Below, piece after piece: positions 1 to 34,247 of a stretch of DNA of 34,247 nucleotides. The notes under the pieces are model-generated. The model was not told where the DNA came from, ran no database searches, and saw only the letters and a list, made by a program, of their open reading frames with translations. The first letter of the stretch is position 1. Every line of letters starts with the position of its first letter. Source of the DNA: a virus; the IMG/VR virus record IMGVR_UViG_3300020411_000751, positions 1-34,247 of that record; one strand, given 5' to 3'. A program made the position numbers and the translations under genes.

Positions 1-1442
1 TTAGATTGTGATCTACCTGCAAGTAAAGTTCTACCTTCTCCAGCACCCATCATTAGATATTGGAGAGCATCGTGAACATGGGAGTATCTATTCTTAAATG
101 GTTTTTCATCATATCGATCACCAGATGTTTGTAGTCTTCTATAGTGATAACCACCATTAAATCCTTTTTTAAGATTAATACATTTAGGATCAATCATAAA
201 TCCTGCTTTACCATCTATGAGTCTTTGTAGAGCTGTATCTACAGATTCAATTCTTAAAGCAACATCATTAGATGGTGCAGGTAATGCTTTTAGTCCATAA
301 TTTCTCATAATTGAAAAAGGAGTTCTTTCATCTGTTTGTGATCTAAAATCTCCAGCAGGATCTCCGTAAATTTGTATATCATAGTTCTTATAATTTTTAG
401 CTATCTCACCTCTGAGTAATTCTGAAAATCTCATAACACCCATATCAAAACATACTAGTTCATTTAGTATATTCCATTTACCTAAAGCTGTTCTTTGACC
501 AAAGACTGCTGCAGGTGTTAATCCAAAGTCAATACCTATAAATATTGGTTGTTGTATATTCGGATTTAATTTTTCTTTTGATATATGTAGTTCTTGTTTA
601 AAGTTAGGATATACAGGTTTACCTTCTTCTATAGCACCTAGTTTATTTAAAACATAAACATCTATCCATCCTTTTGTTTTACCTCTAATAATATTAGGAT
701 AATATTTTGGGGTTAGGTTTTTTTTATTTTCTGCAAGATCATTATTGTCATATGCTGTAGTAAAACCATCTTTATCTTTTTTCTCATGCATTGCAGGTGG
801 TTGTGTATGAAAACTCCAGTTGTCAGGTTTAATTAACATTAGAGCTTCATCACGAGATATGTGATCTGGTACAGGAACATCTCCTGCCATTATTGGCCAC
901 CAATGATCTTCTTCTGGTGCATTGGTATCTGCTATGACTCCATACCAAGTAGCACCTCCATCTCTCATAGATGGAAATCTTCCTACCCTCATAGTACAAG
1001 CATCAATAATTGATTTAGGTATTTCTCTAGCTTCGTTTACCCATACGCCTGTTAATTCTAAAGATAATAGTTTCTTAACATCTTCAGGTCTATCAAGAGC
1101 TAGGAATATAACTTCTAGTTCTATATCACCTTTATTGATTCTATGAGTATATGGTACTGACCAAGCAAAGTTTCCCCAAGTATCTTCAGGAAACCAATCT
1201 AGCCATGTTTTAATTGTTGTAGTTTTTAATTGTGGGTTAGTATTTCTAATTACTGCCCATCGAGATTTACGCTTACCTTCAGCGTTTTTCTGTTGTAGTA
1301 AAGCTCTCCTAAAAATTTCTATGCAACAAGATACAGATTTGCCAGATCCAACTGGCCCTCTTAAACCTCTAAAGAAGTCGTTAGACTTCATAAATTTTTT
1401 TAATGTATCACCTTCAGGTTTATATTGAAAATTAATCGACAT
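1..1442 (-). CDS. terL: Terminase large subunit (3' end beyond the window)
   Basis: This is the ATP-driven DNA-packaging motor with a headful or cos nuclease. Reading down from an ATG at 1442 gives 480 codons with no stop before the left edge, so the C-terminus is missing. Walker A GPVGSGKS is at residues 29-36 and the Walker B-like TGVWVNEA at 131-138, with the catalytic Glu at 137. The RNase H-type nuclease follows, with acidic residues in IGIDFG (Asp305), GDPAGD (361-365) and HVHDAL (Asp458). The start overlaps the end of the preceding 62-aa gene by 11 bases. The small terminase lies about 1.2 kb upstream, with small genes inserted between them. The family is clear; the exact packaging type is not. 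Confidence 0.95.
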   Translation of the reverse strand, partial: MSINFQYKPEGDTLKKFMKSNDFFRGLRGPVGSGKSVSCCIEIFRRALLQQKNAEGKRKSRWAVIRNTNPQLKTTTIKTWLDWFPEDTWGNFAWSVPYTHRINKGDIELEVIFLALDRPEDVKKLLSLELTGVWVNEAREIPKSIIDACTMRVGRFPSMRDGGATWYGVIADTNAPEEDHWWPIMAGDVPVPDHISRDEALMLIKPDNWSFHTQPPAMHEKKDKDGFTTAYDNNDLAENKKNLTPKYYPNIIRGKTKGWIDVYVLNKLGAIEEGKPVYPNFKQELHISKEKLNPNIQQPIFIGIDFGLTPAAVFGQRTALGKWNILNELVCFDMGVMRFSELLRGEIAKNYKNYDIQIYGDPAGDFRSQTDERTPFSIMRNYGLKALPAPSNDVALRIESVDTALQRLIDGKAGFMIDPKCINLKKGFNGGYHYRRLQTSGDRYDEKPFKNRYSHVHDALQYLMMGAGEGRTLLAGRSQS

Positions 1443-1620
1443 TCTTACCTACATTAGCTTGTAACATTTTAAAAACTGTTTCTTCACCAAATGCTTCAAT
1501 GAGTTTATCAGCTTCATAATCTGTTATCATGTGTGTAGGATAATAGCTTAGATGTGTTTTTTTTACAATCTTTCTTAATCTTCTTCTGTCTTTTAAACTT
1601 AAAGTATTGATGAACGACAT
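1432..1620 (-). CDS. Conserved-looking small protein, 62 aa, upstream of terL
   Basis: Function unknown. The protein is charged, with a basic N-terminal half (KDRRRLRKIVKK) and an acidic middle (DYEADKLIEAFGEE), and has no membrane segment or catalytic motif. Its start overlaps the end of the HNH nuclease gene by 22 bases and its end overlaps the terL start by 11 bases, so it is probably translationally coupled within the packaging operon. A helical terminase-associated or DNA-binding accessory role is possible but is only inference from position. Confidence 0.75.
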   Translation of the reverse strand: MSFINTLSLKDRRRLRKIVKKTHLSYYPTHMITDYEADKLIEAFGEETVFKMLQANVGKNVD

Positions 1621-1895
1621 TCTTCTTCCTTAACTTGTTGTTTAACTAAATCAAGTATTTCTTTTTCAGTACCATATTTCTTTTCAAAATTTTTCTTATC
1701 TAAATGAATCCCTGTATTGCCTTGATGATGTTCATGGCATAAAGGTATTACTTCAAAATGGGAGCTTCTTCTTCCCATTCCAACATTACCTTTTCCATTA
1801 TTTCTAATATGGTGTAATGTGGCAGGTCTTTGACAGACAAAGCAACCCAATTGGGCTACCTTGTCCATCCATATTTTTTCTTCCTTAGTAGCCAC
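1599..1895 (-). CDS. HNH endonuclease, Ref/DUF968-like
   Basis: A 98-aa putative HNH nuclease. A CxxC pair is at residues 18-21 (CFVC), the histidines LHHIR at 27-31, then PLCHEHHQG at 51-59 and GIH at 62-64. This is the Cys/His layout of a beta-beta-alpha-metal nuclease stabilised by zinc, as in the DUF968 and phage P1 Ref families. HNH nucleases next to the terminase are common in phages and can act with it during packaging. The gene abuts the 70-aa gene upstream (they share base 1895) and overlaps the 62-aa gene downstream. Catalytic competence is inferred from motifs only. Confidence 0.85.
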   Translation of the reverse strand: MATKEEKIWMDKVAQLGCFVCQRPATLHHIRNNGKGNVGMGRRSSHFEVIPLCHEHHQGNTGIHLDKKNFEKKYGTEKEILDLVKQQVKEEECRSSIL

Positions 1896-2107
1896 TAGAT
1901 TGCGATTTGGGCTTCTTCGGTTTTTTCGATTGTTTTGGTTTCGGTTTCTTTTTTGAAGGTTTCTTCATTGATCTCCTCATAAGTTGCTCTGCAGCCATCA
2001 GGGATAGCAGCACTTGCTTTTTGCATTGCAATAATATCATTATCTGCCTTATAGTAAATTTCTTTTTTTAATTCGTCATTCTTCCAAACATTAACTTTAT
2101 AATACAT
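1895..2107 (-). CDS. Hypothetical protein, 70 aa
   Basis: No family recognised. The N-terminal half is a compact sequence (MYYKVNVWKNDELKKEIYY), and the C-terminal half is strongly charged with repeated Lys/Glu/Thr (residues about 50-66), probably disordered. An AGAGGTAA ribosome binding site lies just before the ATG at 2107. It shares base 1895 with the HNH gene start, so the two are probably coupled. It lies in the terminase operon. Confidence 0.7.
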   Translation of the reverse strand: MYYKVNVWKNDELKKEIYYKADNDIIAMQKASAAIPDGCRATYEEINEETFKKETETKTIEKTEEAQIAI

Positions 2108-2152
2108 AATTACCTCTTATTTATTGGGAAGGATCAGGATTATAAGATAATA

Positions 2153-2260
2153 TTAAAATATCAACGCACCTACTATAAAGCCAGAAACAAATATTATTAT
2201 TTCTTGCCTATACAGCAATGACCATTGTTCGAATTTTTCTATATATTTCTTGTATTGCAT
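2153..2260 (-). CDS. Possible 35-aa single-pass membrane protein
   Basis: Found by reading the minus strand from ATG 2260 to TAA 2153. A charged amphipathic N-terminus (MQYKKYIEKFEQW) is followed by one hydrophobic segment (IIIFVSGFIVGALIF) that runs to the C-terminus. It overlaps the 47-aa membrane gene out of frame by 53 bases. No ribosome binding site is obvious, so the call rests on the protein-like character of the sequence and its place in a run of tiny genes. Confidence 0.4.
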   Translation of the reverse strand: MQYKKYIEKFEQWSLLYRQEIIIFVSGFIVGALIF

Positions 2261-2351
2261 ATAAGCAATATGCTGATATTACGAATAAAGTCCAGCAAAT
2301 AAGTATTAGGAATATAATGGTGTAATACCATAAATCCCATAATAACTTCAT
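2208..2351 (-). CDS. Small membrane protein, 47 aa
   Basis: ATG at 2351 overlaps the TGA of the upstream 51-aa gene (ATGA), with AAGGA four bases before it. One long hydrophobic segment (residues about 8-33, rich in Trp, Tyr, Ile, Leu) is followed by a basic tail (IYRKIRT). This is a typical single-pass phage inner-membrane miniprotein with no known function. The tight coupling and ribosome binding site support it despite its length. Confidence 0.6.
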   Translation of the reverse strand: MKLLWDLWYYTIIFLILICWTLFVISAYCLYAIQEIYRKIRTMVIAV

Positions 2352-2503
2352 TTTCCTTGCCTGTTGTAAGATTTAAAACTTCTTTTTTTGGATTTGTTCA
2401 TAGAACTAAATTTTGGTCTACGACTAGCTATACTAGTCTTCTTAAACTTTGCCCTTGTTTCATGGGCAACCTTTTCTGTATTAAATTTTTTCTTCTTAGC
2501 CAT
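2348..2503 (-). CDS. Small very basic protein, 51 aa
   Basis: Read directly from ATG 2503 to TGA 2348. The product starts MAKKKKFNTEKVAH and ends KSKKRSFKSYNRQGK. It is extremely rich in Lys, Arg and Ser with no hydrophobic core, which suggests nucleic-acid binding and disorder. It is coupled to the following membrane gene by an ATGA overlap. No strong ribosome binding site precedes it, so initiation may rely on an unstructured leader. Function unknown. Confidence 0.6.
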   Translation of the reverse strand: MAKKKKFNTEKVAHETRAKFKKTSIASRRPKFSSMNKSKKRSFKSYNRQGK

Positions 2504-2596
2504 TTGTAGTATGCTAACGAATATTTAAGACTTTTCAAGATATGCTTTTTTTAAGCTCTATCGCTTGTTCAACTCCACTAGTCATCTGACGATGAT

Positions 2597-2654
2597 GGTT
2601 TTTGCCCCCACCCATCGAATGATGGATGTGGGAAAAGAGTAGGTGGTCACCTAC
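2597..2654 (-). other. Hairpin pair after the small terminase gene
   Basis: Two hairpins lie just past the small terminase stop. GTAGGTG/CACCTAC (2639-2654) has a two-base loop. CCCAC-CCATC-GAAT-GATGG-at-GTGGG (2607-2632) is followed on the minus strand by GGCAAAAACC. There is no T-run, so an intrinsic terminator is not supported. An RNA processing or protein site is more likely. The minus-strand motif GGTGGGGGCAAAAACC recurs near 4474-4488. Confidence 0.4.
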
Positions 2655-2657
2655 ACT

Positions 2658-3029
2658 TTAACTTAGGTCGATGTTAATCTTTATATCGCCTTGAATATTG
2701 TGAGCTACCTTGTCCGGTGCTCTCAATCCAACTCTATCTAGGATGTCCCTACTAGCTTCGAGCTGAACATACTCACTTCTCGCTCCTGAAGACAGGTCGA
2801 TAAGTTTCCTAGACGCACTTACTGCACCAAGTCCTAGAGTATTTGCTATACTTCGTTGCATATAACTCTGTACCTTTGGTAATCGTAGTGTGCGACTTGC
2901 ACTTACTCTCCCTGCTTCTTCGCTTCCTTTACTTGAATATCCAGCTGTTTTAGCTGCTTCCTTGATGCTACATCCAGTTGTTACGATAGTATCAACTAGC
3001 TTCTTTTGTTTCTCTGTTAAGTCCGTCAT
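2658..3029 (-). CDS. terS: Terminase small subunit
   Basis: A 123-aa protein whose N-terminus (LTEKQKKLVDTIVTTGCSIKEAAKTAGYS, residues 4-32) is the helix-turn-helix of phage small terminases, which recognises the packaging start. The middle is Ala/Ser-rich and helical, suited to ring formation, and the C-terminal tail (about 105-123) would contact the large subunit. It is the first gene of the minus-strand packaging operon. An in-frame TAA lies just upstream of ATG 3029, so this start is forced. The start codon sits beside one arm of an 11-bp inverted repeat and overlaps a plus-strand promoter candidate. Confidence 0.82.
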   Translation of the reverse strand: MTDLTEKQKKLVDTIVTTGCSIKEAAKTAGYSSKGSEEAGRVSASRTLRLPKVQSYMQRSIANTLGLGAVSASRKLIDLSSGARSEYVQLEASRDILDRVGLRAPDKVAHNIQGDIKINIDLS

Positions 3030-3034
3030 ATAAC
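3006..3034 (+). promoter_or_regulatory. Candidate plus-strand promoter into the structured noncoding region
   Basis: TTGTTT (3006-3011), a 17-bp spacer, then TATAAC (3029-3034), a five-of-six match to the -10 consensus. The predicted start is near 3041, immediately before the first hairpin of the structured region. It overlaps the beginning of the small terminase gene on the other strand. Confidence 0.45.
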
Positions 3035-3097
3035 GCTTTTATTATTCTACCCCTAACTGTTCGTAGTGGCAGAATTTCTCCTTGTCAAGCGTTATAT
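3028..3097. repeat. 11-bp perfect inverted repeat between divergent operons
   Basis: ATATAACGCTT (3028-3038) and AAGCGTTATAT (3087-3097) are perfect complements separated by 48 bases. Each arm carries a TATAAC -10-like element facing its own direction. The left arm overlaps the small terminase start codon. It could be an operator for a regulator binding both operons, or the base of an RNA stem if transcription starts upstream. Confidence 0.6.
3042..3075 (-). promoter_or_regulatory. Candidate minus-strand promoter for the terminase operon
   Basis: On the minus strand, a -35-like CTGCCA is followed after 17 bp by TAGAAT (3047-3042), five of six to the -10 consensus. Transcription would start about 3035, leaving only a few bases before the terS ATG at 3029, so the message would be nearly leaderless. 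A perfect TTGACA also lies at 3089-3084 but lacks a good -10. Weak call, chosen partly from position. Confidence 0.3.
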
Positions 3098-3360
3098 TAG
3101 GACTTTAGTGGTTGTTGCTACGCACAACACTATATCTGGTAGTCAAGAACCTACGGTTCTTAACGATCTCCCTTGGAACGATAACATTAAGATTAGAATA
3201 AGGAATCGCCAAAGGCGATGCTTTGGTTCCCCATACGCAGTTTTCACTCTAAAGGCAATCTGCACAGCGACAGATTGCTATTCGCTAAGGACTCGCCTGA
3301 CTGTTGGTAAACCAACATCTAGGCATCGTCCTACGCTATTAATTAATAAGGATGAAACCC

Positions 3361-3485
3361 CTGCGTTACTCGAAACGCAGGAAGCTGTGCTTCCTCTTGC
3401 CCAAGGGCAATTCACCATCCTGATAAGGGCGTTTCTGCGTTACTCGGTACTGCTATGGGGCCCCCACACACACGGGAGTTACTCG
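3361..3485 (+). repeat. Three copies of GTTACTCG within the structured region
   Basis: GTTACTCG occurs at 3365-3372, 3439-3446 and 3478-3485. The first two are part of a longer 12-base direct repeat, CTGCGTTACTCG (3361-3372 and 3435-3446). The first copy is half of an 8-bp hairpin. The second could instead pair with ACGCAG at 3235-3240, giving a possible long-range contact between domains. Confidence 0.6.
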
Positions 3486-3670
3486 CTTGTATCACGAGTT
3501 TGCCTCAATGGGAATGCCCTTCGCTTCGCTTCGGCGAGGACACGAAGGTCGCACACAAGGTGCAACCCCTGTGTCGCATTCAACCATTGAGCTTTGCCTC
3601 GTGATGACTGCTCGAGGTAATCCCATGAGTGTTAAATGATATGGGTTAATTAAATAACTAGGAGGATGAT

Positions 3671-3871
3671 ATGAATATATCTGAAAAAGCTAGAGATTTG
3701 ATAGCTTACTTCAAGATTCGTGAAGATAGTGATAAAATCAAGCGAGTTGAGGAGTTAGCTGTTAAAAGAGATGTAGCTGAATCGGTAGGTAATACTGATG
3801 AAGTTGCTATCATAGATAGTGAGTTAACTAACTATGGTGAAATAAATCCAATTAAACAAAAAGGAGTATAA
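3671..3871 (+). CDS. Hypothetical protein, 66 aa
   Basis: Not recognised. Small, charged and probably all-helical (EKARDLIAYFKIREDSDKIKRVEELAVKRDVAE), with no membrane segment. An excellent AGGAGG (3660-3665) precedes the ATG. It is the first protein gene after the structured noncoding region and is probably on the same transcript. It ends one base before the next gene, so the pair form a short operon closed by the terminator at 4398-4438. Confidence 0.75.
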   Translation: MNISEKARDLIAYFKIREDSDKIKRVEELAVKRDVAESVGNTDEVAIIDSELTNYGEINPIKQKGV

Positions 3872-3872
3872 T

Positions 3873-4385
3873 ATGGATAATGTGAAAAACATATACAAAG
3901 ACGATCCTGAAAGCAGATTGCTTAATATGGAATTAGTCCTTGATGATAATGAGAAAGCTATGATTGATGGTGTAAAAACTTTTGTACAATCAATCATTAC
4001 ACCTTTCGTAGATTGCCAAGATTGGGCTAGAATAGCTGAATGGAATTTTGATTCAGTTTATGGTTCAATGTATAGACATGACGAAATGTGTAATTCTTCG
4101 TTGGATAAATCCAAAGAGGAATTGAAAAAGTATACTTCAGAAGATGTAGGTACTGAAATCTCTAAAGGTAAATTATCTACTGCTTTATTCAAGGTTAAAG
4201 CACAAACTTTAAACTGTAGAAGAAGTGGATTAATTGTTAAAACTTTAGAAGATGAGTATAAGAAAATCTTTGATAAAGATTATGTACCTAAATCTAAAAG
4301 AGGCAATGTCACAGATAAAGTTTATGTGGACAAAGCTGAAAAAGATATGATGATAGCTGAAGCTAATAAGCTGTTAGCTGTTTAA
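3873..4385 (+). CDS. Hypothetical protein, 170 aa
   Basis: No family recognised. The protein is soluble, mixed acidic/basic and predicted helical. Cysteines occur at about residues 49, 70 and 113 but form no metal motif. It has a Lys-rich C-terminal part (KSKRGNVTDKVYVDKAEKD). A ribosome binding site (AAAGGAG) overlaps the end of the upstream gene. It is followed directly by a strong terminator, so it is the last gene of the unit that begins with the structured RNA region. That makes it a candidate partner of the RNA, by context only. Confidence 0.8.
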   Translation: MDNVKNIYKDDPESRLLNMELVLDDNEKAMIDGVKTFVQSIITPFVDCQDWARIAEWNFDSVYGSMYRHDEMCNSSLDKSKEELKKYTSEDVGTEISKGKLSTALFKVKAQTLNCRRSGLIVKTLEDEYKKIFDKDYVPKSKRGNVTDKVYVDKAEKDMMIAEANKLLAV

Positions 4386-4397
4386 TATCAAAAAATT

Positions 4398-4438
4398 AGC
4401 CCTTGTATCTCTATTAGTGAGGTATGAGGGCTTTTTTT
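4398..4438 (+). terminator. Rho-independent terminator of the first early unit
   Basis: AGCCCT (4398-4403) pairs with AGGGCT (4427-4432). Inside it TATCTC (4406-4411) pairs with GAGGTA (4419-4424) through one U-G pair. Seven T residues follow (4432-4438). The U-G pair and the T-run fix the direction as plus. Confidence 0.88.
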
Positions 4439-4444
4439 ATCGTG

Positions 4445-4461
4445 TTTAGAATCATTCTAAA
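4445..4461. promoter_or_regulatory. 17-bp perfect palindrome, operator-like
   Basis: TTTAGAAT-C-ATTCTAAA is fully symmetric about 4453. It is nested in a wider inverted repeat, CGTGTTT (4441-4447)/AAACACG (4468-4474). It lies between the terminator and the promoter at 4510-4537, a fitting place for a regulator site; the phage encodes two Cro/CI-type proteins. No binding partner can be assigned. Confidence 0.5.
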
Positions 4462-4473
4462 GAGGCAAAACAC

Positions 4474-4488
4474 GGTGGGGCAAAAACC
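4474..4488 (+). repeat. GGTGGGGCAAAAACC motif, intergenic
   Basis: The same motif with one extra G is on the minus strand at 2597-2612, also intergenic and also just after a hairpin. A looser version, GAGGGGTAAAAACC, is on the minus strand at 12575-12588. Together with the nearby palindrome it fills the 176-bp gap 4386-4561, which also holds a terminator and a promoter. Meaning unknown. Confidence 0.4.
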
Positions 4489-4509
4489 TGTGAGGTGCTA
4501 CCGAATAGG

Positions 4510-4537
4510 TTGCATCCACAATTAATAAGTGTATAAT
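4510..4537 (+). promoter_or_regulatory. Sigma70-type promoter for the second early unit
   Basis: TTGCAT (4510-4515), 16-bp spacer, perfect TATAAT (4532-4537). The start is predicted near 4544, with an AAAGAGG ribosome binding site before the ATG at 4562. It sits downstream of the terminator and palindrome, so it opens a separate early transcription unit. Confidence 0.7.
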
Positions 4538-4561
4538 AATAAAAATAGAAAGAGGTAAACA

Positions 4562-4753
4562 ATGTGGAATAAAATCCAAAATTGGCTAATGAATGTATTA
4601 GCTAAATGGATATGGATCATAATTATGTTTCCTATCCGAGCTGTTATAGGTCTATGTATTGCTGTAAGCAAACATATGCCAGAAAAAGTAGAAGTTCCTT
4701 ATGAAATTAGGAAAAAAGAAAAAGAACCAAATGGAGTTAAACAATGGTTCTAA
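4562..4753 (+). CDS. Small membrane protein, 63 aa
   Basis: One hydrophobic helix at about residues 15-35 (KWIWIIIMFPIRAVIGLCIAV) is preceded by a Trp-rich start and followed by a charged cytoplasm-type tail (KKEKEPNGVKQWF). It is the first gene after a clear promoter and carries a good AAAGAGG site. It overlaps the next small membrane gene by 10 bases. Function unknown; early phage membrane miniproteins often alter host transport or exclude other phages, but nothing here shows that. Confidence 0.7.
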   Translation: MWNKIQNWLMNVLAKWIWIIIMFPIRAVIGLCIAVSKHMPEKVEVPYEIRKKEKEPNGVKQWF

Positions 4754-4905
4754 CTAATTTATTAATGGTACTATTAGGATTTATACTATCAATGTTAGGA
4801 GTAATAATTGCAATCCATTCAAGTCATTTTGAATTAGGATTAATACTTTTAGTTGGTGGTATATTATCCGTTTTTGAAGGATTGCCAAGGAGAGATAATG
4901 GGTAA
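4744..4905 (+). CDS. Small two-helix membrane protein, 53 aa
   Basis: Read from ATG 4744 to TAA 4903-4905. It has two hydrophobic stretches (about residues 4-24 and 30-44) joined by a short polar turn (HSSHFE) and ends in a polar PRRDNG. It overlaps the preceding gene by 10 bases and the following gene by 8, so it fits a coupled chain. The layout resembles holin-like or membrane-anchor miniproteins, but it is far from the lysis genes. Confidence 0.6.
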   Translation: MVLTNLLMVLLGFILSMLGVIIAIHSSHFELGLILLVGGILSVFEGLPRRDNG

Positions 4906-5110
4906 AGCTAAACAAGAGTTTTTAGATAAACTCGAAAAACTACAAACGGATTATGCTGAATGTAAGATTAATACCGAGCAATTCGATCAAGGTTTAAAAG
5001 ATATTGGTATTCATTCTGAAGAAGAAAGAATGTTCGAAAAACTTGATGCCGAAGAAGCTAGGTATGAATTTAAAATGGATAAAGCTGCCGAAAAAGCAAG
5101 AAACGAATAA
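4898..5110 (+). CDS. Hypothetical acidic helical protein, 70 aa
   Basis: The open frame extends upstream to 4853, but the ATG at 4898 is chosen because AAGGAG lies 5-10 bases before it and the upstream part runs through the membrane gene. The product is very charged (EKLQTDYAECKINTEQFDQG, then EEERMFEKLDAEEARYEF), probably a coiled coil. No known family. The next small gene starts on its stop codon (TAATG). Confidence 0.7.
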   Translation: MGKAKQEFLDKLEKLQTDYAECKINTEQFDQGLKDIGIHSEEERMFEKLDAEEARYEFKMDKAAEKARNE

Positions 5111-5265
5111 TGTATTGTGTAATTTGGTCAAAAAAGAAAGAAGAAAATTGGAGCTTATTTAGCAATAATTGTTTCTTAATTGAATCAGAAGCACAAGAAT
5201 TTGCTAATAAACAAAAATCAAGAACTCATAAATTTAAAGTTGCTAATATGAAAGATTGGTTTTGA
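5110..5265 (+). CDS. Hypothetical small protein, 51 aa
   Basis: ATG at 5110 shares its A with the upstream TAA stop, and the TGA is at 5263-5265. The product (MYCVIWSKKKEENWSLFSNN to FKVANMKDWF) is soluble and resembles a compact alpha/beta domain with regular aromatic residues. No ribosome binding site beyond the coupling. The following gene begins 9 bases later behind GAGGAG. Function unknown. Confidence 0.6.
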   Translation: MYCVIWSKKKEENWSLFSNNCFLIESEAQEFANKQKSRTHKFKVANMKDWF

Positions 5266-5274
5266 GGAGTATAT

Positions 5275-5421
5275 ATGAAAGTAAAAGTAAATAAAGATCC
5301 TGATAAACCTGAAAAGTTTACATGGTCTAAACATAAAAAGTGGTTAAGCACTTTTACAGATTGTAAAACTGTTTATCCTGAAACTAATAAAAGAAAAAGA
5401 GGTAAAAATGCCAAACGATAA
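5275..5421 (+). CDS. Hypothetical small basic protein, 48 aa
   Basis: ATG 5275 is preceded by GAGGAGTATAT. The product is strongly basic (MKVKVNKDPDKPEKFTWSKH to KRKRGKNAKR) with a single Cys, likely a nucleic-acid or protein-binding miniprotein. Its end overlaps the start of the ParB-like gene by 14 bases. No family recognised. Confidence 0.6.
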   Translation: MKVKVNKDPDKPEKFTWSKHKKWLSTFTDCKTVYPETNKRKRGKNAKR

Positions 5422-6145
5422 AATATATAAAACTAGTGACCTTGCTCAATTTAAATATGTAAAAGGTAATAGATCTATACATGAACCTTGGGTAAGAAAA
5501 TTAGCAGAGCTTATTAAAGAAAAAGATCTGCAAATGCCTATCATAGTAGATGAAAATATGAGGGTACAAGATGGACAACATAGATTAGAAGCATATAAAC
5601 TATGTGGTTTTCCTGTAACATACATCATCAAAAATAAATTTGAATTAGATGATGTAAGAGCATTAAATGCTAATGCTAAAAAATGGACATTAACTGATTA
5701 TTTAATGAGTCATGTTAAGTTGGGTAATAAAGAATACCAACTATTAGAATGGTTTGTTAAAACATATAACTTTCCTGTATTAGCTTCTTGTGCAATGCTA
5801 AATGGCAAAGGTTATACTGACCATCATATTGTTAGTTCATTTAAAAAAGGTGAATTTAAAATTAAAGATCTAGAGTGGGGAAAAACACAAGCTAGAAGAA
5901 TATTATGGATTGGAGAGTTTTTCCAATACTATAAAAAGAGAAACTTTATAGACGCATGTTTATCTGTTTTTCAAAATAAAACTTTTGATTGGAAGTTATT
6001 TAAGAAAAGATTAGAAAACAATTCTGCTAAATTGAAAAATCAAGGTAGTAGAAATGAGTTTATAATTAACATTGAAAGAATTTATAATACAGGAACATCA
6101 TCTAAATATAAAATTAGATTGGAACTGTATGATTATAAAAGATAG
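5408..6145 (+). CDS. ParB/Srx-like N-terminal domain protein, 245 aa
   Basis: Residues about 5-75 look like the ParB/sulfiredoxin nucleotide-binding fold: a helix (EPWVRKLAELIKE), then PIIVDENMRVQDGQHRLEAYK with the GQHR box at 56-59. The remaining 170 residues are helical and basic and unlike the DNA-binding part of chromosomal ParB. Phage proteins with this domain may be CTP-dependent clamps, nucleases or regulators; which applies is unknown. It is the largest gene of the early unit begun at 4562. A structured 164-bp gap follows it. Confidence 0.8.
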   Translation: MPNDKIYKTSDLAQFKYVKGNRSIHEPWVRKLAELIKEKDLQMPIIVDENMRVQDGQHRLEAYKLCGFPVTYIIKNKFELDDVRALNANAKKWTLTDYLMSHVKLGNKEYQLLEWFVKTYNFPVLASCAMLNGKGYTDHHIVSSFKKGEFKIKDLEWGKTQARRILWIGEFFQYYKKRNFIDACLSVFQNKTFDWKLFKKRLENNSAKLKNQGSRNEFIINIERIYNTGTSSKYKIRLELYDYKR

Positions 6146-6309
6146 AATTGCCTTTAGGATTAGCTCCCTAATGTTAAGCCCAGGTATACCAGTAAACAAT
6201 CGCTGCTCGGCTTCATAGCAATAACTCAAGTATCGGAGAGAACGAGTGGTTAGCCCCCAACGAATGTTGGGGACTGACTCGATATGAAAGAAAGAAAGAA
6301 AGAGGTCTT
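6146..6309 (+). promoter_or_regulatory. Structured leader upstream of the DUF932-like gene
   Basis: The gap holds several perfect stems: ATTAG-CTCC-CTAAT (6159-6172), the palindrome GGTATACC (6184-6191), and a nested hairpin. In the last, CGAGT (6243-6247)/ACTCG (6277-6281) surrounds CCCCAAC-GAAT-GTTGGGG (6255-6272). A run of four GAAA units and AAAGAGG follow directly before the ATG. No intrinsic terminator or convincing promoter is visible. It may be a cis-regulatory RNA controlling translation; no known riboswitch is recognised. Confidence 0.45.
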
Positions 6310-7227
6310 ATGGAAACAGCTATACAAACAATACCGAAAACGCTACTCACAATAGATGAAAGTGCGTATTTTGATGTACGAAAAGTACAACTAAAATATA
6401 GAGATTATAATTGGAAACAACATGGTGGTACACCACAAATGTTGCCAGTTAATAGATATGCTTTAGTAAGAAAAGATAATGGTAAATTACTTGGTATTCA
6501 CTCTGATGATTACATAGTTAGACCGTATTCTGATTTAGCAGAAAAGGTTAACGAAGTAATTTTAGATGCAGTACCTGATATTTATAAATGGAAAATAACA
6601 ACAGAAGATTGGGTATATGCTGATGGTAAAAAATACCGAAGAAATATAAATTTTTGGAATAAACAAATATATTTAGACTCTAATAAAAGAGCTAACGAAT
6701 GTATTATTCCACAAGTAAGAATTTACTCATCACTTGATGGACAATGGGGACAACAAATTATGTTTTCTTCCATCTATATGTGGTGTTTAAATGGAATGGT
6801 AAGACCTGATTGGACATTTACTGTTTATAATAAACATAGTTCCAAAAAAGATATTACCTATAGTGTCGCTGAATTTCGTGATGGTTTAGAAAGCCATAAA
6901 GAAATGGGCGATGAAATGTTTAAAATGATGCAAAAGAAAGTGAAGGTAGAGGATGTTACGGAATGTTACAGAAAAACATTGGCTAACACAAATAAAAGAA
7001 ATCTCGATATCGATAATAACAGTGTTGTTGTTATGCGTGATCTGGACTCTTTATGGGGTAAGTATGCTGCTAAATATGGCAATACAGTTTTTGCGGTTTA
7101 TCAAACTGCAACTGACTGGGCAACACATCCCATCACCAGAGGAGCAGTTTACAATGTTTCGAGAAAAAGAGAGAAACAAGTAGCTGAAATGATGCGATCT
7201 AAATATTGGGAGAACTTATATGGCTAA
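6310..7227 (+). CDS. DUF932-family phage/plasmid protein, 305 aa
   Basis: The central sequence (KLLGIHSDDYIVRPYSDLAEKV at about 57-78, SSLDGQWGQQIMFSSIYMWCLNGMV at about 140-164) is the pattern of DUF932 (TIGR03299-like) proteins found in phages and plasmids. The length is normal for the family. The molecular function of DUF932 is not established. An AAAGAGG site lies before the ATG, with a structured leader upstream. It overlaps the DUF6915-like gene by 8 bases, and the two are probably co-translated. Confidence 0.8.
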   Translation: METAIQTIPKTLLTIDESAYFDVRKVQLKYRDYNWKQHGGTPQMLPVNRYALVRKDNGKLLGIHSDDYIVRPYSDLAEKVNEVILDAVPDIYKWKITTEDWVYADGKKYRRNINFWNKQIYLDSNKRANECIIPQVRIYSSLDGQWGQQIMFSSIYMWCLNGMVRPDWTFTVYNKHSSKKDITYSVAEFRDGLESHKEMGDEMFKMMQKKVKVEDVTECYRKTLANTNKRNLDIDNNSVVVMRDLDSLWGKYAAKYGNTVFAVYQTATDWATHPITRGAVYNVSRKREKQVAEMMRSKYWENLYG

Positions 7228-7552
7228 TTGTTATTTCCACGCCAAATCTAGTGCAAAGAGATGGGGTGGTAAAGCAGAGGATTATCAAAAAATCCACGAT
7301 TGGATGGATGAAAGTAAAAAACTTTCTACCCATTTTGCACATAGGGCATTAAGACATCATGCTGAAGGATGCTTTGCTGCCGAAAAAGAATTTGGTCATA
7401 CGATAACGAATAGTGATGGTAAAGCTGTTCCTGTACGACTAATAGTAGAGAAACATATTATCGAAGATTTAGGATGGATTCCTAGCTTTGATGATTGGAT
7501 AAAACAAATAAAACTAACTAACTGGATGGTGAAAGGACAACATAAGTTATGA
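7220..7552 (+). CDS. DUF6915-like protein, 110 aa
   Basis: It matches my memory of DUF6915: an N-terminal HAKSSAKRWGGKAEDYQKIHDWMDESK, then FAHRALRHHAEGCFAAEKEFGHTITNSDGKAVPVRLIVEKHIIEDLG. The HRALRHHAEG histidine cluster (about residues 40-49) looks like a metal or catalytic site. It lies between the DUF932 gene and the next gene with overlaps at both ends (8 and 4 bases). Biochemical function unknown. Confidence 0.75.
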   Translation: MANCYFHAKSSAKRWGGKAEDYQKIHDWMDESKKLSTHFAHRALRHHAEGCFAAEKEFGHTITNSDGKAVPVRLIVEKHIIEDLGWIPSFDDWIKQIKLTNWMVKGQHKL

Positions 7553-8178
7553 CAAGAGCACATGATATAACATTAGTAGGAACAACATTTGATTCTAATA
7601 CTGATGATCCTAAATGGTGGGACTACGAATTAGAACAGCAAAAATATGCTGAACAAGTAGAAAAGAAAAATTCAAATATACTTAAACCTGTATTTAAGAA
7701 AATGCATGAAATGGGAATTGTAAGATTAGAAATTCCATTTTCAGGTGGTGGTGATTGTGGTGGATTTGATGGTAATATTGAATTTTATAAAGAAAATGGT
7801 GATGAAGAAAAGGAACCAAATTTTGATAAAATGAAACCTGATGGATGGAGAACACATTACATACCATTAATACATAAAGTACCAACTAAAACTAAAGGTA
7901 AATCTACATGTCATATTTTTGAATATCAATATACAGATTATAAAGATTTTAAAATAGATACAGATTGGTTAATACAAAGATTTTATGAATTTGGATTTCT
8001 AAATGAATGGGGTACATTTGCTGGTGAATATCATGTTTGTGGTAGAGTTATAATTTATACAAAATCAGGAAATTATAGTATGCCTTACCAACAATCAGTA
8101 GAAGAATATGAAGATTTAGAAAATTGTGGCAATATGTTTGATATGGGAGAAACTAATGAAACTAAAAACAATAATTGA
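7549..8178 (+). CDS. Hypothetical protein, possibly DUF6878-like, 209 aa
   Basis: ATG overlaps the upstream stop (ATGA). The notable motif is IPFSGGGDCGGFDGNIEFY at about residues 62-80, reminiscent of the G-x-GDSG strand of DUF6878 proteins, an uncertain comparison. The rest is a soluble alpha/beta protein with many aromatic residues and an acidic C-terminus. It belongs to the DUF932-DUF6915 cassette, so a shared process is likely. No catalytic residues can be named. Confidence 0.7.
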   Translation: MTRAHDITLVGTTFDSNTDDPKWWDYELEQQKYAEQVEKKNSNILKPVFKKMHEMGIVRLEIPFSGGGDCGGFDGNIEFYKENGDEEKEPNFDKMKPDGWRTHYIPLIHKVPTKTKGKSTCHIFEYQYTDYKDFKIDTDWLIQRFYEFGFLNEWGTFAGEYHVCGRVIIYTKSGNYSMPYQQSVEEYEDLENCGNMFDMGETNETKNNN

Positions 8179-8401
8179 AATATCTAGAGCATTAGGAAAT
8201 ACAATTCCTTGTGATATGGATGAACAGCTCAAAGAACAATATCTATCTGAAAGTAAAGGCGAATGGATAGAAATTGGTGAAATGGATATAATACATTTTA
8301 TTAGAGCTTTTAATAAACGACATGATAGGTCTACTAAAAAAGTCAGAAGTTATGTTACTGATTTATTAGACTCAATGGAGATACCGTATGAAACTAAATG
8401 A
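8156..8401 (+). CDS. Hypothetical protein, 81 aa
   Basis: The open frame extends upstream to 8126, but ATG 8156 is preferred because GGGAG lies eight bases upstream. It overlaps the preceding gene by 23 bases and the next by 14. The product is soluble, with an acidic N-terminal half (CDMDEQLKEQYLSESKGEWIEI) and a basic helix (FIRAFNKRHDRSTKKVRSYVTDLL) that could bind nucleic acid. Not recognised. Confidence 0.65.
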   Translation: MKLKTIIEISRALGNTIPCDMDEQLKEQYLSESKGEWIEIGEMDIIHFIRAFNKRHDRSTKKVRSYVTDLLDSMEIPYETK

Positions 8402-8708
8402 TGTAGAAAAAGCAGTTGAATATTTAGCAAGTACTGATGAGCAACATGCTAAAATAGCTGCAAGTCAAGAGTCAATGAGAGATGCTGAAAAACATACTAA
8501 AGGTAAATTTGTTCTTGAACATAATGATTTACCTGTTTCTAAAGCTGAACACTCTTACTATGCTAGTAAAGAATTTTTAGAAATATTAAAATTAAAAAAA
8601 GAAGGTTTTGAGCATTTAAAAGAGTTGACAAATAAACGACAAACTGCTGTATTGCGTATCGAAATATGGAGAACGCTTGAAGCATCTAGAAGGAAAGGAA
8701 ATGTTTAA
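8388..8708 (+). CDS. Hypothetical helical protein, 106 aa
   Basis: Almost entirely helix-forming and charged (VEKAVEYLASTDEQHAKIAASQESMRDAEK, later LEILKLKKEGFEHLKELTNKRQTAVLRIEIWRTLEASRR). This suits a coiled-coil structural or DNA-associated early protein. It shares its last base with the start of the DnaA-like gene (TAATG), so the two are translationally coupled. No family assigned. Confidence 0.7.
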   Translation: MKLNDVEKAVEYLASTDEQHAKIAASQESMRDAEKHTKGKFVLEHNDLPVSKAEHSYYASKEFLEILKLKKEGFEHLKELTNKRQTAVLRIEIWRTLEASRRKGNV

Positions 8709-9208
8709 TGAATTTTAAACATGTTTACTCTATGGCTAGAAAAGCTCCCGAATATGAGGGACTTACTGATAGAGAAACAATTATATACCGAACTGCATTT
8801 AGGAATGGTTTTAGATCTGGTGCAGCACTTCGTCAAAAAATTAAAAAAGTTATTATACCTAATAGACCAGCAGATATTCCAGCTGGGCCAATTATTAATA
8901 ACCAAAAAATAGTTGATTCAATTTATAATGTTGTAGTTGATTATTTCCGAGTTTCTAAAGTTGAATTAATAGGCAAATGTAGAGATCAGTATTTAGTGAT
9001 ACCGAGATCTATGATAGCGAATTTAATGAGAGAATGTACTGCATTGTCATTTCCTGAAATTTCTAGAATAATGAATAGAGATCATACAACTGTTATTCAT
9101 TATGTGAAAACAAGAATTGGGAGTTACTCCTTTTGGAAAACTCCTAATAACCATAAAGTATATAACTATTTAAAAACAGAGGTGTTAAATGAAACAAGCA
9201 AGAAATGA
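8708..9208 (+). CDS. DnaA domain IV-like DNA-binding protein, 166 aa
   Basis: Residues about 67-137 match the C-terminal DNA-binding domain of DnaA. IVDSIYNVVVDYFRV is followed by KVELIGKCRDQYLVIPRSMIANLMRECTALSFPEISRIM and the signature NRDHTTVIHYVKTRI (123-137). The AAA+ ATPase (domain III) is absent and replaced by a short basic N-terminus. It may bind DnaA boxes on host or phage DNA to recruit, block or mimic the host initiator. No phage polymerase, helicase or primase is visible in the window. It overlaps the next regulator gene by 20 bases. Confidence 0.88.
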   Translation: MNFKHVYSMARKAPEYEGLTDRETIIYRTAFRNGFRSGAALRQKIKKVIIPNRPADIPAGPIINNQKIVDSIYNVVVDYFRVSKVELIGKCRDQYLVIPRSMIANLMRECTALSFPEISRIMNRDHTTVIHYVKTRIGSYSFWKTPNNHKVYNYLKTEVLNETSKK

Positions 9209-9437
9209 GTTGAATAATTTAATCGGATGGAATATTAAACGATTAAGAAAACAATCAAAACTCACACAATCTAATGTTGGAGATCAGTTAGGAGTGACTT
9301 TTCAACAAGTGCAAAAAATAGAAAAAGGAATAAATCGAGTATTTGCACATCAATTAATCCATTTATGTCGTCAAAATAAATGGGATATTAACGAATTTAT
9401 GGCATTGGAGTCATCCATAGAAGTCCATAATAGCTAG
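9189..9437 (+). CDS. Cro/CI-type (XRE) regulator, 82 aa
   Basis: A helix-turn-helix of the XRE family spans about residues 13-65: IKRLRKQSKLTQSNVGDQLGVTFQQVQKIEKGINR, with the expected Gln pair at the start of the recognition helix. It has no oligomerisation or cleavage domain, so it is Cro-sized. AGAGGTG precedes the ATG, which lies inside the DnaA-like gene. The region just downstream holds an operator-like inverted repeat and the promoter of a second XRE gene, which it might regulate. Confidence 0.85.
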   Translation: MKQARNELNNLIGWNIKRLRKQSKLTQSNVGDQLGVTFQQVQKIEKGINRVFAHQLIHLCRQNKWDINEFMALESSIEVHNS

Positions 9438-9506
9438 TGAAAATTGGACTGTCAGACCACTAGCCCCTACTTATTGCGTTGCTGGATCGAGAGGGAAGGC
9501 AACGCA
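9433..9506 (+). other. Two stem-loops between the XRE genes
   Basis: GCTAGTG (9433-9439)/CACTAGC (9458-9464) and TGCGTTGC (9475-9482)/GCAACGCA (9499-9506, 16-base loop). The second stem shares bases with the left arm of the ACGCACAA/TTGTGCGT inverted repeat. A transcript reading through could therefore form one or the other but not both. Confidence 0.5.
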
Positions 9507-9543
9507 CAATGGGTGTTGACATTTTGTTCTTTGTGCGTATGCT
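9502..9543 (+). promoter_or_regulatory. Promoter with operator-like inverted repeat for the second XRE gene
   Basis: A perfect -35 TTGACA (9516-9521), 16-bp spacer and -10 TATGCT (9538-9543) place the start near 9550, the A of the ATG itself. There is no ribosome binding site, so the message would be leaderless, as for lambda cI from PRM. Perfect 8-bp arms ACGCACAA (9502-9509) and TTGTGCGT (9531-9538) bracket the -35 and spacer, which suggests control by one of the two XRE proteins. Confidence 0.65.
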
Positions 9544-9549
9544 CGAATT

Positions 9550-9789
9550 ATGGCAAATCAAGAAGCATTGGGGCCAATATTCCACAATCAAGTTATTCCT
9601 CAATTTGTTAATGCGAGGAAAGCTAGAGGTATATCTCAATTAGAAATGGATGAAGTTTTAGGAGTAGCTAAAGGTTTAGTTTCTAAATGGGAATGTGGAA
9701 TCAGAAAACCGAGTGGTTGGTTGTTCTGCTGTTGGGCAGATGCTTTAGGTATGCAAATAACATTAACTCCAAAAGGTGCTAAACAATGA
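9550..9789 (+). CDS. Cro/CI-type (XRE) regulator, 79 aa
   Basis: A helix-turn-helix spans about residues 16-60 (QFVNARKARGISQLEMDEVLGVAKGLVSKWECGIRKPS), followed by a short Trp/Cys-rich helix (WLFCCWADALGM). It has no C-terminal oligomerisation domain. The ATG coincides with the predicted transcription start of its own promoter and lacks a ribosome binding site, so leaderless translation is likely. It overlaps the next gene by 4 bases. Paired with the XRE gene at 9189-9437 it could form a two-repressor switch, although no integrase is visible. Confidence 0.83.
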   Translation: MANQEALGPIFHNQVIPQFVNARKARGISQLEMDEVLGVAKGLVSKWECGIRKPSGWLFCCWADALGMQITLTPKGAKQ

Positions 9790-10100
9790 CAATAAATCCT
9801 GATTTTATCCCAAGTGAAGTCACAAATGATCCTATTGTCAACAAAGTTGTAGACATAGTTATGAAACGACACATGCAAGGCATGGCGAAGTTTGGTAAAA
9901 CTATGGACTCTAACGAAAGACCTTTAGACCAATGGATAGATGAAACAATTGAAGAATTGTTAGATGCTGTCCATTATCTTGTTAAAGCAAAGTCGATAAC
10001 GGATAAGTTTAAAGTCAAAGAGAAAGAGTTACAAGGACTTGTTGAAAAATTTAGGGAAGGAACATTTGTAGATGATAAGGGAACTAAAACGCAAGAATAA
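9786..10100 (+). CDS. Putative MazG-like all-alpha protein, 104 aa
   Basis: Helical protein with KFGKTMDSNERPLDQWIDETIEELLDAVHYLVKAK at about residues 36-70. The ETIEELLDAVHYL stretch has the EExxD spacing of all-alpha NTP pyrophosphohydrolases (MazG/dUTPase superfamily), and similar phage proteins are often labelled that way. I see only one clear acidic motif, so activity is uncertain. If active it would clean or shift nucleotide pools, in keeping with the recombination genes downstream. It overlaps the neighbours at both ends. Confidence 0.6.
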   Translation: MTINPDFIPSEVTNDPIVNKVVDIVMKRHMQGMAKFGKTMDSNERPLDQWIDETIEELLDAVHYLVKAKSITDKFKVKEKELQGLVEKFREGTFVDDKGTKTQE

Positions 10101-10374
10101 AATAGATTATTCAGCTCCACATAACAGAACGATGTTTTTTCGTATGAGGTTGCTTAAATTTTATAGGCAAATCGAATATGATGAAGACATATATGTTGCA
10201 ACAGCGAATAAAATATTGAATGGTACTCTACCATGGGAGTATGTAAATAAAATAGAAAAGTTGAGGTTAAAACATGAAAAAGAAAAAAAAGCGAGATGGA
10301 AAAAACTTCAAAAGACAAAAGCCGAAAGTCTTGGTCTTAAAGTTAGACAAATTGTTAATAAATACAAAAGATAA
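10072..10374 (+). CDS. Hypothetical basic protein, 100 aa
   Basis: Very basic, with an N-terminal RELKRKNK, a middle helical part containing aromatic residues (FFRMRLLKFYRQIEYDEDIYVATANKIL) and a Lys-rich helix (KLRLKHEKEKKARWKKLQKTK). Probably nucleic-acid binding. It overlaps the upstream gene by 29 bases and contains the start of an out-of-frame 43-aa reading frame. No family recognised. Confidence 0.65.
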   Translation: MIRELKRKNKIDYSAPHNRTMFFRMRLLKFYRQIEYDEDIYVATANKILNGTLPWEYVNKIEKLRLKHEKEKKARWKKLQKTKAESLGLKVRQIVNKYKR

Positions 10375-10405
10375 ACATTACTGGAAAATCGGAGGAACGA
10401 TATGA
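10274..10405 (+). CDS. Possible overlapping 43-aa basic protein
   Basis: ATG 10274 is preceded by TTGAGGTTAAAAC, a fair ribosome binding site. The frame runs in a different phase inside the end of the 100-aa gene and ends at TGA 10403-10405, overlapping the exonuclease start (ATGA). The product begins MKKKKKRDGKNFKRQK and is highly basic. The coupling and ribosome binding site argue for it; the overlap and Lys-rich composition, which can arise in A-rich DNA by chance, argue against. Confidence 0.4.
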   Translation: MKKKKKRDGKNFKRQKPKVLVLKLDKLLINTKDKHYWKIGGTI

Positions 10406-11010
10406 TTGAGTTTGATAGAAAGCAAGGAATAGGTGGTTCTGATGCTACAAGATTATACCAAGGTAATTGGTATGAGTTATGGCAGGAGAAGATAGGTGAA
10501 ACCGAACCTGCAGATTTAACAGATGTTTTACCTGTACAAATGGGAATACATACTGAAGATTTTAATATTAAGTGGTTTGAAAAACAAACTGGTATGAAAG
10601 TTACTGGTTATCAAACTCCATTCTATCATGAGAAATATCCTTTTATGTATGCTCATGTAGATGGTTTAATATTAGATGATGATAAAGCAATTGTAGAATG
10701 TAAGCATACAAATGCATTTAGTAATCCAAAGAAAGTTGCAGATAGATATAAAGCTCAATTGCAACATTATTTGATGGTTACTAAATATCCCAAAGTTTAT
10801 GTATCTATGTTTTTTGGAAACATGAAATTTGAAGTTATGGAAGTAACTGAAGATAAAGAGTTTCAAGAACAATTAGAAAATGCTGAAATATTGTTTTGGC
10901 ATTTTGTGGAGAAGAAAAAAGCTCCACCTGATTATATAAGTTTTGAAAATTTTAATTCAAAGGAGTTTACAGATGGAGAAACCATTATACCCATTATCCC
11001 CAGGAAGTAA
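10402..11010 (+). CDS. YqaJ/lambda-exonuclease-like recombinase nuclease, 202 aa
   Basis: A PD-(D/E)XK 5'-3' exonuclease of the YqaJ type, used with an annealing protein for phage recombination. Visible motifs are GIGGSDA (9-15), Glu52 in MGIHTEDF, Asp87 in AHVDGLI, the catalytic ExK in VECKHT (99-101) and the Gln motif YKAQLQHYL (117-124). The length is near normal for the family. GGAGG precedes the ATG. The gene is followed closely by a winged-helix gene, the putative annealing protein and SSB, a classic recombination module. Confidence 0.9.
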   Translation: MIEFDRKQGIGGSDATRLYQGNWYELWQEKIGETEPADLTDVLPVQMGIHTEDFNIKWFEKQTGMKVTGYQTPFYHEKYPFMYAHVDGLILDDDKAIVECKHTNAFSNPKKVADRYKAQLQHYLMVTKYPKVYVSMFFGNMKFEVMEVTEDKEFQEQLENAEILFWHFVEKKKAPPDYISFENFNSKEFTDGETIIPIIPRK

Positions 11011-11305
11011 GGAAGATGGAACATCATTAGAAGCTGCTGAATTAATTAAAGCAGGAGCTGAAACTATTAGAAAAAGAGTTTATGATGCAATTTGTAATAA
11101 AGGAAATTTTGGAGCAACAGCTGATGAAGTTGCTGAACTACTGAATTTGAGTCCTTTTACAGTTAGACCAAGAGTAACAGAGTTATTTAAACTCGGTAAA
11201 ATTGATAGAACTGATAAAAGAAAAAACTCAAGTGGTGCTATGGCTTATGTGTATAGAGTCAGTAAAGCACAAGTAAATAACTTATACACAGAAAGAGGAA
11301 CCTAA
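10973..11305 (+). CDS. Winged-helix DNA-binding protein, 110 aa
   Basis: The frame opens at 10943, but ATG 10973 is chosen because AAAGGAG ends seven bases before it. The product carries a winged helix: RVYDAICNKGNFGATADEVAELLNLSPFTVRPRVTELFKLGKIDRT, then a basic wing (DKRKNSSGAMAYVYRV). Similar phage domains bind DNA as regulators or recombination accessories. It overlaps the exonuclease by 38 bases and is followed by the putative annealing protein one base later. Confidence 0.8.
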   Translation: MEKPLYPLSPGSKEDGTSLEAAELIKAGAETIRKRVYDAICNKGNFGATADEVAELLNLSPFTVRPRVTELFKLGKIDRTDKRKNSSGAMAYVYRVSKAQVNNLYTERGT

Positions 11306-11306
11306 A

Positions 11307-11810
11307 ATGGGAAAACCAATAGATAGTAGAGCATTAGCTATACTAAAAAAACTTAACCTTGATCAAAAAGATGAACAAGGTTCATATAAAGCATTGTGGG
11401 ATTGCCACGGTACTTGGGTAATGTATCATAGATATATTGAACAAGCAGGTGCTGAAAATGGAATAAGATACAAATATGATGAAATAGAAAAAGATTCTAT
11501 TAATGGCATTGTAGTTGTTAAGTGTACTGCTGTATTAGACAAAGGTAACGAAAGAAAAATACAAGTAGTATCTTATGGAGAAGCATCTCCTAAAAATACT
11601 AAAAATGCTTATCCATACGCAATGGCAGAAAAGAGAGCATACGATAGATGTGTTCTTAAACTATTAGGTTTACATGGTTTTGTATATTCAGAAGATGAAT
11701 TACCTGATGAAGTTAAAGCAAAAGGTAAACAAGCTAGTAAACTTGAAAGTAATATTAAAATTGTAGATGTTAATAAAATGAAGAAAGGAAGGTCTAAAGA
11801 TGATAAATAA
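11307..11810 (+). CDS. Putative single-strand annealing protein (ERF/Rad52-like), 167 aa
   Basis: The gene sits between an exonuclease and SSB, where phages place their annealing recombinase. The central part (IVVVKCTAVLDKGNERKIQVVSYGEASPKNTKNAYPYAMAEKRAYDRCVLKLLGL, about 69-123) has the beta-strand hairpin then Ala-rich helix with a conserved Tyr-Pro-x-Ala-x-Ala-Glu-x-Arg-Ala pattern, as in ERF/Sak-type proteins. A basic tail follows. The family assignment is from memory of that pattern plus context. It overlaps ssb by 11 bases. Confidence 0.65.
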   Translation: MGKPIDSRALAILKKLNLDQKDEQGSYKALWDCHGTWVMYHRYIEQAGAENGIRYKYDEIEKDSINGIVVVKCTAVLDKGNERKIQVVSYGEASPKNTKNAYPYAMAEKRAYDRCVLKLLGLHGFVYSEDELPDEVKAKGKQASKLESNIKIVDVNKMKKGRSKDDK

Positions 11811-12189
11811 AGTCATGTTAATAGGCAGATTAGGTGCTGATCCAGAGGTTAAGAAAACCAAAAATGGTGATAGTTTTGCTAATCTATCTTTAGCTACTAA
11901 TAAGAAGTTTAAAGATAGTGAAAAAACTACTTGGCACAAAGTCGTAGTATTTGATCCTCGTATCGCAGATACAATGGGCAAATATGCTAAAACTGGTACA
12001 TTGTTATATGTCGAAGGTGAGATTGAAACAAGATCTTACAAAGATGCCAATGGCAATAATAGATATGTAACTGAAGTTATAGTACCTAGATACTCTGGCG
12101 TTATTAGAATGGTCGGCAGTAAATCTGAATCTAAAGGTGGAACACCTGCAGGTTCTGATACTGGTGGCGATTTCGATAATCAGTTTTAA
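11800..12189 (+). CDS. ssb: Single-stranded DNA-binding protein
   Basis: A full-length 129-aa OB-fold SSB. It starts MINKVMLIGRLGADPEV, contains NLSLATNKKF, WHKVVVF and GTLLYVEGEIETRSY, then a Gly/Ser-rich linker and the acidic tip DFDNQF that recruits partner enzymes. It coats single-stranded phage DNA during replication and recombination. An AAAGGAAGG site lies upstream within the preceding gene. It is the last gene of the early recombination unit; a long structured noncoding region follows. Confidence 0.96.
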   Translation: MINKVMLIGRLGADPEVKKTKNGDSFANLSLATNKKFKDSEKTTWHKVVVFDPRIADTMGKYAKTGTLLYVEGEIETRSYKDANGNNRYVTEVIVPRYSGVIRMVGSKSESKGGTPAGSDTGGDFDNQF

Positions 12190-12192
12190 TAA

Positions 12193-12640
12193 ACTTGGTT
12201 GGGCTAATAGAACCACTTAAGTGTGACCCAGGAAAACTCATTAAATTTATTCCTGGTTGGTGAATTGACACCATATAAACAAAGCCAAGTAAAAAAATTC
12301 CAGCGTATTGAATGGGTTAAAAGGATTTTCCTCCTATGTTTCGTTCAATACAGAAAGACAATGTTTGGTGCTGCATTGGGAATAAAAAAGCACTACTCGT
12401 TTCTTTCATGACGAGTATAAGAACGGAGTCGTGTTTTGTCGATGAAGTTCATCCTTCTAGCGAGGGGGTTGGTACCTATTTTTGTTTGTAGTTATTCCGA
12501 ATCTTGACGAGATAATCGGTGTGAAAAATGGATAAAGTCATAAAATAAAATTCCCTTGAAACTACAAAAAAAAAGGTTTTTACCCCTCGCTGGTATAATT
12601 TGGTGCAGATTAATTAGCAGTCCTAGGTTTACTGCTTAAA
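12193..12640 (+). ncRNA. Second large structured noncoding RNA candidate
   Basis: The 505-bp gap 12190-12694 lacks a credible gene but holds ordered structure. ACTTGG (12193-12198)/CCAAGT (12285-12290) encloses CACTTAAGTG (12214-12223), CCAGGA/TCCTGG (12228-12256) and GGTG/CACC (12259-12272). Next is GTATTGAA/TTCAATAC (12305-12351), then an H-type pseudoknot (12359-12393) and TACTCGT/ACGAGTA (12394-12417). A long rod runs from 12457 to 12593: CTAGCGAGGGG/CCCCTCGCTGG with one U-G, TTTGTAGTT (12485-12493)/AACTACAAA (12560-12568), and an apical CCGAATCT/AGATaaTCGG hairpin. AGCAGT/ACTGCT (12616-12636) follows. It could be the 3' end of the early transcript or a separate RNA. No known class recognised. 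Confidence 0.55.
12591..12599 (+). promoter_or_regulatory. Extended -10 promoter candidate
   Basis: TGGTATAAT is a perfect extended -10 (TGnTATAAT). No good -35 is visible, which extended -10 promoters can tolerate. It would start near 12606 and read the gene at 12695. A second TATAAT at 12681-12686 lies nine bases before that ATG and might give a leaderless message, but it lacks a -35. Confidence 0.45.
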
Positions 12641-12694
12641 TCAAGATGGAAACAGGTGCGTTGCTAGTTCTTGAGCCAAATATAATATTATGGT

Positions 12695-12964
12695 ATGAGT
12701 ATTTTGGATTTGAAAAAAGAATTTAAAAAACGAAAATTAAAGCTAACGCATTGCGTTGAATCTTTAGAAGAATTAAATGACTACCTAACGGTAGACATAC
12801 TTAAAAGAGGAAATGTAGATGCGACACTTGTTGCATTAGTTTCAGCAACAATGACTTTATCTTCCCAATATAATAAAAAACCTTTCTTTATAGATCTACT
12901 TTCATCAGCTTTAGCTACTATTCAATCTGAAAAATACCGAGAAGACGGTAATAAGCTAAATTAA
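12695..12964 (+). CDS. Hypothetical protein, 89 aa
   Basis: Soluble helical protein, basic N-terminus (LKKEFKKRKLKL), then a regular helical core (VDATLVALVSATMTLSSQYNKKPFFIDLLSSALATIQ). No family recognised. It has no ribosome binding site (AATATTATGGT before the ATG), so translation may start from a leaderless or near-leaderless message from the TATAAT at 12681-12686. It is the last plus-strand gene before the convergent late minus-strand genes. Confidence 0.65.
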   Translation: MSILDLKKEFKKRKLKLTHCVESLEELNDYLTVDILKRGNVDATLVALVSATMTLSSQYNKKPFFIDLLSSALATIQSEKYREDGNKLN

Positions 12965-13048
12965 GCTCATACAGAAGCTCTAATATTAGGGGGTACATTG
13001 ATACCGTATTTATGCCTGAAGGGCACTCTCCGTTAAGATATGGAGCTT
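12963..13048. other. Convergent intergenic region with small stems
   Basis: The 90-bp gap between convergent genes has AAGCTC twice (12963-12968, 12975-12980), either copy able to pair with GAGCTT (13043-13048). Inside it are small stems GGTA/TACC and TGCC/GGCA. No T-run follows on either strand, so a classical terminator is not supported, although the site is where transcription from both sides should end. Confidence 0.35.
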
Positions 13049-13054
13049 TAAATG

Positions 13055-13246
13055 CTATTCTTGATTGTGTTTTAGGTCTTTTTGCTGTTTTTCGTCTTCT
13101 TCCTTCATACATTGATAATGAGCATAATCTTTAGATGCAAAAGCAACAAATGATTGTTGTGAAGATACATCTTTTTTACAATATCTACATTGAGCAATGT
13201 ATCTATCTATATCTTCTAACTTTCTTTTTTTTGCTTTTTTTCTCAT
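13055..13246 (-). CDS. Small zinc-binding-like protein, 63 aa
   Basis: The frame opens upstream at a TTG (13288), but ATG 13246 gives a natural start (MRKKAKKRKLEDIDRYIAQ). CRYC (residues 20-23) and a later HYQC make a CxxC...HxxC zinc site. The N-terminus is very basic and the C-terminus acidic, then Lys/Gln-rich. It overlaps the upstream gene by 44 bases. It is the final gene of the long late minus-strand transcript. Function unknown. Confidence 0.65.
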   Translation of the reverse strand: MRKKAKKRKLEDIDRYIAQCRYCKKDVSSQQSFVAFASKDYAHYQCMKEEDEKQQKDLKHNQE

Positions 13247-13394
13247 TAAACTGATCTGTGTTTGGGGTATTATTGGCAATGTCGTCAATAAATTTATTTA
13301 ACTCATTTTCATAAGACATATCCTCACCATGTTCTTTATGATGAGTATAAGTTCTTTTATTCAAGAATGAGTTTTTTGATCGACCAGCTGCCAT
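13203..13394 (-). CDS. Hypothetical protein, 63 aa (start uncertain)
   Basis: Polar, Asn/Lys/Asp-rich protein ending in a basic KKSKKKKVRRYR-type tail. From ATG 13394 it reads MAAGRSKNSFLNKRTYTHHK but lacks a ribosome binding site. An internal ATG at 13319 is preceded by a strong GGTGAGGA and would give 38 residues (MSYENELNKFIDDIANNTP...). I keep the long form because the extra sequence looks like real protein, with the short form a serious alternative. Unknown function. Confidence 0.6.
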   Translation of the reverse strand: MAAGRSKNSFLNKRTYTHHKEHGEDMSYENELNKFIDDIANNTPNTDQFNEKKSKKKKVRRYR

Positions 13395-13575
13395 CTATAT
13401 TTTGTTCTAATTCTGCTTTAGACTTAATACATTTATAAGTAACATTTTCTGTAAATATTCTTTCAGCTTCACGCTTACCACGAAGGCATTGAGCCATTCC
13501 ATCAGTTTGTATTCTATGTTCTTTAATTTCTGCTCCTACAAACATTAATAAAGCTACTATTAACTCTGTTTTCAA
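13357..13575 (-). CDS. Small exported or membrane-anchored protein, 72 aa, TTG start
   Basis: The start codon is TTG at 13575, overlapping the upstream TGA (TTGA), with a strong GGAGGTGG just before it. The N-terminus MKTELIVALLMFVGAEI is a short signal or anchor. The rest contains two cysteines (residues 30 and 49) that could form a disulfide in the periplasm. It lies next to a membrane coiled-coil protein and the holin-like gene, so a spanin-like lysis role is possible, though nothing proves it. Confidence 0.65.
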   Translation of the reverse strand: MKTELIVALLMFVGAEIKEHRIQTDGMAQCLRGKREAERIFTENVTYKCIKSKAELEQNIDGSWSIKKLILE

Positions 13576-13997
13576 TTGCCACCTCCATTTTTATATTTAA
13601 GAGATCTATTAGAATCTTTTAATTTTTCAACATCAGCTAAAAGTTTCTCAACTTGTTTTTGTAAAAATTCAATATTAACTTTATTGTGCATACCATCTTC
13701 TTGTGCTTTTTGTAATTTTTCTACTTGTTTGTATAAATCTTCAATAAGCATAAATTGTTCACTATCTGCAGGAAGACTTCCTAAAGCACCACGAGGCCAT
13801 TTGATTCTAAACTCGGTATTCTTTTCTAAATCACTTGTCATTAATTGAAGTTCAGTAGAATGTTTATTAAGTTGTTCTACGATACCGAAATATGCCCAAG
13901 TGCCAATTGCTACCATACAGATCAACGAAGCTACTGTTTTCATCGGCATTTGCACAGCTGCTTCTTCAGATATTCTTAAAGGTTGTTTTCTGCTCAT
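13572..13997 (-). CDS. Membrane protein with C-terminal coiled coil, 141 aa (lysis region)
   Basis: One transmembrane segment at about residues 20-40 (TVASLICMVAIGTWAYFGIV) is followed by a periplasmic-type section (EFRIKWPRGALGSLPADSEQF). A long coiled coil with repeated VEKL then runs to the C-terminus (KVNIEFLQKQVEKLLADVEKL). This architecture is like an inner-membrane spanin (Rz), and the neighbouring genes encode a holin-like protein and endolysin. The start overlaps the 28-aa gene upstream by ATGA. Confidence 0.75.
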   Translation of the reverse strand: MSRKQPLRISEEAAVQMPMKTVASLICMVAIGTWAYFGIVEQLNKHSTELQLMTSDLEKNTEFRIKWPRGALGSLPADSEQFMLIEDLYKQVEKLQKAQEDGMHNKVNIEFLQKQVEKLLADVEKLKDSNRSLKYKNGGGN

Positions 13998-14080
13998 ACT
14001 AAATTAATTGTTGTTAATATTAATAACGAAGACCATAATAAAGTTAGAAAAAAGTAAACTCCTAACTTTACAAATTTCAT
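13994..14080 (-). CDS. 28-aa single-pass membrane miniprotein
   Basis: ATG 14080 overlaps the TGA of the holin-like gene (ATGA), and its own TGA overlaps the next gene's ATG, so the frame fits exactly between two coupled genes. The product MKFVKLGVYFFLTLLWSSLL... is one hydrophobic helix with a basic N-terminus. Position in the lysis cassette suggests a holin or antiholin accessory, by inference only. Length below usual gene-calling limits. Confidence 0.6.
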   Translation of the reverse strand: MKFVKLGVYFFLTLLWSSLLILTTINLV

Positions 14081-14457
14081 TTCTTACCTTTAAATATCTG
14101 AGTTCCTTTAATACCGTATATTGACGCTACAACGAGGATCCACAAATTTGTGAACCATGAAGGGAGCTGTTGGAATTGTTCGAAGAACATTTTAATTTTT
14201 TCTGAAGCTCCCGGATCATCACTAAAAACTCCATAAGCGATCACTAAAATTGGAAGCGTTAATATTATAAGTACTGCCTCGTCTTTCCAGTCTGATTGAC
14301 GAGCTTCTAATAATTTACCAGAATAAGCTAATTCTCCTTTAGCCATTTTCTCGGCATGTTTAGCAGCAGCATCTGACATTAACATTTTAGTTTCTTGTTT
14401 CTTTTTGTAGATGTGTGTTGCTGCGTTTAATCCTAATTTAAGAGCTGAGAACCACAT
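14077..14457 (-). CDS. Holin-like membrane protein, 126 aa
   Basis: Amphipathic charged N-terminal half (residues 1-58, KKKQETKMLMSDAAAKHAEKMAKGEL). Two transmembrane helices follow (about 60-80, AVLIILTLPILVIAYGVF; about 102-120, FTNLWILVVASIYGIKGTQIF) and a basic KGKK tail. Lying directly after the endolysin gene with a one-base gap, it is the best candidate for the pore-forming holin. Similar proteins in marine phages are annotated as hypothetical or holin. No experimental motif exists. Confidence 0.7.
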   Translation of the reverse strand: MWFSALKLGLNAATHIYKKKQETKMLMSDAAAKHAEKMAKGELAYSGKLLEARQSDWKDEAVLIILTLPILVIAYGVFSDDPGASEKIKMFFEQFQQLPSWFTNLWILVVASIYGIKGTQIFKGKK

Positions 14458-14865
14458 TTAATATTTCCATACATTAGGTCTAACAGCATACTTATCACCG
14501 TTATCTGTTGTTAAAAAATCAATATGAGTAAATGTTTTTGCAACTCCAATACCCATTGCTTGAGGATTGTAGTTCATTGCAAATCTAATTAACTTATATT
14601 GTGTTTGTGTATTTGTAGAAATATCAACAGCTAATCCTGTTGTATGTGGGCCATCCATACCTGTAGAAGATACCGAATTATTATGTTCAGGTGATCTATA
14701 ACCTGAAGTAATAGAAACTCCTTCACCATGCATATTTCTAAATGCTTGGCAAAAATCTAATACTATAGGAGATATATTTAATTCTCCAGTTCCTTGACAT
14801 TTAAATTCATCAGCAGAAAAGTTTGGCCATCTTTCTGCATCCCATTGATCAACAGAAGTTATCAT
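14458..14865 (-). CDS. Endolysin, M15-family peptidase
   Basis: A 135-aa zinc peptidase that cuts the peptide cross-links of peptidoglycan to release progeny. The M15_3 pattern is complete. It starts with FSADEFKCQG (16-25) and SGYRSPEHN (54-62). HTTGLAVDI supplies His74 and Asp81, and FTHIDF supplies His114. No signal peptide, so export depends on a holin. The ATG shares ATGA with the upstream 33-aa gene, and AGGAG lies ahead of it. The following gene is holin-like. Confidence 0.92.
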   Translation of the reverse strand: MITSVDQWDAERWPNFSADEFKCQGTGELNISPIVLDFCQAFRNMHGEGVSITSGYRSPEHNNSVSSTGMDGPHTTGLAVDISTNTQTQYKLIRFAMNYNPQAMGIGVAKTFTHIDFLTTDNGDKYAVRPNVWKY

Positions 14866-14963
14866 TTTTTATAACTCCTATATAAATGGTTTTTGTATTG
14901 ATTCCATCTCAATACCATTCTATCTTTAAAATTACTCCACCAATTTTTAAATTTATCTAGCAT
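14862..14963 (-). CDS. 33-aa Trp/Lys-rich cationic peptide gene in the lysis cassette
   Basis: ATG 14963 lies inside the end of the phosphoesterase gene (11-base overlap) and the TGA overlaps the endolysin ATG (ATGA). The product (MLDKFKNWWSNFKDRMVLRW..., ending HLYRSYKK) is strongly basic and amphipathic, with three Trp and several Tyr. That is the composition of membrane-active peptides. Exact coupling on both sides and the lack of any other use for the 87-bp gap support a real gene. Function inferred only from composition and place. Confidence 0.6.
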   Translation of the reverse strand: MLDKFKNWWSNFKDRMVLRWNQYKNHLYRSYKK

Positions 14964-15717
14964 ATTGTTTCTCCAGTCTATCCATAGAAATAAATTGACT
15001 TTCTTGGATGTGATTTTCCCAGATTCCGAGTTCAACTATTCCCCAACTCCACCCAGTTAAATTCAATTTAGCATACTCCTCAACATGATTAAAAGGCAAC
15101 GCACAACCTACATTAACTATTCTAACAAAGTTTCTATCCCCTATTTTAGGAGCTTTCCAATCTCTGTATTTATGAGTATGTCCAAAGACTATATCATTAG
15201 TTGCATCATTAGCTATTTGGATTTCACAATTTTTTCCTCCATATTCTTTACCCATAATATTGAGAGGGCAATGTGTAAAGGCCACCCCCCCTACATTTTT
15301 AAATGCCCCATAGGGAGAAATTTTCCAGTTACGCAATAAATAAGTATCATGCAGTTCTTTTTTCATCATACCTGCTATTTCAGGAATGTTCTCCTCAAAC
15401 TTATAAACTCTTTGTTCGTGGTTACCGAATGTACAATGTCTAGGTATTCTATCGTTATCAATATATTTATCTAATAAATTAATAGCAGATCTTAATGAGT
15501 CTATATCTACCATATAGGCATCTTTAAGTTTACCAGCTTGTGTAGAATTTTTTTGAAAATAACTTAAACTATCGAATGAAGCAAAATCACCTATTTGAAT
15601 AATGTAGTCAGGTTCTTGTTCTTTTATATATTTGCCAATCCATTTAAATCTATCTTGAGGTATATTAGGTGAATCATGTGTATCACCTATAACTATTATT
15701 CTGTGTCCTTTAAACAT
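14953..15717 (-). CDS. Calcineurin-like metallophosphoesterase, 254 aa
   Basis: Dinuclear metal phosphoesterase with all motifs: GDTHD (11-15), GDFASFD (43-49), GNHE (98-101), FTHC (147-150) and GHTH (179-182). Substrate unknown: nucleotides, DNA or phosphoproteins are possible, and phages such as lambda carry related protein phosphatases. No signal peptide is seen, so it is probably cytoplasmic. It starts three bases after the previous gene without a ribosome binding site, implying re-initiation, and is coupled to the 33-aa gene that precedes the endolysin. Confidence 0.9.
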   Translation of the reverse strand: MFKGHRIIVIGDTHDSPNIPQDRFKWIGKYIKEQEPDYIIQIGDFASFDSLSYFQKNSTQAGKLKDAYMVDIDSLRSAINLLDKYIDNDRIPRHCTFGNHEQRVYKFEENIPEIAGMMKKELHDTYLLRNWKISPYGAFKNVGGVAFTHCPLNIMGKEYGGKNCEIQIANDATNDIVFGHTHKYRDWKAPKIGDRNFVRIVNVGCALPFNHVEEYAKLNLTGWSWGIVELGIWENHIQESQFISMDRLEKQYAR

Positions 15718-15720
15718 AAA

Positions 15721-15960
15721 CTATTTCATAAAGAAATAGAAAACAGATCCAATAAGTCCACCAAGTAAAATAATAATTCCACCTGCACCTTTCCACCTAT
15801 TCATATCTGCTTTCATATCCTTTACATCCTTTCTTAATTCATCCATTGTTTTAATTAAACTTTTCATTCTTTCTGCACAAATCTTTTCATGAGAAGATAA
15901 TCTTACTGCAGTAACCATATCGCTATATTCCTTTGCAGATATTATCTTCTTTTTTCTCAT
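15721..15960 (-). CDS. Tail-anchored coiled-coil membrane protein, 79 aa
   Basis: A charged coiled coil (about residues 25-55, MKSLIKTMDELRKDVKDMKADMNRW) ends in a single transmembrane helix (GAGGIIILLGGLIGSVFYFF). This is the layout of small XhlA-like or spanin/holin accessory proteins found near lysis genes. It overlaps the upstream exported protein gene by ATGA. A role in lysis is inferred from layout and neighbourhood. Confidence 0.7.
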   Translation of the reverse strand: MRKKKIISAKEYSDMVTAVRLSSHEKICAERMKSLIKTMDELRKDVKDMKADMNRWKGAGGIIILLGGLIGSVFYFFMK

Positions 15961-16172
15961 GATTGAATAACCTCAATTGGTTGACAATAAAATTTAATAA
16001 GTGTTTGAAATTTATTAACATCTTCAATCTGATAAGATTTAAAAGTATTGTATGCATATTCATAACCTGCATGTCCACATTCGTGATATGAACTGAATTG
16101 CCCTTGAGGAATAGGTGCTGAGCATGTACCTAAAACTATAGAGCATACAATTATATTGAGAACATAAGTCAT
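15957..16172 (-). CDS. Small exported cysteine-containing protein, 71 aa
   Basis: An N-terminal signal-like segment (MTYVLNIIVCSIVLGTCSAP) is followed by a short mature part with Cys in HECGHAG and FYCQP that could form a disulfide. The cysteine after LGT is not a standard lipobox, since Thr is at -1. It is probably periplasmic. It is coupled to the following coiled-coil membrane gene by ATGA. An outer-membrane spanin partner is a possibility, not shown. Confidence 0.6.
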   Translation of the reverse strand: MTYVLNIIVCSIVLGTCSAPIPQGQFSSYHECGHAGYEYAYNTFKSYQIEDVNKFQTLIKFYCQPIEVIQS

Positions 16173-16214
16173 TTGTTGTTGCTATAAGTTTTATGTATTT
16201 TACTAAACGCACAA

Positions 16215-16694
16215 TTATCTAAAATTAATATTAATATTTACTCTAATTTTTTCATCAGTTTGTGTTACTGAAGAATGTTTTATATGACCATCAAATATAA
16301 CAGCTTGATTAGCTACCGAATGTACTTTCTTACCATCTTCAAATAAAGTATATCCATTATTAGTATTAACTGAATAAAGTAATACTTTGTGTTTAAAATC
16401 TCCATCTATATGAAATCCTGTAGTTATAGGTTTAGGAGTCTTGGTATATAAATTAACTTTACCTCTTAGTAATTCTTGATGTTCTACCTTTGCCATGATT
16501 GGATAAACAATAGGCATTAAATGATCGCTTAATGTTTGTTTGTCTTTGTATAGTAAATGACAAAAGAAAAAATAACTATCATCATTTGGATCTGCTGTTG
16601 ATGCCATATAATAATATGGAAAATCACTTTCCATTGTCATTGTCTTAATTGTTTTAAACAATGGATCTGGTAAAAAATTTTTAATAATTTTCAT
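16215..16694 (-). CDS. 2-oxoglutarate/Fe(II) dioxygenase-like protein, 159 aa
   Basis: The double-stranded beta-helix iron site is visible: HxD in TTGFHIDGDF (His95, Asp97), the distal His140 in GHIKHSSV, and Arg151 in EKIRVNININ for 2-oxoglutarate. The protein is short but complete for a viral prolyl-hydroxylase-like fold. Substrate unknown; marine phages often carry such enzymes near structural genes, where they may hydroxylate proteins or DNA. It overlaps the second oxygenase gene by one base, and the two diverge strongly in sequence. Confidence 0.85.
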   Translation of the reverse strand: MKIIKNFLPDPLFKTIKTMTMESDFPYYYMASTADPNDDSYFFFCHLLYKDKQTLSDHLMPIVYPIMAKVEHQELLRGKVNLYTKTPKPITTGFHIDGDFKHKVLLYSVNTNNGYTLFEDGKKVHSVANQAVIFDGHIKHSSVTQTDEKIRVNININFR

Positions 16695-17281
16695 TAATTA
16701 TAATTAAGTGCTAAACTTATTCTTTGCTTTTTGCCTATATGTTTTTGTACACAATGCTGTAAATGACTTCTAAATATAATAAGACTATTTTCTAAAGCAT
16801 TAAAAGAATATTGCTGAAAGGTTAATTCATTTAATCCTTCTACACCATTTGGTGGTAGCATATCTTGATAAGGATTGTTAAAACAAATTGGTGTTGCTTT
16901 ATCTATATTCTTTTCTCCTTCTATAATAAATATAGCTGAATACCTATGAGAAGCATGATTGTGAAATTCTTGATAGTCACCTTCGTTATAAAGATTTAAC
17001 CAAGCAGAATAAGGTTTGTCATAAACTAATTTAGATCCATGTGCATGATTAAAAGAAGTTACATATTCATTAATGACTTTTAATAAAACTTCAAAATGAG
17101 GATCGTCAATTAGATTATATTGATTAAAAGTATTTTTAAGTTGAGAGTACCAATTAGATTTATTTTCTTTTATTTTATTTAAAATGTTATTTGATTTCTC
17201 TTTAAGAAAATCTAATTCTAATTCATCAAAAATTTTATCTTTATAAAATATAGCTGTAGGAAAATATAATTTAATCACCAC
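16694..17281 (-). CDS. Second 2OG-Fe(II) oxygenase-like protein (TIGR02466-like), 195 aa
   Basis: The sequence SAWLNLYNEGDYQEFHNHASHRYSAIFII (residues 92-120) matches the TIGR02466-type core W-x-N ... H-x-H-x-x-S. His107 and His109 are the first ligands, His176 (LQHCV) the distal ligand and Arg187 (KKQRISLALN) the 2-oxoglutarate binder. HxH in place of HxD is normal for this group. It lies between the fibre genes and the shorter oxygenase with 7- and 1-base overlaps, so all are co-translated. Substrate unknown. Confidence 0.85.
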   Translation of the reverse strand: MVIKLYFPTAIFYKDKIFDELELDFLKEKSNNILNKIKENKSNWYSQLKNTFNQYNLIDDPHFEVLLKVINEYVTSFNHAHGSKLVYDKPYSAWLNLYNEGDYQEFHNHASHRYSAIFIIEGEKNIDKATPICFNNPYQDMLPPNGVEGLNELTFQQYSFNALENSLIIFRSHLQHCVQKHIGKKQRISLALNYN

Positions 17282-17505
17282 TTACCTATCGGACATTTAA
17301 TGTTGTGAAGTGATTTTGGTATTCTTACTTTCAATGGCATAAAACAATTACACTCTTTACATAATTTAAAGGTGTTATTAAACCTATCACATTTTTGACA
17401 AATTAAATATCTTTCTTTTGATAAAGAAGTTTCAGGATGGGGAGAGTTTTCTAATTCCTTAATATTTAAGGATAACTGCTCCTGTTTGTGTTCCTCCTCC
17501 ACCAT
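17275..17505 (-). CDS. Small CxxC zinc protein (DUF6171-like), start uncertain
   Basis: The C-terminal core has LICQKCDRF, LCKECNCFMPLKVRIP and KCPIGKW, six cysteines in pairs, as in small zinc proteins labelled DUF6171 in phages. The only ATG codons before the core lie inside the end of the preceding fibre gene, out of frame (17505, 17511, 17520, 17577). ATG 17505 gives 76 aa and the smallest overlap (47 bases). The end overlaps the oxygenase start by 7 bases. Function unknown. Confidence 0.65.
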   Translation of the reverse strand: MVEEEHKQEQLSLNIKELENSPHPETSLSKERYLICQKCDRFNNTFKLCKECNCFMPLKVRIPKSLHNIKCPIGKW

Positions 17506-19306
17506 ACGCATCGAATCCATTTTGTTTTGTTCCAGTTGTTCCACTATACCAACCTCCTGCATGCCAACCAGCAGCAAAACAACTATTATGACCTAAGGCA
17601 GCAATATCAGAATCAAGACTTGAGAAATCAACACCAGCTCCTCCGTTTGCATTTCCACCACATCTTGATACTGATTGACCATTACCACCAGCTCCTGCTG
17701 ATGCTGCAAGATCCCAAGCATAGTGTTGCATGTTTGAAGTTCCACATCTATATCCTCCATAGATTGTTGCACCTACACCTTGTTGTGTTCCAAGAGATGC
17801 AGTTGGTCTGTAACATCCTTGTACTTGCGAACCTACAGTACCCATATAAGATCCTTCGTTAGCAGCTCCAGCTGATTTTTCTTGAGAACCATTTGAGTGT
17901 TGTCCACCACCACCACCTAATGCAATTAGTTCTGCTGCATTTCCAGATATTCCAAATTTAGATGAGCCACCATTTTTTCCAACAGATGATCCACCACCTG
18001 TTCTAGTATGCCAAGCTGCTCCACTTTCACCAACTGTGTAATTGTAAACTGTATCTTTAACAACAGCATAAGATGCATGGTAAACTATACCACCACCTCC
18101 ACCTTTTCCTCCGTTGTGTCCAGTTCCTCCAGCTGCACCTATAACTACTGCTTTAATATTTCCAGTTACAGGAGATGTCCATGTTCCTGATCCGTAAGTT
18201 GAGAATGTTTGTAATGTAGGAGCTTTAACTAGAATAGTAAATTGTCTTGCTGAACCTGCTGCACTAGCACTATCAGTTGGTGTTACTTCGAATGTAGAAG
18301 TTGTATCTGAATTAACAGCAGTAGCTGTTCCTGACCAAGTACCATCATTATTTAAAGTTAATCCTCCAGGAATAGAACCAGAAGTTACAGCGTAAGTAAT
18401 TGTTTGACCTTGTGCATCACTTGCTGATAACGCTGTTACTCCTGATGCTGCTCTACCACTATCGTAAAGAGTACCAAGAGAACCTGCTGCCGTATTCCAA
18501 GTTGGAGCAGTATTTGGATTAACAGTTTGAGTAAAAGCTCTGTCTGCTGTTTTTGAATTTGCTGTTGCTCTAACTGTAAAATTATATGAAGTTGAACTAC
18601 CAACATTAGGAGATGTTCCTGTAATTAATCCAGAACTATTCATTGATAATCCAGTTGGTAATGCACCAGAAGTTATTGCATAAGTTACTGTATCTCCATC
18701 ACTATCAGTACAAGATAACTGAATATTTTGTGACATGTTATTGTATATGATAGGGAGGGTAGCATTTGTTTGCCATACAGGATTATTATCTACATTGATA
18801 ACATCAGCTAAAACAGCAGTTAAAGCATCACCATTTGTAACATGAATATCATATGGTTCTTTAGCATTAGTAAATTGTGATCTTGCTATTACAGCTGTTA
18901 TTTGAGTAGCACTATTTCTTGTTGTTGTTGTTGCTGTTACTTCACTAGCATCATTACCTATAAATTTAATTACAGCTCCTGTTTTAAAATTTTTACCTGT
19001 AATAACAAAAGTTTCGTTACCACCTAAATCTGTTTGAACATCAACAACATCAACAGAAGTTAATTGAGGAGGAGATAAAAAATCTGTTGTTCCAGTATTA
19101 TCTCTAAATTCAAAATTATTTGTTGTTGAATTATATCTTAATTGTCCTGTAGTTGTTCCTCTTTGACCAGTAGAACCTACAGATACTTTAGTACCTTCTG
19201 TACCTGTGTCATTTATGTTTTCAAATGAAACATCTAATTTTGCTGAAGGTATTTTATTGTTTGTTATACTTCCTGCTATTTTACTTAAATCTCTTGCTTT
19301 TGTCAT
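17459..19306 (-). CDS. Tail fibre/adhesin with TIG, He_PIG and Gly-rich domains, 615 aa
   Basis: ATG 19306 is chosen because GAGGTAAT directly precedes it, although the frame is open to 19330. A short N-terminal part is followed by a TIG/IPT-type beta domain (about residues 80-175), then two cadherin-like He_PIG repeats (about 180-265 and 270-360; motif ...GDTVTYAITSGALPTGLSMN). A glycine-rich C-terminal domain of about 230 residues follows, full of GGGG and GNGG runs, like phage distal adhesins. It probably recognises the host surface. It begins two bases after the stop of the preceding adhesin gene and overlaps the zinc protein gene. Confidence 0.85.
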   Translation of the reverse strand: MTKARDLSKIAGSITNNKIPSAKLDVSFENINDTGTEGTKVSVGSTGQRGTTTGQLRYNSTTNNFEFRDNTGTTDFLSPPQLTSVDVVDVQTDLGGNETFVITGKNFKTGAVIKFIGNDASEVTATTTTRNSATQITAVIARSQFTNAKEPYDIHVTNGDALTAVLADVINVDNNPVWQTNATLPIIYNNMSQNIQLSCTDSDGDTVTYAITSGALPTGLSMNSSGLITGTSPNVGSSTSYNFTVRATANSKTADRAFTQTVNPNTAPTWNTAAGSLGTLYDSGRAASGVTALSASDAQGQTITYAVTSGSIPGGLTLNNDGTWSGTATAVNSDTTSTFEVTPTDSASAAGSARQFTILVKAPTLQTFSTYGSGTWTSPVTGNIKAVVIGAAGGTGHNGGKGGGGGIVYHASYAVVKDTVYNYTVGESGAAWHTRTGGGSSVGKNGGSSKFGISGNAAELIALGGGGGQHSNGSQEKSAGAANEGSYMGTVGSQVQGCYRPTASLGTQQGVGATIYGGYRCGTSNMQHYAWDLAASAGAGGNGQSVSRCGGNANGGAGVDFSSLDSDIAALGHNSCFAAGWHAGGWYSGTTGTKQNGFDAYGGGGTQTGAVILKY

Positions 19307-19307
19307 A

Positions 19308-20336
19308 TTACCTCGCTGTGCAGGGTACATTGTTTGACCCTACTAATGTTGTTCCTATTGCATAATAAATATATTTATCATTATTTGCATTATATCCACC
19401 TACTGTATTTCTAGCTTTAAAACCATTAGAAAGAAAATCAAAAAATATATGGTCTTGATCTCCTGTATTATTATTTGCGGATATGTATGTACGAATAGGA
19501 TTAAAAGTATCTCTTTTAGTATCTAATAAATACCATGCTTGTGAATTACTATAATTTTTGACAAATACAAATTGTGGTTTAAATCCTGTATAAACAAATG
19601 CTCCATCTGTACTTCCATTTCCAATGTAAGAACCTACTTTGCTATAACCAGGAATACTTCTAAAAAAATAAGCTACACAAGTTTCGGAACTTGGATTAAC
19701 AGAACTAGAATTATCAACTTGATAATAAATTGAAGTAGGATCAGAATCTTTCCATAATGGAGCATCACTTTGAGCATCAGATGTATTAAGAACTACATAA
19801 TCTGTGTTATCAGTTTTATGATATACTGCCCAATAATTAGCATTTTCTAATCTTTTAGATATTATCATTTCAGGAACAGCTCCTAATCCGTGTGCTATCT
19901 TTGCTCCATCAACTCCATTTCCAGTAAATTTAATAATTGAAATACCTGAAGTTGCGTTCATAGAATAAGATGATGGAGTTATATCTGCACCTGTTGTATT
20001 AATTCCTGATGTTGTTCCTGCTTTCCAATTCCAAGATACTTGTGATGCACTATTAGTATTAATATCTCCACCATCTCCAATAGTAAAACCATCACTATCA
20101 AATGAAGTTAAACCACCTGCATAAGTTGCCTCAGCATTTGTGTTGTTTGTAGTTAGCCATTTAGTAACTCCTCTAACTGAATCCCAAAGAGTATGTCCAT
20201 TAGCATCATCTCGCCTTTTAATCCAGACCATATCTGGTTGGTGTCCAACTCCAGTTATACTTTGTGTACTACCTGTTCCTGTATAAAGTTTAGTATTAAA
20301 ATAATCTGTATATTTATTAATTGTAGTATAAGCCAT
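19308..20336 (-). CDS. Adhesin-like tail protein (DUF7483-like), 342 aa
   Basis: ATG 20336 shares a base with the upstream TAA (TAATG), so the open extension to 20360 is ignored. The sequence has two copies of the pattern G-x-x-P-x-x-V-x-x-K followed by a W-x-L-x-D-x-x-R-x block: HQPDMVWIKRRDDANGHTLWDSVRG and FKPQFVFVKNYSNSQAWYLLDTKRD. I associate this with DUF7483 in marine phages. Beta-rich with many Ser/Thr/Asn, no signal peptide. It is a likely receptor-binding or decoration part of the tail. Confidence 0.8.
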   Translation of the reverse strand: MAYTTINKYTDYFNTKLYTGTGSTQSITGVGHQPDMVWIKRRDDANGHTLWDSVRGVTKWLTTNNTNAEATYAGGLTSFDSDGFTIGDGGDINTNSASQVSWNWKAGTTSGINTTGADITPSSYSMNATSGISIIKFTGNGVDGAKIAHGLGAVPEMIISKRLENANYWAVYHKTDNTDYVVLNTSDAQSDAPLWKDSDPTSIYYQVDNSSSVNPSSETCVAYFFRSIPGYSKVGSYIGNGSTDGAFVYTGFKPQFVFVKNYSNSQAWYLLDTKRDTFNPIRTYISANNNTGDQDHIFFDFLSNGFKARNTVGGYNANNDKYIYYAIGTTLVGSNNVPCTAR

Positions 20337-21703
20337 TATAAATTTAATCCTTTCGTACAAAGAGCTGTATAACCTGCTGGTACATCATACTCAAATATTC
20401 CTAATCCACTTGCATTAGTTCCTGCACTAGATACTGCTGTTGTTCCAAAGTACCCATTCCCAAAGTTATATTCTAAATTTCCATTTTCTACTGAACCTAT
20501 TGCACCAAAATGATCAACTCCTATTGTTATTCCTGAATACATAGCATTAGTAGTTGTTCCATTTTCTATTTCAGTTTCAGTTGCACTATTCATCCAAGTA
20601 CCATTAATACCTTGCCAAATTGTTCCATTATCTGCATCAAAAGCAATACTTATAATTTCTCCATCATTATATACTGGATGCCAATTTCCGCCTGAAGAAG
20701 AACCAGTATATTTAACTTGAGTATTAGCATTATTATAAGAAATCCAAACATCATTTCTATCTCCTAACCAAGATTGACCACCTGCAAGATAATTCCAACT
20801 ATCTACATCTCCACCAAATTTTCCAATACCTAAAGCTACATTTCCAGTTTGTTTAACTTCCCAATACCATTTACCTTTATTCACTCCTAGTGTACTCATG
20901 TGACCTCTCCAATTTCCACTTCTTGTAACTTTTGTATTTCCGTTAGAAAATGTTAAAGCAGGAGAGCCTCCACTCTCAATTTGTAATTGGTTTATTGTAG
21001 CAAAAACATTGCTTGGACAGTCTTCTGATTTTGTAAGTGTACCTGCACCTACTGCCCAATCATTAGAATTAGATGATTGGTCTGTAACTGTATTACCATC
21101 TTTTAAAATTGTAAATCCATTATTACCCATTGTAATAGTAGGTGCTGTATTTATTTGCCATTCGCCTGTTGTTGAATCGATGGAACCAAATGTAGATGCT
21201 TGATAAGCTGTTCCATCTACATAATGAAAATATGATATGTAACCATCAAATAATTGAGTATGACTTTCAGTTCCAGAAATTGTAAAAGTATTATTAGTTT
21301 GTGCTAATTGAATACCCCAATCCATATTTTGAGTTATGTTAGTTGTAGTTTTTGTATATCCACCTAAGTTATCTACATTAACTCCATTAATATAAAGTTT
21401 GATTCTATCAGCTTCTGTTGATTCTGTTGAATCTCCTACTAATACAAGATGATACCAAGCATTTGTATCTCTAAATACTTTATTTGTTGTCCAATTTACT
21501 CTATCAGTTCCACCTTCTGCTGCAAAAATCATAAGTTGATCATCAGTTTCAAATTTTGCATAAAGTCTATCATTACTATCTTTATAACCTTGAAATAATC
21601 TTTGTTCTGTACCAAGTTTGCTTCTTTTAAACCAACACGATACTGTAAATTTTTTTGCATTTGTTGCTGTTCCTTGATTTTTATGTAAATATGTACTAGC
21701 CAT
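20336..21703 (-). CDS. LamG-like plus SPRY domain tail adhesin, 455 aa
   Basis: Residues about 1-200 look like a concanavalin/LamG jelly roll (KKFTVSCWFKRSKLGTEQRLF, WYHLVLVGDSTESTEADRIKLYINGV). Residues about 255-440 look like a SPRY/B30.2 domain (GKWYWEVKQTGNVALGIGK, DGEIISIAFDADNGTIW). Such domains bind carbohydrate or protein surfaces. It is coupled at both ends to the neighbouring adhesins by one-base overlaps. Probably part of the host-recognition apparatus; the partner is unknown. Confidence 0.85.
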   Translation of the reverse strand: MASTYLHKNQGTATNAKKFTVSCWFKRSKLGTEQRLFQGYKDSNDRLYAKFETDDQLMIFAAEGGTDRVNWTTNKVFRDTNAWYHLVLVGDSTESTEADRIKLYINGVNVDNLGGYTKTTTNITQNMDWGIQLAQTNNTFTISGTESHTQLFDGYISYFHYVDGTAYQASTFGSIDSTTGEWQINTAPTITMGNNGFTILKDGNTVTDQSSNSNDWAVGAGTLTKSEDCPSNVFATINQLQIESGGSPALTFSNGNTKVTRSGNWRGHMSTLGVNKGKWYWEVKQTGNVALGIGKFGGDVDSWNYLAGGQSWLGDRNDVWISYNNANTQVKYTGSSSGGNWHPVYNDGEIISIAFDADNGTIWQGINGTWMNSATETEIENGTTTNAMYSGITIGVDHFGAIGSVENGNLEYNFGNGYFGTTAVSSAGTNASGLGIFEYDVPAGYTALCTKGLNL

Positions 21704-24081
21704 TAGTTAAATTGTCCTCCACCTGTTGCACCAAATGTAGATTGTAATGTAAATACTCGGTCACTAGTTTGTCCTTGTGCATCTGTTGCCCTAATTGTAA
21801 AAGTATATAATGTTGGTGATGTACTTGAACCACCAAAATCACTTGTAGTAATAACTCCAGCTGTAGACAACGCACAGTTGGCTTGAGAAGCGTTTGTTAA
21901 AACTAAAGGAGAAGATACTTCTGTAAAAGTAACTGTATCTCCTGTTGCTGCTACCGTTGTTATTGTTCCATTGAAATTACCAGCTACTGATCCTAAAGAA
22001 CCTGCTGATGTTGTCCAAGAAGGTGCATCACTTACATTTAATGCACTAGCTCCAGATATAACTGAATTACCATCTGGGTTTTCAACTCTAACTCTGTAAT
22101 TTGCTGAATCAACAGTTAATGTAAAGTTTGCTGTAATTGATGTAGCAGAAGTATAAGTTACCGAACTTGCTTCATACCATATTCCTGTTGAAGTATTAAT
22201 TGCGTGTACTCTTGGTATTGCTACAAAATTTGTTCCTGCAATAACTACATTAGATGGATCGTTAGTAATAACACTTGGAGTTAAACTTGATATTGTAGGT
22301 TTAGTTTCACCTACTGTAACTGTACCACCTAATGCTACTGCTGATCCGTTAATTGTAATTGAATTATTAGCAAGATGAATATTATCTATTGAACCATCTG
22401 CTACATGTTCACTATTAATACTATCATCTGCAATTTTATCTCCATTAACAGCATCAGCACCAATTTTATCTCCTGTTACTGCACCTGTATTTAATTTAGC
22501 AGTTGTTATTCCAAGATCTGCAATTCTTGCAATGTTTAAAGTTCCTGAAGAAATATTTGCAGCATTAATTGAAGCTACATTAAATGTACCATAAGCAACT
22601 ATATCTACAACATCACCATTAGATAAAGGTGAAGCAAATACTACTGAAGTACCAGAAGTAATTGTAATATCAGCTGCTGACATACGAACCCCATTAACAA
22701 AAACATCAGCGTACCCTGCATCATAAGCAAGAGTGTTTCCGTTTGCATCTGCACCAGTTACATTAGAAACTGCACCTGTAATATTATATGTATATCTTTG
22801 AGAAGTTCCATTAACTGTTGAACCTGCTGCTGCCCAACCAGAAGTTTTGTAAACTTTTAATTCATTAGCTGTCGTATCGAAATAAAGATCACCCACATCT
22901 GTTGAAGAAGTTGGTGCTGAAGATGAAACTCTATATCTTTCACCAAAACTATTAACGCCAGTAATATTTGAAGCAACTGTATTAACATTTGCAATATCAT
23001 TTCCAACAAGTGAAAGGTTAGTATTATTGTTTGCTACAGTTGTTATATTTGAAGCATTGTTTGCTAATGTTGTTAATCCAGTTGTTCCAGCTAGTGTTGT
23101 AATATCTGCAGATATACCTGCTAAAGTATTGATGTCAGAAGCATCTCCTGCTACTGTATTTATATTTGTTGAATTAGCATTAACAGCGTTTATATTTGTT
23201 GCGTTTCCAGCAACAGCATTAATATTTGTTGCATTACCAGCTACTGAGTTAACATTAGATATAGCTCCTGCTACCGTATTAACATTAGCTATATCATTAC
23301 CTACTGAATTAACATTAGCAACATTAGCTGCTACTGTATCTATTTCAGAAGTTGTTTCATTTAAATCATCTGCTACTGTTTCAATTTCAGAAACTGTTTC
23401 AGCTAAATCATTTGCAACAGCAACTACTTTAGTAATATCTGCTGCTACCGTATTAACGGATGTAATATTACTAGCTACTGTATTTATGTTTGTTGCATTT
23501 CCTGCAACTGAAGTTACATTTGCTGCAATACCAGAAACTGTAGTTACATCTGTTGCTATTGCTGCAATAGTATTTACATTTGTAATATCTTGTGAAAATT
23601 CTAAAGCTGTACCACCAGAATTAACTGATAAAATTTTATTTGCAGCTAATTCAGGAAAAGTAAGATTGTAAGTTGATGCAGTTGTTGATGCAGCTCTTGG
23701 AGAGAATTTTAAATCTCTTTCAAGCTGTTGACACATAGCTATAATTTTATCTAATTCATCATTTAATGAAGATATTTGAAAAGCTCCTGAAGTAGGAAAG
23801 TCAGTAGATCTTGATATTGCTAAATCTCTAAAAATTGTAATCTTATCATCAAGAGTGGCACCCCCACCTAATGTAATTGATCCTCCACCTGAAACACCTG
23901 CTCCAGTTACAGAATATTGTGAAGCTGATGATGGTGAAGCATTGTATGTTAACAATGAAGTACCGTTGTAAACTTTAATATCGTTTACTGTGAAAAATTC
24001 AAAAGGAACAGAAAAACTTGTCTGTCCTGATGTTGCTGTATATTGAACTCGAGGTTCTGTATCAGAAATAGTAATAGCCAT
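21703..24081 (-). CDS. Tail fibre with T7 gp17-like N-terminus, 792 aa
   Basis: The first 130 residues match the T7 tail-fibre N-terminal domain that plugs into the tail (PRVQYTATSGQTSFSVPFEFF, DDKITIFRDLAISRSTDFPTSG). Residues 165-380 are a run of about twenty 10-residue repeats of the form VNTVAxNxTN, probably a trimeric fibrous shaft. A linker follows, then a TIG-like beta domain (about 600-690) and a He_PIG-like end. It anchors the adhesins downstream to the tail. Its start is coupled to the internal virion gene upstream by a one-base overlap. Confidence 0.92.
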   Translation of the reverse strand: MAITISDTEPRVQYTATSGQTSFSVPFEFFTVNDIKVYNGTSLLTYNASPSSASQYSVTGAGVSGGGSITLGGGATLDDKITIFRDLAISRSTDFPTSGAFQISSLNDELDKIIAMCQQLERDLKFSPRAASTTASTYNLTFPELAANKILSVNSGGTALEFSQDITNVNTIAAIATDVTTVSGIAANVTSVAGNATNINTVASNITSVNTVAADITKVVAVANDLAETVSEIETVADDLNETTSEIDTVAANVANVNSVGNDIANVNTVAGAISNVNSVAGNATNINAVAGNATNINAVNANSTNINTVAGDASDINTLAGISADITTLAGTTGLTTLANNASNITTVANNNTNLSLVGNDIANVNTVASNITGVNSFGERYRVSSSAPTSSTDVGDLYFDTTANELKVYKTSGWAAAGSTVNGTSQRYTYNITGAVSNVTGADANGNTLAYDAGYADVFVNGVRMSAADITITSGTSVVFASPLSNGDVVDIVAYGTFNVASINAANISSGTLNIARIADLGITTAKLNTGAVTGDKIGADAVNGDKIADDSINSEHVADGSIDNIHLANNSITINGSAVALGGTVTVGETKPTISSLTPSVITNDPSNVVIAGTNFVAIPRVHAINTSTGIWYEASSVTYTSATSITANFTLTVDSANYRVRVENPDGNSVISGASALNVSDAPSWTTSAGSLGSVAGNFNGTITTVAATGDTVTFTEVSSPLVLTNASQANCALSTAGVITTSDFGGSSTSPTLYTFTIRATDAQGQTSDRVFTLQSTFGATGGGQFN
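22942..23589 (-). repeat. Tandem degenerate 30-bp repeats coding the fibre shaft
   Basis: The DNA codes about twenty imperfect 10-residue units (consensus VNTVAxNxTN). Because unit lengths are exact multiples of three, copies can be lost or gained without breaking the fibre frame, a likely route to fibre-length change. On the opposite strand the repeats create a long but meaningless open frame. Confidence 0.85.
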
Positions 24082-27000
24082 TATTTAAATCTTAGTCCTT
24101 TTTGTATGTCGTCAAACAACCAGTCCAGATACCATATATTCTGAAGTGGTATCAATCTACGCACATTCTTTGCTGTGTGGTGATTATATTTATTTCCAAA
24201 TACATCAAATAAAATGTCAGCAATATTGTAAAGCTGTCCTCCGGTAGCTCCACCTATTGTTCCTGCTTTCCATCTCATTGATGATCCGTATGGTTTAGAT
24301 TCTCCTAACATAGGAGAAATTCCAATATTGTTATTTGATAATGTTTCTATAGCTTTATTTATATCTGTATAAATTCCACCTAATCCAGATCTATCAAATC
24401 CATTAAGTAATTTTTGTGTTAATGATAATTTTGAATAATCTCTATTAAATCTAGTTTTGTGATAGATAGCATCTATAACCATACCAGATCCTAATAAAAG
24501 CAATGCACCAAATAAAAAATCTCCATCTGCTTCTTGCATACCTCTCATTAACATTCTTTGTTGTGCACCCATTGCAAATTTTTTAAATTGAGCCAAAACA
24601 GAACCTAATTCGTAACTCATCCATTTAGGAGTATCTCCTAAACCTGGAGTTACAATTGCAATATTAATATCTTTATTTAGAGCTTCTCTAAAAGCTGCTC
24701 TTGCTCCATCATCTGTCCAAGAAGCAGTATTAGCCATAAAATTATATTTTGCTTTTGTTCCATGTTCTTCAAATTGTCTAGCTATTCTTTTAGCCATTTG
24801 TTGATCAATACCAGAACTAGCTAAAGCAGTTTTCCATTTATCTGCTAACTGTCCTCCTTTAGACCATTTAATAGAGTCTTCAAGTATTCTAGAACCAATT
24901 GTTACCGAAGCTAATGCTTTTGCAAATTCTGTCCATCTAGACATCATGTTTACATACATAAAGTTTAAATGAGCTAGTTGTCCCATTCCTCGTTCTATTT
25001 TATTTGCAACACCAAACATATCTCCAATATCTCCCATAAGCATTGCTCTTTGTCCTGTAATTAAATCCCATGCTTCTCCTGCTGCTCTACCTTCTGCTTT
25101 TCCTAATTTAAATAAATTACCATCTGCAAGAAAATTACCTAATAATTCAAATTGAGTTCTAAATCCTCTTTTAACTCCAGAAGTCATAACAACACGAGCT
25201 ATATCTGGAGCTGCTGCCATAAATCCTGTAAGCATAGTTAATGTATTATAATGTTTCATTGTTCTCATTGCAGTAGAATACCAAGCGTGAGGATTAGAAG
25301 GCAATCCAAAAGTACCTCTAACTAATTCTATTGCTGCTTCTAAATCTGATAAAACTTGATCTCTTTCTTTAATAAGAGCAATTCTTTCTTTACCTTTTTT
25401 ACCAACTAATTTTAAAGCATATTCATTAGCAACAGATAGTAAACCTGGATCTGTCATAGATTCAGCTTCTGAAATATATTTATATCCTTTACCATTAGGA
25501 TCTCCAAATTTTCTAGTAAGAAGAATATCTGGTATCATTTGTCTAGAATATGCTTTAGCAAGACCGAATATATCTCCCATAATAAAACCTTGCTCAATCA
25601 TTTTTACTTGAGCTTCAGCATCTAAATTTAATGTTCTAGCTCTTAATGATCTAGCATATCTATCTTTATTAAAGATAAATCTTTTATGTGCTAAAAATTC
25701 ATCTAAACCTTTAACACCACCTTTTCCATATGCTTCCCATTCTTCAAGCCATTTTTTCCAAGGTGTTTTTTCAAATCTTTGAAAAGGAAAATAATTAGAC
25801 AAATCTTCTATTAAATCATCCAATGCTTTTTTATTCATTGTGATGCCTAATCTTCTATTATTATCAATTATAATTTGTCTAAATCCTGCTTTGTTAGCAT
25901 CAATATTATTTTTAAGATAAATTCTATTTATATAATTATCTACTTTAGAACCTGATTTAATTCTGTCATGTAATTTTTTTAATGAATCTATATTAGCTTG
26001 AATTTCATTAATAGTATATTGTACTCTAGTTTTTGAAGATGGTTCATAAAAATCAACTGTCTTTTCTTGTTTGATTCTCATTTTTTTTAATGTTTCTTCC
26101 CATAGTTTTAATTCTTTTACTACTGGCATTTCTCTAATACCTAGTTCATCTATTTCTTTCCATAGTTTGTCATAAACTTTATCACCATAAATACGAGATG
26201 ATTCATAAACTTCAGGGACACTATGTTTTTTTAATATTCTTGCTTTTGCTACTTCTTGAGAAAATTCACTTAAAGTATAATGATTAGGAGTCATTCTATT
26301 ATGTAAATGTAAACCTATTTGAGTTTTGGGTTTTGCATTTTCACCTTGTACTCTAGCTATATATTCTAAATATTTATTTCTAACTGCCATGTGAGCTTCT
26401 AGCTCATCTACTCTCATAACTTTCATTTTAGTTTCAATAGATCCTGTACTAGCACTCCAATCTTGAGCTTTAGTATTTTTAATTTTTATTAAAGGAGTAT
26501 CTAATATATCTCCCATCATTCTCTTAGCAGTAAGAGATGATGATTTAACTACTCTAAATACAGGAGTCCATGGCCCATCTTCACCAAACCATTTTAAATG
26601 AGTTTTAACAAATTCTTCTCCTTCCATTCTTTTTTTAGGAGTGTTAGCTATATTATTACTTTTAATACCTTGTGAACCTACACTACTTGGTGGAGAATCT
26701 ATTTTATTAGCATCAACTAATATACCATCTTCATATATTTTAGTTTGACCTGTTTCATCTAATTTAGTTGTTATTTTAGGAACAGCAGTTTTGTTATATG
26801 TTTTATCTAATTCAACAACATCATCTACTACTTTAGCTGGAATATCACTTGTAAATTTATTTAATGCCATTGGTATTACATAACCACCTGCTGCTATCCA
26901 TGGAACAATGTCATCTGCTCTATGAGGATCTATATTTTGTTTTACTAATTCTTCTGCTGTAAGCATAGAGCCAAATGCAACAGATGATCTTGCTGCTTTA

Positions 27001-27404
27001 GCTTTCCAAGCCACATAAGTAGAAGGATCTGTAACAGCTCCTATTATTCTACCAAGAAAATAATAAGGTGATTCTTTTTGAATAGTAGCATTGTGATTCA
27101 TTTCATCTAATAACCATTTAGTTTCTTGAGCACTTTTACTAAACATAAATTTATCATGTATAGATTCCATACCTATTAATTGAGGATCTGTTTTGTAATT
27201 ATAATTTTCATCATCAACAAAATTCTTTTTATCCATGATTTCATCATATAAATATTGTCCACCCATAACAAAAAGGTTTTCATCAGAAATACCATCCCAT
27301 GTATCTCTGAAAGGTTGAAACTTTAAAGTTTTTTGAGCTTCCATAGCTCTTTTCTCTCTGGTTTCCCAATCCATAGGTTTTTGTTGAGTATAAAAAGTTC
27401 CCAT
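24081..27404 (-). CDS. Large internal virion protein, 1107 aa
   Basis: A very large, mostly helical soluble protein in the position of T7 gp16, directly before the tail fibre and after another giant protein. Short hydrophobic stretches occur late (about 945-975, FLFGALLLLGSGMVIDAIY), compatible with insertion into the host envelope during DNA ejection. I do not see a lytic transglycosylase signature like that of T7 gp16. The assignment rests on gene order and size. One-base overlaps at both ends show tight coupling. Confidence 0.75.
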   Translation of the reverse strand: MGTFYTQQKPMDWETREKRAMEAQKTLKFQPFRDTWDGISDENLFVMGGQYLYDEIMDKKNFVDDENYNYKTDPQLIGMESIHDKFMFSKSAQETKWLLDEMNHNATIQKESPYYFLGRIIGAVTDPSTYVAWKAKAARSSVAFGSMLTAEELVKQNIDPHRADDIVPWIAAGGYVIPMALNKFTSDIPAKVVDDVVELDKTYNKTAVPKITTKLDETGQTKIYEDGILVDANKIDSPPSSVGSQGIKSNNIANTPKKRMEGEEFVKTHLKWFGEDGPWTPVFRVVKSSSLTAKRMMGDILDTPLIKIKNTKAQDWSASTGSIETKMKVMRVDELEAHMAVRNKYLEYIARVQGENAKPKTQIGLHLHNRMTPNHYTLSEFSQEVAKARILKKHSVPEVYESSRIYGDKVYDKLWKEIDELGIREMPVVKELKLWEETLKKMRIKQEKTVDFYEPSSKTRVQYTINEIQANIDSLKKLHDRIKSGSKVDNYINRIYLKNNIDANKAGFRQIIIDNNRRLGITMNKKALDDLIEDLSNYFPFQRFEKTPWKKWLEEWEAYGKGGVKGLDEFLAHKRFIFNKDRYARSLRARTLNLDAEAQVKMIEQGFIMGDIFGLAKAYSRQMIPDILLTRKFGDPNGKGYKYISEAESMTDPGLLSVANEYALKLVGKKGKERIALIKERDQVLSDLEAAIELVRGTFGLPSNPHAWYSTAMRTMKHYNTLTMLTGFMAAAPDIARVVMTSGVKRGFRTQFELLGNFLADGNLFKLGKAEGRAAGEAWDLITGQRAMLMGDIGDMFGVANKIERGMGQLAHLNFMYVNMMSRWTEFAKALASVTIGSRILEDSIKWSKGGQLADKWKTALASSGIDQQMAKRIARQFEEHGTKAKYNFMANTASWTDDGARAAFREALNKDINIAIVTPGLGDTPKWMSYELGSVLAQFKKFAMGAQQRMLMRGMQEADGDFLFGALLLLGSGMVIDAIYHKTRFNRDYSKLSLTQKLLNGFDRSGLGGIYTDINKAIETLSNNNIGISPMLGESKPYGSSMRWKAGTIGGATGGQLYNIADILFDVFGNKYNHHTAKNVRRLIPLQNIWYLDWLFDDIQKGLRFK

Positions 27405-30400
27405 TAGTATTTTAATAATTTACCAGCAAAATGATTAATACCATTTTTGTAACCTTGTTGAATATATACATCTAAGATTAAATTACCTTCAGGATAATAT
27501 TTATCAAATGCTTCATTACCCATTTCATGTCTAATCATAAATTTAATTATATTATGCATTTGATCTTGATCTTGAAAATTAACAGGTTCTGTTACATCAA
27601 AACCTTGTTCTATTGCTGATTTAATATAAACATCACTATCTTCTGCATAAGCAGATAATATTTCTTCTAAACTTGGAGTATCACCATATTTTTTAACTAA
27701 TTTATTATTAACAATAGTTGACATATTAATCATAGTTATAACACCTGCTCTAATACTATCAGCAGGATGAGCAAAGACTGCAGCTTCATTACCTTCGTTT
27801 TTAAGATCTAAAGCACCATTCCATCCACCTTTAATCTTTTTAACTGCCATATAATTGTTAGTTCTAAATGTTAATGGCAACGATTTGTCTTGCCAATTAT
27901 CATTAATAAATTGCATAAACATTGTACTTTCATTGTAATTTCTTACTGGCATTTTATGTGGAGCAAATAAACCTTCTACAAATTTAGAATTAGTTGGTAT
28001 TTTATTATTTTTATTTATTTTTTGTGAATAACTTAATACTTCATTTTCTTTAATGCTTTGTAATTCAATATTTTTTTTAGCTTCACTTAAATCAGGAACA
28101 TTTTGTCCAATATTAAATAACATTTTAAATGGCTTCCATTCATTAGGAATGTCATCAGCAAAAGGAAAATCTACCATCCATGACCAATCTGCCATTCTAA
28201 TTTTTAATTTTTCTACACCATGAGATGCTTTTTTAATTACTGTTTCTAAACCATTATCATCAGGTTTAGCTGGGCCTAACCATTTGTCTATAAAATTTTT
28301 TCTATCTTGTGCTAACCATTCTACTAATTGTCCTACATTAGCAGGAGCATCAGGATTAATTTCTTGATCAAAAGCATCAGGAACCCATACAGCATCAGAA
28401 GGAGTTACTCTAATTACTTTACCATCAGGATTAATAATAGATATTCTATATGACATTTTGTTTTTAACTAATTGATTAGTTGGTTGATAAATAATATTTT
28501 TATCTTCATCCATTATTACATTAGTAATTTCTTTTAATGTCCATTCATCTCCGTTTTCTTTAATACCTAATAAACCTACTTTTTGATCTTTAGGTAATGA
28601 ATCATACCATGCTTCTACATGAGCTATACCATCTGCATTAAGAACAGTTCCATCTATGCCATATTCTCTTTCAATACCATTTTTAATTAGATGATATTTA
28701 TTATCTCCTGCTTTAGTATATTTACTTGGTGCCCATCCTCCAGCTAACATTTGATCTAATGATTTATATACTGCATTAGTTATAATCCCATTGTCTTTTG
28801 GAAACATATTAAATGTAGCATTAGGAGCATTTATTTTAATATTTTCTAAAACTTTTGCTGTAAACTCCTCTAACAATTGTGGATTATCTTCAAATAATTC
28901 TGCAGGACTTCTTGCCCAAAATGTCCATCCAGGAAATAATAGATCTGAATATTTATTATCTCCTAAAAAGGTACTCCATGATTTATCTCTAGATACACTT
29001 TCCCTCCAAGGTAAAAATATATCATCTATTATATTTGGATTACCATCTAATGCTTCATTAATTTCAAATTTAAGTTTATCCATATTTTCTAATGCAATAG
29101 TATCTACATATTCAGTTATTTTTTTCATATCTCTAGTACCCCATTTAGTACCAGCAGTTATTAAATCCATATCTGTTGTATAATCAGAATTTGCTACATG
29201 TACTAAAAAAGGATCTGCTTCTAAACTTCCAACTACAAAATCATTTTTAATATCATTATATAAATCTAATTTTTCTTTAAAATTTTTCATAACACCTTCG
29301 TCATCTAATTTTCCAGTTTCAGACTTTATAAAAGCTGCCCAATGTTTAGGAACAAGACCTTGTGCTTTATATATTGCTTTCATTTTTGAATAATTAGCAT
29401 CAGTTACTTTAAGTATTTCTCTACCATCATGTATACCTTCAGAATATAAAAGCATATCTAGCATTTCATATTTTTCTTCTTTTGATAAGCCAGTAACAAA
29501 TTTAAATCTTCTTGCTTCATCTGCTTTATCAGCAAGTTTAGTTACTTTAGCAAAGTGTTTCATTAATTTATTTTTATCTGTATTTTTTACAGAGGATGCA
29601 TGTTTTGACATGTGTAAAGAGAAGTTTCTATTTTTACCTTCCATAAAATTCATAAAATGAAAAGCTCCACCAGGTTCAATTGCAGCTTCAAAAGAAAAAT
29701 TATTTTTACTTGCATTTAAATCAGCTATTCTTTTTCCACGAATATTATTAAATTTACCAAATACACTTTCATAAATTTTATCTCTAGTACCTTGTTCAGA
29801 AATATATTTTTTATATTCGGTCATAACAGCATTATTACTTTCTGGCATAGGGTATACATCTTCTCCATTTAACCAAGATTGCAAATAATTAAATGCTTGA
29901 TCTTCACTATCAAAAGATTGCATTATTGCTAATAATCTATTTTCTGTAAAATCATTAATTCCTTGATAAAATAATTTATTGTGAGCTGACTGGTTTATAA
30001 CAAAACCATCAACTAAATTTTGACTAGCATGGCTATTATTGTTTAATAAAGGTATAGAATTGTTTACTGCTTCTTGATTAATTTTATTAATTTTTGTTTC
30101 CCAACTATCTGTTGCATTGTTAAAAATGTTTTCAAATCCTTCATTAATTTCTCCAGAAGTATAATCAAAGTTTTTAACATTACCTGCTGCAGCTTTATCA
30201 TTTTTTAAATTAATATAATCAGTAGATGCTTTATTAATAGCATTAGCTTTTTTATGAGCTAATATAGATACAGCTGTTTGTTTGTATGCAATAGGTACTT
30301 GAGCTAATATAGATTCACTATATGCATTAACTACTTCTGTCATATTATTAGGATTGCCTTTATTTTCTTCAGCAAATTTTCTAAAATCAGCTTCAGTAGT

Positions 30401-30580
30401 TTCTACAAAACTATTATACCAATCTGCTTGATCAATAGCTATAGCATTTTGTTCTAATGCTTGTAGAGATGATTCCATTTCATCTGCAATAATACCTAGT
30501 TTGCTTTTTGATTTTACCTGAGTAACAGGACTCTTATTTAATTCTAAAGCAATTTTCTTTTTACCTGTATCTAATGCCAT
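27404..30580 (-). CDS. Large internal virion protein, 1058 aa
   Basis: Giant soluble helical protein between the small gp14-like gene and the 1107-aa protein, the place of T7 gp15. No enzymatic domain is recognised. The N-terminal third is charged and helical (EMESSLQALEQNAIAIDQADWYN). The C-terminal part is more globular and contains MIRHEMGNEAFDKYYPEGN. It probably forms part of the ejection tunnel inside the capsid. A 51-bp AT-rich gap with a long A/T run precedes it, the largest break in the structural run. Confidence 0.75.
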   Translation of the reverse strand: MALDTGKKKIALELNKSPVTQVKSKSKLGIIADEMESSLQALEQNAIAIDQADWYNSFVETTEADFRKFAEENKGNPNNMTEVVNAYSESILAQVPIAYKQTAVSILAHKKANAINKASTDYINLKNDKAAAGNVKNFDYTSGEINEGFENIFNNATDSWETKINKINQEAVNNSIPLLNNNSHASQNLVDGFVINQSAHNKLFYQGINDFTENRLLAIMQSFDSEDQAFNYLQSWLNGEDVYPMPESNNAVMTEYKKYISEQGTRDKIYESVFGKFNNIRGKRIADLNASKNNFSFEAAIEPGGAFHFMNFMEGKNRNFSLHMSKHASSVKNTDKNKLMKHFAKVTKLADKADEARRFKFVTGLSKEEKYEMLDMLLYSEGIHDGREILKVTDANYSKMKAIYKAQGLVPKHWAAFIKSETGKLDDEGVMKNFKEKLDLYNDIKNDFVVGSLEADPFLVHVANSDYTTDMDLITAGTKWGTRDMKKITEYVDTIALENMDKLKFEINEALDGNPNIIDDIFLPWRESVSRDKSWSTFLGDNKYSDLLFPGWTFWARSPAELFEDNPQLLEEFTAKVLENIKINAPNATFNMFPKDNGIITNAVYKSLDQMLAGGWAPSKYTKAGDNKYHLIKNGIEREYGIDGTVLNADGIAHVEAWYDSLPKDQKVGLLGIKENGDEWTLKEITNVIMDEDKNIIYQPTNQLVKNKMSYRISIINPDGKVIRVTPSDAVWVPDAFDQEINPDAPANVGQLVEWLAQDRKNFIDKWLGPAKPDDNGLETVIKKASHGVEKLKIRMADWSWMVDFPFADDIPNEWKPFKMLFNIGQNVPDLSEAKKNIELQSIKENEVLSYSQKINKNNKIPTNSKFVEGLFAPHKMPVRNYNESTMFMQFINDNWQDKSLPLTFRTNNYMAVKKIKGGWNGALDLKNEGNEAAVFAHPADSIRAGVITMINMSTIVNNKLVKKYGDTPSLEEILSAYAEDSDVYIKSAIEQGFDVTEPVNFQDQDQMHNIIKFMIRHEMGNEAFDKYYPEGNLILDVYIQQGYKNGINHFAGKLLKY

Positions 30581-30631
30581 TATTGATATGCTCCATAAAA
30601 AAAAATTATTACTATATTATTTAATATCATA

Positions 30632-31099
30632 TTATCCTGTTTTAGGTGGTTTTTTATACTTGTCTATTTTAGCTTTAGTTTCAATACCTGAATTTACAAT
30701 AGATACCCAACCACCAAATTGTTCGTTTTTTCTAGCAACTTTAGCTTTAGCTGATGCTAACGAATATTCACTCATCTTAGCACCAACATTTAATCTAATA
30801 GTAGTTATATCTTTCTGTGCTTTCTTATCTACTTCTTTTTGAATATTTAAAAAAGAAACACTATTATCATCTATGTTTGAACCACTTAAAATAGCTAAAT
30901 TATTTTTTTTAGTATCTTTGGCTTCTCTATTTCTATCATTTTCTTTAGTTAAACCTTCAAGATTAGCTGCTTTAATTTTTAATTCATATTCTTCTTGTTC
31001 TATTTCACTTTGAATTTTAGAATCTTGAATATCTCTATATGCTCCACCTATTTGTACAGCACTAGATATAATCATCATTGTTACTGGATCAGCACTCAT
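30632..31099 (-). CDS. Internal virion protein, gp14-like, 155 aa
   Basis: A small Ala-rich start (MSADPVTMMIISSAVQIGG) with a hydrophobic patch, then a long helix (IQSEIEQEEYELKIKAANLEGL). The motif LAILSGSNIDDNSVSFLNIQKEVDKKAQKDI is characteristic of the short internal virion proteins of T7-like phages (gp14), which insert into the outer membrane during ejection. It shares four bases with the tail tube B gene upstream. Gene order supports the call. Confidence 0.78.
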   Translation of the reverse strand: MSADPVTMMIISSAVQIGGAYRDIQDSKIQSEIEQEEYELKIKAANLEGLTKENDRNREAKDTKKNNLAILSGSNIDDNSVSFLNIQKEVDKKAQKDITTIRLNVGAKMSEYSLASAKAKVARKNEQFGGWVSIVNSGIETKAKIDKYKKPPKTG

Positions 31100-33288
31100 G
31101 CAAAAACTACCTCCACATTCATTCCCAAGATTTTAATTGGTAAAGGATCATCTTGAGAAATAGTTATTGTTGGACTTTTATCATAACCTAAAAAATAAAA
31201 TTCTTTTTTAGATGTTACAGGAATGAGGTCAGAACCACCTTGGAAACTAACTTGTTGAATAACTAGAGCTTTAGAGGTGCTGTCTGCTGCTTTAATATTC
31301 ATATCTAGAGTAGAGTTAAGATCCACGATGGCTCTTGAGATTCTTCTTGGAAGACCTGTTAATGGGCCTTCAGGTAATTCTTTGTCAATTGGCATTGTTT
31401 CTACTTCAGTATCATAATTGAATCCTATTTTTAAACCAGTAGCTTTTGGTGCATTAACTAATGTTATTGTATCAGATCCTGATACTGTAAATGAGCCAAC
31501 AGAACTATTACCATCAATAACATTAACAGATTCATTTGTGTATATAGAATTTACTGTATGTAAAAATCCTTTAGTAAAAGTTACTACAGCATCATCTGCT
31601 GGAGTTGCTGCTAAAGTTTTATCAAGTGTTAACGAATATTCTCCACTACCATTATTAACTAATGATTGAATAGTATATTCAGTTGCGTTACCAGCTATTG
31701 TAAATGATTCATTTACTTTAGGTGATGAAGTTAATCCATCTATTACTACTACTGTTCCTGATTGACCTGCTCCATCAATAAGAGGTGTTCCTCGTTGGTT
31801 TAAAGTTGAAGTAGTTTGGCAATCTAATGTAGTACTATCATCATCTGCAAATTTTTCTAATGTATATGTAGTAACACCATTAAGAGATCTTTTAGCTATA
31901 ACTATTAAATGATCATTTAAAGCTGCTATTGATTGAAATGTATCACTTGCTCTTGTAAACCATTGAGTCCATCCTGCTATTTTTTCATCTCTTACAGAAT
32001 GAAATACTGAAAGTTTACCTGCGTGTGTAGAACCATTATTTAAAAAGAAAGCATATTGTTCAGGTCTTGTTAAATTACCTTTCATAATTGCTATTTCTTT
32101 TGGGCTATCAATTAAATGTTGAGCAAGTATAGATACTGTTGTAGATTTATAACCATCTTCAATATCTGAATAAATAAATTCTCTTATAGCTTTACCATTT
32201 TTTTGAACAAAACCTGTTGCTTGGTCAAACATCTGAGGAGCTGTTCTAGATATTCCATAAGGTGTTTGTCTTTTAACAGCAATATTTGCTGGTGTTATAG
32301 TATTATCATTTGCTCTTGGAATATAATATTCTCCTCCATCTGTAAAAACTTGTAAGTCTTTACCAGTAATAATGTGTCTTACTTCATTAACTTGATCTCC
32401 AGATATATCAATATCAATTGCATCTGAAGCTCCTCCAACATCTACATCAAAATTTGTATATTCAGAAATTTTAGATGCTTGTATAGATGCAGGTCTAGAA
32501 AACAAACCTCCAAACCATAATCTATTATTATGGAAAGTAACAGCTTGAGGATAACCTCTTAAATCTGACATAGCTTGTTCATCCCAATCTGCTGTTGCAG
32601 TAGTATTAGTTAATGTTTCATTACAAGTAGCTGTAACTTGTGTTGCACTAGTATAACCAGTAATAGTCATAGTCTTTTTATTTTTTCTAATTCTTAATCC
32701 TACCCAAGAGTTAGAAAAAGTATTTGCAGAAGCTGTAACTGTTACTGAACCAGTAGTACCACTAGTAGATATAGTTGTACTAGATACTTCGTATTTATAA
32801 TATGGTTCATATATAGGAAAACCAGAAGAATGAGTTGCAAAATCAAAAGTACTAATTGTAAATGAAGTTGCTGATGCTCTAAATATTTTTCTTACTGGAT
32901 TGTTTCTATGTGTAACATAAATAGTATCTCCAAATTGAGCAAAATTTAATTCAAATAATTGAGCTGTTGTCCAATTAGCATTTGTTGTATAATTTGCAGT
33001 AAGAGCTACACCACTTGTATTATATACATCCATTCTATTATTAGATAATACAATAACAGCTACTTCATCATCAGAAAATATAAATGGAATAATTCTAGAT
33101 TCAGCAGGAAGTGATGTTAAAAAACTTGTTCCTGGTCTTCGCATAATTCCACCTTCAGCTAATAAAGCAAAATTTTTACAGCTTTTAGCTCCTGAAAAAT
33201 AAGATGGAACATCTGTTCTTTGTGCTAATAATGGATTTAATTCACCTGAAGAAAAGTTAGTTATTACGGTCTTTAATGTTCTCGCCAT
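31096..33288 (-). CDS. Tail tubular protein B (nozzle), gp12-like, 730 aa
   Basis: The N-terminus (ITNFSSGELNPLLAQRTDVPSYFSGAKSCKNFALLAEGGIMRRPGT, about 10-54) is the diagnostic start of podovirus tail nozzle proteins. The rest is a beta-propeller-like protein with FHNNRLWFGGLFSRPASI and GGEYYIP strands, and the length fits the family. It forms the distal tail channel to which fibres attach. It starts on the last base of the tail tube A gene and overlaps the gp14-like gene. Confidence 0.92.
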   Translation of the reverse strand: MARTLKTVITNFSSGELNPLLAQRTDVPSYFSGAKSCKNFALLAEGGIMRRPGTSFLTSLPAESRIIPFIFSDDEVAVIVLSNNRMDVYNTSGVALTANYTTNANWTTAQLFELNFAQFGDTIYVTHRNNPVRKIFRASATSFTISTFDFATHSSGFPIYEPYYKYEVSSTTISTSGTTGSVTVTASANTFSNSWVGLRIRKNKKTMTITGYTSATQVTATCNETLTNTTATADWDEQAMSDLRGYPQAVTFHNNRLWFGGLFSRPASIQASKISEYTNFDVDVGGASDAIDIDISGDQVNEVRHIITGKDLQVFTDGGEYYIPRANDNTITPANIAVKRQTPYGISRTAPQMFDQATGFVQKNGKAIREFIYSDIEDGYKSTTVSILAQHLIDSPKEIAIMKGNLTRPEQYAFFLNNGSTHAGKLSVFHSVRDEKIAGWTQWFTRASDTFQSIAALNDHLIVIAKRSLNGVTTYTLEKFADDDSTTLDCQTTSTLNQRGTPLIDGAGQSGTVVVIDGLTSSPKVNESFTIAGNATEYTIQSLVNNGSGEYSLTLDKTLAATPADDAVVTFTKGFLHTVNSIYTNESVNVIDGNSSVGSFTVSGSDTITLVNAPKATGLKIGFNYDTEVETMPIDKELPEGPLTGLPRRISRAIVDLNSTLDMNIKAADSTSKALVIQQVSFQGGSDLIPVTSKKEFYFLGYDKSPTITISQDDPLPIKILGMNVEVVFA

Positions 33289-33887
33289 TATACATCCGTT
33301 CTTGTAGATCTTCTTAAATTAATAAATCTATTTGTATCTAATACTTTTGAAGTAGTTTCTGTAGAATCAATGTTTTTAGCAATAAGAAATTGTCTTTCAG
33401 CTAATTCTTTAAATTGAGAAATCATAGCAGAATCTCTTGCAACAGAACCTGCAAAGATTGATGCTAATTCATATTCTAAAGCTAATACAAAATGTGGAGG
33501 GAAATATCCTTCATCTACTCTATAGATATAATCCATAATTAATTTACTTCCTGAACCATATCCATTTACATAAATGTAATCTTGGTATCTAGCATATGGA
33601 ATTACATAATCATTAACTGTAATTGTATTAATTTGTAAAACTTCTGGTGATGTAGGAACTTGATATGCATAATCATATCTTCCTGCTGGTGTATTTGTTA
33701 ATAGTGAAATTTGTTTTTGAGTTGTTGCGAATCTCCACTTATGTCTAGTAAGAGCAGCTTTAGTTATATCTTCGTATACATTATTAGCAACTAATGCTTC
33801 TGTACTTCCATCTGAAAAAGATGAAATTGGTTGAGCACCTATCATTACTAAAGCTCTTGCACATATGTCTATATTCGTTGTTGCCAT
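33288..33887 (-). CDS. Tail tubular protein A (adaptor), gp11-like, 199 aa
   Basis: Short helical adaptor that joins portal to nozzle. The N-terminal pattern (ICARALVMIGAQPISSFSDGSTEALVANNVYEDITKAALTRHKWRFATTQKQI, about 7-59) is typical of the T7 gp11 / P22 gp4-like family. No ribosome binding site is present: the bases before the ATG are the T-run of a terminator plus AAAATT. Its expression is probably set by read-through of that terminator, followed by weak initiation. It is coupled to the nozzle gene by one base. Confidence 0.9.
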   Translation of the reverse strand: MATTNIDICARALVMIGAQPISSFSDGSTEALVANNVYEDITKAALTRHKWRFATTQKQISLLTNTPAGRYDYAYQVPTSPEVLQINTITVNDYVIPYARYQDYIYVNGYGSGSKLIMDYIYRVDEGYFPPHFVLALEYELASIFAGSVARDSAMISQFKELAERQFLIAKNIDSTETTSKVLDTNRFINLRRSTRTDV

Positions 33888-33892
33888 AATTT

Positions 33893-33926
33893 TAAAAAAA
33901 ATGATCTAGGGGGATTTCTCCCCCTA
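33893..33926 (-). terminator. Late rho-independent terminator between head and tail genes
   Basis: Minus strand: TAGGGGGA-GAAA-TCCCCCTA (33926-33907), a perfect 8-bp stem with a GNRA tetraloop, then GATCA and eight T residues. On the plus strand the loop is TTTC and no T-run follows, so the direction is minus. It sits in the T7 position of the terminator after the capsid gene and would make head proteins more abundant than tail proteins. Confidence 0.88.
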
Positions 33927-33940
33927 AATCGAAATCAGCG

Positions 33941-34192
33941 TTATGCCAATTTAGCAGTTGTTACAGTAGTTGCACCTGTTGCTGAAGTAACAGTAAGTAA
34001 ATCTGCTTCTGGTGTTCCACCGATACCGATAGAACAAAGAATTAAATCACCTTGTTTTAATTCAGCGTAAGCACTATTAAAGTAACCACTAGCGACTACA
34101 GTTGCGATAGCATCTCCGTCAGTATAAAACCAAAGAGCATTGCCACCCATTTGAGCCACCTTTTTGATCGGATTGTCAGTTGCGTAAGCCAT
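33941..34192 (-). CDS. Small head-associated protein (putative decoration), 83 aa
   Basis: Beta-rich, Ala/Thr/Gly-rich protein without membrane segment (NPIKKVAQMGGNALWFYTDGDAIATVV..., ending in Thr-rich SATGATTVTTAKLA). AAGGAG precedes the ATG with good spacing. It lies directly after the end of what is probably the capsid gene and just before the head/tail terminator, a place for decoration or head-fibre proteins. The function is inferred from position. Confidence 0.7.
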   Translation of the reverse strand: MAYATDNPIKKVAQMGGNALWFYTDGDAIATVVASGYFNSAYAELKQGDLILCSIGIGGTPEADLLTVTSATGATTVTTAKLA

Positions 34193-34213
34193 ATTATTAT
34201 ATCTCCTTAGTTA

Positions 34214-34247
34214 TTATTCTGTACAAAGTTGCACTCTAGCAGCATCA
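34214..34247 (-). CDS. C-terminal end of an upstream gene, probably major capsid protein
   Basis: Only the last ten codons are in the window: ...DAARVQLCTE followed by TAA (34216-34214), then a 21-base spacer with AAGGAG before the 83-aa gene. The order in T7-like phages and the terminator downstream suggest the major capsid protein. The frame is chosen because it stays open to the edge and its stop gives normal spacing; ten codons cannot prove it. Confidence 0.45.
   Translation of the reverse strand, partial: DAARVQLCTE

Follow-up and report, generated by a model that had tools for sequence, protein, structure and literature searches.

The stretch analysed here (the window) is the whole of the virus record IMGVR_UViG_3300020411_000751 of IMG/VR, positions 1 to 34,247 (34,247 nt). 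The phage is related to Pelagibacter phage EXVC031P Hodr, its terminase small subunit (TerS) being 59% identical over 99% of its length; at the DNA level, the match to isolated phages was limited to the terS end of Hodr. Leftward genes include terS, an HNH gene (phrog_96) and an open frame at 3-1442 that we read as the terminase large subunit (TerL). The rightward genes are of replication type and encode a ParB-like partition-protein homologue, DUF932, a DnaA C-terminal domain, YqaJ and SSB. A search of the window for tRNA and tmRNA genes gave none, and the cumulative GC skew turns at about 3450-3750. An earlier reading of this DNA, made from the letters alone (the sequence-only reading), had pointed to a G+C-rich, hairpin-packed stretch lying between divergent genes. 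This description was borne out: the region is flanked by terS and by two oppositely directed ORFs, its G+C content is 42-52% compared with ~30% in the surroundings, and 3112-3655 is packed with stems (Table 1).

Table 1. Features of the terS-RNA region locus (positions in the window)
Feature	Position	Strand	Basis or remarks
terS, terminase small subunit	2658-3029	-	Pfam Terminase_2, E 2.9e-10; PHROG terminase small subunit
Candidate terS promoter, TTGACA-17-TACGAA	3060-3088	-	Between RNA and terS; TTGACA here in most relatives
Large modular structured RNA, ends approximate	3112-3655	- (probable sense)	Covariation, partner swap, covariance model, minus-strand fold, RNase P-calibrated strand test
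terS-proximal domain, motif AACGAUC (plus reading)	3132-3220 (limits approximate)	-	Sequences; module counts
Core domain	3229-3460	-	Closing helix CCCCAUA-GCAGU/ACUGC-UAUGGGG (3449-3460/3229-3241); three paired variants; minus-strand fold
Domain D3, 5' domain on the minus strand	3466-3645	-	Covariation; covariance-model matches
Conserved internal loop, one side GCAAAG (minus)	3592-3597	-	Alignments; other side GCAAA at 3499-3503
66-aa gene, invariably next on the side away from terS	3671-3871	+	Synteny
170-aa gene, invariably after the 66-aa gene	3873-4385	+	Synteny
Intrinsic terminator ending the 66-aa/170-aa unit	4398-4438	+	14-pair stem, then T run

Family searches with the 66-aa protein (PHROG, Pfam) gave no match. 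The 170-aa protein is predicted to be all-helical, with four helices (AlphaFold2 pLDDT 88.5); a PDB fold search gave no match at E ≤ 0.001, and only weak matches to uncharacterised phage proteins. Members of its family are 165-228 aa long in relatives and belong to no PHROG or Pfam family, and the 170-aa gene still follows the locus where the RNA sequence is unalignable. One subgroup (L002 2753-3098, L006, L008, L010, L012) has an additional short ORF, hydrophobic and transmembrane-like, inserted between the 66-aa and 170-aa genes.

Relatives were collected in searches with terS, the 170-aa protein and motifs conserved in the RNA region. They comprise 81 distinct versions of the region, which measure 250-650 nt (257-652 nt as excised) and lie between terS and the 66-aa/170-aa gene pair. 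The order terS(-)-RNA region-66aa(+)-170aa(+) was found in 196/196 loci uncut by a contig end, a count that contains overlapping and redundant loci and is not a number of independent phages; the other 26 of the 222 loci lacked only a flanking gene, their contigs ending near the RNA region. Hodr and the more distant terS relatives carry hairpin-rich intergenic regions at the equivalent site (L001 5331-5667, which is phage Hodr, and L063, L064, L065, L067, L069 and L074), with no alignable match to the RNA. A GUGGA...UCCAC(A)nACGAU-like hairpin is repeated in several of these. Cellular genome contigs contained seven terS relatives (46-58% identity), none with a match to the RNA model.

Base pairing in the region is kept through compensatory change, and this is very well supported. 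Double changes were scored in D3, the domain nearest the 66-aa gene. When the window-derived structure was placed on a sequence-only alignment, 17 D3 pairs were changed on both sides, against a shuffled mean of 10.3 (0/500), with 57 double-change cells against 20.0 in shuffles (0/500). In the minus-strand consensus fold of the 3469-3641 domain, 26 of 49 pairs were changed on both sides (15.6 shuffled, 0/500), with 93 double-change cells (33.9 shuffled, 0/500), and slid controls gave 8-14 pairs. A partner-swap test, which works without aligning the strands, was applied to individual stems. Stem H2 paired better with its cognate strand in 27/27 cases (-17.5 versus -10.1 kcal/mol for non-cognate strands, 0/2000 permutations), as did stem H0 in 26/29 (0/2000 permutations); the variation in stem H1 was too small to discriminate. 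The core closing helix occurs among relatives as GCAAU/AUUGC (39), GCAGU/ACUGC (9) and GCGAU/AUCGC (1), all perfectly paired. A tree-aware covariation test of our own, which has little power, returned few significant pairs, owing to the closeness of the sequences. On the fitted alignment there were three, all Watson-Crick; on the unfitted one there were four, one of them a misaligned non-pair.

Folding z-scores were rejected as proof. The region gave -5.1 on the plus strand and -8.1 on the minus strand (20 shuffles), and a coding stretch of the same phage gave -5.0. Since these values are similar, the case rests on covariation and not on folding energy. The compensatory changes among homologous loci, in D3, the core helix and H2/H0, support the claim of a large structured phage RNA that the sequence-only reading had made.

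D3 consists of a closing helix (3617-3632/3466-3482), a stem (3598-3605/3491-3498), the conserved internal loop, a further stem (3576-3591/3504-3517) and inner arms. Its covariance model matched 35 of the 60 loci searched, with E values of 1e-45 to 1e-28. Two D3 forms occur among relatives, one with AUCAYGAG and a UUUGC/CUUUGC loop, and the other with AACAAGG and an ACUCC/ACUCCCC loop (plus reading). They are unrelated in sequence and have a common architecture of closing helix, stem, conserved internal loop, long stem and inner arms; in type II relatives the GCAAAG/GCAAA loop is replaced by another conserved loop. Within 3469-3645, a GNGG following CACACACG has two possible partners, a CCNC just upstream and another CCNC at the distal end of D3; this second CCNC also takes part in a hairpin adjoining the 66-aa gene. 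These alternative pairings possibly represent a switch or strand exchange.

The other modules vary. The terS-proximal domain is swapped for other modules in relatives, and the region as a whole is a mosaic, with 12 combinations of four module features. Within the core domain (3359-3448), two copies of TGCGTTACTCG (GAGUAACGC on the minus strand) stand on either side of a hairpin of variable sequence, and relatives retain both copies even as the hairpin between them changes. A layout of three domains closed by long-range helices had been proposed earlier. One of these helices, 3491-3498/3598-3605, is real and conserved; the proposed boundaries held only in part, as 3098-3103/3328-3333 crosses the covarying helix 3229-3241/3449-3460, and 3349-3354/3416-3421 is absent from the minus-strand fold.

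The sense strand of the RNA is probably the minus strand, directed toward terS. An A.C mismatch on the plus strand is a G.U pair on the minus strand, so that an excess of A.C on plus favours minus sense. Folds were computed without allowing G-U pairs, so that neither strand was favoured, and each mismatch lying between Watson-Crick pairs was scored. The A.C:G.U ratio of 1x1 mismatches was 20:5 over the whole region, compared with about 18:14 in shuffled sequences, and 17:1 in D3. Single departures within otherwise intact helices comprised 79 A.C and 62 G.U (internal 35:25). The minus strand had the lower MFE in 23/24 relatives and the lower consensus energy in 12/12 alignments, and the composition of its unpaired bases (A.35, U.30, G.23, C.12) was RNA-like, on this strand only.

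As a yardstick, 30 alphaproteobacterial RNase P RNAs, whose sense strand is known, were run through the identical script. On the sense strand, G.U:A.C was 27:8 for 1x1 mismatches and 165:143 for single departures (internal 77:57); this strand was more stable in 28/30, and its unpaired bases included A.37 and G.30. The RNase P sense strand thus behaves like the minus strand of the phage region, making minus sense probable. Individual stems illustrate the pattern: type II H1 occurs as AACAAGG/CCUUGUU and AACAAGG/CCUCGUU, and the partner of the conserved CACACACAC alternates between GUGUGUG, GUGCGUU and AUGCGUU. Covariance models of both strands scored alike, with a mean bit score slightly higher on plus, and part of the A.C excess could stem from a strand bias in mutation. 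A count of G-U pairs (98 versus 41) was discarded, having been made on a structure from the plus-strand fold and hence biased, and is superseded by the strand-neutral counts. The sequence-only reading had placed the RNA on the plus strand on account of a UUCG loop and G-U pairs; neither fixes the strand, and the four calibrated indicators favour minus.

None of the promoter assignments at the locus is firm. Counterparts of the candidate terS promoter were found in Hodr (TTGACA-17-TATACT) and in L061 (TTGACA-16-TATAAT), and the plus-strand candidate proposed earlier (TTGTTT-17-TATAAC) sits inside the start of terS. Scanning the minus strand upstream of the RNA 5' end gave scattered candidates, none consistent, and no terminator was found after the RNA on this strand. 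The palindrome CTTGTCAAG at 3081-3089 reads TTGACA on minus and TTGTCA on plus, and in many relatives TTTAGT lies 16 nt downstream of it on plus; it may be the shared -35 of a bidirectional promoter. If the sense is minus, the RNA is co-oriented with terS and would immediately precede the terS promoter on the late-gene strand. Co-transcription with 3671-4385 then does not follow, the gene pair being divergent from the RNA. What stood of the earlier proposal that the RNA is made with these two genes is therefore their adjacency, which holds wherever the contig extends, and not their co-transcription. A published pelagiphage transcriptome (PMC12753301) covers other phage groups.

In a cmscan of the window and 15 relatives, none of the 4227 Rfam families reached its gathering score. 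At the looser cut-off of E ≤ 10, applied to 2500-4700, nothing relevant was found, and GOLLD, ROOL and pRNA were not among the matches. The OLE covariance model likewise gave no match, either at gathering score in the window and the 15 relatives or at E ≤ 10 on 2500-4700, and a search of the accessible literature found no account of this RNA. The region almost certainly encodes a large, folded phage RNA of a new kind, and the suggestion of a possibly new class made in the sequence-only reading fits the outcome of the Rfam search.

In style the RNA stands next to GOLLD and ROOL, given its size, phage location, conserved and variable domains and lack of a conserved frame. An earlier comparison with these RNAs thus held for style, and failed for membership as judged by covariance models. 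To our knowledge, very few large structured phage RNAs have been described, and what GOLLD and ROOL do is debated. Like GOLLD, the RNA is large, highly structured, phage-encoded and possibly late-expressed. GOLLD contains one well conserved region and a variable one (Kretsch et al. 2025, PMC12286853), and here the D3 fold is conserved and the other modules vary. Unlike GOLLD, it matches no Rfam model, is usually smaller (250-650 nt, whereas many GOLLD RNAs exceed 800), has a conserved domain in two interchangeable forms, and occupies a fixed site beside terS; GOLLD lies near tRNA islands, and this window has no tRNA. Self-assembly into a nanocage is a further mark of GOLLD. ROOL is also a phage-encoded ornate RNA of similar size, but its model gave no match, and the present RNA is not near tRNAs and has domains that are present or absent in a modular manner.

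Two further systems bear comparison. The phi29 pRNA, which binds the portal and is required in packaging, is a phage RNA encoded among DNA-packaging functions, but it is much smaller (about 174 nt), its model gave no match, and the present phage has TerS and TerL. HK022 put RNA and long structured leaders are structured RNAs at the start of a phage operon; put elements are cis-acting and about 70 nt long, whereas the RNA described here is 250-650 nt and modular.

Several other explanations of the region were weighed. A coding gene is extremely improbable, and this reading was rejected: a frame at 3066-3590 is open for 174 codons in the window, but L003 and L005, the closest relatives, do not keep it, insertions and deletions vary freely from one relative to another, and there is no family match. 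It is very unlikely that the hairpins are functionless palindromes, maintained because one stem arm serves to repair mutations in the other (template switching) and because mobile hairpins spread. Template switching repairs short hairpins, but covariation here extends to stems that enclose >100 nt, loop sequences are conserved, and the architecture persists across two unrelated sequence types; the features that suit such an origin are the mosaic gain, loss and swapping of hairpins and the high ratio of double to single changes. Hairpins acting at the DNA level next to terS, where the skew turns, either in packaging (cos/pac) or as a replication-origin element, also appear unlikely. The site adjoins terS, upstream of the HNH gene and terL, the phage encodes the DnaA C-terminal-domain protein and SSB, and compensatory pairs outnumber single wobble changes, with neither wobble type strongly dominant. 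However, RNase P RNA likewise has compensatory changes in excess of either wobble type alone, divergent transcription explains the skew turn equally well, and stems spanning 100-230 nt with conserved internal loops would be surprising in a DNA signal.

The region may instead act on the plus strand, either as a structured leader, cis-regulatory or for antitermination, at the 5' end of the 66-aa/170-aa operon, or as an RNA released from the operon transcript by processing, to which the two proteins bind. We regard this as a possibility of rather low probability. The gene pair invariably begins 20-30 nt beyond the region and is closed by a terminator, C(UUCG)G loops occur on plus, and the confidently modelled all-helical 170-aa protein could bind RNA. 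In addition, the A+T-rich conserved 100-nt stretch adjoining terS carries a recurrent plus-strand promoter candidate, T/GTGTCA-16-TTTAGT. Every calibrated strand indicator nevertheless favours minus, and the size and module swapping would be unusual for a cis-regulator. A leader of the gene pair also need not include the RNA, as a promoter-like site lies immediately before the 66-aa gene in some relatives.

The best explanation, to which we would give about an even chance, is a free-standing, late-expressed, trans-acting structural RNA that works in the manner of GOLLD and ROOL and is a member of neither. Such an RNA would be made late in infection and serve as a trans-acting folded scaffold, perhaps a homo-oligomer, for virion assembly, for packaging of the genome or for the chemistry of host takeover. 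Its tertiary contacts would be held by rigid stems whose internal loops are purine-rich and conserved (GCAAA/GCAAAG, GAGUAACGC), and the variable hairpins would be tolerated decorations. The one pointer toward packaging is the neighbouring gene. With rather low probability, the RNA may represent a new class with interchangeable domains, encoded next to the terminase genes in abundant marine phages, whose members assemble with themselves or become part of the packaging machinery.

The strand of palindromic RNAs, as this case indicates, must be tested rather than assumed. The fixed address beside terS, ~80 natural variants, naturally deleted or swapped domains and the distant, isolated relative Hodr, with a different hairpin-rich region at this site, make the role of a large phage RNA testable by comparison and deletion. 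If the RNA does belong to such a packaging-associated class, it would be part of the virion-assembly pathway in phages with ordinary TerS and TerL.

Follow-up and report, generated by a model that had tools for sequence, protein, structure and literature searches.

The window analyzed here, a 34,247-nucleotide stretch of viral DNA (IMG/VR record IMGVR_UViG_3300020411_000751), carries between positions 3490 and 3606 a domain that is real, noncoding and selected as a structure, a conclusion we hold as practically certain. Comparison with relatives indicates that this domain is one exchangeable arm of a modular leader of about 500 nt, rather than a self-contained unit. The leader is probably read from the + strand, into an early operon that diverges from the gene for the terminase small subunit, and it is tentatively explained as the cis-acting head of the early message.

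The conserved arm and its homologues

A search with the terminase small subunit protein of the window (P0001) gave 80 loci on viral contigs, to which scans with ATGGGNCCC..CACACACG added more; these loci yielded 48 distinct homologues of the domain with its flanking sequence. The sole phage isolate matched by the terminase protein was Pelagibacter phage Hodr, at 59% identity. A core-motif scan of genome contigs returned scattered unrelated genomes, apparently chance matches, and these were discarded. The domain in the window is composed as follows.

3490-3498 with 3598-3606, + strand: helix H1, TATCACGAG with CTCGTGATG (covariation)
3499-3503 and 3592-3597, + strand: internal loop, TTTGC opposite CTTTGC (wobble positions kept in homologues)
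3504-3511 with 3584-3591, + strand: helix H2, CTCAATGG with CCATTGAG (covariation)
3512-3517 with 3576-3581, + strand: helix H3, GAATGC with GCATTC (covariation)
3582-3583, + strand: AA bulge between the 3' strands of H3 and H2
3518-3538, + strand: variable hairpin, UUCG-capped in the window
3539-3575, + strand: arm GACAC/GTGTC around a GCAC..GTGC hairpin (local fold and relatives, by eye)

An earlier note on this DNA had described a near-perfect domain with a three-way junction, and the letters that it gave for the outer helices, the internal loop and the AA bulge are found at the places given. The 126-nt segment 3485-3610 folds with a minimum free energy (MFE) of -51.4 kcal/mol (z -4.98), matched by none of 200 shuffles. 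For the 116-nt domain the MFE is -50.2, unequalled among 1154 tiled 116-nt windows elsewhere in the genome on both strands; the best of these, at -42.2, overlaps the terminator at 4398.

Covariation was measured in 26 distinct homologues, aligned by a hand fit from which bulged bases were removed, a treatment that leans slightly towards structure. Taken together, H1, H2 and H3 have standard pairs in 99.2% of pair cells, and 14 of their 24 pairs are changed on both sides, a number reached in none of 500 shuffles. Doubly changed cells number 74, against 17.4 +- 4.6 in the shuffles (again 0/500), and sliding the partner strand by one to three columns leaves only 1-4 doubly changed pairs. In H2 and H3 alone, 13 of 15 pairs show changes on both sides; the forms of H2 among the homologues include CTCAATG/CATTGAG, CTTAATG/CATTAAG, CTAAATG/CATTTAG, CTGAATG/CATTCAG and TTCG/CGAA. 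Compensatory base changes, the mark of a conserved structured RNA, are thus present in H1-H3, as they are in the long-range helix P_A and in a second type of arm described below. The outer helices and internal loop are strongly supported by the 26 homologues and are the best-defined part of the region, a place that the earlier note gave to the domain as a whole.

The two wobble-capable positions of the internal loop (UUUGC/CUUUGC) are standard in all 26 homologues, with U.G in 21 and U-A in 5 at the first and G.U in 24 and A-U in 2 at the second, the shuffle control being uninformative for the loop. Set against each other, the UUUGC strands can stack symmetrically through noncanonical pairs (U.C, U.G, U.U, G.U, C.U), a consistent reading of the letters rather than a proof. 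Such a stack would explain the symmetry remarked on earlier more simply than the protein or RNA contact then suggested.

A protein-coding origin for the domain was ruled out: arm lengths differ among the homologues by other than multiples of 3, and stops interrupt every frame in most of them, so that no frame is held open across them and the sequence is noncoding.

The inner module behaves quite differently from H1-H3, although the letters drawn for it are likewise present in the window. The CGC-UUCG-GCG arm occurs in 6 of the 48 homologues and the helix CCTTCG 3518-3523/CGAAGG 3543-3548 in 7, with no compensated substitutes for the latter among the 48. By eye, the homologues retain GACAC 3539-3543 and GTGTC 3571-3575 around the GCAC/GTGC hairpin in place of the ACACA/TGTGT helix drawn before; some relatives have AAAAGT/ACTTTT instead, both strands changed in concert, and some carry optional additional hairpins. 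This distribution marks the three-way junction with its UUCG cap as a local variant outside the conserved core.

The leader and its exchangeable arms

The elements that surround the arm are these.

3140-3640, + strand: structured leader RNA, about 500 nt, limits approximate (fold z and fixed position of the homologues)
3230-3240, + strand: 5' strand of helix P_A, CCCATACGCAG (11 distinct homologous pairings)
3450-3459, + strand: 3' strand of helix P_A, CTGCTATGGG (the same 11 pairings)
3461-3474, + strand: C-rich and invariant strand, CACACACACG (alignment of homologues)
3474-3485, + strand: 5' strand of helix P_B, GGGAGTTACTCG (covarying variants by eye)
3613-3624, + strand: 3' strand of helix P_B, CGAGGTAATCCC (covarying variants by eye)

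The + strand of 3139-3660 folds with z -6.8, and in a test of diverse relatives nearly every leader folded much more stably than its shuffles, the exception being the + strand of L058. P_A is a long-range helix of the form CCCATA-c-NNNN/NNNN-TATGGG; its 11 distinct pairings show between two and four Watson-Crick types in three columns, and the stretch that it encloses runs from about 31 to 225 nt across relatives. The invariant strand CACACACG follows 3' of P_A. Helix P_B, with variants such as GTGGATTAATGTGC/GCACACCTTAACCAC in relatives, closes the H1-H3 arm, which does not stand alone but belongs to the larger leader. Other relatives have a second type of arm at this place, built of AACAAGG/CCTTGTT and loop strands rich in TCCCC, in whose consensus fold 18 of 49 pairs show at least two Watson-Crick types. 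Arms and inner domains are swapped as modules while the junction (P_A, CACACACG, P_B and H1-loop-H2) is retained; the family comprises 48 distinct domains of type 1 and about 20 further variants of the arm. With the junction fixed and the arms exchangeable, the role of each module can be tested directly. One relative, L084, has a shortened arm (near L084:9314), either a deletion or an assembly artefact.

Genomic setting, strand and possible function

The leader lies between two divergent transcription units.

2658-3029, - strand: terminase small subunit gene (P0001), the divergent neighbour (Pfam Terminase_2, E 2.9e-10; PHROG terminase small subunit, E 3.6e-11)
3060-3088, - strand: likely promoter of the terminase operon (TTGACA 3088-3083, 17 nt, TACGAA 3065-3060; conserved in the alignment of relatives)
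3104-3140, + strand: likely leader promoter (TTTAGT, 18 nt, CACTAT; start near 3139-3140)
3671-3871, + strand: P0002, a 66-aa protein with no assigned function (ribosome-binding site 3660-3665)
3873-4385, + strand: P0003, a 170-aa protein with no assigned function, a helical bundle by its predicted fold
4398-4440, + strand: predicted strong intrinsic terminator closing the P0002-P0003 unit (present in 24 of 25 relatives)

In the motif loci whose neighbours are present, the terminase small subunit gene is always divergent and P0003 always downstream on the strand of the leader. The leader promoter block ACTTTAGT..ACNCACAATACTATAT is conserved directly 5' of the structured region in most relatives and absent in some. 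A near-palindrome at 3104-3135, TAGTGGTTGT..ACAACACTA, spans this promoter, with seemingly compensated variants in relatives, and might serve as an operator or fold into a hairpin. Homologues of P0002 are confined to loci with a leader of this kind, those of P0003 being spread more widely within the terminase family; no informative solved relative was found for the predicted fold of P0003. In the loci examined the leader stands directly 5' of the P0002 ribosome-binding site. An additional gene lies between leader and P0002 in L131, L141, L147 and L043, where the RNA is undisturbed, as expected if the leader heads the operon. No promoter or terminator was found between the structured region and the P0002 ribosome site, and 35 of 36 leaders lack a terminator before P0002.

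A position between divergent promoters, with the gene for the terminase small subunit adjacent, would also suit a DNA-level element, such as a packaging site, a replication origin or a cruciform whose hairpins act as DNA; in its favour, too, nearly all pairs are Watson-Crick and G.U is scarce whichever strand is read. Bulges that are asymmetric, internal loops that are conserved and a P_A that encloses 31-225 nt are nevertheless typical of folded RNA and hard to accommodate in duplex DNA, so we regard such an element as very improbable.

Beyond the terminator a second conserved element (4436-4520, + strand; consensus ATCG..TCGG..GTTGCTGCCGAA), belonging to no known family, precedes the next early gene. 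Within it, GAGGCAAAACACGGTGG at 4462-4478 is 76% complementary to the H2/loop strand 3584-3600, a possible long-range contact. In the clade of the window a sigma-70-like promoter (TTGCAT-16-TATAAT, 4510-4537) follows the terminator, so that read-through is dispensable there. In about eight relatives (L020, L025, L034, L035, L036, L045, L047, L051) the second element and the start of the next gene are 17-33 nt apart and no promoter better than shuffles was found before that gene, for which reason read-through of the terminator seems to be needed in them. Elsewhere in the window, strong hairpins (CCCACCCATCGAATGATGGATGTGGG; GTAGGTGGTCACCTAC) occupy a further intergenic stretch downstream of the terminase small subunit gene, at 2566-2654, and others (e.g. 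CCCCAACGAATGTTGGGG) lie between early genes at 6146-6309. Possible replication control is suggested by a ParB-like protein at 5408-6145 and by an early protein that carries the C-terminal DNA-binding domain of DnaA at 8708-9208 on the + strand (PF08299, E 1.5e-17).

The + strand is probably the one that carries the RNA, since P0002 and P0003 must have a promoter, for which there is space only 5' of the leader. Fold energies and hairpin-loop types do not decide the strand, both strands of the leader and its relatives folding about equally well and the - strand no worse than the +. A structured RNA on the - strand, as a leader or a separate RNA ahead of the terminase operon, would account for several features. 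Isolated 1x1 helix mismatches read on the + strand are A.C in 30 unique contexts and G.U in 11, so that more of them become G.U on the - strand; consensus energies are lower on the - strand in all five sets; and the unpaired composition of the type-1 domain on that strand is A>U>G>C. The mismatch asymmetry comes in part from one strand of the helix being invariant, as in several cases, and it disappeared in a broader count (GU 59, AC 63). The internal-loop wobbles and the outer U.G pair also favour +, no - strand promoter is recognized by eye at the P0002 end, and genes inserted at that end leave the RNA undisturbed. A - strand RNA is thus improbable.

The best explanation as a whole, held tentatively, makes the leader the cis-acting head of the early message. 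Whether by this or another mechanism, action in cis on early gene expression seems about evenly balanced between true and false. Transcription of the + strand would start at the promoter near 3104-3139, and the leader would form the 5' untranslated head of a unit comprising leader, P0002, P0003 and terminator. Once folded, the nascent leader might modify the elongating polymerase or recruit a factor, and the altered polymerase would read through the conserved intrinsic terminator that follows P0003 and on into the rest of the early genes, much as in RNA-based processive antitermination. Antitermination is the foremost candidate mechanism because of the conserved terminator and the probable read-through in some relatives, yet taken specifically it is a possibility that we rate low. 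The covariation of the helices, the noncoding sequence, the fixed position and the terminator in 24 of 25 relatives count for the cis-acting head; the promoter in the clade of the window, the length of the leader, the mismatches and energies of the - strand, and the missing + promoter in some relatives count against it.

The leader might instead govern only the stability or translation of P0002 and P0003, for example as a 5'-end shield against nucleases or Rho or by masking the ribosome-binding site. Its place directly ahead of that site is in keeping with this, as is the restriction of P0002 homologues to loci with such a leader, and in the window 3324-3346 (inside P_A) and the P0002 ribosome-binding region (3646-3668) show 74% complementarity. 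A modular structure of some 500 nt nevertheless far exceeds the needs of simple shielding, and we think this account unlikely.

Relation to known phage RNAs

In the ocean, few bacteria or phages are as abundant as SAR11-like bacteria and the phages that infect them, and the regulatory RNAs of SAR11 phages are largely undescribed in the literature searched; that on pelagiphage noncoding RNA and antitermination gave no description of the leader RNA. The leader family is widespread in marine phages and has no database entry. Rfam 15 (including GOLLD, ROOL and IMES) gave no match at the gathering threshold in the window and 20 relatives, and only sub-threshold chance matches at relaxed E. A BLAST search of the leader and a type-2 relative against phage records found no isolate, with one chance match in a cyanophage tail-fibre gene. 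The leader might, somewhat doubtfully, represent a new family of large, recombinationally modular phage leader RNAs, widespread in pelagibacter phage-related marine phages and serving as antiterminators or as a ribonucleoprotein scaffold with P0002/P0003.

With GOLLD and ROOL the leader shares large size, ornate form, phage origin, a conserved core with variable modules, and a knowledge based mainly on comparative sequence analysis. By the lack of an Rfam match it is neither of them. It differs also in its length of about 500 nt and its fixed place between the terminase small subunit gene and the early operon, GOLLD and ROOL lying near tRNA genes; and for the leader a free RNA is a conjecture. 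A free-standing RNA of their kind, processed off the leader and acting in trans by forming a particle or binding host machinery, with the downstream genes incidental, would fit the size, the ornate modular fold and the pairing of a variable with a conserved half. The conserved GGG(N)CCC beside P_A, almost a palindrome (GGGGCCCC in the window), could allow dimers; published ornate phage RNAs form homo-oligomers (PMC12286853). Such an RNA is unlikely all the same, given the absence of Rfam matches, of tRNA genes in the window (which GOLLD and ROOL often adjoin) and of a terminator before P0002 in nearly all leaders, and the constant tie of the leader to the same operon. If free, the RNA would add to the small number of ornate RNAs known from phages.

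HK022 put and EAR are structured RNAs at the head of an operon, early or long, that contains an intrinsic terminator further downstream, and the cis-acting leader resembles them in standing at the start of an operon with a terminator downstream. It differs in sequence and fold and in the promoter that follows the terminator in the clade of the window, and for the leader antitermination is a proposal. Known antitermination RNAs are much shorter; as an antiterminator, the leader would rank with the largest RNA elements of this class. Like phi29 pRNA it is a structured RNA of phage origin in which a junction closes the arms, but it is far longer and has no pRNA-like Rfam match. A packaging RNA of the pRNA type replacing the small terminase was rejected, an ordinary small terminase gene adjoining the leader. 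In Pelagibacter phage EXVC031P Hodr (OQ414635; L081 2651-3000) a long arm with internal loops (z -5.2) occupies the same position, between the gene for the terminase small subunit and the first gene divergent from it; it has no sequence similarity to the leader, and the likeness is one of position and form.
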